Assembly: GCF_009913235.1 (NCBI RefSeq)
Contig: NZ_CP047897.1
Span: 930,001 to 994,000, forward strand
Direction of reading: 5' to 3'
DNA from: Nibribacter ruber
Lineage (GTDB): Bacteria; Bacteroidota; Bacteroidia; Cytophagales; Hymenobacteraceae
Length of the DNA stretch: 64,000 nt
Part shown: piece after piece, positions 1 through 64,000 of the stretch
How the letters are laid out: every line of letters starts with the position of its first letter
How positions within the stretch are numbered: the stretch's first letter is position 1
Notes under the pieces: generated by a model
The model's database searches: none
The model's input: only the letters and a program-made list of their open reading frames with translations
Told to the model about the DNA's origin: nothing
Translations under genes and position numbers: made by a program

Positions 1-305
1 AGCTTCACTTGTAAAGAGCTGCGCTGAAGAAAGTCATTTACTAAGTCCGGCGTGCCGTCTATGGAATGGTCATCCACTACCAAAACCTCAAAAAGCGATG
101 ATGGGTAGGTTTGTCGTTCTAAATCTTGGAGTAATGGAAGGAGATTGCCTTGTTCGTCTTTTACCGGAATAATGACTGTGAAGAAAACCTTGGAACCTAC
201 AGATTGGTTTTTCGGAACCGGTAGTCTGGCCCAGGCCCAGGCACTACCCAACAGCACCAGGGCGTAGGTTCCTAACACCAACAGCAAAACGACTAAGAAA
301 ATCAA
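1..305 (-). CDS. Family 2 glycosyltransferase, N-terminal part (runs off left edge)
   Basis: The minus strand is open from a TTG at 305-303 to the window edge, about 101 residues. It begins with a hydrophobic stretch (a probable membrane anchor) and then reads VIIPVKDEQGN, followed later by FEVLVVDDHSIDGTPD. These are the opening beta strand and the nucleotide-binding Asp region of GT-A fold, family 2 glycosyltransferases. The TTG start overlaps the TGA stop of the upstream flippase-like gene (302-304), so the two are probably translationally coupled and may act together in building or moving a lipid-linked sugar or surface glycan. The start codon is my choice from this overlap; no ATG is available near it. 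Acceptor and sugar cannot be told, because the C-terminal half is missing. Confidence 0.75.
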   Translation of the reverse strand, partial: MIFLVVLLLVLGTYALVLLGSAWAWARLPVPKNQSVGSKVFFTVIIPVKDEQGNLLPLLQDLERQTYPSSLFEVLVVDDHSIDGTPDLVNDFLQRSSLQVK

Positions 306-1312
306 CGGGTGCGGGTGAGTTTAAGCGGAAGCACAAACAGCAAGCCCACCACGCTGGGCAAGGCAATGTTGAGGGCCCACAAAGACAAACTGGCTCCCAG
401 CACCAGCATGGGTTCCTGCCCCATCAACCCGAAGAAGTGCATAGCGCTCAGTTCGCGCATGCCAATGTCTGCCAGAGCATTGATGGACGGCACCAATGAT
501 TTCAGCAGGAAGGTTCCGGCCACGCCCCAGATGTACTGATCTAGCGTAAGGTTGACGCCAAACGCCCACAGCAGGGCAATGAACTGGGCCATGAACACCG
601 CATACCGCAATCCAGAAAGTAAAATCATCCGGTTCAATTCTTCGGGCGAGTAGTCCCCTATCACAGCGAAGTAGTGCACCCATCGCTTAAGCAGAGGAAT
701 TCTTTCCAGCACGGCAATAGCCCAGTGAAAACTGAACAGCAAGGCCAGCATCCATCCATTGACCAACAGCAGTCCCAACGCCACCGAAATTCCCACCGGG
801 GTGGCCAGGGGCAGATAATAGCTATAGAAGAAATACGCCAGCGCGCCAGAACCCACCAGCACCGTGGCAAACAACTGGCACAGACGGCCCAGCAAAATGG
901 CGCCTATAGCGTCTACCCGGTTCTTCTGGTGCAGCGTTAAAATGCGGCCTGCATAGTCTCCTACCCGGTTAGGCGTCACAAACCCCAGGGTAAGGCCCGC
1001 CAGTACCGCACGATAGGCTTTTAAGAAAGATAATTTTTCAATTTTCTGGGAAAGGTACTGCCACTTGAGAGCTTCCACGCCCCAGTTGAGGGGCAGTAAA
1101 ACAAGGGCCAGCGCCGCTGCCCATCCGTTGGTAGACCACACCTGCTGCCATCTGACCCAGGAAAAGGCAGTTTGATTCTCAGAATCCAGCAGGGCCTGTC
1201 TCAAATAATAAAGCGTCAAACACAAAACCGCCAGCTTGCCCCCCCACACCAAAAGGCGCACGGGTAGCTTAAGACTGCCAGATTGTTTGTAATTTTGTAC
1301 TTTATGATTCAT
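302..1312 (-). CDS. Lysylphosphatidylglycerol synthase transmembrane-like / UPF0104 family membrane protein
   Basis: A 336-residue polytopic membrane protein. It has many hydrophobic segments, the family-typical FVTPNRVGDYAGRIL region near residues 112-126 and LGRLCQLFATVLVGSGALAYF after it, matching the flippase-like integral membrane domain of the LPG synthase/YbhN group (PF03706). Members flip or move lipid-linked intermediates across the inner membrane; the substrate here is unknown. It is coupled to the downstream GT2 gene by a 4-base stop/start overlap, which suggests a shared role in glycolipid or polysaccharide synthesis. Its ATG (1312-1310) lies inside the first codons of the divergent ruvC, so the two promoters must each overlap the other coding start. 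Confidence 0.75.
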   Translation of the reverse strand: MNHKVQNYKQSGSLKLPVRLLVWGGKLAVLCLTLYYLRQALLDSENQTAFSWVRWQQVWSTNGWAAALALVLLPLNWGVEALKWQYLSQKIEKLSFLKAYRAVLAGLTLGFVTPNRVGDYAGRILTLHQKNRVDAIGAILLGRLCQLFATVLVGSGALAYFFYSYYLPLATPVGISVALGLLLVNGWMLALLFSFHWAIAVLERIPLLKRWVHYFAVIGDYSPEELNRMILLSGLRYAVFMAQFIALLWAFGVNLTLDQYIWGVAGTFLLKSLVPSINALADIGMRELSAMHFFGLMGQEPMLVLGASLSLWALNIALPSVVGLLFVLPLKLTRTR

Positions 1313-1873
1313 TCTAGCCTACCACTTCCTAATAATAAGTTAATTCTTGGCGTAGACCCCGGCACCAACGTGATGGGCTATGGCCTCATTGAAATAAACG
1401 GTTCCAAGATTAATGTGCTACAGTACGGGGTTCTGCAACTGAAAAGCTACCCGAACCACGCTGTGAAATTAAAGAAAATATTTGACGCCACCCTGCGCCT
1501 CATCACCGAGTACCTCCCCGACGAGATGGCCATTGAGGCACCGTTCTTCGGGACTAACGTACAGTCCATGCTAAAGTTGGGCCGGGCGCAAGGGGTTGCC
1601 ATTGCTGCCGCCCTTTCCAGAGACATTCCCTACGTGGAATACGCGCCCAAAAAGATTAAACAGTCCGTGACCGGCAACGGAAACGCCTCCAAAGAACAGG
1701 TAGCAGCCATGCTCCTGCAAATTCTCAAAATAAAAGAAGCTCCCAAGTTCCTGGATGCCACAGATGCTCTGGCCGTAGCCCTTTGCCACCACTACGCCCA
1801 AGGCAGCAATTTAAAAGCCGGCGGAAAATCCTGGAAAGCCTTCTTAACAGAAAACCCCAATCGCATCAAATAG
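1304..1873 (+). CDS. ruvC: Crossover junction endodeoxyribonuclease RuvC
   Basis: About 189 residues, the usual RuvC length. RuvC cuts Holliday junctions during recombination and repair, working with RuvAB. The RNase H-like fold is evident: the first catalytic Asp in ILGVDPGTNVMGYG, Glu in MAIEAPFFGTN, and the C-terminal acidic site in DATDALAVALCHH. I chose the ATG at 1304 (MIHSSLPL) because the longer frame from 1283 adds only an unusual hydrophobic leader. Even so, its first codons overlap the divergent membrane protein start at 1312. Downstream lies a perfect 62-bp palindrome facing the convergent HIT gene. Confidence 0.92.
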   Translation: MIHSSLPLPNNKLILGVDPGTNVMGYGLIEINGSKINVLQYGVLQLKSYPNHAVKLKKIFDATLRLITEYLPDEMAIEAPFFGTNVQSMLKLGRAQGVAIAAALSRDIPYVEYAPKKIKQSVTGNGNASKEQVAAMLLQILKIKEAPKFLDATDALAVALCHHYAQGSNLKAGGKSWKAFLTENPNRIK

Positions 1874-1885
1874 ACGTTAGAAGGT

Positions 1886-2073
1886 AGACACTAGACAGTA
1901 GACTTTTGATTTAGACCTTGAATAGAGGTTAAAACAGTTCTGCCGTTTTTGGGCTGATTTCATGAAATCAGCCCAAAAACGGCAGAACTGTTTACTAAGA
2001 ATACCCAAGAATCATCTTGTGATCATTGAGGTAACTATTACTGTCTAATATCTAAGGTCTACTGTCTAGCATC
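1886..2073. repeat. Large imperfect inverted repeat enclosing the 62-bp palindrome
   Basis: A CTAGACAGTAGAC stretch near 1892-1906 reappears inverted as GTCTACTGTCTAG near 2056-2070, with further partial matches outside it. The two arms flank the palindrome at 1932-1993 and fill the ruvC-HIT gap almost completely. This looks like a nested miniature element or a recombination product; no ORF lies in it. Confidence 0.5.
1932..1993. repeat. Dispersed intergenic palindrome, copy 1 (62-bp perfect palindrome)
   Basis: Two 31-base arms match perfectly with no spacer. The inner part is the family core (CGTTTTTGGGCTGATTTC and its inverse) and the outer arms (AAACAGTTCTGC) are unique to this locus. 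It lies between the convergent genes ruvC and HIT, so it could terminate both. Confidence 0.95.
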
Positions 2074-2078
2074 TACAC

Positions 2079-2480
2079 TTACTGCAAGGCTTCTCTTCCA
2101 ATGGCGTGGGCCACATCTTCCATCTCTTCTGCGGAGAACTTCTGCTTGGGATTGCTGAAGTTCATGTCTGACATCTTGTTGATGGGAATGAGGTGGATGT
2201 GCGCATGGGGCACCTCCAGGCCTATCACCGCCATGCCTACACGCTCACAATCAACGGCTTTCTTGATGGCCACGGCCACCTTCTGCGCGAACTTATGCAA
2301 ATCTGCCAGGGTGCCTGGTTCCAGGTCAAAGATGTAATCTACGGGCTCCTTGGGGATGACCAGCACATGGCCTTTCACCAGTGGGTTCACGTCCAGAAAG
2401 GCAAGGAAACGGTCATCTTCCAGCACTTTATACGCCGGAATCTCTCCATTCACAATCTTTGAGAAGATGGTTTCTGCCAT
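2079..2480 (-). CDS. HIT family nucleotide hydrolase (HINT-like)
   Basis: 133 residues, the whole length of a bacterial HINT protein. The histidine triad is seen as H92-A-H94-I-H96 within GLEVPHAHIHLIPI; the N-terminus (IFSKIVNGEIPAYKV) is the standard opening of the family. These enzymes hydrolyse nucleoside phosphoramidates or adenylyl adducts in the cytoplasm. It starts only 12 bp after the greA stop on the same strand, so greA and this gene probably form a two-gene operon. Downstream is the palindrome shared with ruvC. Confidence 0.92.
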   Translation of the reverse strand: MAETIFSKIVNGEIPAYKVLEDDRFLAFLDVNPLVKGHVLVIPKEPVDYIFDLEPGTLADLHKFAQKVAVAIKKAVDCERVGMAVIGLEVPHAHIHLIPINKMSDMNFSNPKQKFSAEEMEDVAHAIGREALQ

Positions 2481-2492
2481 GGCGCTTACTTA

Positions 2493-2966
2493 TTAACGGG
2501 AGATTTCTTTAATTTCAAACTTGATGGTACCGGCCGGAACGGTGATTTCGGCTACGTCTCCTACGCTTTTGCCAAGCAGGCCTTTGCCAATAGGTGATTT
2601 CACTGATATTTTGCCCGCCGCCAGGTTGGCCTCTTCTTCAGCTACCAGGGTGTACATCACCTCCATGTTATTGTTGAGGTTCTTCAGCTTCACCTTTGAC
2701 AAGATTAGCGCCTTGGTAGGGTCAAGGTTAGAATCATCTATGAGGCGGGCGTTGCCCACCACCTCTTCTAGTTTAGAAATCTTTAGTTCCAGGTGGCCCT
2801 GGGCGTCTTTCGCAGCGTCGTATTCGGCGTTCTCGCTCAAGTCCCCTTTGTCACGGGCTTCAGCTAACTGACGCGCCGCCTCCGCACGTCCTTTGGTCTT
2901 CAGTTCTGCCAACTCTTCTTTGAGTTTCTGCAATCCTTCTGCGGTGTAGTATGATACTGTTGCCAT
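2493..2966 (-). CDS. greA: Transcription elongation factor GreA
   Basis: 157 residues. GreA enters the RNA polymerase secondary channel and stimulates cleavage of backtracked RNA. The N-terminal coiled coil (YYTAEGLQKLKEEL and onward, with the ARDKGDLSENAEYDAAK tip carrying the acidic residues) and the C-terminal globular FKBP-like domain (ISVKSPIGKGLLGKSVGD) are complete. It is the first gene of a likely greA-HIT operon. A terminator-like hairpin with six Us lies 25 bases before its ATG on the same strand, so early termination in the leader may control it. Confidence 0.95.
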   Translation of the reverse strand: MATVSYYTAEGLQKLKEELAELKTKGRAEAARQLAEARDKGDLSENAEYDAAKDAQGHLELKISKLEEVVGNARLIDDSNLDPTKALILSKVKLKNLNNNMEVMYTLVAEEEANLAAGKISVKSPIGKGLLGKSVGDVAEITVPAGTIKFEIKEISR

Positions 2967-2991
2967 AATTGGTATGGATGAGTACTGTGGT

Positions 2992-3029
2992 AAAAAAGAA
3001 GAACGGCCTTCCGTTTGGAGACCGTTCTT
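2992..3029 (-). terminator. Leader attenuator-like terminator before greA
   Basis: On the minus strand an 8-bp stem (AAGAACGG at 3029-3022 with CCGTTCTT at 3006-2999) extends inward by a few pairs to a small loop. It is followed by C and six Us (2997-2992). No minus-strand gene lies upstream, so the hairpin falls in the greA leader. On the plus strand no T-run follows directly. Confidence 0.7.
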
Positions 3030-3146
3030 ATGCTAAGGTAGTATTATTTTTTTGAAAAGCATGGAATCCGGCCAATATTTTAAAGCTCCCTCCTTTTCTG
3101 GAAATCGGGTGGTAATTCCCCTTTTAACGCACCTGCAGCCCAGGTT

Positions 3147-3182
3147 GTTTTTGGCTTGTTTTCTAGGAAACAGACTAAAAAC
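3147..3182. repeat. Dispersed intergenic palindrome, degenerate copy 2
   Basis: GTTTTTGGCTTGTTTTC is followed by an imperfect inverse (GAAACAGACTAAAAAC). A lone half copy (GTTTTTGGCTATATTTG) follows just downstream. Both lie in the upstream region of ppx, between divergent greA and ppx. Confidence 0.6.
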
Positions 3183-3237
3183 GCTGCTTTATCCATAGGG
3201 CCGTTTTCTGTTTTTGGCTATATTTGTTTCTACCTCT

Positions 3238-4164
3238 ATGACAGAAGCCACTGAACCCCTCTTAAAACTGGCCGCCATTGACATTGGTTCTAACGCGGTG
3301 CGGTGCCAGATTTCCAACGTGTTTAAGTATGAGCAGCACACCCTCTTTAAACGGGTGGAATACATACGGTATCCCATGCGTCTGGGCGAGGACGTTTTTG
3401 CCTCTGGCATCATCTCCAAGAAGAAATCAGAGAAGTTCATAAAACTGCTGCACGCCCTTAAACTTCTGTTAGAAGTGCATGAGGTGCAGGATTACATGGT
3501 CTGCGCCACCTCCGCCATGCGCTCTGCCACCAATGCCCCGGAGATCATCCAGGAGGTCCACAAAAAACTGGGTATGGACATACAGGTGATTGACGGCACC
3601 ACCGAGGCAGATTTGATTAACATGGTCATTCGGCAGCAGCTGGACGACAAAAACTACCTGCACATTGACGTAGGTGGCGGCAGCACCGAGTTCAACATCT
3701 ACGTGAACCGCATGAAGGTGGCCTCGCGGTCCTTTGAGCAAGGCTCCATTAGGCACATGCAGGGCGATGAGTCTCAGGAAATGTGGACGGCCATGCAAGA
3801 ATGGGTAACCGAGAAAGCTAAACTGCACCATGTATCAAGGGCCATTGGCACCGGTGGCAACATCAACAAAATCTATGACATGGCCCGCAAAACCGGTGGC
3901 AAGCCTATCTTCAAAAAGCAGATTGAAGAAGTGGTTGACCACATTGCCAGCCTGTCCATGGAAGAGCGCGTGAAAGTGCTCCTCCTCAACGCAGACCGCG
4001 CCGACGTGATTGTTCCAGCCGCCGAGATTTACCTGTCTGCCATGAAATGGGCCCACATTGAGAGCATGCTGGTTCCGCAGGTGGGTTTGAAAGACGGTAT
4101 GTTGCAAGCCTTGTTAGAGCGCCACCAAGAAGGCATCCACCACCATTTCAAGATTGATTTTTAG
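3238..4164 (+). CDS. Exopolyphosphatase / Ppx-GppA family phosphatase
   Basis: About 308 residues from the ATG at 3238. A TTG at 3214 would add eight residues before the family start, and that stretch overlaps a degenerate repeat, so I prefer the ATG. The ASKHA fold shows in AAIDIGSNAVRC (phosphate 1), HIDVGGGSTEFN (phosphate 2) and AIGTGGNINK. The family releases phosphate from polyphosphate or acts on pppGpp; the short, two-domain length fits the Bacteroidota Ppx type. It converges on ppk1 with a shared terminator, so synthesis and breakdown of polyphosphate are neighbours here. Confidence 0.88.
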   Translation: MTEATEPLLKLAAIDIGSNAVRCQISNVFKYEQHTLFKRVEYIRYPMRLGEDVFASGIISKKKSEKFIKLLHALKLLLEVHEVQDYMVCATSAMRSATNAPEIIQEVHKKLGMDIQVIDGTTEADLINMVIRQQLDDKNYLHIDVGGGSTEFNIYVNRMKVASRSFEQGSIRHMQGDESQEMWTAMQEWVTEKAKLHHVSRAIGTGGNINKIYDMARKTGGKPIFKKQIEEVVDHIASLSMEERVKVLLLNADRADVIVPAAEIYLSAMKWAHIESMLVPQVGLKDGMLQALLERHQEGIHHHFKIDF

Positions 4165-4166
4165 AT

Positions 4167-4205
4167 CGTTTTTTGCTTATTTTCTGAGAAATAGCCCAAA
4201 AACGG
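4167..4205. repeat. Dispersed intergenic palindrome, degenerate copy 3
   Basis: CGTTTTTTGCTTATTTTC and its imperfect inverse begin two bases after the ppx stop. The right end (AAAAACGG) is at the same time the left arm of the ppx/ppk1 terminator, so the two hairpins overlap. Confidence 0.7.
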
Positions 4206-4244
4206 AAGAGCCCGATAGTTAAAACTTTCGGGCTCTTCCGTTTT
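4199..4244. terminator. Bidirectional terminator between ppx and ppk1
   Basis: A 17-bp stem (AAAACGGAAGAGCCCGA with its inverse at 4228-4244) has A-tracts on the left and T-tracts on the right, so it can end transcripts from both convergent genes. Confidence 0.9.
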
Positions 4245-4276
4245 ATAACTCATTAGAAAATTGAATAATTAGCATT

Positions 4277-6379
4277 TTAAAACAAGCAAGCTTCCTTGGT
4301 CATCTCACTGGTTAAGTGGTAGAATTCGCGGTGGGCGTTGAAGGGTGCTTCGCCTTCTGCCGGATGACGGCGAATGTAAGTGCCATCCTCGCGCATCATG
4401 TAGGAGTTCTGGTTGTCCATGAGGTTAAAGCGAAGGATGTTGATGGCCTGCCGTTTTAACTCGTCATTGACAATGTAGAACAAGGCTTCAATGCGGCGTT
4501 CAAAGCTACGCACCATGATGTCTGCGCTACCGCCCAACACCGTGGGAATGCCATTGTTGTGGAAGTAGAACAAGCGTGCGTGTTCCAGGTACTCGCCCAC
4601 AATAGAGCTCACCTGAATGTTCTCGCTCAAGCCTTCCCTTCCCGGACGAAGACAGCAGATACCCCGCACAATCAACTTGATTTTCACGCCCGCCTGCGAG
4701 GCAGCGTAAAACTCGTCTATCACCTCTTTGTCTTCCAGGGAGTTGATTTTAATGACAATCCCCGCCTCAAAGCCTTTTTTGGCATTTTCCGCCTCGTGCC
4801 GGATCAATTCTATCAACTGCTGGCGCATGTCCTTGGGCGCCGTGATCAGGTATTGATAGTCCTCTGGATAGGAATGCCCCGTGATGACATTGAAGAAGTC
4901 AGACACGTCATGCGCGTACACGTCATCTGTGGTTAGTAAACTGATGTCTGTGTATTGGCGGCTGGTAGACTCGTTGTAGTTACCAGAGCCAATGTGTACG
5001 TAACGCGTTACCTTCTCCCCTTCCTTCCGGATAATCATCATCATCTTGGTGTGGGTCTTGTACTTACTGATGCCGTAAATCACGAAGCAACCAGCTTTCT
5101 CCAGACGCTCCCCTTCCTTGATATTTTTCTCCTCGTCAAAGCGGGCCTTCACCTCAAAGAGCGCAGACACGTGCTTCCCATTCTCGGCGGCTTTGAGCAG
5201 GGCGGCCGTCACTCTGGAATTGTCTGCCAACCTGTAAATGGTCTGCTTGATTCCTAGCACATACGGGTCTTCGGCGGCTTTTTCTAAAAGGCTCACCACC
5301 GGCTCAATGCTGTTGTAGGGGTGGTGCAAGAGCACGTCATGTTCCTTGAGGTACTCAAACATGTTCTCCTCGGCACCGCGCGGTAAACTAGGCGCCTGCA
5401 CGGGGGCTGGGGCCTTCATGAGCTTGTTCTTGAACAACGGATGCTTGATGATCTGCCAAAGGCCGCGCAAGTCTACCAGTCCGTCTATCTGAAACAGGTT
5501 GGCTTGGTCAATGGTCCAGCGCTCCTTCAGAATCTTAAGCATGTGCGGCGAGGGTTCTTTGTCCATCTCCAGGCGCACCACCCGTCCTTTTTTACGGGTC
5601 TTAAGCTTGAGTTTGACTTCCTGCACAAAGTCCTGGTCCATGTCATCGCTTTCTTCCAGCGTAAAGTCTCCGTTGCGGGTAATCCTGAACAAACTCACCG
5701 ACAGAATCTCCACGTTGCGAAACAGCTTGGGCATGTTCTCCCTAATCACGTCTTCAATGGGCACGAAAATGACTTTGTCCTTGCGCTGAATTTCCAAAAA
5801 ACGGTTCAGATTGGCCGGTACCTGAATGAAGGTAAGACGGTTGGCTGGTTTCACGTCTTCATTCACCTGCGTCACTACCCCAAAAATGAGGAGCATGTTC
5901 ATCATGAGCGGGAAGCCGTGGTAACTGTCATAGACCATGGGCGTGAGCAGCGGGAAGATGGTGTCCTTAAAATAGGCGTCTACCTTGCGTTGCTCGGCCT
6001 CGGTTAAGTCTTGTACCCGGCAGATGTCCAGCCCGTGCTTCGGGAATTCCTTCACCAGTTCTTGATACACTTTGTACTGGTCTGTGACAAAGCGGTGCGA
6101 AAAATCCAGCAGTTTCTTCCGGAACGGAACCTCCCGCATGCCTGAGTAGTCAATTCGCTCCTTGCCGTAGTCAATGTAGTTGTACAGAGAGCCAATCCTG
6201 ATCATGAAGAACTCGTCCAGGTTGGATGCCGTGATGGCCAGGAACTTGAGCCGGTCAAAGATGGAGGTGTCTGGGTTGCGGGCCTGGTCCAGGACTCTAA
6301 AGTTAAATCGCATCCAGCTCAGGTCACGAGAGATGTAATTACTTTTCCGGATTTGGTCAGAGACTTTTATTGGGTTCAT
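4277..6379 (-). CDS. ppk1: Polyphosphate kinase 1
   Basis: 700 residues, full length for PPK1. It makes polyphosphate from ATP reversibly. The N domain begins YISRDLSWMRFNFRVLDQA. The two phospholipase D-like C domains carry the phosphorylated His in KTHTKMMMI (about H443), a second His in the EYLEHARLFYF region, and the basic motif EVKARFDEEKNIKEGERL. Its 3' end faces ppx across a shared terminator. Upstream is the gyrB terminator, so it has its own promoter in 6380-6465. Confidence 0.96.
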   Translation of the reverse strand: MNPIKVSDQIRKSNYISRDLSWMRFNFRVLDQARNPDTSIFDRLKFLAITASNLDEFFMIRIGSLYNYIDYGKERIDYSGMREVPFRKKLLDFSHRFVTDQYKVYQELVKEFPKHGLDICRVQDLTEAEQRKVDAYFKDTIFPLLTPMVYDSYHGFPLMMNMLLIFGVVTQVNEDVKPANRLTFIQVPANLNRFLEIQRKDKVIFVPIEDVIRENMPKLFRNVEILSVSLFRITRNGDFTLEESDDMDQDFVQEVKLKLKTRKKGRVVRLEMDKEPSPHMLKILKERWTIDQANLFQIDGLVDLRGLWQIIKHPLFKNKLMKAPAPVQAPSLPRGAEENMFEYLKEHDVLLHHPYNSIEPVVSLLEKAAEDPYVLGIKQTIYRLADNSRVTAALLKAAENGKHVSALFEVKARFDEEKNIKEGERLEKAGCFVIYGISKYKTHTKMMMIIRKEGEKVTRYVHIGSGNYNESTSRQYTDISLLTTDDVYAHDVSDFFNVITGHSYPEDYQYLITAPKDMRQQLIELIRHEAENAKKGFEAGIVIKINSLEDKEVIDEFYAASQAGVKIKLIVRGICCLRPGREGLSENIQVSSIVGEYLEHARLFYFHNNGIPTVLGGSADIMVRSFERRIEALFYIVNDELKRQAINILRFNLMDNQNSYMMREDGTYIRRHPAEGEAPFNAHREFYHLTSEMTKEACLF

Positions 6380-6465
6380 AGCAGATGAATCATCAATTCT
6401 GAAACGCGGAATATCCCGTTTCTGCCTTGTGCTAAGATACTAGCTTTTTGCTTGTCAGCATGAAT

Positions 6466-6507
6466 ACAAACACAAAAGCCTGCAAGAGCGCAGGCTTTTG
6501 TGTTTGT
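6466..6507 (-). terminator. gyrB terminator
   Basis: An 18-bp perfect stem (ACAAACACAAAAGCCTGC at 6466-6483 with its inverse at 6490-6507) lies 58 bases after the gyrB stop on the minus strand. The base of the stem is AT-rich, giving a weak U-tract. Confidence 0.8.
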
Positions 6508-6565
6508 TCTATAATTCAACTTCCATTTCTGCCCTAAGGTTGCCAGAAAAAGAAGCTTTTATTGC

Positions 6566-8982
<2,417 letters not shown>

Positions 8983-9960
8983 ATGAAGGACGTAATTTTA
9001 GGTATTGACATTGGGGGCACCAACACCAAGTTCGGTTTTTTGGATCGGGACGGTATTAGCCTGGTTCAAGGGGAGCTTTCTACCAATGAAGGAGAAACGG
9101 TGCATGATTTCTTGCGAGTCCTGTACCAGGAGGTGATGACCAAATTCAAGAAGATTGAAGACGAGGCCAACCTGATTGGCGTAGGCGTGGGCGCCCCTAA
9201 CGGCAACTACTATACCGGCACCATTGAAAACGCACCCAACCTGAAATGGCACGGCAGCGTTCCCTTGGTGGACCTCCTGAAGCAGTACTTTAAAATGCCG
9301 GTTTTCCTGACCAATGATGCCAACGCCGCCGCCATTGGCGAGATGGTGTACGGCGGAGCCAAGAACATGAACAACTTTGTGGTCATCACGCTGGGCACCG
9401 GTCTGGGCAGCGGCATTGTGGTGAACGGCCAGCTGGTGTACGGCCATGACGGCAACGCCGGCGAAATTGGACACACCCTGGTGAACGTGAACGGCCGCGG
9501 TCGCATGTGCGGCTGCGGAAGAAAAGGCTGTTTAGAAACCTACGTTTCGGCGACGGGCATCAAGCGCACCGTGTACAAACTCCTCGCCGACTCTACCGAT
9601 TACAGCGAGCTGCGCAGCGTGAGCTTCAATGACTTGACTGCTGAGATGATCACCCAGGCGGCCAAACGCGGCGACAAGATTGCCATTGACGCCTTTGAAT
9701 ACACCGGCAAAGTGCTGGGCATGAAACTAGCCGACACCGTGGCCCACCTGAGCCCAGAGGCCATCTTCTTATTTGGGGGCTTGGTGCGCGCCGAGGAGTT
9801 CTTGTTTGACCCCGTTCGCTACCACATGGAGAAGAACTTGCTGCACATCTTCAAAGGCAAGGTAAAGATTCTTCCGTCTGGCCTAGGTTTGAACAACACC
9901 GCTGTCATGGGTGCTGCTGCTCTGGCTTGGAACGAAATGGAGCGCGGAGCCACTGCGTGA
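8983..9960 (+). CDS. ROK family glucokinase
   Basis: 325 residues. It phosphorylates glucose (possibly another hexose) with ATP in the cytoplasm. The phosphate-binding GIDIGGTNTKFG is at the N-terminus, the catalytic Asp in LTNDANAAAIGE (about D112), and the ROK zinc site in H164 with C176, C178 and C183 (MCGCGRKGCLETY). There is no helix-turn-helix, so it is a kinase and not a ROK repressor. It would feed free glucose from the maltose phosphorylase and amylases encoded at 17-48 kb into glycolysis, though it lies outside that cluster. It ends in a strong terminator fused to a palindrome copy. Confidence 0.9.
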   Translation: MKDVILGIDIGGTNTKFGFLDRDGISLVQGELSTNEGETVHDFLRVLYQEVMTKFKKIEDEANLIGVGVGAPNGNYYTGTIENAPNLKWHGSVPLVDLLKQYFKMPVFLTNDANAAAIGEMVYGGAKNMNNFVVITLGTGLGSGIVVNGQLVYGHDGNAGEIGHTLVNVNGRGRMCGCGRKGCLETYVSATGIKRTVYKLLADSTDYSELRSVSFNDLTAEMITQAAKRGDKIAIDAFEYTGKVLGMKLADTVAHLSPEAIFLFGGLVRAEEFLFDPVRYHMEKNLLHIFKGKVKILPSGLGLNNTAVMGAAALAWNEMERGATA

Positions 9961-9981
9961 ACGAATCCCATTGATTTAGAT

Positions 9982-10024
9982 AAAACGGAGAGGGCGCTAC
10001 CAATGGTAGCGCCCTCTCCGTTTT
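9982..10024 (+). terminator. Glucokinase gene terminator, joined to palindrome copy 5
   Basis: A 21-bp stem (AAAACGGAGAGGGCGCTACC with its inverse) has a minimal loop and ends in CGTTTTT. That T-run is also the first part of the next palindrome. Confidence 0.9.
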
Positions 10025-10056
10025 TGGGCTGTTTCCCAGAAAACAGCCCAAAAACG
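10019..10056. repeat. Dispersed intergenic palindrome, copy 5
   Basis: CGTTTTTGGGCTGTTTC, a short centre, then the inverse. It overlaps the T-tract of the glucokinase terminator by six bases, giving two hairpins in tandem. Confidence 0.92.
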
Positions 10057-10623
10057 ATATTCCTGGCCGGCACATAGCTCTTTGGACATTTTCTGCCATA
10101 CTTACTTTAGTTGCTGATTACTTCCTTTCCTTCTTAAGCCTTAAGTCGAAGTTTTGATATCACTTTTGCCAGAATCCGGTAGCATGAGAGTATCGTATAT
10201 CTCAAAGGCATCTTTTTTAAATGCCGTACTGAGGAGATGGAAGCAACATTTTTTTAAAATATTAGTATTTACAAATATCCTTTCTTTTCAGGCAGTGCAG
10301 AGCAGTTCAAGAGTAACAGGGCGCTCTTCCCTTCCAGCAGATTTTAATGATTGCACCCCGTTGCGCTTCCTCACCCCAAGGAAGAGATGATTCACTGGCG
10401 TTCAAACAGATACGTACCTTTCACTCAATTCTAGTAGAAATTACCCGCGGTACATTCGCTCGTTTTATTTCCTTAAAAACAGGTTTCTAGCTTAATAAGG
10501 AATTTCTGAAAAACGGCACCGCATCCAACATACAGTAATTACTCTTTCTCCCAACGTTCCTTTGAGCGGCTTTTTGAACGTGATCTGCCGCTAGCATACC
10601 CTTACCTTTTTCTATGAGATAAG
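10057..10623. other. Intergenic region before the type B T9SS cargo gene
   Basis: 567 bases. A 78-codon frame at 10154-10390 has no recognisable features and is probably not a gene. I see no repeat or RNA gene. The promoter of the 10624 gene must lie in the right half, but no clear TAnnTTTG was pinned down. Confidence 0.5.
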
Positions 10624-13600
10624 ATGTACTATTACAAAAGGTGTTTACTGTTCATTTGCGTTTTTCTGATGAATCTGGCACAGGGTGTTGCGCAGGAATG
10701 CCCCGCTGTGATTACGCCCTCCAATCCGGCCGCCGTCTGCCAGCCAGACGCGGTGACCCTGGCCGCCAATAGCGGTCCTGGGCTCACCTACCAATGGCAA
10801 AAAGACGGAGTAGATGTGCCAAATGCCACCGGGGTCACGTTTACGGCCGCGGCCTCGGGCAATTATACCGTGCGGGTGACGGGCCCTAGCTGTACCGCCA
10901 AAACTTCTACGCCCGTTACCGTCACCATAACTCCTCAACCGGCCCAGCCTACTTTTCTGGTCAACCCCAACATTGTTCAGTGCGCTGGCACGCCCATTGG
11001 GTTTTCCATTGTAAATCCTTTGCCCAACACCAACTATGTCTGGGATTTTGGTGACGGAACTACCTCTACTGGTGATTTCGTACAGCACGCATACAACTCG
11101 GTGGGTAACGGAACAGTCACTTTCACGGCTCAGGTGTATGCCGTGACGCAAGGTGGTTGTACCTCTCCGGCACGGTCTACAACAATCTCGGTGGCTCAGA
11201 AGCCGGCTTTCTCCCCGCCCAAAGACAGCAGCAATTTTATTGTCTGCGTGCCAGACAGCCAGAAGGTTATTAAACAGACGGCCTCTTTGCTCAATCCTAC
11301 TCCGGTGCCCAATAACATTGTTTCGTATGTGGTGGACTTCGGGGATGGTGCCGGGCCAAGGGCATTTACAGCAGGAGATTTCACGGCGACTAAGCCTATC
11401 CGGAATACCGTGCCCTATGACACCACCGGCGCTTTTAAAATCTCCATCAGAGCCATTGGGTCCAACGGCTGTGATTCTGTGTATACCATTGATTACCAGA
11501 TCAGCCGAAAGCCAAAGGCTGGCTTTACCACCAACAAAGAACGGGTGGACCCTGCCGCCTGCGTGCCCGTGAAAGTGACCGTAGACACCGACAGCAGCAG
11601 CGGCGGAAACCTGAGTTATAAGTGGAAGGTCCTCAACAAAAACGGCCAGGAAGTAGGCAACAGTGATATGGAGTACCTGGATAACACCACAGACACCACT
11701 CAAAATCCCATCTTCAGTTTCAAGAACAAAGGCCGGTTCACCATCAAGCTGTTTGTGTCCAATACCTGCGGCACAGATTCTACGGAACAGAGCGTGTTGA
11801 TTGCCTTGCCCGAAGTACAGATGAACGCAGACTCCACGGCCTGCGGGGCGCCCACCACCATCAGGTTCAACGCAGACATGGTGCAGTTTGACGCCAACCT
11901 GGGCACCATTAGCGGGTACAAATGGACTATCTCGGGCACGAGCGGGGCAACAGCCGTCAACGGCACCACCCTTCAGGACATGACCCCTGAGATCAGGTTC
12001 CCCAACGTGGGTGTCTACACAGTCACGGTAGTGGCGACCAATGAATGCGGGGCCTCAGATGAAGTAGAGCAGCAAATGGCCACGGCCACCATCACCGTCA
12101 ATGAGATACCCGGGGCACCTACGTTCACCACGGCCTCCACAACCATTTGCAATGAAACCTCCGCCCTCCTACGACCGACGGGGCCAGGTACGACGTATAA
12201 TTTCTATAGTGAACCTGCGGGAGGAACGCCTTTAAAAACCGGAAGAGACTACACCACAGATTCCCTTAATAGCGCTACCACCTTCTACGTGGCCTCGGTG
12301 ACCCCGCAAGGTTGTGAAAGCGCCACCCGCACTCCCTTCACGGTGAACGTGACGCCTGGCATCACGGATAATTCCATCTCTGTGGAAGCCGGAAACCAAG
12401 AGATTTGCGCAGGTTCCTCCCCAGGCACCCTTGCCGGTACGGCGGCCAAAGAAGGCACCAACACCCCCGCATACGTCTGGCAGAAAAGCACTACCAATGA
12501 AACTACTGGGTTCACCACCATTGCTGGGGCTACGGCGCAAGATTACGCGCCGGGGCCATTGGCTGCCACCACTTGGTTTAGAAGAATAGCCCGCTCTAAT
12601 TTCTCCTGTCCGTCAGATACCAGCAACGTAGCCGTGGTGAATGTGAGTCCGGCTATTGAGGGCAACACCATTAACGTGGGCACCGGAAGGCTTTTCACCA
12701 TCTGCGAGGGCAGCACCGCACCTGAAATCACCGGTACTGCCATTGCGGGCGTGAGTTACCTCTGGGAAAGCAGCAACAATGCCACCGACGGCTTTACCGC
12801 TGCCCCTGGCGTGAACAACCAGCAGAACTACAGTCCCGGCGTTCTTACCCAGACTACTTTCTATAGAAGGCGGGTCATCAGTTCTGCCTGTGACCAAGCC
12901 TCTGCCGTGGTAGTGGAGATACGCGTAACGCCCAAACTGACCAACAACGTGATTGAGGGCAATCAGGAAATTTGCGCCACTGGCTCTGCTCCGGCTCCTT
13001 TGACCGGCACCGTGCCTACCGGCGGCACGCTGAACAGAACCTACCGCTGGCAAAGCAGCCTCAACGGCAACGCAGAAGACTTCCAAACGGCGGCAGGCAA
13101 CTCCACTGGTCAGAACTATTCTCCAGCGGTGCTCACCCAGACCACGTTCTTTAGGAGGCTGGTATCTTCTGAGGGGTGTGACTCCTTGAGCAGCAACGTG
13201 GTGAAAATTACGGTGAGCGCGCCGGTCAATGACAACACCATTACTGCTGCACAGACATCGGTTTGCCAGAACACCACCACCTCTTTTACTGGTTCTGTGG
13301 CAACAGGCGGCTCCGGCACCTTGAGTTACCAATGGCAGCAAAGCACCACCAATGGCACAGACGGGTTCCAGAACATTGCGGGCGCCACTTCGCAGAACTA
13401 TACGCCGGTTGCCACCAATCTCAACACTTGGTACCGCCGATTGGTGACTTCTGCTGGTAATACCTGCCTGGCCAATGCCTCCAATGTAATCCTGATATCG
13501 GTGCAACCTTCTCCGGTGGCCCCAACCGTGGAGGCAACAAATGTCACCTCCTGCGCCGGTGAGTCCGTTACCCTGCGGGCAAGCGGGACTGGTGGCGTGT

Positions 13601-14250
13601 TTGAGTGGTTTACTTCGCCTGAAGGTGGAACGCCAGTGTTCATCGGTCCAGAATTCCAGACGGGGCCTTTGACGGCTTCTACTTCGTACTACGTGCAGGC
13701 CAAGAATACCAATCAATGCGTGAGCGTGACCCGCACCCAGGTGCAGGTGACCGTGAGCAACGCGGTGGCAGACGCCGGGCCAGATGCCACCATTATTGAA
13801 GGCCAGGCCGTGACTCTGCGCGGCAGCGGGGGTGCCACCTACCTCTGGACTCCGGCTACCGGCTTAAGCAGCGCCACCGTGGCCAACCCGGCCGCCAGCC
13901 CCATATTCACCACCACCTACACCTTGCAGGTAACAGACGCCAACGGCTGCACCGACACAGACGAGGTCACGGTCACCGTGATTGGCGGCCTTAAGATTGT
14001 AAATACCTTCTCTCCTAATGGCGATGGTGTCAATGAAACCTGGGACCTGGGCAACGTAAGCAACTTCCCGGACATCAGCATTGAAATCTTTAACCGATGG
14101 GGACAACGGGTGTACACCTCTAAAGGCTACGCCACGCCCTGGGACGGAACTTACAACGGCAAGGCGCTGCCCGTAGACACCTATTACTACATCATCCGGC
14201 TGAACCAGGAGGAGAATCCTTTGAAAGGCAGCGTCACCATTATCAAATAA
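10624..14250 (+). CDS. Large secreted PKD/Ig-like repeat protein with type B T9SS sorting domain
   Basis: 1208 residues. A signal peptide (MYYYKRCLLFICVFLMNLAQ, cleaved near GVAQ-E) is followed by Ig-like domains and PKD domains (VWDFGDGTTSTG near 140; YVVDFGDGAGPR near 236). Many repeats of about 90 residues follow, with the pattern TYRWQSS...NYSPAVLTQTTFFRR. The end (VNTFSPNGDGVNETWDLG to the C-terminus) is the gliding-motility CHU_C / type B sorting domain, so the protein is exported by the type IX system and probably held at the surface. The next gene, 6 bp on, is a PorP/SprF protein, the usual partner for type B cargo. Likely an adhesin or matrix protein; the ligand is unknown. Confidence 0.9.
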   Translation: MYYYKRCLLFICVFLMNLAQGVAQECPAVITPSNPAAVCQPDAVTLAANSGPGLTYQWQKDGVDVPNATGVTFTAAASGNYTVRVTGPSCTAKTSTPVTVTITPQPAQPTFLVNPNIVQCAGTPIGFSIVNPLPNTNYVWDFGDGTTSTGDFVQHAYNSVGNGTVTFTAQVYAVTQGGCTSPARSTTISVAQKPAFSPPKDSSNFIVCVPDSQKVIKQTASLLNPTPVPNNIVSYVVDFGDGAGPRAFTAGDFTATKPIRNTVPYDTTGAFKISIRAIGSNGCDSVYTIDYQISRKPKAGFTTNKERVDPAACVPVKVTVDTDSSSGGNLSYKWKVLNKNGQEVGNSDMEYLDNTTDTTQNPIFSFKNKGRFTIKLFVSNTCGTDSTEQSVLIALPEVQMNADSTACGAPTTIRFNADMVQFDANLGTISGYKWTISGTSGATAVNGTTLQDMTPEIRFPNVGVYTVTVVATNECGASDEVEQQMATATITVNEIPGAPTFTTASTTICNETSALLRPTGPGTTYNFYSEPAGGTPLKTGRDYTTDSLNSATTFYVASVTPQGCESATRTPFTVNVTPGITDNSISVEAGNQEICAGSSPGTLAGTAAKEGTNTPAYVWQKSTTNETTGFTTIAGATAQDYAPGPLAATTWFRRIARSNFSCPSDTSNVAVVNVSPAIEGNTINVGTGRLFTICEGSTAPEITGTAIAGVSYLWESSNNATDGFTAAPGVNNQQNYSPGVLTQTTFYRRRVISSACDQASAVVVEIRVTPKLTNNVIEGNQEICATGSAPAPLTGTVPTGGTLNRTYRWQSSLNGNAEDFQTAAGNSTGQNYSPAVLTQTTFFRRLVSSEGCDSLSSNVVKITVSAPVNDNTITAAQTSVCQNTTTSFTGSVATGGSGTLSYQWQQSTTNGTDGFQNIAGATSQNYTPVATNLNTWYRRLVTSAGNTCLANASNVILISVQPSPVAPTVEATNVTSCAGESVTLRASGTGGVFEWFTSPEGGTPVFIGPEFQTGPLTASTSYYVQAKNTNQCVSVTRTQVQVTVSNAVADAGPDATIIEGQAVTLRGSGGATYLWTPATGLSSATVANPAASPIFTTTYTLQVTDANGCTDTDEVTVTVIGGLKIVNTFSPNGDGVNETWDLGNVSNFPDISIEIFNRWGQRVYTSKGYATPWDGTYNGKALPVDTYYYIIRLNQEENPLKGSVTIIK

Positions 14251-14256
14251 CCGGCT

Positions 14257-15255
14257 ATGAAAAGATTTCTACTTACAGGAGGTTTGGTACTGGGAATGAT
14301 GACCGCTGGCTGGGCCCAACAACGGCCGCAGTACACGCAATACATGGTCAACAGTTACTTGTTTAATCCGGCCATTACGGGCATAGAAGACTACACAGAC
14401 ATTAAGTTCGGATCAAGGCAGCAGTGGATAGGTCTGGAAGGCGCACCCAAAACCTATTTTTTAACTGCGCATTCACCTTTGAATAAAGCCCTGGGAAGCG
14501 TGCGGAGCTCGTCAAGCCCGGGAGGAGTGCGCACCGTGAACAGGAACAAGTTTGTGCCGGCTTACCCGCACCACGGGGCGGGCATTATAGCCGTTGTAGA
14601 CAAGGCAGGGCCGTTGCGCAGAACCAATGTCAATCTTTCTTACGCGTACCATTTGCCGGTTACCAGAAGCATCACCATTTCTTTGGGGGCCTATGGGGGC
14701 ATTCTCCGGAACAGTTTCAATGCCAGCGAAGCCACGTTTTCCAATCCCGCCGAACCTGCCCTCAACAGTGATTTCTTAAACCGAAACTTCATTGACGTAG
14801 GCCTGGGCACCTGGATTTACGCACCCAATTTTTACCTCGGCTTTTCTGGCGCACAGCTGTTGCACACAGAATTAAAAGCCTCTGAAGGCTCCGTGACGGA
14901 AGGAATCATCCAGCGGCATTTCTTCGGGATGGCTGGTTACAAGTTTAGGGTGACTCCGGCGGTGACCTTGATTCCCTCGGTTCTGGTGAAGATTGCCTCT
15001 CCCAGCCCTACCACCGTTGATGCTAACCTAAGAGCGGTGTATGCAGACCGATTCTGGGTAGGTGCCACCTACCGGACCAAAGACGCCTATGCTGCCATGC
15101 TGGGTCTTAACGTAACCCACTTCCTGGAGATGAGTTATGCTTATGACTACAATACTTCCAACCTTAACATTGCCAATTCCGGCAGCCATGAAGTCACGGT
15201 AGGCGTGCGTCTGTTCAACAAAGGCAAAGTGCTCTGTCCGCGCTGGATGAATTAA
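14257..15255 (+). CDS. PorP/SprF family type IX secretion membrane protein
   Basis: 332 residues with a signal peptide ending near GWAQQ. The opening PQYTQYMVNSYLFNPAITG and SRQQWIGLEGAPKTYFL are the family signature (PF11751). Members are 14-stranded-type outer membrane proteins that bind type B T9SS cargo and keep it at the cell surface. The gene follows the cargo gene by 6 bp, so the two are surely co-transcribed and this protein is probably dedicated to that cargo. A palindrome with long locus-specific arms follows the stop. Confidence 0.92.
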   Translation: MKRFLLTGGLVLGMMTAGWAQQRPQYTQYMVNSYLFNPAITGIEDYTDIKFGSRQQWIGLEGAPKTYFLTAHSPLNKALGSVRSSSSPGGVRTVNRNKFVPAYPHHGAGIIAVVDKAGPLRRTNVNLSYAYHLPVTRSITISLGAYGGILRNSFNASEATFSNPAEPALNSDFLNRNFIDVGLGTWIYAPNFYLGFSGAQLLHTELKASEGSVTEGIIQRHFFGMAGYKFRVTPAVTLIPSVLVKIASPSPTTVDANLRAVYADRFWVGATYRTKDAYAAMLGLNVTHFLEMSYAYDYNTSNLNIANSGSHEVTVGVRLFNKGKVLCPRWMN

Positions 15256-15267
15256 AAACCGATCCTT

Positions 15268-15334
15268 GAAACCGCAGCCCTCGTTTTTAGCCTGTTTTCT
15301 AGGAAACAAGCCAAAAACGAGGGCTGCGGCGTTT
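15268..15334. repeat. Dispersed intergenic palindrome, copy 6 with long arms
   Basis: The core (15282-15319) is CGTTTTTAGCCTGTTTTC plus a near inverse. Outer arms CCGCAGCCCTCG and CGAGGGCTGCGG pair perfectly and are unique to this site. It follows the PorP/SprF stop by 12 bases. Confidence 0.92.
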
Positions 15335-15513
15335 CTATTGCTAGCTTTCTAGCTGGAATCGAATTAAAAAGCCAGCAATTGCTACAGTGGCTAGTTCTTC
15401 TAATCAAAGCGAAGGAGATTGCTAGCATAAAACCAACAATGGCAGGCTGGCCTTTACTCAAAAGCTTAAGCGGCGGTAAACCAACCAAACTTTTACAACG
15501 AAACCAGGCAGGC

Positions 15514-15551
15514 CGTTTTTGGCTTGATTTCGAGAAAACAAGCTAAAAACG
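15514..15551. repeat. Dispersed intergenic palindrome, copy 7
   Basis: CGTTTTTGGCTTGATTTC, then GAGAAAACAAGCTAAAAACG. No locus-specific outer arms. Confidence 0.88.
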
Positions 15552-15661
15552 ATACAAACAACTCAAGTTGAATTTCGCCAATTTTTCAATTCAACATTAC
15601 CAGCGCAAACAATAATCGGAGCAGCTTTTGGCTTGTGTACAGAACCTAACCAGGCGCGGGA

Positions 15662-15699
15662 CGTTTTTGGCTTGTTTTACAGAAAATAGGCTAAAAACG
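15662..15699. repeat. Dispersed intergenic palindrome, copy 8
   Basis: CGTTTTTGGCTTGTTTT, short centre, AAAATAGGCTAAAAACG. It lies 42 bases beyond the end of the minus-strand esterase gene. Confidence 0.88.
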
Positions 15700-15740
15700 G
15701 CAAGGGCTAGGTCAATCTGTTTCTACTAAATGACGAGTCG

Positions 15741-16898
15741 TTACTTTTTGTAGAACAACCAGGTGAAGGCATCCGGGAATTCGCGTTGCCAGAAGGATTC
15801 TTTGTGCTCCCCGTCGGCGTGGGTTTCATAGTGCAGGTTCTTCTTTTTGAGCCCTTTCTTCAACAGCAAGTCACGCATTCTAGCCATGTCTGGCACCATC
15901 TGTTGACCTTCCTTTTCGCCGGCCAACAATACAATTTTCAAGTCTTTGGGTACTTTGTGGGTTTCTACAAACGAGTATACCTCCGGAGAAACCCAGAACG
16001 CAGGTGAAAACACACCCGCCTTCCCGAAGACGCTTGGATGCTTAAGCGCGGCATACAGAGAAATCAACCCGCCCATGGAGCTGCCGGCCACGCCCGTATG
16101 TTTTTTATCTGCAAGCGTCCGGTAATGGGCATCCATGTAAGGCTTTAAGGTCTGAGCCAGAAAGTCAACATAAGCATCGCCTTGTCCGCCGCCGTATTGT
16201 GCATTCTTCCAGGGGGTGTACTCGTTCATGCGCTGATCAGAGCCGTTGTCTGGCGCAACAATGATGGCGCCCCTTCCGGTCTCTGCAAACAATTTGTCCA
16301 TTGACTCGTCCACGCCCCACTCGCCGCTATAGCCATAAAACGCATCAAACAGGTTCTGGCCGTCGTGCATGTACAACACCGGGTATCGCTTTCCCGAGGT
16401 GGCATAATCTGGCGGCAAATAAATCCAGACGCGGCGACTGCGATTGAGCTGCGGCATCCAGAACTCATTGCTCAGGATCTTCACATTGGGACTGGCCGTG
16501 TGTACCTTTTCTGGGCTGGCAAAGAAGTCTGACCAGCTTTCAATCTCCACCCGCACCGTGTCTGTGGATTTCTTGGCTACGTAGATTCGGTTGTTTTTGG
16601 GCGCACCGCTGATGAGGGCCTCGCCAGTGGCCCAGTTGCCGCGCGTGATTTTATATTCCAGCTCACCGGGGCCCGAGGGCATGGTCAGGTACCAGCGTCC
16701 GTTGGCGTTTTTTTTGAAAGCATGGGTTTTGCTGCCAGGGTTCCAGTTGTTGTGATTGCCCGCCAGAAAGAGGGTGTCCTGCGCAGGGGTTTTAGCAGGT
16801 ACTTTGGTGACCTCAAAGGTGACCTGCGCCGAGGCAGAATGCACGCCCACGCCTACCAACAGGAGGGTCATCAGCTTAGCGCTAAAGCTGTTTTTCAT
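15741..16898 (-). CDS. Secreted esterase (esterase D/Fes-like) with N-terminal CBM48/CBM20-like domain
   Basis: 385 residues. A signal peptide (to about residue 24, SASAQ-VTFEV) is followed by a starch-binding-like beta domain (LFLAGNHNNWNPGSK; YKITRGNWATGE, residues about 25-120). The alpha/beta hydrolase of the PF00756 group comes next, with the nucleophile in GVAGSSMGGLIS. It would cleave ester bonds, perhaps acyl groups on glucans, in the periplasm or outside. The start is 22 bases from a perfect 14-bp palindrome shared with the divergent glycosidase gene, so it probably belongs to the maltodextrin regulon. Substrate unknown; siderophore or feruloyl esterases have the same fold. Confidence 0.82.
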   Translation of the reverse strand: MKNSFSAKLMTLLLVGVGVHSASAQVTFEVTKVPAKTPAQDTLFLAGNHNNWNPGSKTHAFKKNANGRWYLTMPSGPGELEYKITRGNWATGEALISGAPKNNRIYVAKKSTDTVRVEIESWSDFFASPEKVHTASPNVKILSNEFWMPQLNRSRRVWIYLPPDYATSGKRYPVLYMHDGQNLFDAFYGYSGEWGVDESMDKLFAETGRGAIIVAPDNGSDQRMNEYTPWKNAQYGGGQGDAYVDFLAQTLKPYMDAHYRTLADKKHTGVAGSSMGGLISLYAALKHPSVFGKAGVFSPAFWVSPEVYSFVETHKVPKDLKIVLLAGEKEGQQMVPDMARMRDLLLKKGLKKKNLHYETHADGEHKESFWQREFPDAFTWLFYKK

Positions 16899-16919
16899 AA
16901 TTTGGCATTTTTAAATCAA

Positions 16920-16933
16920 GGAAATCGATTTCC
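16920..16933. promoter_or_regulatory. Candidate LacI-type operator, perfect palindrome
   Basis: GGAAATCGATTTCC, a perfect 14-bp palindrome with central CG as in LacI/GalR operators. It lies between the divergent esterase and six-hairpin genes. It overlaps the expected -33 region of the plus-strand promoter (TATTTTTG at 16950-16957) and the likely start of the minus-strand transcript. Variants occur at susC and at the amylase gene ending at 47782. Confidence 0.75.
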
Positions 16934-16949
16934 CTCTCGCAAATCTTAT

Positions 16950-16957
16950 TATTTTTG
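16950..16957 (+). promoter_or_regulatory. Bacteroidota-type -7 element for the maltodextrin gene series
   Basis: TATTTTTG matches the TAnnTTTG consensus exactly. About 20 bases upstream the operator contributes a TTTC at the -33 position. The ATG of the downstream gene is at 17021, leaving a leader of about 55 bases. Confidence 0.55.
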
Positions 16958-17020
16958 GTGTAAATATTATAAAACTAGCAAAGAATCGCTAGGCTTCTGG
17001 ACCTAAAGCTACTTGAAGGC

Positions 17021-19732
17021 ATGTATAAAAAGGCAATCCCCGTATTACTCTTGGCCAGCTGTGCACTTTTTTCCTGCACCAGAAATGCCTCAGCGCCTAT
17101 GCCTTCTACTGCTACCTTATACACATCGCCCGCGTTTTCCATCTTTTCAGACAAGGTAATCCAGGGGAAGAACGAAGCCCATGCCTTGTCCCCTACGCAC
17201 CTTAGGTCTACCTACCAAAGCCCTGCCAACCAAACCTTTAACCGCTTAATTGAATTCAAGTTCAGCCTAAACGGCAAGGACAATGAACTACCCGTAGGCG
17301 TGAACCACCGGCTGGTGTTACAACCGGTGAACGGCAAAGTAGAGACGCCGGTGTTGGTGTTCGGACAGCAGGATGCCACCACGCCCACTGCCAAGGCCAA
17401 CGATTTCCTGGAACCCAATACCCAGGTCACGTTGAAGTTGGACATGCGCCCGGTGCTGGAAGCTTTTCAAAAACAAGGCTTCTACACGGCTTATAACGGC
17501 GACAAGCTCTATGCTCAGGATTTTAAAGGCGTGTTTGTGGCCGGCGGCTCAGAACCCTTGAGCTGGGACTTTGAGAACCTGCCCAGCCGCCAGCACCTGC
17601 AGCTCCAGGACCCTGACAAAGACGGCATTTATACGGTTACCCTCACCTTCAATGCCTACAACCCAGAAAACTTCACGGCCTCTGAGTGGCAACTCAAACA
17701 AGACATCAGCAAACTGCCCCAATTCAACTCCAGCCATGTGCTACTGGACGCGCTGTACAACCTGTCACTGGAAGAATCTTTGCTCAACATCAGGACGGAC
17801 CAGACCTTTATGGCCGGTGCCAAATGGGACGGCGTCTGGACCCGAGACATAAGCTACAGCATTGTGCTGGCCCTGGCCGCCATTCACCCTGAGATTTCTA
17901 AAAACAGCCTGCTCCGCAAGGTAAAAGACGGACGCATTATCCAAGACACGGGCACGGGTGGCTCCTGGCCTATCTCCTCTGATCGCATGACCTGGGCCCT
18001 GGCCGCCTGGGAAGTTTATCTGGTGACCGGTGACCAAAACTGGCTGCAACAAGCCTATGCCATCATCCAAAAGTCTTCCGAGGAGGATTTCTTAACCGTG
18101 CAGGATTCAAAGACCGGCCTCATGCGTGGTGAATCTTCTTTCCTGGACTGGCGCAAGCAAACGTACCCGCTCTGGATGCAACCCGTGGATATCTACGAGT
18201 CCCTTAACTTGGGCACCAACGCTGTGCATTACCAGATGTACCGCATCCTGGAACAGATGGCCCAGCGTTTGGGGCAGCCGAGCCAACAATATAGTCAACG
18301 GGCTTCCCAAATTAAACAGGCCATAAATGACAGACTTTGGTCTGAGGAACAAAAATACTACGGACAATATCTGTATGGCCGTCAAAACTTGTCGCTGTCA
18401 CCCAAAGCAGAAGGACTGGGCGAGGCCTTAACCTTGCTGTACGGCATTGCCGAAGGAGACCGCAGAGACCAAGTGCTCAACAACACGCCGCAGACTAACT
18501 TCGGGATTCCCAGCATCTTCCCGTATATCCCAGAAATTCCGCCGTACCATAACAACAGCATGTGGCCCTTTGTGCAGGCCTATTGGACCTGGGCTGCCGC
18601 CGAGGCCGGGCACACCGCCAAAGTTTCTGAAAGCATGAGCGCCCTCTACCGGGCGGCGGCTCTGTTTCTCACCAACAAAGAAAACCTGGTGGCCACCACC
18701 GGCGATTACAAAGGCACCGAAACCAATTCTGACCGCCAGCTCTGGAGCGTGGCCGGCAATTTGGCCATGGTCTATAGAGTATTCTTCGGGATGAAGTTTG
18801 AGCAGGACAAACTGGTATTTAAGCCGGTGGTGCCCGCCTCTTTTGCCGGTAAAAAGAACCTGACCAAGTTTCCATACAGAAAAGCATTCTTAAACATAGA
18901 GTTAGAAGGCCACGGCACCCAGCTGAAGGAGATTTACCTAGATGGCAAACGCGTAAATTCGGCTGAGATTCCGGCCAACTTAACTGGTGAGCATTCCCTT
19001 AAAATGGTATTGGCAGGAGACACCGGTACCACCACACCAGCTAAACTAGTGGAGCATAAATTCACGCCAGCTACGCCGCAACTTACCTACAAAAACGGCA
19101 AGGTGAGCTGGACTTCGGTCCCGCAAGCTGCCTCCTATAAAGTAGTGCACAACGGGAAAGTAGCAGCCACTATGGAAACTACTTCTTTCACAGTTCCCAC
19201 CAATTCTTTAGAACCCGCAGAATACCAAATAAAAGCGATTGGAGCTAACGGAACAGAATCCTTCTTAAGCGAACCCCTTAGCGTAAAAGGCACCAAAGCA
19301 GAGCGTTTGGTGGAAATGGAAGAAACCACTGCTTCAAAAGCCCACAACGCGGCCGGGTTTACCGGAAAAGGCTACATCGAAATAAAGAAAGGACAGCCTG
19401 CGCTATCATTCCAAGTAAAGGTAGCTGAGAACGGATTATATGCGTTGGATTTCAGATACGCCAACGGAAGCGGCCCCATTAACACAGACAACAAAGCGGC
19501 CATCAGAAGTTTAAGCGTGAACGGGAAGCGCATAGGCGCCATGGTGTTTCCGCAGCGCGGCTTTGACGAATGGTCTAACTGGGGCTACTCCAACGCACAG
19601 AACCTGTACCTACCCAAAGGCACGCATACCTTCACCTTGTCTCTGGAAGCCTCAGATGAGAACATGAACGGCGATATCAATGAGGCCTTGCTGGATCTTT
19701 TGCGACTTACCTGGCTACGAGCGAAAGAATAA
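17021..19732 (+). CDS. Six-hairpin glycosidase-like lipoprotein (glycogen-debranching-like) with C-terminal carbohydrate-binding domain
   Basis: 903 residues. A lipoprotein signal (LLLASCALFSC, Cys14 or Cys19) has no acidic residues after the Cys, so periplasmic anchoring is likelier than surface export. A beta-rich N-terminal half (to about 215) precedes an (alpha/alpha)6 barrel at about 235-610, with GAKWDGVWTRDISYSIVLALAAIHPE, GTGGSWPISSDRMTWALAAWE and SSFLDWRKQTYP. These resemble debranching and GH63-like enzymes; catalytic acids cannot be named safely. A fibronectin-like linker (about 690-765) and a CBM35/6-like domain (about 770-900) end it. It is first in the co-directional maltodextrin series and has the best operator of the window before it. 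Confidence 0.75.
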   Translation: MYKKAIPVLLLASCALFSCTRNASAPMPSTATLYTSPAFSIFSDKVIQGKNEAHALSPTHLRSTYQSPANQTFNRLIEFKFSLNGKDNELPVGVNHRLVLQPVNGKVETPVLVFGQQDATTPTAKANDFLEPNTQVTLKLDMRPVLEAFQKQGFYTAYNGDKLYAQDFKGVFVAGGSEPLSWDFENLPSRQHLQLQDPDKDGIYTVTLTFNAYNPENFTASEWQLKQDISKLPQFNSSHVLLDALYNLSLEESLLNIRTDQTFMAGAKWDGVWTRDISYSIVLALAAIHPEISKNSLLRKVKDGRIIQDTGTGGSWPISSDRMTWALAAWEVYLVTGDQNWLQQAYAIIQKSSEEDFLTVQDSKTGLMRGESSFLDWRKQTYPLWMQPVDIYESLNLGTNAVHYQMYRILEQMAQRLGQPSQQYSQRASQIKQAINDRLWSEEQKYYGQYLYGRQNLSLSPKAEGLGEALTLLYGIAEGDRRDQVLNNTPQTNFGIPSIFPYIPEIPPYHNNSMWPFVQAYWTWAAAEAGHTAKVSESMSALYRAAALFLTNKENLVATTGDYKGTETNSDRQLWSVAGNLAMVYRVFFGMKFEQDKLVFKPVVPASFAGKKNLTKFPYRKAFLNIELEGHGTQLKEIYLDGKRVNSAEIPANLTGEHSLKMVLAGDTGTTTPAKLVEHKFTPATPQLTYKNGKVSWTSVPQAASYKVVHNGKVAATMETTSFTVPTNSLEPAEYQIKAIGANGTESFLSEPLSVKGTKAERLVEMEETTASKAHNAAGFTGKGYIEIKKGQPALSFQVKVAENGLYALDFRYANGSGPINTDNKAAIRSLSVNGKRIGAMVFPQRGFDEWSNWGYSNAQNLYLPKGTHTFTLSLEASDENMNGDINEALLDLLRLTWLRAKE

Positions 19733-19736
19733 GCTT

Positions 19737-19774
19737 CGTTTTTGGGATATTTCTCAGGAAACAGGCCAAAAACG
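19737..19774. repeat. Dispersed intergenic palindrome, copy 9
   Basis: CGTTTTTGGGATATTTCTC, then GGAAACAGGCCAAAAACG; arms are imperfect at three positions. It sits in the 79-bp gap between two co-directional genes, five bases after a stop codon. Confidence 0.85.
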
Positions 19775-19811
19775 GATTTGTAAAATTTGAAAGACACTGA
19801 TTGAAATAAAT

Positions 19812-21707
19812 ATGCGACAATTCCACTTCGGCTTGAGGAGCAAACTAAGCATTTTGCTTCTTCTTGTGCTGGTCACCTTCACCACGCAGGCCCAGAAAAA
19901 AGACGGCATTACCCGCATGGACCCTACCTTCTGGTGGGTGGGCATGAAGAATCCCAACCTGCAATTGTTGGTATACGGCCCCAACGCGGGCACGTATGAG
20001 TATTCCTTGAGCCATCCGGGTGTGACGCTGGTGAAGACCAACAAAGTAGAAAATCCCAACTACGCCTTCCTTGATTTGACCATCTCCCCTACTGCCAAGG
20101 CGGGTACGTTCACGCTTACCGGAAAAAAAGGCGGCAAAACCATCAAGCGCACCTATGAGTTGAAGGCGCGTACCGCAGAACCGAAGGCGCAAGGCCTAAA
20201 CGGCTCTGATTTTATCTACCTGGTCCTGCCCGACCGCTTCTCCAACGGTGACCCCAAGAACGACAAGTTCAAGGATATGGCCGACTCTAATGCGGACCGC
20301 AACAATCCTTTCTATAGACACGGCGGTGACATTAAGGGCATCCAGAATCACTTAGACTATTTCCAGGAATTTGGCGTGACGGCGCTTTGGCTGAACCCGG
20401 TCATAGAGAACAATCAGCCCTTAACAGATGAAGGCGGCACCAAACGCAGTGCCTACCATGGCTACGCCTTCACGGACCACTACAATGTAGACCGCCGTTT
20501 GGGTGGCAATGAAGCCTACAAAAAACTGGTGCTAGCCGCGCACGCCAGAGGCATGAAGATTGTGCAGGATGCCGTGTACAACCACGTGGGCATCAACCAC
20601 TGGTTTATCAAAGACATGCCCAGCAAAGACTGGGTGCACCAGTTCCCTAGCTATACCAACACCTCGCACAAATTCCAGCCCATCATTGACCCTAACGGCT
20701 CTAAAGCCGACTGGGACATCATGCTCAATGGCTGGTTCACGCCTTTCATGCCAGACCTGAACCACGAAAACAAACTGGTAGAGAATTATCTGATTCAGCA
20801 CGCGCTTTGGACGGTAGAGCATTTTGAGATTGATGCCTGGCGCATTGACACCTACATGTACAATGAGGACCAGTTCATGAACCGTTGCAATCAGGCCTTG
20901 CTAGATGAATATCCTAACATCCACATCTTCGGGGAGAGCTGGGTGAACAACGTAGTGGCTCAGGCTCGCTTTGTCCGTAACAACATCAACTTCCCCTTCA
21001 AGAGCAACCAGCCAAGCACCCTGGACTTTGTTTTGTTCAACGCTTTTAATGACGCCCTAAACCAGAACTTCGGTTGGGACGAAGGAGTGAGCAAAGTACA
21101 CCAGGTCCTGGCCCAAGATGCCGTGTATGCAGCCCCCATGAACCTGGTGACTTTCCTGGACAACCATGACATGAACCGCTATTTCTCTGTCATTGGCGAA
21201 GACCTGAACAAATACAAAATGGGCGTGACCTGGCTGTTAACCACACGCGGTATTCCTTCTTTGTATTATGGCACCGAGATTCTGATGAAGAACTTCAAAG
21301 ACCCAACGGACGCTGAGGTGCGCAAGGATTTCCCGGGCGGTTTTACAGGCGACAAGGAAAATAAATTCACTGCATCAGGCAGAAACGAGCGCGAGAATGA
21401 TGCGTTCAACTTTGTCAAGACCTTGGCCAACTACCGCAAGAATACCCCGGCCCTGCACTCGGGTAAACTCATGCAGTTTGTACCGCAGGACGGCATCTAC
21501 GTGTATTTCAGATACAACCAAGACAAGACAGTGATGGTGGCCACCAATACCACAGACAAAGAAGCAGACCTAAAAACTGAACGCTTTGCCGTGCGCATGA
21601 CTGGATTCACCAAAGCGCAGAACATCCTCACCAAGCAACCGGTAAGCAGTTTAAGCACTATTAAGATTCCGGCTAAAACGGCTTTGGTGCTGGAGTTACA
21701 GAAATAA
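19812..21707 (+). CDS. GH13 neopullulanase / cyclomaltodextrinase-like amylase (SusA-like)
   Basis: 631 residues. A signal peptide ends near FTTQAQ-KK, so it is probably periplasmic. An N-terminal cyclomaltodextrinase-type beta domain (PTFWWVGMKNPNLQLLVYG, residues about 35-118) precedes the GH13 barrel. Conserved regions: DAVYNH (253-258), AWRIDTYMY with the nucleophile D346, IFGESW with the acid E375, and FLDNHD ending at D453. Such enzymes open cyclodextrins and cut maltodextrins or pullulan. It sits second in the plus-strand series, between the six-hairpin protein and beta-phosphoglucomutase, which fits periplasmic trimming of imported oligosaccharides. Confidence 0.92.
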   Translation: MRQFHFGLRSKLSILLLLVLVTFTTQAQKKDGITRMDPTFWWVGMKNPNLQLLVYGPNAGTYEYSLSHPGVTLVKTNKVENPNYAFLDLTISPTAKAGTFTLTGKKGGKTIKRTYELKARTAEPKAQGLNGSDFIYLVLPDRFSNGDPKNDKFKDMADSNADRNNPFYRHGGDIKGIQNHLDYFQEFGVTALWLNPVIENNQPLTDEGGTKRSAYHGYAFTDHYNVDRRLGGNEAYKKLVLAAHARGMKIVQDAVYNHVGINHWFIKDMPSKDWVHQFPSYTNTSHKFQPIIDPNGSKADWDIMLNGWFTPFMPDLNHENKLVENYLIQHALWTVEHFEIDAWRIDTYMYNEDQFMNRCNQALLDEYPNIHIFGESWVNNVVAQARFVRNNINFPFKSNQPSTLDFVLFNAFNDALNQNFGWDEGVSKVHQVLAQDAVYAAPMNLVTFLDNHDMNRYFSVIGEDLNKYKMGVTWLLTTRGIPSLYYGTEILMKNFKDPTDAEVRKDFPGGFTGDKENKFTASGRNERENDAFNFVKTLANYRKNTPALHSGKLMQFVPQDGIYVYFRYNQDKTVMVATNTTDKEADLKTERFAVRMTGFTKAQNILTKQPVSSLSTIKIPAKTALVLELQK

Positions 21708-21710
21708 CCA

Positions 21711-21746
21711 GTTTTTGACCTGATTCCCGGAAAACAGGCCAAAAAC
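21711..21746. repeat. Dispersed intergenic palindrome, copy 10
   Basis: GTTTTTGACCTGATTCCC, then GGAAAACAGGCCAAAAAC; the outermost CG pair is lost. It begins three bases after a stop in a 93-bp gap. Confidence 0.82.
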
Positions 21747-21800
21747 AAAAGCAAATTTATACCTCCGTATGGAGGTCGAACATTATAAGAGCAGAAGTAG

Positions 21801-22460
21801 ATGAGCCAGATTACAGCGTGCCTTTTTGACTTAGACGGCGTTTTAGTAGACACCGCCGTGTACCACTACAAAGCCTGGCGCGACCTTGCCAACAGCCTGG
21901 GCATTGACTTCACCGAGGAAGACAATGAGCGCCTGAAAGGCGTGAGCCGCGTTAGGTCCCTGGAGATTATTCTGGAGATTGGCGGTCAGACCTTGGACCA
22001 AGAAAAGATGCTGGCCCTTTGCGAGCAGAAAAACACCGAGTACCTCAAAGACGTGGCCCAAATGACGCCCGCAGAGATACTGCCCGGTGTGGTAGATTTC
22101 CTGAAGACATTGAAGCAGGAAGGAATGCTGATTGCCTTGGGCTCTGCCAGTAAGAATGCCCAATTGATTCTGGAGCGCACCGGCTTACTCGGCTACTTTG
22201 ACGCCATCATTGACGGCCGACACGTCATCAACGGCAAGCCAGACCCAGAAGTGTTCCTGAAAGGCGCCGAAGCCCTTGGCGTTCAACCAGAAAACTGCGT
22301 GGTCTTTGAAGATGCGGTGGCTGGCGTAGAAGCCGCTAAAAACGCTGGCATGCGCTGTGTGGGGGTTGGTGAACCAGAGACCTTAGCAATGGCAGATATC
22401 GTGGTAAAAGACATGACGGAGATGTCAGTGGCTAGACTACGTGAACTAGGACAGAAATAA
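21801..22460 (+). CDS. pgmB: Beta-phosphoglucomutase
   Basis: 219 residues, a HAD-superfamily enzyme without a signal peptide. The nucleophile and acid/base Asp are in LFDLDGVLVDTAVYHYKAWR (D10, D12), the cap follows, and the later motifs are ALGSASKNA and NGKPDPEVFLKGA ... VVFEDAVAGVEAAK. The HYKAW signature after the nucleophile loop is typical of beta-PGM as opposed to other HAD phosphatases. It converts beta-glucose-1-phosphate to glucose-6-phosphate. The next gene is GH65 maltose phosphorylase, which makes exactly this substrate, so the pairing supports both calls. Confidence 0.94.
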   Translation: MSQITACLFDLDGVLVDTAVYHYKAWRDLANSLGIDFTEEDNERLKGVSRVRSLEIILEIGGQTLDQEKMLALCEQKNTEYLKDVAQMTPAEILPGVVDFLKTLKQEGMLIALGSASKNAQLILERTGLLGYFDAIIDGRHVINGKPDPEVFLKGAEALGVQPENCVVFEDAVAGVEAAKNAGMRCVGVGEPETLAMADIVVKDMTEMSVARLRELGQK

Positions 22461-22465
22461 GAAGC

Positions 22466-22503
22466 CGTTTTTGGCCTGATTATCAGAAAACAAGCCAAAA
22501 ACG
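22466..22503. repeat. Dispersed intergenic palindrome, copy 11
   Basis: CGTTTTTGGCCTGATTATC, then AGAAAACAAGCCAAAAACG, in the 109-bp gap between beta-PGM and maltose phosphorylase genes. Short CTTGATAC repeats follow it near 22533-22560. Confidence 0.87.
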
Positions 22504-22569
22504 AATACTTGAAACATATTAATAACTGAGTCTTGATACGTGTGTCTTGATTCTTGATACTAAAAAAGC

Positions 22570-24888
22570 ATGAAGCAATACCTTACCATAGATGAATGGT
22601 CCATCATTGAAGAAGGCTTCCGTCCAGAGTACAACCGTATTTCTGAGAGCGTCTTCAGTTTGGGCAACGGGCGCATGGGCCAGCGCGCCAACTTTGAGGA
22701 AACCTACACCGGCGAGACCCTGCAAGGCAATTACGTGGCAGGCGTGTACTACCCAGACAAAACGCGCGTGGGCTGGTGGAAGAACGGCTACCCAGAATAC
22801 TTCGCCAAGGTCTTGAACGCCGCCAACTGGATTGGTATTGATGTGCAACTAGACGGCGAAACCCTGGACCTGCACCACTGTCAGGTATTGGAGTTCAGAC
22901 GCGAGCTGAACATGCGCGAAGGTTGGTTAGAACGTACCTTTACGGCGCAGTTGCCCAGTGGCAAACAAGTGCGCGTGGTAGCCAAGCGATTCACCAGCAT
23001 TGTGGACGATGAGGTAGGCGCCATCAAGTATTGCCTTACGCCGCTTAACTTCTCGGGCACCATCACCTTCATGCCGTTTGTAGACGTGGACGTGATGAAC
23101 GCTGACTCCAACTATGATGAGAAGTTTTGGAACGAGGTCCAGAAGGAAGCCAAAGGCCTGGAGGGCTACGTGACCGCCGAAACCAAGAAAACCGCTTTTC
23201 ATGTGTGCACCGGCCAAAAGGTAAAAGTAACGGTAGACGGCGAGGAAGTATCTGTAGACGCATCAAACACGGAACGGGCTAAATATGTGGCTTCAACGTT
23301 CACAGTTTCTGCTAACCAGGACCAGGACGTGGTGGTATACAAGATTGCCGCCAACCTTTCTTCAGAAAATCACCCCAAGGAGCAATTGCTGGCCAAGACC
23401 AAAGAAGTAATTGCCCAAGCCTACGCCAAAGGTTTCAATCAATTGTTGTTAGAGCAAATAGATGCCTGGGCCGCCAAGTGGGAAGAAAGCGATATCATCA
23501 TTGAAGGAGATGCCTCTGCCCAGCAAGGCATCCGGTTTAACATCTTCCAGCTCAACCAAACCTACACCGGCGAAGATGAGCGCCTCAACATTGGCCCAAA
23601 AGGCTTTACCGGCGAGAAATACGGCGGGTCTACGTACTGGGACACAGAGGCCTACTGCCTGCCCTTCTACCTGGCCACCGCCGACCAACAAGTAGCGCGC
23701 AACCTCTTGGTATACCGTTACAAGCACTTGCAGAAAGCCATTGAAAACGCAGAGAAGCTGGGCTTTACCAATGGTGCGGCTTTGTACCCGATGGTGACCA
23801 TCAACGGCGAAGAGTGCCACAATGAATGGGAAATCACCTTCGAGGAGATTCACCGCAACGGCGCCATTGCGCACGCCATTTATGACTACATCCGGTACAC
23901 CGGTGATGACGCGTATTTAGCAGAGTATGGGGTGGAAGTGTTGGTAGGCATCTCAAGGTTCTGGGCACAGCGCGTGAACTGGTCGGCGGCCAAAAACCAG
24001 TACGTGATGCTGGGCGTGACCGGCCCGAACGAATACGAAAACAACGTTAACAACAACTGGTACACCTCTACCATTGCCACCTGGACGCTGGAATACACGC
24101 TCAAAGCTTTGAAGCATGTGCAGGAAACCAATCCAGCCCGCTACCAGGAATTGGTGAGTGTATTAAACCTGGACGAAGCCAAGGAAACCGCGCAATGGCA
24201 GCATGTCATTGACCACATGTTCTACGCCGAAGATAAAGACTTGGGCATCTTCCTGCAGCAGGACGGCTTCCTGGACAAAGAGCAGACCTTGGTGAAGGAC
24301 CTTCCGGCAGAAGACCGCCCCTTGAACCAGAAATGGTCCTGGGACAGAATCCTGCGCTCGGTGTTCATCAAGCAGGCCGACGTATTGCAAGGCATTTACT
24401 TGTTTGAGGACCGCTATGACCTGGAGACCATCCGGAGAAACTATGACTTCTATGAGCCGCGCACGGTACATGAATCGTCGTTGAGCCCATGTGTGCACTC
24501 TATACTGGCCGCCAAACTGGGTGATGAAGAGCGTGCCTATGAGTTCTACCTGCGCACCGCCCGTCTGGATCTGGACGATTACAACAACGACACCGAGGAT
24601 GGTTGCCATACCACCAGTATGGCCGGTACCTGGATGAGTGTGGTGCAGGGTTTTGGCGGAATGCGCGTGCGTGACAACCAGTTGCACTTCAATCCTTTCA
24701 TTCCGGCGGGCTGGTCCAGCTACTCGTTCAAGATTAGGTTTAGAGGTCATTTGTTAAAGGTGAAAGTGACCAATGAAGGCGTAGAGATTGAGAACCAGCA
24801 CATCCAGCCGCTGGCGCTTACCATCTTTGACCAACCACAGACCATTGAGGCCAATGGTAAAGTACAGCTGGCCCACAAAGTAGCGTAA
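22570..24888 (+). CDS. Glycoside hydrolase family 65 maltose phosphorylase
   Basis: 772 residues, cytoplasmic (no signal peptide). It splits maltose with phosphate into glucose and beta-glucose-1-phosphate. Family marks: the N-terminal beta-sandwich (SVFSLGNGRMGQRANFEE), WDTEAYCLPF near 357, ECHNEWEITFEEIHRNGAI near 416, the predicted catalytic acid E488 in GVTGPNEYENN, and HESSLSP in the phosphate-site region. Trehalose and kojibiose phosphorylases share the fold; the cluster context (beta-PGM next door, amylases around) favours maltose. Free glucose would go to the ROK glucokinase at 8983. Confidence 0.93.
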   Translation: MKQYLTIDEWSIIEEGFRPEYNRISESVFSLGNGRMGQRANFEETYTGETLQGNYVAGVYYPDKTRVGWWKNGYPEYFAKVLNAANWIGIDVQLDGETLDLHHCQVLEFRRELNMREGWLERTFTAQLPSGKQVRVVAKRFTSIVDDEVGAIKYCLTPLNFSGTITFMPFVDVDVMNADSNYDEKFWNEVQKEAKGLEGYVTAETKKTAFHVCTGQKVKVTVDGEEVSVDASNTERAKYVASTFTVSANQDQDVVVYKIAANLSSENHPKEQLLAKTKEVIAQAYAKGFNQLLLEQIDAWAAKWEESDIIIEGDASAQQGIRFNIFQLNQTYTGEDERLNIGPKGFTGEKYGGSTYWDTEAYCLPFYLATADQQVARNLLVYRYKHLQKAIENAEKLGFTNGAALYPMVTINGEECHNEWEITFEEIHRNGAIAHAIYDYIRYTGDDAYLAEYGVEVLVGISRFWAQRVNWSAAKNQYVMLGVTGPNEYENNVNNNWYTSTIATWTLEYTLKALKHVQETNPARYQELVSVLNLDEAKETAQWQHVIDHMFYAEDKDLGIFLQQDGFLDKEQTLVKDLPAEDRPLNQKWSWDRILRSVFIKQADVLQGIYLFEDRYDLETIRRNYDFYEPRTVHESSLSPCVHSILAAKLGDEERAYEFYLRTARLDLDDYNNDTEDGCHTTSMAGTWMSVVQGFGGMRVRDNQLHFNPFIPAGWSSYSFKIRFRGHLLKVKVTNEGVEIENQHIQPLALTIFDQPQTIEANGKVQLAHKVA

Positions 24889-24896
24889 TAAATAAA

Positions 24897-24942
24897 CTTC
24901 CGTTTTTGGCCTATTTTCTGGAAAACAGGCCAAAAACGGAAG
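24897..24942. repeat. Dispersed intergenic palindrome, copy 12
   Basis: CTTCCGTTTTTGGCCTATTTTC, then the inverse with one mismatch. It starts eight bases after the GH65 stop and is followed at once by a 127-bp inverted repeat. Confidence 0.92.
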
Positions 24943-24957
24943 CTTTTTCCCTTTCTA

Positions 24958-25084
24958 CTGGCGCGAGTCTCCAGACTCGTGACACAAGATGAGGTGAGTC
25001 TTCAGACTCAATAGAAACATACATAGAAACTGGAGTCTGGAGACTCCAACCATCCAATGTCACGAGTCTAGAGACTCGCGCCAG
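24958..25084. repeat. MITE/REP-like 127-bp element with 27-bp terminal inverted repeats
   Basis: The ends are CTGGCGCGAGTCTCCAGACT... and its inverse (24958-24984 against 25058-25084), matching at 26 of 27 positions. Inside are more GAGTCT/AGACTC hairpins. It has no coding capacity and lies between two co-directional genes of the maltodextrin series, 45 bases before the next ATG. It looks like a non-autonomous mobile or REP-type element; no transposase is in the window. Confidence 0.8.
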
Positions 25085-25128
25085 AATAAATCTTGATACT
25101 TGATACTCGCTACTTGATACCAAAAACT

Positions 25129-27021
25129 ATGAAACCTACGCAGCGTTCAATCCTGTCATTGGCTTTGCTGGCTTCGCTAGCGGTTGGTTGTAAATCGTCG
25201 GTGCCTAGCACTTCTACTATACCAGATAAAGAAACCACAGAAACGACTATGACTTCTTCTGAAGGTGCGACAGAAACACCCAATCCCTTCACCACAAATG
25301 AAGAGGTAACCGACCAGAAACTGGTGATTTACCAGATGATGACGCGTCTGTTTGGCAACAAGAAAACGGTGAACAAAACCTATGGCACCCTACAAGAAAA
25401 TGGCGTGGGCAAGTTCAACGACATCACAGACAAGGCGCTTCAGGAAATTAAGAAACTGGGCGCCACACACGTCTGGTACACCGGTGTTTTGGAGCACGCA
25501 CTCATGACAGACTATACCAAATTCGGTATACCCTTGGATGACGCTGATGTGATTAAAGGCCGTGCCGGTTCGCCTTATGCGATTAAGGATTACTATGACG
25601 TGAACCCAGACCTGGCGGTGGACGTGCGCAAACGCATGTCGGAGTTTGAAGCGCTGGTAAAACGCACGCACGGCAATAGCTTGAAGGTGATTATTGACTT
25701 CGTGCCCAACCACGTGGCTCGTAAATATCAGTCCGACGCCAAGCCGGCAGGTGTAGAGGATTTCGGGGCGAAGGATGATGTGACGGTTGGTTTTAAACCC
25801 AGCAACAACTTTTACTATTTGCCGGGCCAACCTTTACAAGTTCCATCTGGGTACAATGCCTTGAGCGCTTCGTTCAAAGGACCGCAGGAGGACGGCAAGT
25901 TCGCAGAGAATCCGGCAAAGGCATCTGGCAATGATGTGTTCAGCGCCACGCCTAGCGTAGATGACTGGTTTGAGACCGTGAAACTCAACTACGGCGTAGA
26001 TTATCAGAACAACCGCACCAAGCACTTCTCTCCTACCCCAGACACCTGGATTAAGATGCGCGACATTCTGTTGTATTGGGCCGGCAAGAAGGTGGACGGT
26101 TTTAGATGCGACATGGCCGAGATGGTGCCTGTGGAGTTTTGGGCCTGGGTGATACCGCAGGTGAAAGCCAAGTACCCAGACATCAAGTTCATCGCTGAGA
26201 TATACAACCCCAATGAGTACCACAACTACATTAAGACCGGCGGCTTCGACTATCTCTATGACAAAGTGGGCTTATATGACGGCGTGCGCCGTTTGATGGA
26301 GAACAAAGGAAAAGGCAATACCGCTGACATTACCAAAGTGTGGCAAGAGGAAAGCCGAGGCATCTCCAGCCACATGCTGCGCTTCTTAGAAAACCATGAT
26401 GAGCAACGCATTTCCTCTCCAGACTTCGCCGGTACGCCTTGGGCGGGCGTACCAGCCATGACGGTGAGTGCTACCTTGGGCAGCGGTCCGGTGTTGATTT
26501 ACTTTGGACAGGAAGTGGGTGAGCCGGGCAAAGGGCACGAGGGTTTTCAGGGCGAAGACGGCCGCACCACCATCTTTGACTATTGGGGCGTACCTACGCA
26601 CCAGGCCTGGATGAATGGCGGTAAATTTGACGGAGGCAAACTCACTGAAGATCAGCAGCGCCTACGCGAATTCTACGCTAAACTTTTGAATGTAAGCACC
26701 AGCCGCGAGGCCCTTCGGAAAGGCAAGATGTACGGCTTGACGGTGCAGGAAGGAATTGCGCCGGCGGGAACCTATGCCTACATTCGGCACACTGCCAATG
26801 AACGTATCTTGGTGGTGGTCAATTTCAACCGCACCGCCGCAGATTTCAGTTTGGCATTGCCAGCTCAAGCATTGTCTGCGGTAGGATTAGATAACAAAGG
26901 CACGCTTATCCTGCAAGATTTGCTTACCAGCATGCCGCCGTTGTTTTTGGAGCCTTCGGTAAAAACTAAAATTACGCTGGCACCTATGAGTGCGCATATA
27001 TTTCTGTTGCAGAAAAAATAG
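25129..27021 (+). CDS. GH13 alpha-amylase family lipoprotein
   Basis: 630 residues from the ATG at 25129; a longer frame from 25093 would add 12 non-signal residues, so I reject it. The lipobox LAVGC gives Cys21, and the residues after it (KSSVPST) lack the acidic surface-export signature, suggesting the periplasm. GH13 regions: DFVPNH (190-195), VDGFRCD with nucleophile D328, FIAEIYN with E357, FLENHDEQR with D424. Region I reads DFVPNH, as in several alpha-amylases and alpha-glucosidases. It lies between maltose phosphorylase and an MFS sugar carrier, so it probably makes small maltodextrins for uptake. Confidence 0.9.
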   Translation: MKPTQRSILSLALLASLAVGCKSSVPSTSTIPDKETTETTMTSSEGATETPNPFTTNEEVTDQKLVIYQMMTRLFGNKKTVNKTYGTLQENGVGKFNDITDKALQEIKKLGATHVWYTGVLEHALMTDYTKFGIPLDDADVIKGRAGSPYAIKDYYDVNPDLAVDVRKRMSEFEALVKRTHGNSLKVIIDFVPNHVARKYQSDAKPAGVEDFGAKDDVTVGFKPSNNFYYLPGQPLQVPSGYNALSASFKGPQEDGKFAENPAKASGNDVFSATPSVDDWFETVKLNYGVDYQNNRTKHFSPTPDTWIKMRDILLYWAGKKVDGFRCDMAEMVPVEFWAWVIPQVKAKYPDIKFIAEIYNPNEYHNYIKTGGFDYLYDKVGLYDGVRRLMENKGKGNTADITKVWQEESRGISSHMLRFLENHDEQRISSPDFAGTPWAGVPAMTVSATLGSGPVLIYFGQEVGEPGKGHEGFQGEDGRTTIFDYWGVPTHQAWMNGGKFDGGKLTEDQQRLREFYAKLLNVSTSREALRKGKMYGLTVQEGIAPAGTYAYIRHTANERILVVVNFNRTAADFSLALPAQALSAVGLDNKGTLILQDLLTSMPPLFLEPSVKTKITLAPMSAHIFLLQKK

Positions 27022-27104
27022 AAAGAGGCCCCGTTTCTCGGCTATTTTTCCCAAATTAAGACAAAACTGACCTAACCCTTTACCTAACAAACAAACCCCT
27101 GCCC

Positions 27105-28433
27105 ATGGCACAAACCTTACAGAACGCCACCTCCAAGCCACGGCTGGATTTCTGGCAAATCTGGAACATGAACTTCGGGTTCTTAGGAATCCAATTTGGC
27201 TTTGCCCTGCAGAACGCCAACGTAAGCCGCATTTTTGAAACCCTGGGCGCTACGGATATAGCCACTTTGTGGCTGGCTGCACCCGTGACTGGTTTGGTGG
27301 TACAGCCCATCATTGGCTACCTAAGCGACAAAACCTGGCACCCCGTGTTTGGCCGTCGCAAGCCTTACTTCATGATTGGCGCCTTACTTGCTTCGCTGTC
27401 TCTGTTCATAATGCCAAACTCTTCCGTGCTCTGGATGGCGGCAGGAATGCTCTGGATTTTGGATTCTTCCATTAACATCTCCATGGAGCCGTTCCGGGCC
27501 TTGGTGGGCGATTTGCTTCCTTCCAGCCAGCGGACGTCGGGCTTTGCGTTTCAGACGTTCTTCATTGGCGTGGGAGCCGTGGTGGCTTCCGCCCTGCCCT
27601 GGGTGCTGAATAATTGGTTTGACATGCCTAATACCGCCCCGGCAGGTGAAATCCCGCCATCGGTGAAATGGGCGTTCTACCTGGGTGGCGTGGTGTTCTT
27701 TTTAGCGGTGCTTTGGACGGTCATTAAAACCAAGGAATATCCCCCCGAGGACATGGACGCTTTTGAGCGCGAGAGAAGCGAGACTTCTTTCTGGGCGGGC
27801 ATGAAAGAAACTGTGCTGGGCATCTTCAAAATGCCGAAGACCATGCTGCAGTTGGCTATTGTGCAGTTCTTTACCTGGTTTGCACTTTTCTCCATGTGGA
27901 TTTTCACCACTCCCGCCATCACCAGCCACCTGTATCACACCACAGATAAAGCATCCAAACTCTACAATGAAGGCGCAGACTGGGTGGGCATTCTGTTTGC
28001 GGTCTATAACGGGGTTTCAGCTATTGCAGCTCTTTTACTGCCAACCTTGGCTAGAAAGACCAACCGCAAAATGACGCACCTCATTTGCCTGGTGATTGGC
28101 GGGTTGGGACTTATCTCCTTCTACTTCGTGAGCGACCCCAAAATGCTGATCATTTCTATGGTGGGTGTAGGGATTGCCTGGGCGAGTATCTTGTCTATGC
28201 CATACGCTATTCTTGCGGGATCACTGCCTAGTAATCGCATGGGCTATTACATGGGCGTGTTTAACTTCTTCATTGTGATTCCGCAGATTGTAGCCGGGTC
28301 TTTGTTGGACTTCTTCAACAAGCATGTATTTGGAGGCGAGTCTATCTATGTTTTGGTCTTAGGCGGATGCTCTATGGTGCTGGCTGGCTTGCTAACGCTG
28401 TTTGTGAAAGACGTAGACGAAGCCGTAGAATAG
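27105..28433 (+). CDS. MFS sugar transporter (SLC45/GPH-like), probable maltose carrier
   Basis: 442 residues, about 12 membrane segments. The opening WQIWNMNFGFLGIQFGFAL and the cytoplasmic loop motif GYLSDKTWHPVFGRRKPYF are typical of the SLC45/sucrose-maltose carriers often found in Bacteroidota starch loci; the long stretch INISMEPFRALVGDLLP also fits. It would bring maltose or glucose from periplasm to cytoplasm, upstream of the phosphorylase. It is the last gene of the plus-strand series and ends in a strong terminator fused to a palindrome. Confidence 0.85.
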   Translation: MAQTLQNATSKPRLDFWQIWNMNFGFLGIQFGFALQNANVSRIFETLGATDIATLWLAAPVTGLVVQPIIGYLSDKTWHPVFGRRKPYFMIGALLASLSLFIMPNSSVLWMAAGMLWILDSSINISMEPFRALVGDLLPSSQRTSGFAFQTFFIGVGAVVASALPWVLNNWFDMPNTAPAGEIPPSVKWAFYLGGVVFFLAVLWTVIKTKEYPPEDMDAFERERSETSFWAGMKETVLGIFKMPKTMLQLAIVQFFTWFALFSMWIFTTPAITSHLYHTTDKASKLYNEGADWVGILFAVYNGVSAIAALLLPTLARKTNRKMTHLICLVIGGLGLISFYFVSDPKMLIISMVGVGIAWASILSMPYAILAGSLPSNRMGYYMGVFNFFIVIPQIVAGSLLDFFNKHVFGGESIYVLVLGGCSMVLAGLLTLFVKDVDEAVE

Positions 28434-28453
28434 ATATTGGCAAATCAATTGAT

Positions 28454-28496
28454 AAAACGAAGAAGCCCCAGTCCAACGCTGGGGCTTCTTCGTTTT
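28454..28496 (+). terminator. Terminator of the maltodextrin gene series, joined to palindrome copy 13
   Basis: An 18-bp stem (AAAACGAAGAAGCCCCAG with its inverse) has loop TCCAACG and ends in CGTTTTT, which is also the start of the next palindrome. Confidence 0.92.
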
Positions 28497-28528
28497 TGGG
28501 CTGTTTTCTGGAAAATAGGCTAAAAACG
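28491..28528. repeat. Dispersed intergenic palindrome, copy 13
   Basis: CGTTTTTGGGCTGTTTTC, then GGAAAATAGGCTAAAAACG. It overlaps the preceding terminator T-tract in the same way as copy 5. Confidence 0.9.
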
Positions 28529-28567
28529 AACCAATCTGAAGTCAGAAATTAAGGAAATAAATGTTTC

Positions 28568-30382
28568 TTACTTATTGGCTAGCACTACTACGTTCATTGG
28601 ACTAACCTTCACTTGCTTAGAAGCTTTATTAGAAAATACATCTTTGAATTTATTCTTCCTCAACAGCTCATGTGTGAACGTAATCTCTTGGTTTCCTCTG
28701 TTCACAATCACTACCACTTCTTCATTCCCTAACTTTCGGCTGAAGGCATACATTTGGTTTGCATCATCTATGGCTATAGTAGTAAAAGAGCCTAGTTTAA
28801 TTGCTTTGTATTGATGACGCAAGGCAATGAACTTCTTATACCAGTTGAATAGGTCTTGGTTGAAAGCTACTGCATCTGGATCATGCATACTTTGGTCTGG
28901 ATTATGCGTCTCAGGGTAATAAGTCAGGTCATTCCAAACCATTGGCTTCCGGCAATCTGGGTCATTGCTTCCCCACATGCCTGCTTCATCTCCGTAATAG
29001 ACCATGGGAGAGCCTACGTATAAAAGTTGGAAAGCCGCAATCAGCTTTTGCTTCTGCAGTTGGTCTGGAGTGGGCTTGCGGGCATTGTAACTTTTGTTGT
29101 TGCTCTTCTGGCTCCAGTTGAAGTATTTGCCCCAGTTCCCAAATTTCTCCCCGTCTGGGTTGGCCACGGCACTGCCCAGGCGGGTGGCGTCATGGCTGTC
29201 CATCAGGTTCTGCATGTTTAAGGCCACTCCATTCCCAAATGCATTGCGCAGCTCATTCAATTTCGCATCAAACTGGGTGACTGTAGAGGCCTTTTTTTCC
29301 TGCACAAAGAAGTCATGCATGATAAAAGCGAAATTGTAGTTCATGGTAGCGTCAAACTCGTCTCCGCTCAGATATGGCTTCGTTTCTTTAATAGAAAAGA
29401 CCAGTTCTGCCGTCATATACGCGTTGGGATTGATACTACGAACGTGCTTGCGCCAGTCTTTCCAGAAGGCATGACTCACGTCATAGGCCACATCTAGTCG
29501 CCACCCGTCAATGCCATGTGCCACTCCTTTATTCATAGGATTCATCCAGCGCTTGGTGGCATTAAAAATGTATTCCTTGGGTCCTGCCACAATACCGGTG
29601 CTGTCTTCCTTGAACTCTGGCAGAGTGCTCACGCCAAACCAGCCTTTGTATTTAAAGGGAATACCTTTCGCTTCATCACGCCAGCTTTCCACTATGAACC
29701 AGTCTTTGTAGGCAGAGGCCTGCTGCTTTTTCACAAGGTCCTGAAACGCAAAGCTGTTTAACCCAATGTGGTTGAACACTCCGTCAAAGATGATGTACAT
29801 GTTTCGCTTGTGTACCTCATCAATGAGTTTCAAGGCTAGCTTGTCTGCACTTGTCCAAACCCAAGTGTTGGGGTCTAGCGGGTTTTCCTTAGCAATCAGC
29901 TGCTTATCACCCTCTGGATCTGGGCCGAAAGTTGGATCTACGTGATGGTATGAGAGTGCGTCATATTTATGCGAAGAGGGAGCCCAAAACACTGGATTCA
30001 TATAAATGGCATTCACACCCAATGATTGCAGGTACTCTAGCTTGTCTATTACGCCCTGTAAATCACCGCCGTAACGACGACGCTGTAGGTTGTAGTAGAT
30101 GTCTTTTCCATTCCCTTTTTCATAGGGTTGGAGCTTATACCAATCACTGGTCCAAGGATGTATTTGGAAAGCTGAGGAATCATTGAAGGGATACGCGCCC
30201 CGCTGGTCCTCTACCTTGGGGTCATTGGTCTTGTCTCCATTGTTAAATCTATCTGGAAAAATCTGATACCAGACCACACCTTTGCTCCAGTCTGGAGTAA
30301 AATCTTTTTGAGCCCAGACGGGAATTGCGTTTAAAAGCATCCATTGCAAGGCAGCACCTAAAAAGAATTTCTTCATCATCAA
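28568..30382 (-). CDS. GH13 alpha-amylase family protein, secreted
   Basis: 604 residues with a signal peptide (to about residue 24, PVWAQ-KD). GH13 regions: DGVFNH (200-205), IDGWRLD with nucleophile D297, MTAELVF with acid E326, NLMDSHD with D398. The start of the barrel (VVWYQIFPDRFNNGD) and the Tyr/His/Lys cluster (PSSHKYDALSYHHVDPTFG) resemble neopullulanase and cyclomaltodextrinase types, though the usual N-domain is absent. It has no T9SS tail and no lipobox, so a periplasmic enzyme is likely. It is the last of three GH13 genes behind susCDE, 35 bp after its neighbour. Base composition looks more AT-rich than the 48-56 kb genes. Confidence 0.9.
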   Translation of the reverse strand: MMMKKFFLGAALQWMLLNAIPVWAQKDFTPDWSKGVVWYQIFPDRFNNGDKTNDPKVEDQRGAYPFNDSSAFQIHPWTSDWYKLQPYEKGNGKDIYYNLQRRRYGGDLQGVIDKLEYLQSLGVNAIYMNPVFWAPSSHKYDALSYHHVDPTFGPDPEGDKQLIAKENPLDPNTWVWTSADKLALKLIDEVHKRNMYIIFDGVFNHIGLNSFAFQDLVKKQQASAYKDWFIVESWRDEAKGIPFKYKGWFGVSTLPEFKEDSTGIVAGPKEYIFNATKRWMNPMNKGVAHGIDGWRLDVAYDVSHAFWKDWRKHVRSINPNAYMTAELVFSIKETKPYLSGDEFDATMNYNFAFIMHDFFVQEKKASTVTQFDAKLNELRNAFGNGVALNMQNLMDSHDATRLGSAVANPDGEKFGNWGKYFNWSQKSNNKSYNARKPTPDQLQKQKLIAAFQLLYVGSPMVYYGDEAGMWGSNDPDCRKPMVWNDLTYYPETHNPDQSMHDPDAVAFNQDLFNWYKKFIALRHQYKAIKLGSFTTIAIDDANQMYAFSRKLGNEEVVVIVNRGNQEITFTHELLRKNKFKDVFSNKASKQVKVSPMNVVVLANK

Positions 30383-30417
30383 GTTTCTATTTTCACTTTA
30401 ATACTTACTTAAGAAAG

Positions 30418-31989
30418 CTACTTTTTCAAAAGCACCGTGCTAAATGCCGGAAGGGTTAAGGTTGATTTATTTAGCTTGGACTTGTCCGTGGCGAAATGAA
30501 TTTTATTGAACGATTGTACCTCTGTAGGAAGGCTGATGGTGATATCATTTCCAGAAAGATTATGTATTACCAGCATTGACTCCTCGCCAGAGGTTCTGGT
30601 AAAAGCGCTCACTGCCAAATTGCTGACCTTTACCGGAACAAGGTCGCCAAAGGTTAGGGCGTGGCTGTTTTTTCTTAAGGCAATAAGCTTTTGGTAATGG
30701 TTATACAAGGAGTTCTTGTCTTTGATTTGAGCCGCGGCTGGTACTACGGTTTTCTCCGTCACATACTCGGGCTTCATCCATTTGGTGCGGCTTTTGTCTT
30801 TGCTGGCTACGTCCCATAAGAAGGGCTCTCTAATGTTAGGGTCTGGTTTTTTGCCAGTCATGCCTAGTTCCTCGCCATAATACAGGTACGGTGAGCCAGG
30901 CAGCGTTAGTAAGATAGAAGCCGCAATCTTCGCTTTGTTCTTGTCTCCGTTCAGGTCACTCATGATTCGGTTCTGGTCATGGTTGCTCAGGATGGTAGCA
31001 TCAATGAAGTTGGGGTTCACAGATTTATAGAAGTTGGTGATGTTGGCGTGTTTAATGGCCAGGGAATCACCTCTGCCTTGGTTCACGGCTTTAGGTATGG
31101 CCCAACTCATCTCAAAGTTGAACAAGGCCGGCAAACCCTTCATGTAAGGAGCCACAATGTCTGCGGGCGCCCAGACTTCACCTACCAAGTACACATCTGG
31201 TTTGGCCTTCACCATTTCGCTTCTAAAATACTCCCACCAGCGGTGGTTGTCATAGGGCCGCTCATCAGGGAAAATGTGACGGGCTGCATCCAGTCTGAAT
31301 CCATCTACGCCCACGTCTTGCAACCAGAAACGGCCAATCTTGAAAATCTCATTGCGCAGTTTAGGGCTGTCAAAGTTCAGGTCAGGCATGCCATTGTAGA
31401 AATAGCCGTAGTACAGGTAGTCACTGCCTTCTACTTTGTGCCAGTGTTGGGTATTGTCAGAATCGGCGCCGGTGGGTCTGCCCTCTTTCTGGGTCTGGGG
31501 GTCAGATTTGTGCGTCCAGACGTAATAGTCGCGGTACGGGCTGTTTTCATTTTTAGCGGCGTCTATAAACCACGGGTGCTTGTTGGAAGAATGGTTGATG
31601 ACCATGTCCATAACCACGTTGATTCCTCTTTTATGAGCTTCCTTCACAAACTCCTTGAAGTCGGCCATGGTACCATAGTCTGGGTGGATGCCATAGTAGT
31701 CTGTGACATCATATTTATGGTAAGACGGCGAAGGGTTGATAGGCATGAGCCATACGCCTTCCACTCCCAGATTTTTCAAGTAATCCAATTTGGAAGTCAT
31801 GCCTTTAATATCCCCGATGCCGTCTCCGTTGGAATCTGCAAAGGACTGGACAAAGATTTCATAGGTCACTCCTCTGGGCCACTTGCTTTCTTTCTTATCC
31901 TGGGCGTTGGCCGTCTGCACAGAACCAGTCCAAAGGGCCATGGCACTGAGCGCAAGAGTGATCGCTTTTCTTAGGTTTCGTTTTTTCAT
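30418..31989 (-). CDS. GH13 alpha-amylase / alpha-glucosidase, secreted
   Basis: 523 residues; signal peptide to about residue 29 (QTANAQ-DK). The barrel opens YEIFVQSFADSNGDGIGD, with a probable calcium site at D52, N54 and D56. Conserved regions are DMVINH (128-133), VDGFRLD with nucleophile D234, LVGEVW with E271 and ILSNHD with D338. The compact length and missing accessory domains suggest a periplasmic oligo-glucosidase or alpha-amylase. It lies 34 bp from the 860-residue amylase gene before it and 35 bp from the next, so the three GH13 genes look like one transcript. Confidence 0.91.
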   Translation of the reverse strand: MKKRNLRKAITLALSAMALWTGSVQTANAQDKKESKWPRGVTYEIFVQSFADSNGDGIGDIKGMTSKLDYLKNLGVEGVWLMPINPSPSYHKYDVTDYYGIHPDYGTMADFKEFVKEAHKRGINVVMDMVINHSSNKHPWFIDAAKNENSPYRDYYVWTHKSDPQTQKEGRPTGADSDNTQHWHKVEGSDYLYYGYFYNGMPDLNFDSPKLRNEIFKIGRFWLQDVGVDGFRLDAARHIFPDERPYDNHRWWEYFRSEMVKAKPDVYLVGEVWAPADIVAPYMKGLPALFNFEMSWAIPKAVNQGRGDSLAIKHANITNFYKSVNPNFIDATILSNHDQNRIMSDLNGDKNKAKIAASILLTLPGSPYLYYGEELGMTGKKPDPNIREPFLWDVASKDKSRTKWMKPEYVTEKTVVPAAAQIKDKNSLYNHYQKLIALRKNSHALTFGDLVPVKVSNLAVSAFTRTSGEESMLVIHNLSGNDITISLPTEVQSFNKIHFATDKSKLNKSTLTLPAFSTVLLKK

Positions 31990-32023
31990 ACGTTAGGGGA
32001 TTGGCTCTATAGGTTTGTTTATC

Positions 32024-34606
32024 TTAGTGGGCAACTATTAGTCTCTTCATGGTCACCAGTCCTTCTGATTGTATTTTCAGGAAGTAGGTACCATTGGCCC
32101 AGGAACGGGTATTCAAAGTAATAGATTGGCCTTTGAAGCTGGTTTTGGTCATTAGCTTTCCGGTCACATCATACACCAGCAATTGGTTACTGCTTTTGGG
32201 AGGATTCTGCAAAGTGAGCGTAACGTTGTCTGCCGCTGGGTTGGGAAACAAGGTGGTTTCTAGGTGAGGTTCTTCTTTAATACCAGTGGTGGTACCCCTC
32301 GTTAAAAGCAAAATCCAGGTCTGGTCTGCGGCCAAAGGACCCGGTATTTGCCAATTGGAAAAGCCACCTTGTTCATTGATGGTAACACTCCCCACCGCCC
32401 GGTCACCTATAAGCTCCCTTACCTGATAAGTACCAGCCTGCAAGGTAGACACCGACATGGAAATGCTGGGGTTTAGCAAGGCATCACTTCCCAAATTAGA
32501 CACAATGAGGGACGCCTCCTGCTCATATACCCGTCCATAACTCATCAAGGAGGCATTGCCGGCTGTTACCTCTGCATAATAGCCTTTGCGGAGAGTGGGT
32601 TGTGCGTTTCTGGTATGGATTAAGGTCTTGTAATAGTTAAGCAGCGAGCTGGGATCAGCGGCTAGAGTCTGCACATTGAACTGCGCGAAATTGGAGTTAA
32701 GCGCACGCCACGGAGTGCCGGTGGTAAAACCAGACTTAGCTCCATTGGTCCACTGCATTGGTTTGCGTTTGTCTTCATCTACACCAGAACCCAGCATGCC
32801 TACCTCTTCGCCGTAATACAGGAAGGGAACGCCCGGCATGGTCAAGTACAAGGCTGCCGCTTGTTTCATTTGGGCCAGGTTGGCACCTAGCTCGTCCATG
32901 ACGCGGTTTTGATCATGGTTGGTTAGAAACGTGGCATACTGGAGTTTTGGGTAAAGCCGGTTGACCAGGTTCAATTGATTCCGCAAGCCCGCCGGATTGG
33001 TATTTTTCACCGAATTGATAATCGCTGACGCCAAGTCAAATTCAAACGCCATGTCCAGCCTGTTGTCTTGTACATAAGGAACCACGGCCGAAGTATTAGA
33101 CCAGGCTTCGCCTACCGTAAAAGCGTCTGGGTTGGACTTTTTTACTTCCTGGTGAAACTCTTGCAAAAGGCTGAAGGTCTCAGGGGTGCTTTCAAGTTTC
33201 GGGCCGTCTTCGTCTAAATATTTGACGGCATCAATCCGGTAACCGTCCACGCCTTTGTTCAGCCAAAAACGAGTAATCTCCCACATAGAACTCTTCAGCT
33301 GGGGGTTGCTCCAATTTAAGTCTGGCATGCCACTATAGAAAATACCATAGTAATACTTCCCGTTTTTCTGATGCCATACTCCTTGCCCCCAAGGCCCAAT
33401 TGTGCCCGGATTGGTATCTGACCAGATGTACCAGTCCCGGAAGCTGTTTGTGGTGCTGCTGCTGGACTGCTGAAACCAAGGGTGCTGGTCTGAGGAGTGG
33501 TTCATCACGAAATCAATGATTACTTTGATGCCACGGGCATGAGCGGCCGCCAGAAATTCTTCAAAATCGGCCATAGTGCCATAATCTGATTCGGTGGCGT
33601 AGTAGTTGGTCACATCATACCCGTGATAGCTAGGCGATTCCATCATGGGCATGAGCCAAATACCGGTTATGCCCAGGTCTGTAGTGGTGGCAGGATTGCC
33701 ATCGTTTAGGTAATCTAACTTTTGAATAAGCCCTTTAAAATCGCCTTTTCCGTCGCCGTTACTGTCATAGAAGCTTCTTACAAAGATTTCATAGAAGACC
33801 GCATCATTCCACCAAAAGGTAGGATAGTCAGCGTTGACGGGCACGTTTCCTGAAGTGGCACAAGACCCAAAAAGAAAGCTTGGCGTCTTCACCGAGGTGG
33901 TGGCATCTAACGTGCGGTTCCAAACTCCTTCCCCGCCAGACACTCCGCAGGCGCTGGGAACCTGCTCTGCGCCAGATGTGGAGGAGCCATTAACGAATTT
34001 GTATTGAAAGAGTCCGCCCGCTGGTAATGCTACGTTCACCGTGTACACTCCGTCCCCTTCTGGGTCTTGCACTGGAATAGAACCAGGGTTCCAGTCTGCG
34101 CCGTACCCAGCCAGAGCCTGAAAGTTGCCCATTACGTACACGCCGCCACTAGCTACCGTTTGCTGGCTCATGTCTACGGCAAAGGTTATCTGTGTTGTAC
34201 AAGAACCGAAACTCACCACTGGTAGTCGTACGTTACTAGCTCCTACCGTCACCTGCCTGTTTACATTCCCAGCTCCATCCTCCATGCCGCAGGCAGCTGG
34301 CACCAACTCCGGCTGCGGCGCCAGCCAGGTACTACCATTGATGAATTTATACTCATACACACCAGCCGGAACATTCACCGTCAGTTCATAGACATTGTCT
34401 TTATCGGCATCGGTCATTACAGAAGTAGCCGGGTTCCAGTCTGCCCCTACCCCAGATTCAGATTGAAATGAACCTGCCACATGCACCCCATTTGGTGATA
34501 CAGTCTGCTGGCTCATGTCCACTCTGAAGGTGAGCTGTACTTGTTGAGCGTGCAAGCTAAAAGAGGCACTTATCCAAAGCAGGAAACAGGTAAAAAGTGC
34601 TTTCAT
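32024..34606 (-). CDS. GH13 alpha-amylase with tandem starch-binding-like domains and type A T9SS sorting domain
   Basis: 860 residues. A signal peptide (to about 20) precedes two homologous domains of about 115 residues (about 21-136 and 137-250). Both start with the pattern QxTFxVDMSQQTV and contain GADWNP, EYKF/QYKF-ING/VNG and a closing FGSC; they resemble starch-binding modules. The GH13 barrel follows: a DSNGDGKGD calcium-type loop, DFVMNH (365-370), VDGYRID with nucleophile D459, VGEAW with E500, LTNHD with D565. The last 80 residues (LFPNPAADNVTLTL ... VTMKRLIVAH) are a type A sorting domain, so it is exported by T9SS and probably cuts starch at the surface. A fair match to a GGAAATCGATTTCC half site lies about 60 bases upstream but is weak. 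Confidence 0.92.
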   Translation of the reverse strand: MKALFTCFLLWISASFSLHAQQVQLTFRVDMSQQTVSPNGVHVAGSFQSESGVGADWNPATSVMTDADKDNVYELTVNVPAGVYEYKFINGSTWLAPQPELVPAACGMEDGAGNVNRQVTVGASNVRLPVVSFGSCTTQITFAVDMSQQTVASGGVYVMGNFQALAGYGADWNPGSIPVQDPEGDGVYTVNVALPAGGLFQYKFVNGSSTSGAEQVPSACGVSGGEGVWNRTLDATTSVKTPSFLFGSCATSGNVPVNADYPTFWWNDAVFYEIFVRSFYDSNGDGKGDFKGLIQKLDYLNDGNPATTTDLGITGIWLMPMMESPSYHGYDVTNYYATESDYGTMADFEEFLAAAHARGIKVIIDFVMNHSSDQHPWFQQSSSSTTNSFRDWYIWSDTNPGTIGPWGQGVWHQKNGKYYYGIFYSGMPDLNWSNPQLKSSMWEITRFWLNKGVDGYRIDAVKYLDEDGPKLESTPETFSLLQEFHQEVKKSNPDAFTVGEAWSNTSAVVPYVQDNRLDMAFEFDLASAIINSVKNTNPAGLRNQLNLVNRLYPKLQYATFLTNHDQNRVMDELGANLAQMKQAAALYLTMPGVPFLYYGEEVGMLGSGVDEDKRKPMQWTNGAKSGFTTGTPWRALNSNFAQFNVQTLAADPSSLLNYYKTLIHTRNAQPTLRKGYYAEVTAGNASLMSYGRVYEQEASLIVSNLGSDALLNPSISMSVSTLQAGTYQVRELIGDRAVGSVTINEQGGFSNWQIPGPLAADQTWILLLTRGTTTGIKEEPHLETTLFPNPAADNVTLTLQNPPKSSNQLLVYDVTGKLMTKTSFKGQSITLNTRSWANGTYFLKIQSEGLVTMKRLIVAH

Positions 34607-34834
34607 TTAAATAGAAAAAATGAGATAATACTAATTTTAAACTTCGCCCGAAACAGAAGATGAAAGGGATTTCCCTCCTCTGTAGTTTCACAAGTCATAT
34701 TTATGCACAGAAGCATTATTGGCCTGTTTCTCACAAAGGGAGTCAAAAACAGAAAGTGGCCAAAATAGCAGAAGAGGTTACCTCATCTATATGAGATAAC
34801 CTCTTCTATGACTATCTACACTGCACTAGATAGA
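34607..34834. other. Gap between susE-like and surface amylase genes
   Basis: 228 bases. It holds the susE terminator (34770-34807) and a strongly degenerate palindrome relic near 34720-34751 (GGCCTGTTTCTC ... GTCAAAAAC). A GATTTCC half site at about 34670 might be an operator remnant. Confidence 0.45.
34770..34807 (-). terminator. Hairpin after the susE-like gene
   Basis: A 17-bp stem (AGAAGAGGTTACCTCAT with its inverse, one G-T position) has a 4-base loop, 28 bases after the stop on the minus strand. The following T-tract is weak (GCTATTTTGG). It may cut down, not stop, transcription into the amylase genes. Confidence 0.7.
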
Positions 34835-36292
34835 TTAAACCTTGGTTAGCTTGTAAGTGCCCATGCCTGTTGTAAAGTCAACATCAATTCTGTATTTACC
34901 TGCAGCTAATCCTTTAGTTGACAAGTTTGGACCATTACCCTGTGCATCAAATGTACCTTGGGTAGAGGTTCCTGAACCAAAGGCCCATTTGTCATTCCAT
35001 TGATTATACTCAGGCAATAACAAATATTCACTATCTGCTTTCAGGTCAATAGTAATTGAGTATTTGCCTGGTGCAGTTTTAGTAAAGTCTTGACCAGAAG
35101 ATACTCCCCAGTCACCTGGAGTGGCTCCACCCACAATCACAATTTTGTTTCCTAATGTAAAGGCTGGATCACCAAAAGTACCTATGCTTACACGTACAGG
35201 ATTAGTTTTACCGTCCCATATGGCAGACTGAGCAAAACCGTATCTGTTTTTACCAGTGGCAGAAGCTGATCCTTTCACAACTACGTACTCAACACCTGTT
35301 TTCTTAGGTACTGCTGCAGCAATCTTGTTAGTACCTTCAAAGGCAATCATTTTAGTAGCACCTGTTAGGCTAGTGGCACCTTTTTCTACTACGTAATAGT
35401 CGCCGCCTTTCGCATCTAAGCTATTGTCTAAGGTAGCTACAAAGGTCAACATGCCAGCCTTAACCGCATCAGCAGGAACATTCAGAATTTCGCCACTTGT
35501 AGAAGTTGGAGTTACAGTAGGCAGATCTTTCCAGTTGAAAGCAGTAGCGTTAAAGGTAGTTTCACCGTTATAGGTAAAGTCTGAATACTCCGCACCAGCG
35601 GCAGTGGTCATTTGCTTGTCCCAGGTACCACGAGTAATTTTAAACTTATCGCCAGACACTAAGTGCATGGCAATTTCGTAGCAAGTTGGGCTCAGTTGGG
35701 TAAATTTGTGCGGTCCTCCACCGCCATCCCAATCAGAGCCCCCTTCACGAGAACCAAAACTACCAGTAAGGTAAACTGTTCTGTCTGCAGCCGGAAGTGT
35801 GGCACCATTAGGAACATACAATCTTATCCATACCGTTTTTCCTTCTGGAAGACGACTAGTAAAATTACACAACACAGGCTCCATGTTGTTGATTACGTTA
35901 ATTTTGTAGGAACCTACCGTCTGCTCTCCATCCTTGCTGGTCATCTTGTAATTAACCGTATACACACCAGAAGGCGCCTTGTCATTGCCTGGAAGTTTCA
36001 CGCTCATGTTTACACGGTTCAAGCTGTTAGACTTGATGTTGTTAAGAGTGGAAGTGGCAATGGCATTAGAAGCTCCTTCTTTCATTACTTCTACCACTAC
36101 CTTCTCCAAGTCAGTGGCAGACGCGGTGAAAGATACGGGAATGGCTGGGCTAGCATCTGACAACACCACCAAGTCATACTCCTGGTTTCTTACTTCCATA
36201 AACATGGAATCCACCTCATCCTCGCCACATCCCCACATGAAGGCACTCATCAGGAGGCTGAAGAAAAGGAAATATTTCTTAAAATTTTTCAT
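34835..36292 (-). CDS. SusE/SusF-like starch-binding outer membrane lipoprotein
   Basis: 485 residues. The lipobox SAFMWGC gives Cys22, followed by GEDEVD; acidic residues there fit the surface lipoprotein export signal of Bacteroidota. An N-terminal Ig-like SusE domain (DLVVLSDASPAIPVSFTASATDLEKV) precedes starch-binding-like beta domains (VYLTGSFGSREGGSDWDGG, FKITRGTWDKQM, VIVGGATPGDWGV, LPEYNQWNDKWAFGSG), whose aromatic residues suit glucan binding. It has no catalytic domain. It is encoded 19 bp after susD, so the susC-susD-susE unit is complete. Confidence 0.88.
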   Translation of the reverse strand: MKNFKKYFLFFSLLMSAFMWGCGEDEVDSMFMEVRNQEYDLVVLSDASPAIPVSFTASATDLEKVVVEVMKEGASNAIATSTLNNIKSNSLNRVNMSVKLPGNDKAPSGVYTVNYKMTSKDGEQTVGSYKINVINNMEPVLCNFTSRLPEGKTVWIRLYVPNGATLPAADRTVYLTGSFGSREGGSDWDGGGGPHKFTQLSPTCYEIAMHLVSGDKFKITRGTWDKQMTTAAGAEYSDFTYNGETTFNATAFNWKDLPTVTPTSTSGEILNVPADAVKAGMLTFVATLDNSLDAKGGDYYVVEKGATSLTGATKMIAFEGTNKIAAAVPKKTGVEYVVVKGSASATGKNRYGFAQSAIWDGKTNPVRVSIGTFGDPAFTLGNKIVIVGGATPGDWGVSSGQDFTKTAPGKYSITIDLKADSEYLLLPEYNQWNDKWAFGSGTSTQGTFDAQGNGPNLSTKGLAAGKYRIDVDFTTGMGTYKLTKV

Positions 36293-36311
36293 ATGAATTC
36301 TAGTTTAATGC

Positions 36312-37796
36312 TTAATAACCAGGGTTCTGCTTTAATGTTGGATTGTTAGATATTGCTACAGCAGGAATAGGGAACAATTTGTATTTATCACTGCTTTGCG
36401 CTTTGAATGCACGGGCAGCGGTAAAGGTGCCAAAGCGAATCATATCCTGACGACGGTGACCTTCCCATACAAGTTCACGGCCTCTTTCATCATATATCTC
36501 ATTTAAGGTCAAGGTACCTGTGATGTCAGCTAATCCTGCACGGTTTCTAACTTGGTTCACTAATGATTTAGCAGTTCCCTGATCTCCATTGCTCCTAAGC
36601 AATGCTTCCGCTTTGGTCAGCAATACGTCAGCATAACGGAAAACCGGGAAGTCGTTTGAAGTACTATTATTGGATTCAAAGGGAGGAACAGGCAAAAACT
36701 TAGCGTTTCTGGCACCATCTGTCATTCCTGCGTTATCTATAGAAGATATGTTCAGGTTGTAGGTAACACCCCCTGGCTGCGGTCCTATAAGCCATTGATC
36801 GCGACGCTTGTCCTGTTCAGAATATTTGTTTACAAAATCCTGATGAACGGTAGCCCCGTTCCAACCACTAAAGCCAAACAAGGCGGTAGCATGAGGACCA
36901 TGGAGCGTACGAATACCAATAATGTTCCGTGGAGCAGTAAGTGCATCTACGTACACAGCCAAAATCACTTCTTGGTCAGACAATCTATCTCCAAACACTG
37001 CTTGCGAACCTGCATTGTCATAAAGGTTTTGCACTAAGGAGAAGCCACCTTCATTTATTACCTTATCTGAGGCTGCAATGGCCTCTGTCCAACGTGGAGT
37101 ACCTGTATACACTTGGGCATTTAGGTAAAGTTTACCCAACAAAGCATAACCTGCCCATTTATTGAAGCGACCATAGAATTGCCCTCCCTTGGCAGTAGGA
37201 AGCAAATCAATATTAGCATTCAGCTCATTTTCAATGAATTTGAAAACCTCTGCGCGCGGAGTTTGTGGAATCTGGTCTACCGTTACATTGTTTTCGGTGT
37301 AGAAAGGAATATCTCCCCATCCATCCATCAACATATAGTAAAAGTAGGCTCTCAAAACTTTAGCCTCGGCTATTCTAGCCGGGTCTGCATTAGCTTTGGT
37401 CAAAAGCTCCACCGCCAAGTTAGCCTTAAAGATGCTTCTATATAACCAGTTCCAAGTATTCCCAATGAACTCTTGAGAACCTGTCCACGTGTGCTGGTAC
37501 ATAGCACGCCAGATACCATTATCATCCCAAGCCCCATCAGAGCGTCTAGGAATAATCATCTCATCTGTAGAGGACTCGTTCAAGTCATACCAGCCTCTAT
37601 CAGCGCCGGCAATTCCTTTTCCGTTCCAGTCTCCTCTTACCTCATTGTAAATATTGGCTAAGGCTGCATTTACACCGGCTTCAGTAGCGTAGAAATCGTC
37701 TGCTACCTGTTGCCCGTAAATACCTTCATCCAAATCGGTACAGCCCACAAACGTGACAGACGCGAAAATCAAGGCTGAATAAAATATCTTTTTCAT
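36312..37796 (-). CDS. susD: SusD/RagB family nutrient-binding outer membrane lipoprotein
   Basis: 494 residues. The lipobox ASVTFVGC gives Cys19, then TDLDEG, an acidic surface-export-type sequence. SusD marks: YATEAGVNAALANIYNEVR, the helical TPR-like core (ARIAEAKVLRAYFYYMLMDGWGDIPFYTE) and the C-terminal RYADVLLTKAEALLRSNGD and ERGRELVWEGHRRQDMIRFG. It forms the lid of the SusC transporter and binds the oligosaccharide outside the cell. It lies 70 bp after susC and 19 bp before the susE-like gene. The substrate is inferred as starch from the neighbours. Confidence 0.94.
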   Translation of the reverse strand: MKKIFYSALIFASVTFVGCTDLDEGIYGQQVADDFYATEAGVNAALANIYNEVRGDWNGKGIAGADRGWYDLNESSTDEMIIPRRSDGAWDDNGIWRAMYQHTWTGSQEFIGNTWNWLYRSIFKANLAVELLTKANADPARIAEAKVLRAYFYYMLMDGWGDIPFYTENNVTVDQIPQTPRAEVFKFIENELNANIDLLPTAKGGQFYGRFNKWAGYALLGKLYLNAQVYTGTPRWTEAIAASDKVINEGGFSLVQNLYDNAGSQAVFGDRLSDQEVILAVYVDALTAPRNIIGIRTLHGPHATALFGFSGWNGATVHQDFVNKYSEQDKRRDQWLIGPQPGGVTYNLNISSIDNAGMTDGARNAKFLPVPPFESNNSTSNDFPVFRYADVLLTKAEALLRSNGDQGTAKSLVNQVRNRAGLADITGTLTLNEIYDERGRELVWEGHRRQDMIRFGTFTAARAFKAQSSDKYKLFPIPAVAISNNPTLKQNPGY

Positions 37797-37866
37797 ACAA
37801 AAATCTTATAGTGTTTACCTAGCGCCTATTGCCTTATAAGCTAAGACAAAAGCACTTAGTTCATTT

Positions 37867-40800
37867 TTAGAAGGTTGCGTTTATCCCTAATGCAAAACTG
37901 CGCGTACGTGGATAAATACCGTAGTCAACCCCAAATCCAGATCCACCGCTTGTGCTCAATTCTGGGTCAATGCCAGAGTATCCTGTGATGACAAAAAGGT
38001 TGTTTGCCGTAAATGAGAATCTTAAAGATTTAACAGCTCCAAACTTTTCCGTATTCACATTATAACCTAGAGTAAGGTTTTCTAAACGAGCAAAATCTCC
38101 GTCTTCTAACCAATAGTCAGTAGCGTATGTCAAGTTATTGATGCCATCTTCTAAAGCGCTTTTCAACATGTTAGTCTGACCAAAGCTTCCCAGAGCACTC
38201 ATTGTAGCTCTTCTAGCATTGAAAATCTTATGACCGTGAGCACCTCGCACCACCATGTTCAAATCAAAGCTCTTGAATCGTGCAGATGGTGTAAACGCCC
38301 ATGTGAACTTAGGCAAGGCCTGACCAGCAACGTAACGATCTGGGTTTTCTCTGTTTCCATCAGAAATAACTCCGTCTCCATTTAAATCATCAATGATTTG
38401 GTTACCGTTGGCGTCAACCCCAGCGTGCTTGAACAAATAGAATGTTCCCAAGCTCTGACCAATGATTAAGTGAGAGATAGCATTGTTAGTTGAGGCTACC
38501 CCTGTTGTACCACCAGAAGCCCAAACAACGTAATCTGTCTCCAATGGTAAGCCGTTCAAAGAGCCGCTCAATTCTTTTACTTCGGTCTTAGTAGTAGATA
38601 CGTTACCCGCTAAAGTCACCCCTACGTTTTCATTGTCTACTAAAATATAACTTAAGCTAGCCTCAAGTCCTTTATTCATGATCTCACCAATGTTGGCTTT
38701 GATGGTTCCAAAAGGATATGGAGGTTGTGGCACCGCATAGTCAAACAGTAAGTCACTGGTTAAGCCATAGTATCCATCAAACGTACCAGAAAGCTTTCCT
38801 TCAAAGAAACCAAAGTCAATACCGGCGTTGTACATCTTCTTAACTTCCCACTGCAAGTCTCTGTTTTCGTTCTGGGTAATAGAGAAGTTAGGGATTACAG
38901 AGCCTCCAAAGAACACAGTCCCATCATTGTTCACTAAGCGTACAGAGTTTAATGGCCCTAAACCTTGCTGGTTACCGGTTTCACCGTAGCCAACTCGCAA
39001 TTTAAAGTCGTTCATCACATCCAAACCAGACATGAAGGCTTCTTCAGAAATTCTCCAGGCTCCAGAAACAGCAAAGAAGTTAGCCCATTTGTTGTTGGCT
39101 CCAAATACAGAAGAACCATCACGTCTAAAGCTGGCGCTCAACATATATCTATCTTTGAAAGAGTAGTTTACTCTACCAAGGAATGAAGCCAAAGTTCTGT
39201 CAGATTTATAAGAAGTAATGTTGCCCGCTTGGAACAAAGTAGGGTCTGACGATTGCAAACTGCTCAGGTTATTCTCAGTATCAACAGTAAACCCTCTGGC
39301 AGAAGCTCTAAAACCGTTATACACTTGTTGCTGCCACTCGTTTACGCCAATTACATCAATGCTGTGATCGCCGAATTCCTTTTTATAGTTCAAAATAAAG
39401 TTGAATAACTTCTCATCAGAAGAATTCAGTTCTCTGGAAGCAATACCGTCTGGCAAGTTCTGAATGTACAGGTTTCTTTCTGCACCAGTAAGGTTAGCAG
39501 GCACAACCCCTAGGTTTCTAGCGCTTTCCTGAGTAGTTCTAGCCGAAATGTAATTTTGGTACTCGCGGTCAGTTTTACGCCAAGAGCCAAAAGCAGTAGC
39601 GGTTAGGCCATTCAAGATTGTGTATTCCGCACGAAGGCTACCAAACAAATTGTTGGTTCTGTCGCCGTCTACAATCTCAGTAGTGCGAGCTACAGGGTTT
39701 AGGTAATTGAAACCGTTAGGATCAATAAAATATGGACCCGTGTCTTTGTTTAACGGATTCTCTACATAAATTGGATCTGTGGGTCTGCGATTGATGGCCT
39801 CTCCAATTCTACCGCCGTTATTGAAATCATTGGTGAGAACTGAAGTATTCAAATTGAAGGTTAATGCCAACTTGTCTTTGAAGGCCGACTGCATTCCCTG
39901 GAATCGGGCGATGTAGTTTTCAGAGTTTGACTTCTTGATGATACCTTGTTGCAGAATGCCTGTTAATGAAGTTCTGTAAGTAAAGTTTTCAGTACCTCCA
40001 GAAACAGCAAGGTTGTGTGTAGTAGTATACCCTCTACGAGTAATTGCATCTACCCAGTCTGTATCTCCTCCAAAGTCATAGGTGTTTTCGATACCTCTAG
40101 CCGCAGCGGCAGCTCTGTATTCAGAAGCATTTAGCAACTCATAGTTTTTAGCGATGGTTTCTACTGAACCCACGCCGCTGTATTCTACAGTGGTTGTGCC
40201 TGCAGAGCCTTTTTTAGTAGTCACCAAAACTACACCGGCTGCACCTCTAGACCCGTAAATAGCCGTAGCAGAAGCATCCTTCAAAATCTCAATAGACTCA
40301 ATCTCACTTGGTGGAATCTGCTTTAACAGGTTCAAGTCACCTTGAATACCGTCTACCACCACCAAAGGATCATTACCACCAATCAAAGAAGTAATCCCTC
40401 TAATCCGGATGCTAGGCGCCTGGCCCGGCTCACTACCCACTTGGTTGATGTTCACACCGGCCGCTCTACCATTGATTTGTTGTAATGGGCTGGTGATAGG
40501 TCCTGCGTTGAAATCTTTTTCATCTAAAGATGCAACAGAACCTGTCACGTCTCTTTTATTTTGAGTACCATACCCTACCACTACAATTTCATCTAAGGCC
40601 TTCGCATCAGACTGGAGGGTTACATTTACAGTTGGCTGTCCGGCAATGGCAACTTCCTTAGATAGAAAACCAATATAAGAGAATACCAAGGTTCCATTTG
40701 CCTGAGCATCAGACAAAGACAATGTATAACGGCCTTCAGCGTCTGTAGAAGTTCCGTTGGTAGAGCCTTTCAGGACTACCGTTACCCCTGCTAAGGGAGA

Positions 40801-40968
40801 TCCTTCCCCGCTAACAACACCAGAAACACTACGCTGCTGGGCTTGCACCAGACCGCTGCAAAGCAGAAAGAAGACCGTAGCCAGCACCAGAAATCCTGAT
40901 TTCTGAAACGGCCGTTTGCCTTGTGGTCCATGACTGGGAGGCAAATTTTTGAGTAATAATTTAAACAT
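37867..40968 (-). CDS. susC: SusC/RagA family TonB-dependent outer membrane transporter
   Basis: 1033 residues. After a basic N-terminal extension the signal segment (FLVLATVFFLLCSGLVQAQ) ends near residue 44. A carboxypeptidase-regulatory-like domain (VSGVVSGEGSPLAGVTVVLKG to about 125) follows, then the TonB box/plug region (DEIVVVGYGTQNKRDVTGS; IRIRGITSLIGGNDPLVVVDG) and the 22-strand barrel. It imports starch oligosaccharides with SusD. A candidate LacI operator lies at 41072-41085, about 105 bases before the ATG, and the regulator gene is divergent. Sampled lines of this gene are near 40-50% GC against about 55% in the glycogen genes, so composition differs. Confidence 0.95.
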   Translation of the reverse strand: MFKLLLKNLPPSHGPQGKRPFQKSGFLVLATVFFLLCSGLVQAQQRSVSGVVSGEGSPLAGVTVVLKGSTNGTSTDAEGRYTLSLSDAQANGTLVFSYIGFLSKEVAIAGQPTVNVTLQSDAKALDEIVVVGYGTQNKRDVTGSVASLDEKDFNAGPITSPLQQINGRAAGVNINQVGSEPGQAPSIRIRGITSLIGGNDPLVVVDGIQGDLNLLKQIPPSEIESIEILKDASATAIYGSRGAAGVVLVTTKKGSAGTTTVEYSGVGSVETIAKNYELLNASEYRAAAAARGIENTYDFGGDTDWVDAITRRGYTTTHNLAVSGGTENFTYRTSLTGILQQGIIKKSNSENYIARFQGMQSAFKDKLALTFNLNTSVLTNDFNNGGRIGEAINRRPTDPIYVENPLNKDTGPYFIDPNGFNYLNPVARTTEIVDGDRTNNLFGSLRAEYTILNGLTATAFGSWRKTDREYQNYISARTTQESARNLGVVPANLTGAERNLYIQNLPDGIASRELNSSDEKLFNFILNYKKEFGDHSIDVIGVNEWQQQVYNGFRASARGFTVDTENNLSSLQSSDPTLFQAGNITSYKSDRTLASFLGRVNYSFKDRYMLSASFRRDGSSVFGANNKWANFFAVSGAWRISEEAFMSGLDVMNDFKLRVGYGETGNQQGLGPLNSVRLVNNDGTVFFGGSVIPNFSITQNENRDLQWEVKKMYNAGIDFGFFEGKLSGTFDGYYGLTSDLLFDYAVPQPPYPFGTIKANIGEIMNKGLEASLSYILVDNENVGVTLAGNVSTTKTEVKELSGSLNGLPLETDYVVWASGGTTGVASTNNAISHLIIGQSLGTFYLFKHAGVDANGNQIIDDLNGDGVISDGNRENPDRYVAGQALPKFTWAFTPSARFKSFDLNMVVRGAHGHKIFNARRATMSALGSFGQTNMLKSALEDGINNLTYATDYWLEDGDFARLENLTLGYNVNTEKFGAVKSLRFSFTANNLFVITGYSGIDPELSTSGGSGFGVDYGIYPRTRSFALGINATF

Positions 40969-41071
40969 AGATAGAGGTTTAGGAATGATAGGTTAAAAGT
41001 TCAAGGTTCAATTCTCAGACCTGTGAGTTAAAATATTGGCTTTTAGTTATTTACCTTCAAAGCCAGTTCTT

Positions 41072-41085
41072 GGCAATCGATTTCC
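41072..41085. promoter_or_regulatory. Candidate LacI-type operator upstream of susC
   Basis: GGCAATCGATTTCC matches the perfect palindrome at 16920 in 13 of 14 positions. A second AAATCG half site overlaps on its right (minus strand TTAAATCGCTAAGG). A TTTG 10 bases downstream on the minus strand is a possible -33 element. Confidence 0.7.
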
Positions 41086-41235
41086 TTAGCGATTTAACAA
41101 CTTCTGCGCTAATTGCAAAGCGTTTTAGGCAGAATTAATCAATAAGTTTTAAGGATTTCCCAAAAATACGTCTTAAACACGTATGATTTTCAAAAATACC
41201 TTCCAGAATCGTCCCTTTATTAAAATATGTTTAAT

Positions 41236-41243
41236 TAGCTTTG
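41236..41243 (+). promoter_or_regulatory. -7 element of the LacI-type regulator gene
   Basis: TAGCTTTG fits TAnnTTTG exactly; TTTA at 41216-41219 may be the -33 element. It lies 72 bases before the ATG. Confidence 0.55.
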
Positions 41244-41296
41244 TTTGCTGCGTATCAGCTTAGCGGCTGTTACAGGCGCATTCTCCCAACATTTTA

Positions 41297-41306
41297 CGAA
41301 ATCGAT
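41297..41306. promoter_or_regulatory. Operator half site before the LacI-type gene
   Basis: CGAAATCGAT matches the left half and centre of the 14-bp palindrome; the right half is lost. It lies eight bases before the ATG at 41315, where binding could give autorepression. Confidence 0.45.
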
Positions 41307-41314
41307 GGTTCTCC

Positions 41315-42337
41315 ATGGCTAGAGTTACAATTCATGACATTGCGAAAAAGGTAAACACCACTGCCTCTACGGTTTCTAAGGCCCTGAACGATCACCCTTC
41401 CATTAGTACCGCCACCAAAGAACTCATCAAAGAAGCGGCCCAGAACCTAAACTACCGCCAGAACAGACTGGCCTCTTCCCTCCGCTCTGGCAGAACCAAC
41501 ATCATTGGCATTGTCATACCCAGTTCTGAGATAGGATTCTTCGCCACGGTAGTGCACGGCATTGAGAAAGTAGCTAGAAACCACGGGTACAACGTGCTGC
41601 TGTTTCAGTCTAACATTTTGGGCGAGTACGAGGTGGAAGGCATTGAGACGCTGCTTCACTCCAGCGTAGACGGCATCATTGCCTCCATTGCCAAAGACAC
41701 CACCACCTTGGACCATTACCTGGAGGTAAAAAAGAGAAAAGTACCATTGGTGCTGTTTGACCGCACCAAAGACGAGATTGGCGTGCCTTCTGTGGTGATT
41801 GATGACTACAAAGGAGCCTACATGGCCACGGAGCATTTGATTGAGCAGGGCTATACCCGTATTGCTCATATTTCTGGTGCCCAGCACGTAAAGATTTTCA
41901 ATGACCGTCTGCGGGGTTACGTAGACGCCCTTCGTGCCCACAACCTGACCGTAGATGATGATTTAATCCAATATGGTAAAAACTCCATTGAGTCTGGGAG
42001 GGCGTGTATGCAAGCTTTGTTGGAAGGCGCCAAAAAACCAGATGCCGTCTTTGCCGTTGAAGATTTCACCGCCCTGGGAGCGCAGCAGATAATAAAAAAG
42101 AGCGGCTATAGAATTCCGGAAGAAATCGGCTTGATTGGGTTCGGAAATGAGTCTTTCAGTCCGTTTATCACCCCAGGACTTTCCACTATAGACCAGCAGG
42201 CCGCACAGATGGGCGAAGAGGCATTTAAGATGTTTCTGCACCAAGTCAAAAACCCAACCATTGCTACTGAGTTAATTCCTAAACTGGTGCTGGACCCGGT
42301 GCTCATCATCAGAGAGTCCTCGGTAAGAAAATCATAG
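41315..42337 (+). CDS. LacI family transcriptional regulator of the starch/maltodextrin locus
   Basis: 340 residues. The N-terminal helix-turn-helix (VTIHDIAKKVNTTASTVSKALND) and the hinge helix (NRLASSLRSGRTNIIGIVIP) are standard, followed by the periplasmic-binding-protein-like sensor domain to the end. It sits divergent from susC and directly before a sugar transporter gene. In Bacteroidota, LacI-type regulators of this place usually answer maltose or maltodextrin; that ligand is inferred. Putative sites are the GGAAATCGATTTCC-like palindromes at 16920, 41072, 47838 and a half site at its own start. Whether it represses or activates cannot be told from site positions alone. Confidence 0.92.
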   Translation: MARVTIHDIAKKVNTTASTVSKALNDHPSISTATKELIKEAAQNLNYRQNRLASSLRSGRTNIIGIVIPSSEIGFFATVVHGIEKVARNHGYNVLLFQSNILGEYEVEGIETLLHSSVDGIIASIAKDTTTLDHYLEVKKRKVPLVLFDRTKDEIGVPSVVIDDYKGAYMATEHLIEQGYTRIAHISGAQHVKIFNDRLRGYVDALRAHNLTVDDDLIQYGKNSIESGRACMQALLEGAKKPDAVFAVEDFTALGAQQIIKKSGYRIPEEIGLIGFGNESFSPFITPGLSTIDQQAAQMGEEAFKMFLHQVKNPTIATELIPKLVLDPVLIIRESSVRKS

Positions 42338-42661
42338 GAATAGAGTTTTACTCTCAGCCTTCGCCCCTCTTTCGTTTTTGGCCTGTTTCTCAGGAAACAG
42401 GCCAAAAACGAAAGAGGGCTTTTTATTGTATCTCGCTTATTATGTTTACCAATCCCTGATGGCATAGAAGGAAATGCGATGGCTCCTTTGCTTATATCCC
42501 TTCCTGCTTCTCTACAATTCACTGTAGGAAACCCATGCATTTAAAGCAAAAAGTGTTTTTTCAGCACTTTTGCATCTGTTTGCCGCTTCTTCCTTTTCTC
42601 CTCTATTATCTTATTCCTATATTACCCATCCAAACTCTGACTAAACAAGACAAACCGCTTT
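42338..42661. other. Gap between the LacI-type regulator and the FucP-like transporter
   Basis: 324 bases. It holds palindrome copy 14, which is followed by CTTTTT and can act as the regulator gene terminator. The transporter therefore probably has its own promoter in 42420-42660. No gene or RNA was recognised. Confidence 0.6.
42365..42418. repeat. Dispersed intergenic palindrome, copy 14, acting as a terminator
   Basis: Outer arms CCCTCTTT/AAAGAGGG surround the core CGTTTTTGGCCTGTTTC and its perfect inverse with a 3-base loop (TCA), then CTTTTT. With 25 or more paired bases and a T-run it is the most terminator-like copy. Confidence 0.95.
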
Positions 42662-44281
42662 ATGGATCAACATTCTAGTAAAAGTTACAGCTCGGCGCTC
42701 TACACGCTGGCAATGGTATTTTTCTTCTGGGGCTTTCTGGCGGCCTCCAACGGGGTATTCATACCCTTCTGTAAATCGCATTTTAACCTGAGCCAGTTTC
42801 AGTCGCAGTTGATTGACTCGGCCTTCTACGGTGCTTACTTCATTGGCTCGCTGTTGCTATATCTTTATTCTACCAGCGTAGGGTATGATTTCCTGAACAA
42901 GATTGGCTATAAGAAAGGTATCATTTATGGCTTGATGGTGTCTGTAGTCGGCGCTTTGGTAATGATACCAGCGGTGAACACTGGCGAGTACCTGTTCATC
43001 TTGCTAGCATTTTTTGTCATTGCCTTGGGCTTTTCTTTGCAGCAAACCTCTGCCAACCCATTTGCCGTGGCGCTAGGTGATCCGGCCACCGGATCTCACC
43101 GCCTGAGCTTGGTGGGTGGCGTGAACTCCCTGGGAACTACCATCGGACCCATCATCATCACGCTAGTCCTTTTCGGAACGGTGGCGGCCACGCAAGAGCA
43201 AACAGAGTCAGCCCCTATCAGCTCCATTAACACCCTTTACTTGATTCTTGCAGGGGTATTTGTACTGGTGGCCGGCATCTTTGCGGCCCGAAACATGCCA
43301 AGAGTTACCTCAGACGAAGAGCCTGAGCGTAGTGGCAAGGCCACTGTTTCCTTGCTAGCTATTACGGGAACCATCATTGCCCTGGCCGTAGTGGGCAATT
43401 TGCTGCCTGAGAGCGAATCCGGAACCTCTACCATGATTCTTCTCATACTGGCCCTGGTAAGTGTTATTCTTATTCTGGTATTGTCTAACTTGGCTGCTCA
43501 AAAGAACGGCGAAGGCTGGGGTGCCATGAAATACCCTCAGCTTACCCTGGGCATGATTGCCATCTTTGTTTACGTGGGTGTGGAGGTAACCATTCAAAGC
43601 AACCTGGGTGCCCTGTTGCAGACCCCGGAGTTTGGCGGTTACAATGAGTCACAGATTTCTCATTTCATTTCCTTGTACTGGGGTAGTTTGATGATTGGCC
43701 GCTGGATGAGCGCGGTGACCGTGTTCAACGTTAGCAAGAACGCCAAATTGGTGTTAAGCATTCTGGTGCCATACATAGCTTTTGCCGTGGTATTGTTTGT
43801 GAATTACATTTCTGGCAATGACGTGAGCGACCTATATATTTACGCCGTTTGCATTGCCATCATGATTGCCGCCAACTTCTGGTCACAAGGCAAGCCTGCC
43901 AAACTTCTAATGGGCCTGGGCTTATTAGGAGTTGTAGCTATGCTCATTGGCTTGTTCACCACAGGTACCGTGGGCTTGTTCGCGTTTATCAGCGGCGGTT
44001 TGGTTTGCTCCATCATGTGGCCTAGCATCTTTGCGTTGAGCATCACGGGTTTAGGGAAATACACCAGCCAGGGCTCTTCGCTCCTCATCATGATGATTTT
44101 GGGAGGTGCCATCATTCCTCCGCTACAAGGCGGCATCGCGGACTTCACAGACATCCACTCATCGTATTGGGTGGCAGTGTTGTGCTTCGGGTACCTCACC
44201 TTCTTTGCCTGGAAAGTCTCTGGCATCTTAAAGAAACAAGGCCATGACATTGAAAACCTAAATGCTGAAGGAGGTCATTAA
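42662..44281 (+). CDS. MFS transporter, FucP/GluP (sugar:H+ symporter) family
   Basis: 539 residues with about 12 to 14 hydrophobic segments. The N-terminus ([26 protein letters not shown]) and [23 protein letters not shown]-type stretch are the hallmarks of the FucP/glucose-galactose carrier group; [14 protein letters not shown] also fits. It is longer than typical FucP (about 440), with an insert rich in hydrophobic residues near 180-290. It follows the LacI-type regulator, so it probably moves glucose or a maltose-derived sugar across the inner membrane. Confidence 0.87.
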
Positions 44282-44306
44282 TCTTCCTTCTTACTTAGAG
44301 TAACGC

Positions 44307-44340
44307 AAAAGGGCGAGTAATTCTACTCGCCCTTTTTTAT
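44307..44340 (+). terminator. Terminator of the FucP-like transporter gene
   Basis: A 13-bp stem (AAAAGGGCGAGTA with its inverse) with a 4-base loop runs into a TTTTTT tract. Confidence 0.93.
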
Positions 44341-44410
44341 ATGATTAATTAAATAACATTCCCCGATTACCCTTCAATTCTAGACTAACAAAATAACGCA
44401 TCATAAAAGG

Positions 44411-44487
44411 CCTTCCTTCCTTCCTTCCTTCCTTCCTTCCTTCCTTCCTTCCTTCCTTCCTTCCTTCCTTCCTTCCTTCCTTCCTTC
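44411..44487. repeat. (CCTT)n tetranucleotide microsatellite, about 19 copies
   Basis: 77 bases of uninterrupted CCTT repeat. Perfect tetranucleotide tracts this long are prone to slippage. It lies between the 3' ends of two convergent genes, not in a coding sequence or an evident promoter. Confidence 0.97.
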
Positions 44488-44518
44488 TTAACTATTGCTC
44501 CCCACCATTCTTTTGTCC

Positions 44519-44649
44519 TCCTGCAAGGACCTTGTGGGCAAGCTGCAACAACTTTAACTATGGAATCAGAACTGCCCTACTCCAGAAGAAAATGCAAAGT
44601 AGTTTCAAAGCCAAAGTCTGTCTAGGTCGCCAACAAGATTCTTGCAGGA
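44519..44649. repeat. Imperfect inverted repeat, MITE-like
   Basis: TCCTGCAAGGACCTTGTGGG at the left recurs inverted near 44626-44649 (GCCAACAAGATTCTTGCAGGA), with about 18 of 22 positions matching. The inside has no frame of note. It may be a decayed non-autonomous element. Confidence 0.5.
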
Positions 44650-44700
44650 AGACAAACTTATTAGTTGGATGTCCCTTGATTGCAGAAAGCTGAGTCACGC

Positions 44701-44738
44701 CGTTTTTGGCTTGTTTTCCAGTAAATACACCAAAAACG
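44701..44738. repeat. Dispersed intergenic palindrome, copy 15
   Basis: CGTTTTTGGCTTGTTTTCC, then GTAAATACACCAAAAACG; the right arm is partly decayed. Confidence 0.85.
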
Positions 44739-44851
44739 AAGGCAATTTTAGAAAGCTTGAAACGACTTTTCCTGCTCACTATAATTCCATTCTCCAGCAA
44801 AGAAATTAATTCAGCCTTCTCATCTTCTATTCAATTTAAGGAGACTCCCTT

Positions 44852-44889
44852 CGTTTTTGGCGTATTTCTTGGAAAAGAGGCCAAAAACG
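44852..44889. repeat. Dispersed intergenic palindrome, copy 16
   Basis: CGTTTTTGGCGTATTTCTT, then GGAAAAGAGGCCAAAAACG, with several arm mismatches. It lies 74 bases beyond the end of the minus-strand amylase gene. Confidence 0.85.
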
Positions 44890-44908
44890 GCTTCAAGGCC
44901 AGCTACAA

Positions 44909-44943
44909 AAAAGGCCAGCTACCGAAACGATAGCTGGCCTTTT
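44909..44943 (-). terminator. Terminator of the 939-residue amylase gene
   Basis: A 13-bp stem (AAAAGGCCAGCTA with its inverse) runs into a T-tract on the minus strand. A second copy of the left arm (AAGGCCAGCTAC) lies just outside at 44895-44906, a small direct duplication. Confidence 0.9.
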
Positions 44944-44962
44944 ACTTATCAACTGATTCTAG

Positions 44963-47782
44963 TTACTGCACTACAATCTGCACAGATTGAGCGGTTTCAC
45001 CAGTGATCACTTTGCAGATGTACATTCCCGGGGCCAATCTTCCGGCTACTGGAGTTGTCAATGGCAGCTTAACTGTTTTGGTGCCGGCTGCTTGTTTGCC
45101 TAATTCCTGGGAGTTCACTAATCTGCCCATGGTATCATACAAATGGATGCTCACCGAAGACGAAGAAGCCAGTTGGAAAGAAAGGGTGGCCTGGCCATTA
45201 TAGCTGGGATTAGGATACGCTACCAGTCCTTTCACAGGCGAGTTTTTGTCTTCTGCCACTCCGGTAATGATACCGCTGTTAGTGATTTTTTTGGAAGTGT
45301 ACAAACGCATTTCGCCGGGTTGCAGGGTGATAAGCTGGTTGACGTTGGTAACCACCAACTCCTCCCCCGACATGTAATCATACCAGGTGCCGGTGTATTG
45401 AAACTGTGCATCTGCAGAGGTAGCCGTCAGGCCGAAGTTGCCTACAATGGCCACGTTCATGCTGGGGTCCTGGATATGAATGCGCTTCACCAGTCCACCC
45501 AAATCCAGCGTGAAATCATTGGACTCAAAAGCAGGCTGCTCTATTTTCAGTTTAATCAAAGCGGCGTAGACATCATACAATTTCTTGCGCTCTGCCTCTT
45601 GGTAGTAGTTCCAGAGAACAGGCTTGTTGCCAGTACGGCCATTCTGATCAATGGAAATGTCATACCCAACCTCCCCAAACTGCCAGATCATTTTAGGACC
45701 GGGAATGGTGAAGAAGAAGCCGGCTGCCAGGCGCATGCGTTTGAGGGCATTTGTCAAGGTTCTGGTAGAGTAGTTACCAGAGCTTCCGCCGTTTCTTAAG
45801 ACGTCATACATTAACCGTTCCTCGTCATGGCTTTCCATGTAGCCTACCACGTGCGGGCTGTTCCAACCGCGGCGTTTGTAGGAAATCCAGTCAAAGTTAG
45901 AATCATTCACAAATCCTTTGGCAGCCTGGCGATAATTGTAGTTCAGGTTACCCCAGAGCATCATGCCATAGTCTGCCAGTACTTTTTCTTCAGAATTGTC
46001 TGCCAGGTGCTCCAGAATGACAGTGGCGTCTGCGTCTACGCTCCAAATATGATCAGCCATCCTTTTTAATATTCTTACTCTGGATTCGTCATACTGGCCC
46101 CACAGCCCCACGTTACCTAAGGTCTGCTTCTGAGTAAACCCTTTTGACAAGTCAAAACGGTAGCCGTCTATGTGGTATTCCTGCAGCCAGAACTCGTTCA
46201 CGCGGTCCACAAAATATTGGGTGGCCAGGCTCTCATGGTTGAAGTCATGGCCTACGTTGTAGTCATGCGTTGGGTCTGGGTTAAACCATGGGCTCTCAGG
46301 AGTAGTCTTGCCGGTGGCACTGTTGAAGTACAGCTGCACCATGGGTGACTGCCCGAAGGAGTGGTTCAAAACCATGTCCATGATTACGGCCATGCCGTTT
46401 TTGTGCGCCTCATCAATAAAGCGCTTGAGCATGTCTTTGGAACCGTAGTACTTGTCTGGCGCAAAATAGAAGCTGCTGTTATAGCCCCAGCTCAGGTTGC
46501 CCTCAAACTCATTGATGGGCATCAGTTCAATAGTGTTCACGCCCAGGCGTTTTAAATAGCTAAGCGTGTCAGAGAGGCTCTGGTAGTTATGGTTTGCCAG
46601 GAAATCACGCAGCAATAACTCATAAATGACCATGTCCGTCTTCTTGGGTGCCTGAAAATTGGTCACTTGCCAGGCGTATGGTGTTTGGTCTGTTTGCAGG
46701 ACGCTCACCTGCCCCGTGGTTTTGCCGGTTGGGTAGGGCTTGAGGTTTGGATAAGTGGAGGCCTCCAGGTATTGATCATTGTTAGAGTCCAACACTTTTT
46801 CTGTGTAGGGGTCTGCAATTTTGATGGTTTCATCTACCAGGTATTGGTAGGCGTATTCCTTCTTAGGCGTAAGGTTGTCTATGCGGGTCCAGAAACGGGT
46901 ACCGTCTGGGGTTTTGTAAAGCGGTGTGCTGGCCTGCCAGTTGTTAAAGTCCCCCATGGCATACACGCTCTGCTTGTTGGGCGCGTACAGGTTGAGCAAC
47001 ACGCTTGTGGGGCTCAGGTAGGTAACGCCGTCTTTGGCGGTGGCCGGCAGGGCCATGACCTGGGTGGCGGTTCTCACCACAAACCCGAAAGAATCAGCAG
47101 CCAGGATGGTGCCGGCGTCTTCGGCGGTCAGTTTCACTTTGTTGTACCCCGCAGCGGCGGCCGTCAAGGTGGCTTCTAAGGAAGTGCCGGTGGCTTCTGA
47201 GACCTTCTGCCCGTTCACGTACAATTTGAGCGAACTGCTGGCAGAGGCCGTTCCTTTCACCTGAATGGTTTGGTTCTGGTCTACAAAATATGGGTTCATG
47301 CCCACGGCGGGCTGCGTAATGGTCACGTTCACACCACCCGATTTGAACACCGGTACTTTGATGTCTTTGTTTTCAGTGTCCTTGCCTTCTTTGGTGCCCG
47401 TGGCGGTCTTGCTCCAGAACACAAACATGAGGGCCGTGATTTCTTCATCGGCCGCCACTCCGTAATAAGTGCGCGGGTTGTCAATGACAAGTTGGTATTT
47501 GTTGTTGCCGATGGAGGTCAGCTTGGTGGCCTCTATGCCCACTTCCCAGCCGCTTTTCACGTGCGTCCAGGTGGTGCCGTTGTTTACCAGCACGCCGGTG
47601 TGCGCGTAAATGGGAGTGGTTACGTCTAGCAGGCCACGGTTTCCCTTAGTGGCGTCAAAAATAATGGTTACCTTATCGGTTTCGGAGGGAAAGCTTGGCG
47701 ACCAGGTGACCACCTGTGCCTGTCCTGTTTTTGCCAACAGAACCAACCATAGGAGGCAAAGTAATCGTAGAGTATATTTCAT
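44963..47782 (-). CDS. Multidomain GH13 amylase/pullulanase-like enzyme with type A T9SS sorting domain
   Basis: 939 residues. The signal peptide ends near residue 22 (KTGQAQ-VV). An N-terminal beta domain (WSPSFPSETDKVTIIFDAT, to about 145) and an Ig-like domain (about 150-240) precede a CBM48-like module (NLYAPNKQSVYAMGDFNNWQ, about 255-340). The GH13 barrel has DMVLNH (469-474), IDGYRFD with nucleophile D544, TVILEHL with probable acid E591, and YMESHDEER with D653. The C-terminus (LVAYPNPSYNGQATLSFQL ... QSVQIVVQ) is a type A sorting domain, so it is secreted by T9SS. The CBM48-GH13 order recalls debranching or branching-type enzymes. A candidate operator lies 56 bases upstream of the ATG. 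Confidence 0.9.
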   Translation of the reverse strand: MKYTLRLLCLLWLVLLAKTGQAQVVTWSPSFPSETDKVTIIFDATKGNRGLLDVTTPIYAHTGVLVNNGTTWTHVKSGWEVGIEATKLTSIGNNKYQLVIDNPRTYYGVAADEEITALMFVFWSKTATGTKEGKDTENKDIKVPVFKSGGVNVTITQPAVGMNPYFVDQNQTIQVKGTASASSSLKLYVNGQKVSEATGTSLEATLTAAAAGYNKVKLTAEDAGTILAADSFGFVVRTATQVMALPATAKDGVTYLSPTSVLLNLYAPNKQSVYAMGDFNNWQASTPLYKTPDGTRFWTRIDNLTPKKEYAYQYLVDETIKIADPYTEKVLDSNNDQYLEASTYPNLKPYPTGKTTGQVSVLQTDQTPYAWQVTNFQAPKKTDMVIYELLLRDFLANHNYQSLSDTLSYLKRLGVNTIELMPINEFEGNLSWGYNSSFYFAPDKYYGSKDMLKRFIDEAHKNGMAVIMDMVLNHSFGQSPMVQLYFNSATGKTTPESPWFNPDPTHDYNVGHDFNHESLATQYFVDRVNEFWLQEYHIDGYRFDLSKGFTQKQTLGNVGLWGQYDESRVRILKRMADHIWSVDADATVILEHLADNSEEKVLADYGMMLWGNLNYNYRQAAKGFVNDSNFDWISYKRRGWNSPHVVGYMESHDEERLMYDVLRNGGSSGNYSTRTLTNALKRMRLAAGFFFTIPGPKMIWQFGEVGYDISIDQNGRTGNKPVLWNYYQEAERKKLYDVYAALIKLKIEQPAFESNDFTLDLGGLVKRIHIQDPSMNVAIVGNFGLTATSADAQFQYTGTWYDYMSGEELVVTNVNQLITLQPGEMRLYTSKKITNSGIITGVAEDKNSPVKGLVAYPNPSYNGQATLSFQLASSSSVSIHLYDTMGRLVNSQELGKQAAGTKTVKLPLTTPVAGRLAPGMYICKVITGETAQSVQIVVQ

Positions 47783-47837
47783 GCCAATGCGGTAAAATTG
47801 TTTTAAAAGAGAAATTTACGGAGAAAATACGTTCTTA

Positions 47838-47851
47838 CGAAATCGTTTTCC
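47838..47851. promoter_or_regulatory. Candidate LacI-type operator upstream of the T9SS amylase gene
   Basis: CGAAATCGTTTTCC matches the 14-bp palindrome at 12 of 14 positions. On the minus strand, TAAATTTC (47818-47811) resembles the -7 element, so the site would abut or cover the -33 region. Confidence 0.6.
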
Positions 47852-47881
47852 TTGATAATTTCTCAAAGCAGGCAGAAGGCT

Positions 47882-47929
47882 GATATCTGTTTTTGGCATA
47901 TTTTGAGAAAAACAGGCCAAAAACGATAT
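47882..47929. repeat. Dispersed intergenic palindrome, copy 17
   Basis: GATATC then TGTTTTTGGCATATTTTG, with the inverse ACAGGCCAAAAACGATAT. It lies between two divergent genes (amylase and branching enzyme), with partial outer arms. Confidence 0.82.
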
Positions 47930-47989
47930 AAACCTCAATTTATACAGGCAACTACTTACTAATCAAGCGGTATTCTATCTAGTTAATTT

Positions 47990-50011
47990 ATGCGTCAGTC
48001 CTCCCCCTCCCTTGCCCTTGTTCAATCAGACGTTTACCTAGAACCCTATCTCCCCAAGCTTCTGAAAAGGCAGCAACGGTTTCAGGAGGCTTTGGCCCAG
48101 ATTGAACGGGAACATAACAGCCTGATACACTACGCCACCTGGCATGAGTATTTGGGCGTACATCAAGCACCGGATGGTTCTGGTTGGTGGTACCGCGAGT
48201 GGGCCCCGGCCGCTCAAGCGCTTTCCTTCATTGGTGATTTCAACGACTGGGACAGAAACGCGCATCCCTTGACCAAAAAAGAAGATGGCGTTTGGGAAGT
48301 GTTTGTACCAGCAGACTCCTATCCCATTCGCCATGGCCAGCGCTGCAAAGTGCAAGTGACTCATGCAGATGGTAAAACGCAGGATAGGATACCGGCCTGC
48401 ATCAGGCGCGTGGTGCAAGACCCGCAAACCTATGATTTTGCCGGACAGATCTGGTGCCCGGAAGACACCTTCACCTGGACAGACCAAGACTTCCAGATCA
48501 ATTCCCAGGAGGCGCCGCTCATCTATGAATGCCACATCGGCATGGCGCAGGAAGAACACCGCGTAGGCACCTACCGCGAGTTTGCCGATTTGATTCTACC
48601 CCGCATTGTGGAGACTGGCTACAACTGCCTCCAGATCATGGCCCTGGCAGAGCACCCATATTACGGCTCATTCGGGTACCACGTCTCCAACTTTTTTGCG
48701 CCTTCCTCCAGGTTTGGCACCCCCGAAGATTTAAAGTACCTCATCAACCAAGCGCATCAAAAGGGACTTACCATCATCATGGACTTGATCCATGCGCACG
48801 CCGTCAAGAATGAAGCCGAAGGTCTGGCCAATTTTGACGGTTCTGGCGGGCAGTACTTTCATGAGGGCACCAGAGGCCACCACCCCGGCTGGGATTCCAA
48901 GCTGTTCAACTATGGCAGACCAGAAGTGCGGCGGTTTTTACTGTCTAATTTACGCTATTGGCTGGAGGAGTTCCATATAGACGGTTTCAGGTTTGACGGT
49001 GTCACCTCCATGCTCTACCACCACCACGGCGAGGGTGTTTCGTTTGACCATTATGACAAGTACTTTGACGCCGGCGTAGATGAAGACGCCATCCTCTACC
49101 TGCAATTGGCAACGGAGCTTTCGCATAGATACACTGCGCATTCCATTCTCATAGCCGAAGACATGAGCGGCAAGCCTGGCCTTTGCCGGACGCACGAAGA
49201 AGGCGGCGTGGGCTTTGATTACCGCCTGGCCATGGGTATCCCTGATTTTTGGATCAAAACCCTCAAACACCAGCGGGACGAGGACTGGAACCTGCACGAC
49301 ATCTGGCATGAACTCACCAACCGCCGTTTGCAGGAGAAAACGGTGGCGTACGCCGAGTCTCATGATCAATCCCTGGTTGGTGACAAGACCCTGGCGTTCT
49401 GGCTCATGGACAAAGACATGTACTTTCACATGCAGGTGGCGGATAAGAATGCCAACATAGACCGGGGCATGGCGCTGCATAAGATGATCAGACTCCTTAC
49501 CCTGGCCTTGGGTGGCGAAGCATACTTAACCTTTATTGGCAATGAGTTCGGGCACCCAGAGTGGGTGGATTTTCCAAGGCAGGGCAATGACTGGAGCTAC
49601 CAATACGCCCGCCGGCAATGGTCCCTGGCAGACAACCCAGATCTGAAATACCGTCAATTGTGGCAGTTTGAGAAAGACATGCTGCGGGTTTCTAAAGAAA
49701 ATGAATTACTCACCCAAGGGCCCGCGCATTTACTGCACCTAGACACGCACAACAACGTCCTCATCTTTGAGCGCGCCGGACTGGTGCTTCTTTTCAACTT
49801 CCACGTGAAGAATTCCATACCAGACTATATTTTCCCGCTGAACCACGCAGGCAGCTACCAGATCATTCTTTCATCAGATGCCCCTGAAACTGGTGGCCAT
49901 GACCGGGTAGACACTGAGCTGGAGTATTTCACGCAGCCCACCAAATATGGTCCCAGAATGAGCGTGTATCTCCCCAATCGTACTGCTTTGGTCTTGAAAA
50001 AGAAGAAGTAA
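47990..50011 (+). CDS. glgB: 1,4-alpha-glucan branching enzyme, GH13_8 (eukaryote-like) type
   Basis: 673 residues, no signal peptide. It makes alpha-1,6 branches in glycogen. A CBM48 domain (WWYREWAPAAQALSFIGDFNDWDR, about 65-155) precedes the barrel: MDLIHAHAVKN (region I), HIDGFRFDGVTSMLYHHHG with nucleophile D336, SILIAEDMSG with acid E390, and AYAESHDQSLVGDKT with D459. These strings (FDGVTSMLYHHHG, ESHDQSLVGDKT) are those of the plant/animal type, not of E. coli GlgB. With the GT3 synthase at 54170 it gives a eukaryote-style glycogen pathway. It ends in a shared terminator with the GT4 gene. Confidence 0.94.
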   Translation: MRQSSPSLALVQSDVYLEPYLPKLLKRQQRFQEALAQIEREHNSLIHYATWHEYLGVHQAPDGSGWWYREWAPAAQALSFIGDFNDWDRNAHPLTKKEDGVWEVFVPADSYPIRHGQRCKVQVTHADGKTQDRIPACIRRVVQDPQTYDFAGQIWCPEDTFTWTDQDFQINSQEAPLIYECHIGMAQEEHRVGTYREFADLILPRIVETGYNCLQIMALAEHPYYGSFGYHVSNFFAPSSRFGTPEDLKYLINQAHQKGLTIIMDLIHAHAVKNEAEGLANFDGSGGQYFHEGTRGHHPGWDSKLFNYGRPEVRRFLLSNLRYWLEEFHIDGFRFDGVTSMLYHHHGEGVSFDHYDKYFDAGVDEDAILYLQLATELSHRYTAHSILIAEDMSGKPGLCRTHEEGGVGFDYRLAMGIPDFWIKTLKHQRDEDWNLHDIWHELTNRRLQEKTVAYAESHDQSLVGDKTLAFWLMDKDMYFHMQVADKNANIDRGMALHKMIRLLTLALGGEAYLTFIGNEFGHPEWVDFPRQGNDWSYQYARRQWSLADNPDLKYRQLWQFEKDMLRVSKENELLTQGPAHLLHLDTHNNVLIFERAGLVLLFNFHVKNSIPDYIFPLNHAGSYQIILSSDAPETGGHDRVDTELEYFTQPTKYGPRMSVYLPNRTALVLKKKK

Positions 50012-50024
50012 GTACGCTCATACA

Positions 50025-50069
50025 AAAGAAGCCCCTTCCAAAGCTATTAACTCTGGAAGGGGCTTCTTT
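50025..50069. terminator. Bidirectional terminator between glgB and the GT4 gene
   Basis: A 16-bp perfect stem (AAAGAAGCCCCTTCCA with its inverse) has A/T tracts on both sides and lies between convergent genes. Confidence 0.92.
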
Positions 50070-50087
50070 ATAATTCAAGGAATTTCT

Positions 50088-51422
50088 TTAGTCTTGGGCC
50101 GGTTTCGCGACGGAAAGCAAGGCTTGGTACACTTGCTCAGAGGCCGCCTTCCAGGTAAGGTCTTTTAGAGCTGCCTGGTTGGCCTGCACGGCGCGAGTGC
50201 GCAGGGCATTATCATTAAGCAGTTCCAAGATGTGATCAGCCAGACCTTCGGTGTCCTGGGCATCTGATAGATAGGCGCTGGGCAGCACCTCTGCCGCTCC
50301 GGTCTGGCGAGAAATCACCACCGGAATACCTGCTTGCGTAGCCTCTACTGCGGCCAAACCAAAAGGCTCAGAAACGGCCGGTAGGCAGAATACGCTGGAC
50401 TCCCGAAGCATTTCCTTGGCCTCCTCTGCAGGCAGAAATCCTTTAAAGGACACCACTTCTTCTAAATCTAGTTTTTTGGTGAGTTGCTGGGCTTCTTCCC
50501 ACAACGGACCATGCCCGGTCACCACAAACTGAACCTCGGGGTCTTTGCGGTGCACGCACTTGGCCACTCGTATGAACTGTAATGGCCCTTTCTGCGGCAC
50601 CAATCGGCCCAGGAAGATGACTTGCTTGGCATGAGCAGGAACCATGGGGGCTAAACTGTTTTCTGAGGACCCGTTGTACACCACCTTAATCTTGCTCTTG
50701 CTTACGCCGTAGCGGGTGGCAATCATGTGGGCGGTCCGTTCACTCACGGCCAGAATAAGGTCTGCCTGCTGCATGGCCTTGGCCTCCAGTTCATATACCC
50801 ATCCCCACGGTTGGGCCACCTGCCGGTCAAAGGTGAGGCTGTGCACGTGCAGGACCAAAGGCACCTTACGTTGGTTCTTGATTTCAATGCCTGCCAGAAA
50901 GGTCATCCAATCATGAGCGTACACCACGTCTATCTCTTTATGAGAGGCCAGGCGAGCCGCAAACCGGGCAAACTGGATTACTTCAAAGTTGAGGGTGCCT
51001 CTAGGGCCTGTGGCAATGGCAATCTCTGGCTGAGGGCGGGGAACTTCTGGGGCCGTTTCATTTGGTTGCTCTGCTAAAGTTTCTCCTTCTTGCAGGGCCG
51101 CTTCTTTGGCTAAGGCTTCTTTTACGTAATACTCGTCTTCATTCTCATAGGGGAACAAATTGGCTGGAACCCGGTAGGTCTTGGCAAACCGTTCATAAGA
51201 TTTGGTCACAGGGGCCTGTGTGACGGCAGCAAGGTCCAGGTCGTTCAGGCCCACCACGTTGGTGCGCTGGGAGTAGGCCTGGCCTTCGGCCTGGGGTACT
51301 ATCAAAGTTAACTCAACTTCATTTGTTAAAGACTCAGCTAAATGAAAGCAGGCTTTGCCCACTCCTCCATTTAAGACGGGCTGGTCTTCCCAGCCCAGCA
51401 TCAAGATGCGCAGTTTTCCCAT
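50088..51422 (-). CDS. Family 4 glycosyltransferase (glycogen synthase-like GT-B)
   Basis: 444 residues from the ATG at 51422 (MGKLRILMLGWEDQPVLNGG); a longer frame adds 19 unlikely residues. The GT-B fold shows in PVLNGGVGKACFHLAESL (acceptor loop), DVVYAHDWMTFLAG, VFLGRLVPQKGPLQFI-type region and the C-terminal nucleotide-binding EPFGLAAVEATQAGIPVV. An Ala/Glu/Pro-rich stretch of about 45 residues (about 105-150, PEVPRPQPE) interrupts the N-terminal domain and looks like a flexible insert. It sits between glgB and GH31, so a role in glycogen or another alpha-glucan is likely. Donor (ADP- or UDP-glucose) and product are unproved. Confidence 0.83.
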   Translation of the reverse strand: MGKLRILMLGWEDQPVLNGGVGKACFHLAESLTNEVELTLIVPQAEGQAYSQRTNVVGLNDLDLAAVTQAPVTKSYERFAKTYRVPANLFPYENEDEYYVKEALAKEAALQEGETLAEQPNETAPEVPRPQPEIAIATGPRGTLNFEVIQFARFAARLASHKEIDVVYAHDWMTFLAGIEIKNQRKVPLVLHVHSLTFDRQVAQPWGWVYELEAKAMQQADLILAVSERTAHMIATRYGVSKSKIKVVYNGSSENSLAPMVPAHAKQVIFLGRLVPQKGPLQFIRVAKCVHRKDPEVQFVVTGHGPLWEEAQQLTKKLDLEEVVSFKGFLPAEEAKEMLRESSVFCLPAVSEPFGLAAVEATQAGIPVVISRQTGAAEVLPSAYLSDAQDTEGLADHILELLNDNALRTRAVQANQAALKDLTWKAASEQVYQALLSVAKPAQD

Positions 51423-51637
51423 GGTAAGCTCTAATTCATCATTGGTGAAGGGGCAATGGCCGCCTCTCAAAGGAAGCACCGCCTCCTCCCCTGGTGTGAA
51501 TCAGTAAATGTATTTATTTATCGTCTACTTAAGTAAGCATAGGAAAGTTAAAAGAAACTTGCAGTATTTAGCGCAAAATATTTCGGTTAGAAATACGTAT
51601 ACCCTTTTTTAGCATCTCGTTTACCCAGTTTCCCAGA

Positions 51638-54070
51638 ATGGACAACCCAATACAGGACCATAATTACATGCTCAACGACCTGGGCACCAAGCGCGAAGAG
51701 TTCTTCCCGGGCGTGGTGCAGCAGGTGCAGCAGACAGACCATCACCTTGTTTTCACCTGCGCCAACCGTGCAGGGCTTAAAGTAGAAATACTGGCAGACG
51801 GCCTGCTTAGGTTTACCTTTTCTACAGAAGGTGCTTTTGCCCGTGACTTCTCTTATGCCGTTTTTGGCCAGAACAAACCTTCACCGCCGGCCTTTGAGTT
51901 CAAAGAACTGGCGGACCACTTCCGCATCACTACCCAGGAACTGATTTGCACCATCTCTAAAAATGGCCTGCGCACCAGAATGATGGACCGCTCTGGGCAG
52001 CTTTTGAACGAAGACGAGAAAGGCTTCCATTGGGAGGAACACCAGGACTACGGCGGCGACATTGTGAAGATGAGCAAAGTGGCCCAGCCCCAGGAATTTT
52101 ATTATGGCCTAGGCGACAAGGCCAACAACATGAACCTGCGCGGGGAACGCTTTGAGAATTGGGGCGCCGACACCTATGGCTATGGCAAAGGCTCAGACCC
52201 GCTCTATAAGAACATCAATTTCTACATGGGCCTGCACCAGCGCAGCGCCTATGGCATCTTCTTTGACAACACGTTCCGGTCTTTCTTTGATTTTGGCCGG
52301 GAACGTAAAGACGTGACCAGCTTCTGGGCCCAGGGAGGCACCATGGACTATTATTTCATTTACGGTCCTACCCTGCTGGAAGTCACCCAGAAATACACAC
52401 TTTTAACGGGCACGCCCGAACTGCCGCCCTTGTGGTCATTAGGCTATCACCAGTGCAAATGGAGCTATTACCCTGAAAAAGTGGTAAAGGATTTGGCCAA
52501 AGGCTTCAGAGAACGCCAGATTCCCTGCGACGCCCTTTACCTGGATATTGACTACATGGAGGGTTTCAGGTGCTTTACCTGGAGCAAAGACCATTTCCCG
52601 GAGCCGGCCCGCATGGTGCAGGAACTAAAGGAAGACGGCTTTAAAACTGTAGTGATCATTGACCCGGGCATCAAGATTGACCCAGACTACTGGGTGTACA
52701 AGCAAGGGATGGAGAACGATTACTTCTGCCGGCGCGCCGATGGCCCCGTCTACAAAGGAACCGTTTGGCCAGGCCTGTGCCACTTCCCGGATTATACAAG
52801 AGAGGACGTGCGCCAGTGGTGGTCTGGTTTGTTTGAGGGCCTCATCTCTGAGGTGGGCGTGAAAGGTGTCTGGAACGACATGAACGAGCCCGCCGTTTTT
52901 GAGATTGGCACTTTCCCTAACGACGTGCGCCACCATTTTGACGGCGACCCTGGCAGTCACCGCAAGGCACACAACATCTACGGCATGCAAATGGCCCGTG
53001 CTACGTATGACGGCGTCAAGCGCTTTTCTTACCCAGACCGGCCCTTTACCATTACACGCTCGGGGTATGCCGGCGTGCAACGCTACGCCTCGGTTTGGAC
53101 GGGAGACAACATTGCCTCTTGGGAGCATCTTTGGCTGGCCAACATCCAGTGCCAGCGCCTGAGCATTTCGGGGATTTCATTTGTGGGTTCAGATATTGGC
53201 GGCTTCATTGAAACTCCAGACGGCGAGCTGTACATCAGGTGGTTGCAGCTAGGCGTTTTCCATCCTTTCTGCCGCACGCACTCCTCCGGAGACCACGGGG
53301 AGCAGGAGCCTTGGTCGTTTGGGGAGCCCTATACCAGCCTGGCCCGTAAATTCATTGAGCTGCGCTACCAACTATTGCCCTACCTCTACACCACCTTCTG
53401 GCAGTACACTACGCAGGGAACGCCTATGTTGAGGCCGCTGGCTTTGTTAGATCAAAACGATCCAGAATGCTATGACCGAATGGCAGAATTTTGCGTGGGC
53501 GACCACCTGCTCCTCTGCCCTATTACCCAGGCTGGCGTAGGCGGAAGACGCATGTACCTACCCCTGGGCGAATGGTATGACTTCTGGACGGACAAGGTCT
53601 TCTTTGGCAAACAGGAATTCTGGGCCAGCGCGCCCCTGGATCAAATCCCTATGTTTGTGAGAGCCGGAGCCGTCATTCCTTTCTATCCCGTGCAGCAGTA
53701 TGTAGGAGAGAAAGAAATCACGGAACTCACCTTGCATGTCTACTATAGCGCCAACACCTGCCAGAGCGTGTTATATGAAGACGGCGGCGATGGCTATGGG
53801 TACGAAGAAGGACAATACCAGCAGAAAACGTTCCTAACGGCCACTTCGCTCACCACGTACTCGCTGTCTCAGCAAGTGCAAGGTGATGGCAAAGAAGCGC
53901 ATGAAACCTACCGCGTCATCTTCCATGGAATGCCCGCCGCAACGGCCGCTGTGCTGGTAGACGGACAGGACGTGCCGTTTGAAGCCTCAGAAAACCAGGC
54001 CACATTAACCGTCAAGGTGCCAGCAACTTTCAATCAATTGAGCCTGCATTCCGTTATGCCCACAACGTAG
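51638..54070 (+). CDS. GH31 alpha-glucosidase
   Basis: 810 residues without a signal peptide, so cytoplasmic. An N-terminal galactose-mutarotase-like domain (to about 255) precedes the barrel with LGYHQCKWSYYP, the nucleophile in GVWNDMNEPAVF (D414) and the acid/base in VWTGDNIASW (D490), then GSDIGGF. A proximal and distal C-terminal beta domain close it (FVRAGAVIPFYPV). It frees glucose from alpha-1,4 or alpha-1,6 ends, here probably of glycogen or imported maltodextrins. It is transcribed away from the GT4 gene and converges on the GT3 synthase across a 70-bp palindrome. Confidence 0.94.
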   Translation: MDNPIQDHNYMLNDLGTKREEFFPGVVQQVQQTDHHLVFTCANRAGLKVEILADGLLRFTFSTEGAFARDFSYAVFGQNKPSPPAFEFKELADHFRITTQELICTISKNGLRTRMMDRSGQLLNEDEKGFHWEEHQDYGGDIVKMSKVAQPQEFYYGLGDKANNMNLRGERFENWGADTYGYGKGSDPLYKNINFYMGLHQRSAYGIFFDNTFRSFFDFGRERKDVTSFWAQGGTMDYYFIYGPTLLEVTQKYTLLTGTPELPPLWSLGYHQCKWSYYPEKVVKDLAKGFRERQIPCDALYLDIDYMEGFRCFTWSKDHFPEPARMVQELKEDGFKTVVIIDPGIKIDPDYWVYKQGMENDYFCRRADGPVYKGTVWPGLCHFPDYTREDVRQWWSGLFEGLISEVGVKGVWNDMNEPAVFEIGTFPNDVRHHFDGDPGSHRKAHNIYGMQMARATYDGVKRFSYPDRPFTITRSGYAGVQRYASVWTGDNIASWEHLWLANIQCQRLSISGISFVGSDIGGFIETPDGELYIRWLQLGVFHPFCRTHSSGDHGEQEPWSFGEPYTSLARKFIELRYQLLPYLYTTFWQYTTQGTPMLRPLALLDQNDPECYDRMAEFCVGDHLLLCPITQAGVGGRRMYLPLGEWYDFWTDKVFFGKQEFWASAPLDQIPMFVRAGAVIPFYPVQQYVGEKEITELTLHVYYSANTCQSVLYEDGGDGYGYEEGQYQQKTFLTATSLTTYSLSQQVQGDGKEAHETYRVIFHGMPAATAAVLVDGQDVPFEASENQATLTVKVPATFNQLSLHSVMPTT

Positions 54071-54084
54071 CGGAGGCATTTGCA

Positions 54085-54154
54085 AAACTAAGAAGCCCGT
54101 CGTTTTTGGCCTGTTTTCTGGAAAACAGGCCAAAAACGACGGGCTTCTTAGTTT
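54085..54154. repeat. Dispersed intergenic palindrome, copy 18 (70-bp, 34-bp perfect arms)
   Basis: Two 34-base arms pair perfectly around TG. The inner 18 bases are the family core (CGTTTTTGGCCTGTTTTC); the outer 16 (AAACTAAGAAGCCCGT) are unique. It lies between the convergent GH31 and GT3 genes and must act as a double-sided terminator. Longest stem in the window. Confidence 0.96.
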
Positions 54155-54169
54155 AACTAGATAGATGGG

Positions 54170-55960
54170 CTATTCGTCTGCGTTCAAGGCTAAATGGTAG
54201 GCGCGTTCATAATGCACCAGTAGTTTCTTCCAATCGAACATTTCTGAGGAGCTTTCCACTTTGTTGCGCTGGGCAATGCGTTCCCTTCTGGAGAATTCCA
54301 CAAAGTCCATCAGGTGCTTGGCCAGTTGCTCGGCAGATTCTTCAAAGCCTTTTTCATGGCGATTGATCACGTAAATGCCTTTGTCTGTGTATTTCTTGAC
54401 GTGCTTCTTCACGTAATCCCCGAAGCCTGATAAGTCACTGGTCACGGCCGGGATTCCGCTGGCCACGCACTCCAAGGGCGTGTAACCCCAAGGCTCATAA
54501 TAGCTTGGGAAAACGCCCAGATGGCAACCACGCACAAACTGCCCGTACTCCATGCCAAACAGTGGGTTGGTAGGCGAAATGAAGTCTGGGTGGTACACGA
54601 TCTTCACGCGGTCATCGGCGTTGTTCACCAGATTGGCCGTGCGCAGGAACTCCAGAATCTCGTCGCTTTTATCATTGACCAGATTATGCGTGACCACGGA
54701 GGGTAGATGGTGGGTTTTCCAGGATTGCAGGGTACGGCGGTAGCGCAGTTTCCAGTAATCGTCCACGAAGTTCTCCAGGTTGGGCAGTTTGTACTCTGTG
54801 CTGGCCGCGGCCTCATAGAATAAGCGCTCTCCAACTTGGTTGCTGATGGCCTCCACCGTCTCGCGTATTTCTTCCATGAGGGCCTTGGAATGCAACACCT
54901 CTGGGTTAATGGAATGGAACGGTTGTTTGGTAATGAAGAACATGACCACCGTAGTGTCCATGCGCGCTTTTTTCATGCGGTAGTTCAGGCGAGCCAAGGC
55001 CTCCAGCGTCAGGTCGAAGCCTTTGTTGCGGTACTCAAACCTGCCCGAGGTAAAGAAATACAAAGTCTTGTCCAGCGCAAACGGGAAGCTCTGGAAGAAA
55101 TGCGACATCACAAACCGGTGAATCTTCTCCTTGTAGGTCAGGTGCAGGTTCTGGAACTCATGCATGGCCGTGAACCGCCGTATGTTCAGGCCATTGGGTA
55201 AAACCGTGTCCGGAATTCGGTCCAGCAGGTAGATACACTCGCGTACGGTCACTTCACTCACGGTAGTAAACACATGGGCGCCGTGCGCGGCCGCGCGTTC
55301 AATAGAAACTGCCGGCTCAATGTTAAAATGCCGCGCTTCTTTCTGCCAGTCTACCGCCGTGAGCTGGTCATAAAAATTGGGATCGTTCATTGCCAGGTAC
55401 CGGCCCAGCAAGGTAGCGTGCGTAGTGAATACAATCTTGACCGGCACCTGCTCGCGGCGCAAATCTGGAATAGCCGAGCCTACCATCCATTCATGAAAGT
55501 GCGCAACTACTTTAGACATGTTGGCCACCAGCTTGATGAACCGCTTGGTCAACTCCCCGAAGGCCAATACCTGGTGCAGTAGGTATTCTTCTGAGGTGGG
55601 AAGATGATGGTTTTCCCAGAGCTGGTGCCTGATCTCGTTTAATTGATGGAAGGCACTGCTGGGGTTGATGAGAACAATGCGGGGCCGGCCAGTCACCAAC
55701 CACGTGCCGTAGTACACCTCTACTCCTTCCTCACGCAACTGCAATACGGCCTTACCAAACACGTCTGAGTAGTCATCTGTGGGTTCAAATTCTGCCGCGG
55801 CCTGCTGCGGAAAATAGGGTCCTACCAGGCAGTATTGTTCCCCCCAGTATTCCATCATGGCAGGCACCTTGGATCTGATTACCGTGTAAATTCCGCCTAC
55901 TTGGTTACAAGCTTCCCAGGCAATTTCTAAAAGATGAGGTGAGGCGGTAGAGTGCGGCAT
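54170..55960 (-). CDS. Glycogen synthase, GT3 (eukaryote-like, UDP-glucose type)
   Basis: 596 residues, a little shorter than animal and yeast GYS. Clear GT3 strings: LEIAWEACNQVGGIYTVIRSK at the N-terminus, HFHEWMVG, FTTHATLLGRYLA, TVSEVTVRECIYLLDR, LPNGLNIRRF, FFTSGRFEYRNKGFDL and the C-terminal YYEPWGYTPLECVASGIPAVTSDLSGFG. The family elongates glycogen from UDP-glucose; bacterial GlgA belongs to GT5 and looks different. No ADP-glucose pyrophosphorylase is near, which agrees with UDP-glucose use. The Arg cluster for glucose-6-phosphate activation of the eukaryotic enzyme is not obvious to me. It pairs with the GH13_8 branching enzyme 6 kb away. Confidence 0.94.
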   Translation of the reverse strand: MPHSTASPHLLEIAWEACNQVGGIYTVIRSKVPAMMEYWGEQYCLVGPYFPQQAAAEFEPTDDYSDVFGKAVLQLREEGVEVYYGTWLVTGRPRIVLINPSSAFHQLNEIRHQLWENHHLPTSEEYLLHQVLAFGELTKRFIKLVANMSKVVAHFHEWMVGSAIPDLRREQVPVKIVFTTHATLLGRYLAMNDPNFYDQLTAVDWQKEARHFNIEPAVSIERAAAHGAHVFTTVSEVTVRECIYLLDRIPDTVLPNGLNIRRFTAMHEFQNLHLTYKEKIHRFVMSHFFQSFPFALDKTLYFFTSGRFEYRNKGFDLTLEALARLNYRMKKARMDTTVVMFFITKQPFHSINPEVLHSKALMEEIRETVEAISNQVGERLFYEAAASTEYKLPNLENFVDDYWKLRYRRTLQSWKTHHLPSVVTHNLVNDKSDEILEFLRTANLVNNADDRVKIVYHPDFISPTNPLFGMEYGQFVRGCHLGVFPSYYEPWGYTPLECVASGIPAVTSDLSGFGDYVKKHVKKYTDKGIYVINRHEKGFEESAEQLAKHLMDFVEFSRRERIAQRNKVESSSEMFDWKKLLVHYERAYHLALNADE

Positions 55961-55966
55961 AATGAA

Positions 55967-56007
55967 ATGGATTTTGGCCTATTTTACCGAAATTAGAGCA
56001 AAAATGG
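55967..56007. repeat. Decayed palindrome relic upstream of the GT3 gene
   Basis: ATTTTGGCCTATTTTACCG and an imperfect inverse ending in GCAAAAATGG. The pairing is poor, so this is a relic at best. Confidence 0.35.
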
Positions 56008-56219
56008 TTGTACCACGGCAGGAATTCTCTCAATTAATAAAAGTTCTGTACTACCACCCTTCTCCTCAAGCTGTTGCCCTCCCCTGAAAAGAACCTTTCC
56101 AGAGCCTCCTTTGGACCTTTCCCAGTCTTGCCAATACCTATGATTTTGCCAAATTGCGTAAGAGTATACTTTTACCAGAGGAAACGCCCATTGGTGTCTT
56201 CTTTACCAAAATACCCACT

Positions 56220-56654
56220 ATGAACAATGAATACAACGGCCACGTGATTTGGTCACAAGTAGATGCCAACATGCATTTGCGCCACTCTGCCTATGCAGAC
56301 TTCGCCGCACAGGCGCGCATATCCCTGCTCAATGAATTAGGCTTGGATTTTTCCGTTTTCCAGAAGCTGCAGATGGGTCCCATTCTGTTCAGGGAAGAAC
56401 TGCAGTACCTGCGCGAAGTAGGCATCAATGACCAAATCAAAATACTTTCCTTCCTCACAAAAGCCAAGGCAGACGGGGCAAGGTGGTCCATCAGGCATGA
56501 CCTGTACCGCGGCGATGGCGTAAAAGCCTGCATCATTCACGTAGACGGAGCCTGGCTGGATCTGCGGAAGCGCAAACTCACGGGCTTACCAGAAGACGTG
56601 GCGACCAAATTCATGGAAGTAACTAAATCTGAAGATTTTGAGTTGCTGGGCTAG
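56220..56654 (+). CDS. Hotdog-fold acyl-CoA/acyl-ACP thioesterase family protein
   Basis: 144 residues from the ATG at 56220 (MNNEYNGHVIWSQVD). A TTG 22 codons upstream opens a longer frame, but the family starts at this point. The 4HBT/YbgC-FatA-like pattern is seen in VDANMHLRHSAYADFAAQARISLLNELG and in the later beta strands (FREELQYLREVGINDQIKI, RWSIRHDLYRGD). The usual active-site Asp in this group lies in the first motif (D in VDANMHL). It would release fatty acids from thioesters in the cytoplasm. No link to the glycogen genes is visible. Confidence 0.82.
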   Translation: MNNEYNGHVIWSQVDANMHLRHSAYADFAAQARISLLNELGLDFSVFQKLQMGPILFREELQYLREVGINDQIKILSFLTKAKADGARWSIRHDLYRGDGVKACIIHVDGAWLDLRKRKLTGLPEDVATKFMEVTKSEDFELLG

Positions 56655-56657
56655 GCC

Positions 56658-56699
56658 GTCGTTTTTGAGCTGTTTTCCAGAAAACAGCTCAAAAACGAC
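56658..56699. repeat. Dispersed intergenic palindrome, copy 19
   Basis: GTCGTTTTTGAGCTGTTTTC then AGAAAACAGCTCAAAAACGAC. The core has GAGCTG/CAGCTC in place of GGCCTG/CAGGCC, so both arms changed together. It starts three bases after the thioesterase stop. Confidence 0.94.
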
Positions 56700-56806
56700 A
56701 AGCCAATTACCAATCAAGTCGGCCAGCAAGCCATGGTTTCAGAGGCCTGGTGAATTTTGTTGAATGGCCTACATCTGTCTGTCTTTTACTTCGTATTAGT
56801 ACCAAG

Positions 56807-57895
56807 ATGACTGACGCGAATACCTATTTATTTCTGCATCAACTGGCCCAGAAAAGCAACAAGCTCATTTTTTGCTTTGACGCTGCCACGGGCTCTTTCC
56901 TCTACTTAAACAGTAGCTTTGAAACAACCTGGAGCCTGACCAGCCAACAGATTCAGGCGCGCCCAGGCCAGTTGCTGGATTCAGTGCACCCCGAGGATTT
57001 GGATTTTCTGGAACGAGAATTTGAAAGGCTGCTCAGCGGGGAAACGATAGACGAAGTAGATTTCAGAATATTGCTGCCCAATCAAATTGAAAAGTGCCTG
57101 CATCTTTCAGCGGTTTTGTTGCCGGGAGACGGGCAACAGCAACTGGTAGCCGGCATTGCCGAAGATGTGACCAGCCAAAGAGACAACATCAGGAATCTGC
57201 AGAAGTTTGCCGCCAAGAAGAACTCCATTCTGGAGATTCTGGCCCATGACCTTGCCGGTCCGCTGGCCAGCATCCAGTCCCTGTCCGGCTCCCTTTCAGA
57301 GTCGTTCAAGGGCAAGGCCAAAGAAGAAGACGCGCACATGGCCCAGCTAATCTACAAGACCAGCGTGAGAAGCATTCAGATGATCCGCGACTTTGTGAAG
57401 CAGGAGTTTCTGGAATCTTCCAACGCCGGCATGATGAAGGTGCGCCTGAACTTAGCAGAGAAAATTCAAGAGGTGGTAGAGCAGTACCAGGAAGGTGAGC
57501 GGAACATCAAAAAGTACTTCAGCTATTCCTGTGCCTCGCCGCAGGTGTATATCTCGCTGGACCAAAACAAGTTCATGCAAGTCATCAACAACCTTATCTC
57601 TAATTCCATCAAGTTCAGCAAAGACGATGCCCATATTGACATCACCTTGTCAGAACAAGAAGACCGGGTTTTGGTAGAAGTAAAGGATGATGGCATTGGC
57701 ATTCCGGAAGAGTACCACGAGGAGCTGTTTGACAAATTCACCAGGGCCCGCCGCAACGGCCTCAAAGGCGAACCGTCCGTGGGTCTGGGCATGTCCCTCA
57801 TTAAAACCATTGTAGAGTGGCACGGCGGTCGTATCTGGTTCACCAGCCAGGAAAACGCAGGAACTACTTTCTTCATTGAGCTACCCAAAGAATAA
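56807..57895 (+). CDS. PAS domain sensor histidine kinase, soluble
   Basis: 362 residues from the ATG at 56807; a GTG at 56750 would add 19 residues without PAS similarity. A PAS domain (about 15-125, FDAATGSFLYLNSSFETTWSL) has a PAC-like end. The dimerisation/phosphoacceptor helix carries H147 in ILEILAHDLAGPLAS, and the HATPase domain has NNLISNSIKFS (N box), DDGIGIPEEY (G1), FDKFTRARR (F) and GLGMSLIKTIVEWHGG (G2). It has no membrane segment, so it senses an internal signal. No response regulator gene lies next to it, so it is an orphan in this window. Confidence 0.9.
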   Translation: MTDANTYLFLHQLAQKSNKLIFCFDAATGSFLYLNSSFETTWSLTSQQIQARPGQLLDSVHPEDLDFLEREFERLLSGETIDEVDFRILLPNQIEKCLHLSAVLLPGDGQQQLVAGIAEDVTSQRDNIRNLQKFAAKKNSILEILAHDLAGPLASIQSLSGSLSESFKGKAKEEDAHMAQLIYKTSVRSIQMIRDFVKQEFLESSNAGMMKVRLNLAEKIQEVVEQYQEGERNIKKYFSYSCASPQVYISLDQNKFMQVINNLISNSIKFSKDDAHIDITLSEQEDRVLVEVKDDGIGIPEEYHEELFDKFTRARRNGLKGEPSVGLGMSLIKTIVEWHGGRIWFTSQENAGTTFFIELPKE

Positions 57896-57915
57896 ACCGC
57901 CTGATTGGCTTTTGC

Positions 57916-58248
57916 TTATTTTTTGAGAACCTGCAGGAATCCTTTGTCATACACTCTCTTCTGGGTGTATGAGTCTTTTTCATACCAGACATCCAACACA
58001 AAAGAAGGCGTATGGTAGGTGGTGGCAAACTCTTCTTCGCCGTTAATCAGTTTGGTGTTGGTGATCATTTCATACCCCTTCTCCAAGGCATTTTCATAGG
58101 CTAGTTCTTCATCTTCTGTGGCTAGCAGACAGGCTTCATACGCGGCATGGTATTGCTCTGTGATGGCCTCATACAGCCGCTGCAACTGGCTGGTCTCAAA
58201 CTCCATAAAGCCTTCCTCGTCTTTGGTCCACCAGCCTGTTAGATGCAT
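57916..58248 (-). CDS. Small protein of unknown function
   Basis: 110 residues, acidic and rich in Glu and Tyr, without signal peptide or membrane segment. The first half is predicted helical (MEFETSQLQRLYEAITEQYH, AYENALEKGYEM), the second half looks like beta strands (FATTYHTPSFVLDVWYEKDSY, QKRVYDKGFLQVL). I recognise no family. It is convergent with the histidine kinase, 20 bp away. Codon use and the sharp frame boundaries suggest a real gene. A decayed palindrome half (TTGGCTTTTGCTTATTTTTTG) lies in the gap. Confidence 0.7.
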   Translation of the reverse strand: MHLTGWWTKDEEGFMEFETSQLQRLYEAITEQYHAAYEACLLATEDEELAYENALEKGYEMITNTKLINGEEEFATTYHTPSFVLDVWYEKDSYTQKRVYDKGFLQVLKK

Positions 58249-58336
58249 TTTACCTCTCTCCTTTTCTTTATGATTTTCGATGGTGCCAAATGTAATGGGT
58301 TTTGGATAAACCGCTCCTGTCCCTAGACTAAAAATG

Positions 58337-58378
58337 AAGCGCCCCTTGCCAGAGCTTTATTTCTGACAAGGGGCGCTT
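58337..58378 (-). terminator. Terminator of the MBG-repeat protein gene
   Basis: A 16-bp stem (AAGCGCCCCTTGCCAG with its inverse, one G-T position) lies 20 bases after the stop codon. On the minus strand it is followed by CATTTTTAG. Confidence 0.82.
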
Positions 58379-58397
58379 GCTGGTTTAATTTAGCTGC

Positions 58398-61300
58398 TTA
58401 TTTGCGCACTACCCGCAAGGTTTGGGTACCGCTAGACGTCACCAATCTTACAAGGTATACGCCCACGTTCACGGTGTTGTCACCCCATTGCACTTGCACT
58501 GGCGTGTTGGCCTGGGCTTTGCCCGAAGTCACATTTTTCACCAACGTGCCACTCATGCTGTACACTTGCAGGCTGTACTCCTCATCCTGGGCAAAGCTAA
58601 ACTCAAAGGTCACCTTTTCTGTGAACGGATTAGGGTAACTGATGAACTTGCCTTTACCAGAAGGCTGGTCCACCTGGGCTACTACGCTGCTAGGTTTCAC
58701 GTTGCCTTTCACCACGTCATGAATGACAATGGAGCCGCCGCCAATGGTTGTTCCGTTGCTTCCTGACAAGGCAGAAGGATCATCGCTTGCGCCAAGTTGG
58801 TTGTCATACACGACTACGTTGCTTACTTTATCCCAGATTTTTATCCTGAACAAGTCTGGCGATTTGGTGGTGCCCAGGTCCCCGTCTACGGCTGTTAGCA
58901 TGAAGCCATAATTACCGGTGCCGTTAATGGTTCCAGAACCTTTGTACTGAGCTCTGGTGCCTGCCACGGTCAGCCACTCATACACAGAACTCTTGAAGTT
59001 CATGCCGGCTGCCTGGAATTGGAACTCGGTATTACCCGTTGGCACTTTGGCACCTTTCTCATACTTGCTCACAAATCCGAAGTTGGCTTTTCCTTCTACC
59101 TGCATATATGGGAAGTTTTGTCCAATGGGCGAGTTAACCCAGCCACCGCCGGTTACAAATCCAGCGCTAGGATCAAAGAACACCGCATACACTGGCGCCG
59201 AGGTGTACTTGCCCCCTAGCCCGTCTTCAAACAGCATGGTCACTGTGTACACACCCACGGCAGAACTAGTGATGCTCAGGCTATTCAAGGCTTCCACCAT
59301 GGAACTTGAAGAAGCACTGGTACCCGCAGGACTAGTCACTACCCATTTAGGAGCAAAGACGTCTGGCCCTAACGTGGCAGATACCGTGGAGGTGCTGTTG
59401 ATGGCCAATGGATTTGACGCTATCAGGTTCACCGTTGGCACTGCATAAATAGTAAGCGTTGCTCCCTGGTACGTTAAGGCATAATTGCTGTTTAGGGCTA
59501 GAGTGCCCTGTCCTATGGCATACGTGCCTTTGCCTTCGCCCACAGATCTTACCAATGCCCCCGAGAAAGCGTCTGTACCCACCAAGGCTCCAGCAGTTAT
59601 GGTATAGGTGAGTGCAGGATCAATCGTGCCCACTAATTTTTTCTTAGCATCTGCGGTGATGGTGATTGCTTTGGCAGTGATGGTAAGGTCAGCTGGAATA
59701 TTGGTGATGGAATAGTTTCCCAGAGCTGCCACCGGACTCAGGCTGGCCGTAATGGCGTAGGGACCATCTGCCACGGTTTCGCCGGCCTTGCGGCTATAGG
59801 CTATCTGCACCTGATCTGCGGCTATGAAGCCAGACACTTCGCCGGTCAGTAGGGGGTCTTGCTCACCGTAGGTTTTTGACAAGGTGGCCACTTTTACTGA
59901 AGCAGCTCTAGGCGAGATAGTGATCATGACAGACCCTTTGGCCGGCTCATAATTATCATTGCCGGTAAAGCTCCAGTTGGCCGTACCACCCGGGGTGTTT
60001 TTAAAGGTATCACCCAGTAGCAGCAACTCTTTCAAGCTTTCCCCCTTCACGCCGGCCGCGGTGCCAAAAGCGCCATGGGCTTGACCGTCATACACCACGG
60101 TTACGCCATTCACAGAGATGGAGGCTGCAGCCTTGGTAATAGTCACATTGGTAGAGCCACTCGCATCTTTGTAATTGGTCCCGCCCGCAAATTTCCAGGT
60201 GGTGACTCCTCCTGGAGCGTTCGTAAAGGAAGTGGCAAAGCTAAGGTTGGCAGTGAGGTCTGTGCTGCCAACTCCGGTTACTACCCCAGAAGCAGTATGC
60301 GCATTGCCATCATAAACGCCAACGTAAGGTTGTATGGTGATGCTAGCTTCTGCCTGATCTATTACCATATCCTTTGTGACAGAAACGGCTGTATAATTGG
60401 GATTGTCTAAACTTGCCGTAACCTGATAAGTACCAGCGTCTGTTCCAGAGCCAGTAACGCTTACTCCGGCTAACCCAACTGGTGCTGTACTGGCAGAAGC
60501 AGTTTTCAATAGGCCATCATACACGTGGCTCAAGTCTGCCAGTGTTAAGGTTGCAATCGCTTTTTGAATGGTGATGGTAGCAGTAGCATTACTTCCAGAG
60601 TGGTTGTCATCTCCCGGATAAGTAGCTGTGACGGTATATACTCCCGCGTTGATAGGTGGAGTTTTTGTAGGGCCATACGCCATAGGGCTGGCTCCTTCAT
60701 AGCTGTATAGAATCCCTTCAGATGTGTTTAGCGCACCTGCTCCTGTGGCATTGGCAGCTGCTGCGTGCTCCTTGCCATCATATGTGGCAGATACATCATT
60801 CATGCTGACAAAAGACGCGGCAGGTGTAATCACTAATTCTCCGTTAATAGCCGAGGCTACATAATTGGTATTTTCCAAGCTGGCATTTACCGCATATCTG
60901 CCGGCATTGGTTCCTTTACCCGTTACCGTAATTCCTTTTAGCTCTATACTAGCTGAATTTTGATAAGCCGAAGCAGTAGCTTTCTTTTCTGCACCGTCAT
61001 ACACATACTCTAACGTGCCAAACGCCAAAGTCACAGGAGCTTTCCGGATGGTTATATTCACTGCCCCGGATTGGTCTGTGTAATTAGGATTGCTAAAGGT
61101 CCAGTTGGCAGTTCCTCCCGGTGCATTGGTGAAACTATCCCCTAAATTCAACCCCTCAAGCTCTTCTTTCATAACCCCAATTGCCTTGCCCGTAGCGCCA
61201 TGAGGCTTGCTGTCATACTCTCCTTCAAACCCTTCCACGGCAATGGCCGCTTCTGCTTTGGTGATGGTTAGAATGGACGGGGTAATAGATACCTCATAAT

Positions 61301-64000
61301 TCTTGAGCCTTGAATCTGGGTCCAGGAGAGTGGCGGTGATTTCATAGCCACTGGTAGTTACGGCACTCATTTTCTCGGCGGTGGTAGCATAGGCCACGGC
61401 GATGTTGTCTTTGCCTAATACTCCCGAAAGATTGCCAGTCAATTCTGGGTTCTCTGAGCCATACACCTTTGACTTTGGCGCAACGGTAACCGTCAAGGCG
61501 GCCGTCCCTATGGTTAACATTTCCTCGGCAGGAAGAGCTGCATAATTAGGGTCCGTGATAGAGGCTTCTACCTTGTAAATAGCCGCATCCATTGGAATAG
61601 TGGCAGACCCGTTATAAGTGACGTTCACAGAAAGCCCAACTGGAGACGTGAGAACCGTTACTTCCTGAGGAGCGCCGTTGTATTTCAAGGACAAGTCGCT
61701 TAGGGTGATAGTAGCAGGAGCTTGCGTAATGGTAAGCACCCCAGGCGTATTGGTTACCCTATAGTTTCGTAAAACTGATTCCGAAGCATTTATTGTGGCT
61801 ATGATGGGATAACCACCGGCCTTCACATTGCTTGTTAGCGTGGCCAGCGTGCTATAGGTAACCGTAATATCGTCTTCTGAAACGCCCCCTTCTACTGTTC
61901 CCATGAGGGTTGGATTAGGCGTACCATACACCTTTTCCAGGTTAGCGACCACCACCGTGAATGGTCTGGCGGTGATGGAGGCCAAGGTAGTTGCTGAAGT
62001 AGCGGAAAGGACATAGTTACCATCTGAGATGGCAACCTTGGCTGTCGCCATTTTGCCATTACCTACATTAGCATCTGAGAACTCTGCCTCTTGGGTAGTA
62101 ACGGCAATATCAACTCCCCCAACTCCTTTCGCAGTACCTGAAACGGTGGCTGCTTTGGTACCATCATACACTTTGTCTTCTGCCGTTATAGAAGCTGTAA
62201 TTTCTTTTGGCTGAATTTCAAAAGTATTGGAGACGAATGTGATGCTGTAGTTTTCATTGGCCAAAGTACTACTAATGGCATACTCACCCACATTTACACC
62301 AGCAGCACGCGTAAGCCTTCCAGAGAATTTATCCTGATTGATTACTTCACCCGCCGTCACTTTATAGGTGAGAATTGGATCTTCGTCGCCATACTTTTTG
62401 GCAAGGGCATCTGCTGTTAAGGTGATGGGTTTGGGAGTGATAGCAAAAGTAGAACCAGTGGCCAGGCGTAAGTCATAATTACCGCCCGCTGAAAGCGTAT
62501 CCAATGAGAAGGCATAGAAATCGCTTTTCACTGTTTCTCCGGCATCACGGCTCAACTTTCCTGAGAAAGCATCCTCCAGCAGCCCACCATCATTGGTAAA
62601 GGTAAATGCAGGATCAGCTTGTCCATATTCTTTCTTCTGACCTGCCGTGGGTGTAATGACTACTGGCTTAGGCTTGATAACAAATGTACCAGTAGCGGAA
62701 CCTTCATAATTGCCATTCACCAAGGTTGCTGTCACGCCATACGTACCCGCATTGACAACCTCTGACGGCAGCACAGGTGCTCCCCCTTTGGTATAGGAAA
62801 AGGAAAATGAGCTAGTCCCCGCGGCCGAAGTAGTAGCTGAAGCGGCCAGTGCTGCTCCGGTAAATGTTTGATTTAAATTATCTAAAGTTACGGAGGCGGT
62901 GGCTTTATTGACTACAATGGAATTTGTACCTGAAGCAGTTTTAAAGTTAGTTGTATTGCTTGGAGTAAATTCTACCGTCAAGGGGTAAGCCGTAGCAGAG
63001 GCGTTTAAAAGGGTAGAATTTGTGAGTACTATATCCTCATGTTTGTAAACAAAGGTACCTTCAACTAGAGTACCATTAAAGGAAGCTTTGGCATTAAGCT
63101 TTCCTAGTAAGGTGGTGCCATAAGCGATGGTACCGGCAGCGGCCCAAGAAATTACTGGTTGTGCTTTCTTAATAGACACCTCTACAGGGGTGCGTCGGCT
63201 TTCACAGCTAGAAGTTGTTTCCGCTACATAATATGTTCCACTACTAAGGACGGTAGAATTATCTAAAGCAGAAGTAGATGTTTCTGTAGCATACCATTTA
63301 TAACTTCCATTGCCACCGGGAAGTGAGCCTACCGTGGCATTGTCAATAGTTAAAAAGTTTTGTGCTTCTATAATTGGGGCATTGGGGGTAGGGTTAATTG
63401 TGACTGCCACCACCGTTCTTGGGCTTTCACAACCTTCTGCAGATGTCTGGCTAACGTAATAATTGCCAGTTGTGAGTGAAGTATTTGCACCAAGTGCACT
63501 CCCTCCAGATGAACCGACATACCATTTAAATGTACCATTTCCTGTAGGTAAGGACGATACAGTTGCTACAGCACTACATAAAGGTTGAACACTTACACTA
63601 GGTGCTAAGGGCCTTGAAAAAATGCTGATTGCAGGATATATAATAGGGCTTATAGGTAAATTACTTTCATTAGTCAGGACGAATTCTGGATTTGAACCTG
63701 AATTGGATGTTAAATTACTAGAGGTAAAAACCTTGGTTTCTAATGTGAGGCTTCTTGAATTTGAAACTACTGCAGTTAATGGAATTATTAAGGAATTACC
63801 TGACGCGACTGGATTTGTAGAAGTAAATAAGCGAATCTCTCCTGGAACACTACTATCTAAAGACCAACCTTGAGGTGGTATAGCATTAATAACTACGCCA
63901 TTAGGCACGATTAACTTTAGAGATGAAATTGTCCGATTTGTGTTATTGCCAGTTGCATTAATGATGTTCGAAATATTTTTAATAGTTAAATTAAATTCAT
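58398..64000 (-). CDS. Giant MBG-repeat surface protein with type A T9SS sorting domain (N-terminus beyond right edge)
   Basis: The frame is open from the stop at 58398 to the window edge; I translated 63909-64000 and found no stop (EFNLTIKNISN before IVPNGVV), so the start is outside. Over 1860 residues are visible. Two Ig-like domains (PSVSVQPLCS; PNAPIIEAQN) precede a long array with two repeat classes in turn: about six of the YGxxDP type (KKYGDEDPILTY, KTYGEQDPLLTG) and about eight of the Y(D/N)(G/S) type (VYDGTKAATVSG, VYDGNAHTASG). The C-terminus (FISYPNPFTEKVTFEFSF ... QTLRVVRK) is a type A sorting domain. Known MBG proteins are adhesin-like; the ligand is unknown. Confidence 0.9.
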   Translation of the reverse strand, partial: EFNLTIKNISNIINATGNNTNRTISSLKLIVPNGVVINAIPPQGWSLDSSVPGEIRLFTSTNPVASGNSLIIPLTAVVSNSRSLTLETKVFTSSNLTSNSGSNPEFVLTNESNLPISPIIYPAISIFSRPLAPSVSVQPLCSAVATVSSLPTGNGTFKWYVGSSGGSALGANTSLTTGNYYVSQTSAEGCESPRTVVAVTINPTPNAPIIEAQNFLTIDNATVGSLPGGNGSYKWYATETSTSALDNSTVLSSGTYYVAETTSSCESRRTPVEVSIKKAQPVISWAAAGTIAYGTTLLGKLNAKASFNGTLVEGTFVYKHEDIVLTNSTLLNASATAYPLTVEFTPSNTTNFKTASGTNSIVVNKATASVTLDNLNQTFTGAALAASATTSAAGTSSFSFSYTKGGAPVLPSEVVNAGTYGVTATLVNGNYEGSATGTFVIKPKPVVITPTAGQKKEYGQADPAFTFTNDGGLLEDAFSGKLSRDAGETVKSDFYAFSLDTLSAGGNYDLRLATGSTFAITPKPITLTADALAKKYGDEDPILTYKVTAGEVINQDKFSGRLTRAAGVNVGEYAISSTLANENYSITFVSNTFEIQPKEITASITAEDKVYDGTKAATVSGTAKGVGGVDIAVTTQEAEFSDANVGNGKMATAKVAISDGNYVLSATSATTLASITARPFTVVVANLEKVYGTPNPTLMGTVEGGVSEDDITVTYSTLATLTSNVKAGGYPIIATINASESVLRNYRVTNTPGVLTITQAPATITLSDLSLKYNGAPQEVTVLTSPVGLSVNVTYNGSATIPMDAAIYKVEASITDPNYAALPAEEMLTIGTAALTVTVAPKSKVYGSENPELTGNLSGVLGKDNIAVAYATTAEKMSAVTTSGYEITATLLDPDSRLKNYEVSITPSILTITKAEAAIAVEGFEGEYDSKPHGATGKAIGVMKEELEGLNLGDSFTNAPGGTANWTFSNPNYTDQSGAVNITIRKAPVTLAFGTLEYVYDGAEKKATASAYQNSASIELKGITVTGKGTNAGRYAVNASLENTNYVASAINGELVITPAASFVSMNDVSATYDGKEHAAAANATGAGALNTSEGILYSYEGASPMAYGPTKTPPINAGVYTVTATYPGDDNHSGSNATATITIQKAIATLTLADLSHVYDGLLKTASASTAPVGLAGVSVTGSGTDAGTYQVTASLDNPNYTAVSVTKDMVIDQAEASITIQPYVGVYDGNAHTASGVVTGVGSTDLTANLSFATSFTNAPGGVTTWKFAGGTNYKDASGSTNVTITKAAASISVNGVTVVYDGQAHGAFGTAAGVKGESLKELLLLGDTFKNTPGGTANWSFTGNDNYEPAKGSVMITISPRAASVKVATLSKTYGEQDPLLTGEVSGFIAADQVQIAYSRKAGETVADGPYAITASLSPVAALGNYSITNIPADLTITAKAITITADAKKKLVGTIDPALTYTITAGALVGTDAFSGALVRSVGEGKGTYAIGQGTLALNSNYALTYQGATLTIYAVPTVNLIASNPLAINSTSTVSATLGPDVFAPKWVVTSPAGTSASSSSMVEALNSLSITSSAVGVYTVTMLFEDGLGGKYTSAPVYAVFFDPSAGFVTGGGWVNSPIGQNFPYMQVEGKANFGFVSKYEKGAKVPTGNTEFQFQAAGMNFKSSVYEWLTVAGTRAQYKGSGTINGTGNYGFMLTAVDGDLGTTKSPDLFRIKIWDKVSNVVVYDNQLGASDDPSALSGSNGTTIGGGSIVIHDVVKGNVKPSSVVAQVDQPSGKGKFISYPNPFTEKVTFEFSFAQDEEYSLQVYSMSGTLVKNVTSGKAQANTPVQVQWGDNTVNVGVYLVRLVTSSGTQTLRVVRK

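Follow-up and report, generated by a model that had tools for sequence, protein, structure and literature searches.

Dyad-symmetric DNA sites at gene ends in Rufibacter as candidate protein recognition sites

The maltodextrin genes and their palindromes

The window, as we call the whole 64,000-nucleotide stretch of DNA that was analyzed, carries a maltodextrin gene series whose members, with names backed by Pfam, are a six-hairpin glycosidase, a GH13 enzyme with cyclomaltodextrinase domains, a HAD hydrolase (beta-PGM-like), a GH65 enzyme, a second GH13 enzyme (GH13b) and an MFS transporter. A preliminary description of this DNA had noted a single palindrome in each of the gaps behind the first four genes, shortly 3' of the stop codon, able to fold and with genes of the same strand on both sides, and in these respects it was borne out. 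The four genes end, stop codon included, at 19732, 21707, 22460 and 24888, and the 38-bp cores of the palindromes (Table 1) begin 4, 2, 5 and 12 nt beyond them, close to the 3-9 bases that had been given; the fourth distance becomes 8 nt if the extended stem is counted. The gap lengths of 79, 93 and 109 bp were confirmed, and that of 240 bp is right with the ATG at 25129 as start codon, a TTG start giving 204 bp.

The predicted RNA folds of the four copies, in order, have energies of -14.4, -11.3, -14.6 and -27.6 kcal/mol and z scores of -4.6, -2.7, -4.8 and -7.5. The 36-base pattern is matched 1,180 times, at no more than 3 mismatches, in the window's own genome (4.35 Mb), and the reversed pattern not once; given this recurrence and the fold z scores, the four palindromes are not a product of chance. 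Judged by its letters, only the copy behind the GH65 gene, the extended stem of which is followed by CTTTTT, looks like a terminator among the four.

These gaps were also compared by eye in other species. Relatives of the palindrome are seen in most rows, imperfect and differing in their dialect letters; for the GH13-PGM gap, a decayed version is all that most species have, and two have another repeat instead. The PGM-GH65 gap is enlarged in other Rufibacter loci (L187, L189 and others) by further families of inverted repeats, namely GTCCCCCTTTGAAGGGGG pairs and GCGGAAGTTACTTCCG pairs. The GH13b-MFS gap, which in the window holds a decayed relative, has better palindromes in several other Rufibacter species. 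Within the window, 24960-25083 also contains two inverted pairs of GAGTCT..AGACTC hairpins, which are REPIN-like.

Between the first maltodextrin gene and a divergent esterase gene lies a LacI-type palindrome, GGAAATCGATTTCC, at 16920-16933; similar palindromes occur in other Rufibacter loci, and the window has two that are weaker, at 41072 and 47838. We scanned six gaps of the cluster for the Bacteroidetes -7-like promoter motif, using what we take to be its consensus, and the sole exact match lies at 16950, upstream of the first gene and near the LacI-type palindrome. The copies may thus be intercistronic, as the earlier reading had it; the scan accepted exact matches only, and promoters with a less exact motif may be present. 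The notion that the palindromes are a device of a maltodextrin operon is not supported, since the family is found chromosome-wide and is not specific to these genes. Nothing sets the four copies apart from the other dyad-symmetric DNA sites that the genus has at its gene ends.

Number, placement and conservation of the family

The unit is a 36-bp dyad-symmetric sequence, (YC)GTTTTTGGNYTGTTTTNNNNAAAACARNCCAAAAAC(GR), or 38 bp with C..G included. A repeat search returned 20 copies in the window, all of which align without gaps (Table 1), and a loose 12-base half-arm pattern marks 10 further places outside them, a number with no chance estimate attached. The window has no match in Rfam at gathering thresholds. 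At 57895-57930 a decayed copy overlaps the neighboring gene, in a convergent gap that measures 20 bp here and 129 bp, with a copy, in the closest relative (G007).

Table 1. Copies of the palindrome in the window (38-bp cores unless stated) and one decayed relative
Position	Feature	Associated structure	Basis
1944-1981	copy	within 30-bp perfect stem (1932-1993)	
3146-3183	copy		
4167-4204	copy	adjoins hairpin (4199-4244)	
8689-8726	copy		
10019-10056	copy	adjoins hairpin (9982-10024)	
15282-15319	copy	within 26-bp stem, 2 mismatches (15272-15329)	
15514-15551	copy		
15662-15699	copy		
19737-19774	copy after six-hairpin glycosidase gene (gap 1)		repeat search, alignment, fold
21710-21747	copy after GH13 cyclomaltodextrinase-like gene (gap 2)		repeat search, alignment, fold
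22466-22503	copy after HAD/beta-PGM-like gene (gap 3)		repeat search, alignment, fold
24897-24942 (core 24901-24938)	copy after GH65 gene (gap 4)	extended stem and T-tract, terminator-like	
27032-27069	decayed relative in GH13b-MFS gap (27022-27104)	does not fold	
28491-28528	copy after MFS transporter gene	adjoins hairpin 28454-28496, which uses the element's own T-tract	
42373-42410	copy	within 25-bp perfect stem (42365-42418)	
44701-44738	copy		
44852-44889	copy		
47888-47925	copy, divergent gap		
54101-54138	copy	within 34-bp perfect stem (54085-54154)	
55969-56006	weak copy		
56660-56697	copy		

In the 730 kb of the window's genome that were read directly we found 289 copies at no more than 7 mismatches, which by density corresponds to about 1,723 genome-wide; at the same tolerance the reversed pattern was absent from the first 464-kb sample. 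A pattern with 37-base spacing occurs at 8 places only, 36 bases being the usual spacing. With a dialect-tolerant pattern at no more than 2 mismatches, all 16 Rufibacter genomes have the family (31-1,936 matches), as against 0-2 matches in each of 134 other genomes of the same taxonomic family, and a stricter pattern had no match in 22 genomes of the order. The closest relative holds 795-854 copies. Protein identity to the nearest named loci is 85% for R. hautae and 83% for R. sediminis, followed by 69% for Solitalea, and on this basis the window's genome was assigned to Rufibacter. In eight loci from other genera, of 15-22 kb each, no recurrent palindrome was seen by eye. The 36-base consensus had no match in phage records. 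A single viral contig has an exact dialect-tolerant match: in this 39-kb predicted viral contig (L257), at 1242-1310, one palindrome stands directly behind a terminator-like hairpin, so copy gains do happen. A literature search of titles and abstract openings found no publication that describes these palindromes, or any palindromes of Rufibacter.

Placement was analyzed with genes from a purpose-written caller, not a standard annotator. Among gaps of 40-600 bp, those between convergent genes have a copy in 54 of 68 cases, tandem gaps in 133 of 246 and divergent gaps in 24 of 83; among those of 80-300 bp the counts are 35 of 40, 93 of 159 and 11 of 51 (convergent versus divergent, p = 2e-10). 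Tandem gaps of 80 bp or longer contain 155 copies, of which 113 are in the stop-side half, and none of 59 tandem gaps below 40 bp has a copy, because the element hardly fits there. Only 13 of the 289 copies lie inside called genes. The genomic distribution is therefore REP-like, extragenic and biased to 3' ends, in keeping with the earlier comparison with REP elements.

The scarcity of copies inside genes bears on the idea that the palindromes resemble uptake signals, maintained because DNA that carries them is preferentially taken up and recombined (molecular drive) and tolerated only at gene ends, an idea we consider very improbable. The known signals are single asymmetric units and not obligate 36-bp palindromes, and copies inside genes are as few as just stated. 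Even spacing along the chromosome had at first been suggestive and was rejected: a test on 36 bins of 20 kb gave a variance-to-mean ratio of 0.39 (null 0.99, sd 0.20; reached in 0 of 1000 re-dealings), and this under-dispersion was not reproduced in a pre-planned independent stretch (0.63 versus 0.82, sd 0.23; 207 of 1000 re-dealings), in the closest relative (1.19, null 0.80) or in a more distant one, G006 (1.10, null 1.14). What speaks for uptake signals is the genome-wide number, the species dialects, the phased T/A tracts and the coupling to terminators, USS pairs forming terminators in Haemophilus (PMC5217627).

Orthologous gaps were compared with the closest relative through 215 reciprocal best hits (median protein identity 86.5%) and with the more distant G006 through 98 (median identity 70%). 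Against the closest relative, 66 of 136 gaps have a copy in both genomes, 65 in neither and 5 in one only; against G006, 18 of 43 are shared, 9 discordant and 16 empty. In 59 one-to-one pairs with the closest relative identity is about 90% at the outer eight positions of each arm, about 70% at those further in, 87% in the inner T/A tracts and 57% at the center, while the two core-adjacent bases are 72-73% identical and the flanks beyond them 45-58%; the core values are somewhat inflated, since the search pattern itself specified core positions. Identity is hardly higher between orthologous copies (0.81) than between non-orthologous ones (0.77), indicating that most traces of common descent are gone from the copies and that the motif was kept. 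The species dialects all retain GTTT...T..TTT and its mirror image; judged by the species consensuses, those of G013 and G005 look the most distinct. G006 differs in dialect from the window's genome: in 15 one-to-one pairs the sixth base agrees in 13% and the base that mirrors it in 40%, and eight T/A positions of the core are identical in all.

Given this stability of position, it is rather improbable that the copies are old non-autonomous mobile repeats of the MITE or REP type, spread by a RAYT or other transposase, often into terminators, and now immobile. The genus-restricted explosion in number would agree with such an origin, as would the copy on the predicted viral contig, right after its terminator-like hairpin. 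The window's genome moreover has three RAYT-like genes (Y1_Tnp, PF01797), one flanked on both sides by copies no more than about 120 bp away, another with a copy 206 bp downstream and the third with none. However, the copy-rich closest relative has no PF01797 match at E<=0.001, and we rejected RAYT as a current driver of the copies on this ground; presence and absence are almost frozen between the two genomes; and immobile relics would not keep a core at 90% identity while their flanks saturate. The repeat clustered in front of one RAYT-like gene is, moreover, the GAGTCT..AGACTC hairpin and not the palindrome: four such hairpins stand at 1186-1302 of locus L003, before the gene at 1402-1953, and none beside the other two RAYT-like genes. 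These four are among 7 strict matches to that hairpin in 730 kb.

Terminators, RNA hairpins and DNA symmetry

Terminators were called by purpose-written rules, for which the control in the gap comparison, a plain letter shuffle, gave 0 of 398 gaps. Tandem gaps with a copy had a terminator in 43 of 133 cases, versus 19 of 113 without a copy, and convergent gaps in 42 of 54 versus 9 of 14. In the 43 tandem gaps with both, the terminator is upstream of the copy in 23, overlapping in 16 and downstream in 4, so that many copies lie beyond the end of the mRNA. Of 445 copies, 39 are within a terminator stem. Ninety hairpins point at a copy, and 39 of these end no more than 3 nt from the core, in which case the U-tract of the hairpin is the element's own CGTTTTT; at 616 random gap positions there was no comparable peak of abutting hairpins. 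On the other hand, 260 of the 445 copies have neither a terminator-like hairpin within 80 nt nor a flank stem of at least 4 bp. The site is thus often part of a terminator, but over half of the copies have none.

The flank stems themselves are found in both species in 11 of the 59 orthologous pairs, in one species in 11 and in neither in 37, and those present in both mostly consist of different letters in the rows shown. Since the stems recur with changed letters, a hairpin is probably of importance at between a fifth and a quarter of the sites. That the whole family might be intrinsic, perhaps bidirectional, terminators with a stem that happens to have the family sequence is nevertheless unlikely: the flank stems shared by 11 of 59 pairs, the copies within stems and the shared T-tracts speak for it, but a GC-rich stem with a U-tract is present in a minority of copies, the core ends in AAAAAC rather than in a U-tract, its pairing is hardly kept, and the fixed inner TGTTTT/AAAACA would be left unexplained.

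The position frequencies are mirror-symmetric between the arms, as would be the case for the site of a dimeric DNA-binding protein. The preliminary description had regarded the palindromes as RNA hairpins, in which case pairing between the arms ought to be a conserved property, and the core shows little sign of this. At the eight variable positions, copies of the window's genome have 1518 Watson-Crick pairs of a possible 2312, versus 1503 (sd 14) after column shuffling, an excess of only 1.1 sd that 80 of 500 shuffles reach; with G-U pairs included the figures are 1746 versus 1727 (sd 11), or 1.7 sd, reached by 23 of 500. An RNA hairpin would favor G-U over A-C mispairs in the transcribed orientation. 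In tandem gaps, to which this comparison was confined since direction is defined only there, the 235 transcription-oriented copies of the window's genome contain 190 G-U versus 180 A-C mispairs, with 79 versus 69 in the closest relative and 73 versus 70 in G006, and the difference was significant in none of nine classes. G-U and A-C being about equal, the preference that selection for an RNA hairpin would produce is not seen.

Some pairing beyond expectation does occur. The excess in the arms is positive, and mostly small, in 13 of the 14 genomes with enough copies (z from -0.3 to 4.9), and in the window's genome perfectly paired cores number 21 versus 4.0 expected. At 11 of these 21 the flanks are also paired, by at least 4 further pairs, where 1.1 were expected; the same is true of 24 of 69 cores with one or two mispairs (2.9 expected) and of 3 of 79 poorly paired cores (1.8 expected).

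In the window's genome the arms are nearly independent, and together with the lack of a G-U excess this suggests that the core is kept as symmetric DNA rather than as an RNA hairpin. The information content of the site is 52.5 bits over 40 positions, where roughly 11 bits would suffice to specify 1,700 places, and the excess would fit several bound subunits.

The explanation offered earlier, REP-like RNA hairpins that protect the upstream mRNA from 3' exonucleases or set the ratios between genes, is quite unlikely in light of these data. It accords with the foldability of all four gap copies and with the extragenic, 3'-biased distribution of the family. It does not accord with G-U being no more frequent than A-C, with arms that covary little, with a sequence fixed far beyond the needs of pairing, with copies in divergent gaps, or with the many that lie past the mRNA end. 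REP-like tuning of the maltodextrin mRNA is therefore unlikely to be what conserves the sites.

A proposed recognition site and its closest known counterparts

The reading that we tentatively favor, and to which we would give close to an even chance, is that the genome-wide palindromes are recognition sites of a putative dimeric or tetrameric protein at the boundaries of transcription units, a minority also serving terminators. Each half of the palindrome has two GTTTT sub-sites 11 bp apart, that is, one helical turn, and each copy could be bound by a putative sequence-specific DNA-binding protein as a dimer or a pair of dimers. Once bound, the protein would be a roadblock to RNA polymerase from both directions, or an insulator, and perhaps a nucleoid anchor as well. 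In a minority of copies the terminal CGTTTTT would be lent as U-tract to an abutting hairpin, and in another minority the copy would form the top of a longer terminator stem.

Several observations count against protein sites, namely the positive pairing excess in 13 of 14 genomes, the surplus of perfectly paired cores, the recurrence of flank stems at orthologous copies, the copies in 24 of 83 divergent gaps, the greater frequency of terminators in copy-bearing gaps, and the 9 of 43 gaps discordant with G006. As a source of the binding protein we considered an expansion of HU/IHF proteins specific to the genus and found none: PF00216 has a single match in 13 of the 16 Rufibacter genomes and two matches in the remaining 3, numbers similar to those of 23 further genomes, so that the search does not discriminate.

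A bolder version of the proposal, which we regard as less likely than not, is that some 1,000-2,000 long palindromic protein sites punctuate the transcription units of Rufibacter at their 3' ends, as a bacterial counterpart of roadblock termination, and that the protein arose with the genus, shifts in its specificity between species having converted sites by the hundred, without moving them, to a new dialect.

What had been a curiosity of four copies thereby becomes a system that spans the genus and is numerous enough for statistics. The usual interpretation of dispersed palindromes is as RNA hairpins or relics of mobile elements; here the near-independence of the arms, the lack of a G-U preference and the almost frozen orthologous positions point to DNA recognition instead. 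If this is true, a protein that reads about 1,700 gene-end sites would represent a novel type of factor for transcription boundaries or the nucleoid, and the dialects would let the joint change of a protein and more than 1,000 sites be studied.

The family can be set beside several known systems. Like the REP (PU) sequences and BIMEs of enterobacteria, including those between malE and malF, it comprises hundreds to thousands of extragenic palindromes at the 3' ends of tandem and convergent genes. Binding of IHF, gyrase or Pol I is known for some BIMEs. Unlike REP and BIME, the palindromes here are strictly 36 bp with a fixed dyad and almost independent arms, are kept at orthologous gaps, and show no general association with RAYT genes, of which none was found in the closest relative and only one of the three in the window's genome is flanked on both sides. 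MITEs differ by their variable presence and empty sites, which here would be limited to the 5 of 136 and 9 of 43 discordant gaps. With intrinsic bidirectional terminators the family shares its position and, in a subset of copies, a stem or T-tract; it departs from them in the 260 of 445 copies without recognizable hairpin or flank stem and in a core that conserves sequence, not pairing.

The inverted pairs of USS and DUS in Pasteurellaceae and Neisseriaceae are similar in having more than 1,000 copies, species dialects and an association with terminators. USS and DUS are common inside genes, whereas the sites described here are whole palindromes and nearly always intergenic.

Spaced pairs of palindromic motifs near gene 3' ends have been described in B. 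japonicum, GAATCCAT(N)23ATGGATTC, and in D. alkenivorans, CCTAC(N)19TAGGT (PMC5217627). Like the present sites they are intergenic, close to 3' ends and partly between convergent genes, but they number 52 and 57 copies versus about 1,700 here, and the text compared describes neither dialects nor orthologous conservation for them (PMC5217627), both of which are found here. Finally, the nucleoid protein CdbA of Myxococcus has hundreds of sequence-specific sites across the chromosome (PMC7156744). The likeness lies in the many chromosome-wide sites and in DNA contacts one helical turn apart; the CdbA motif is a direct repeat that is also present within genes (PMC7156744), as opposed to the one long palindrome found in Rufibacter at gene 3' ends.
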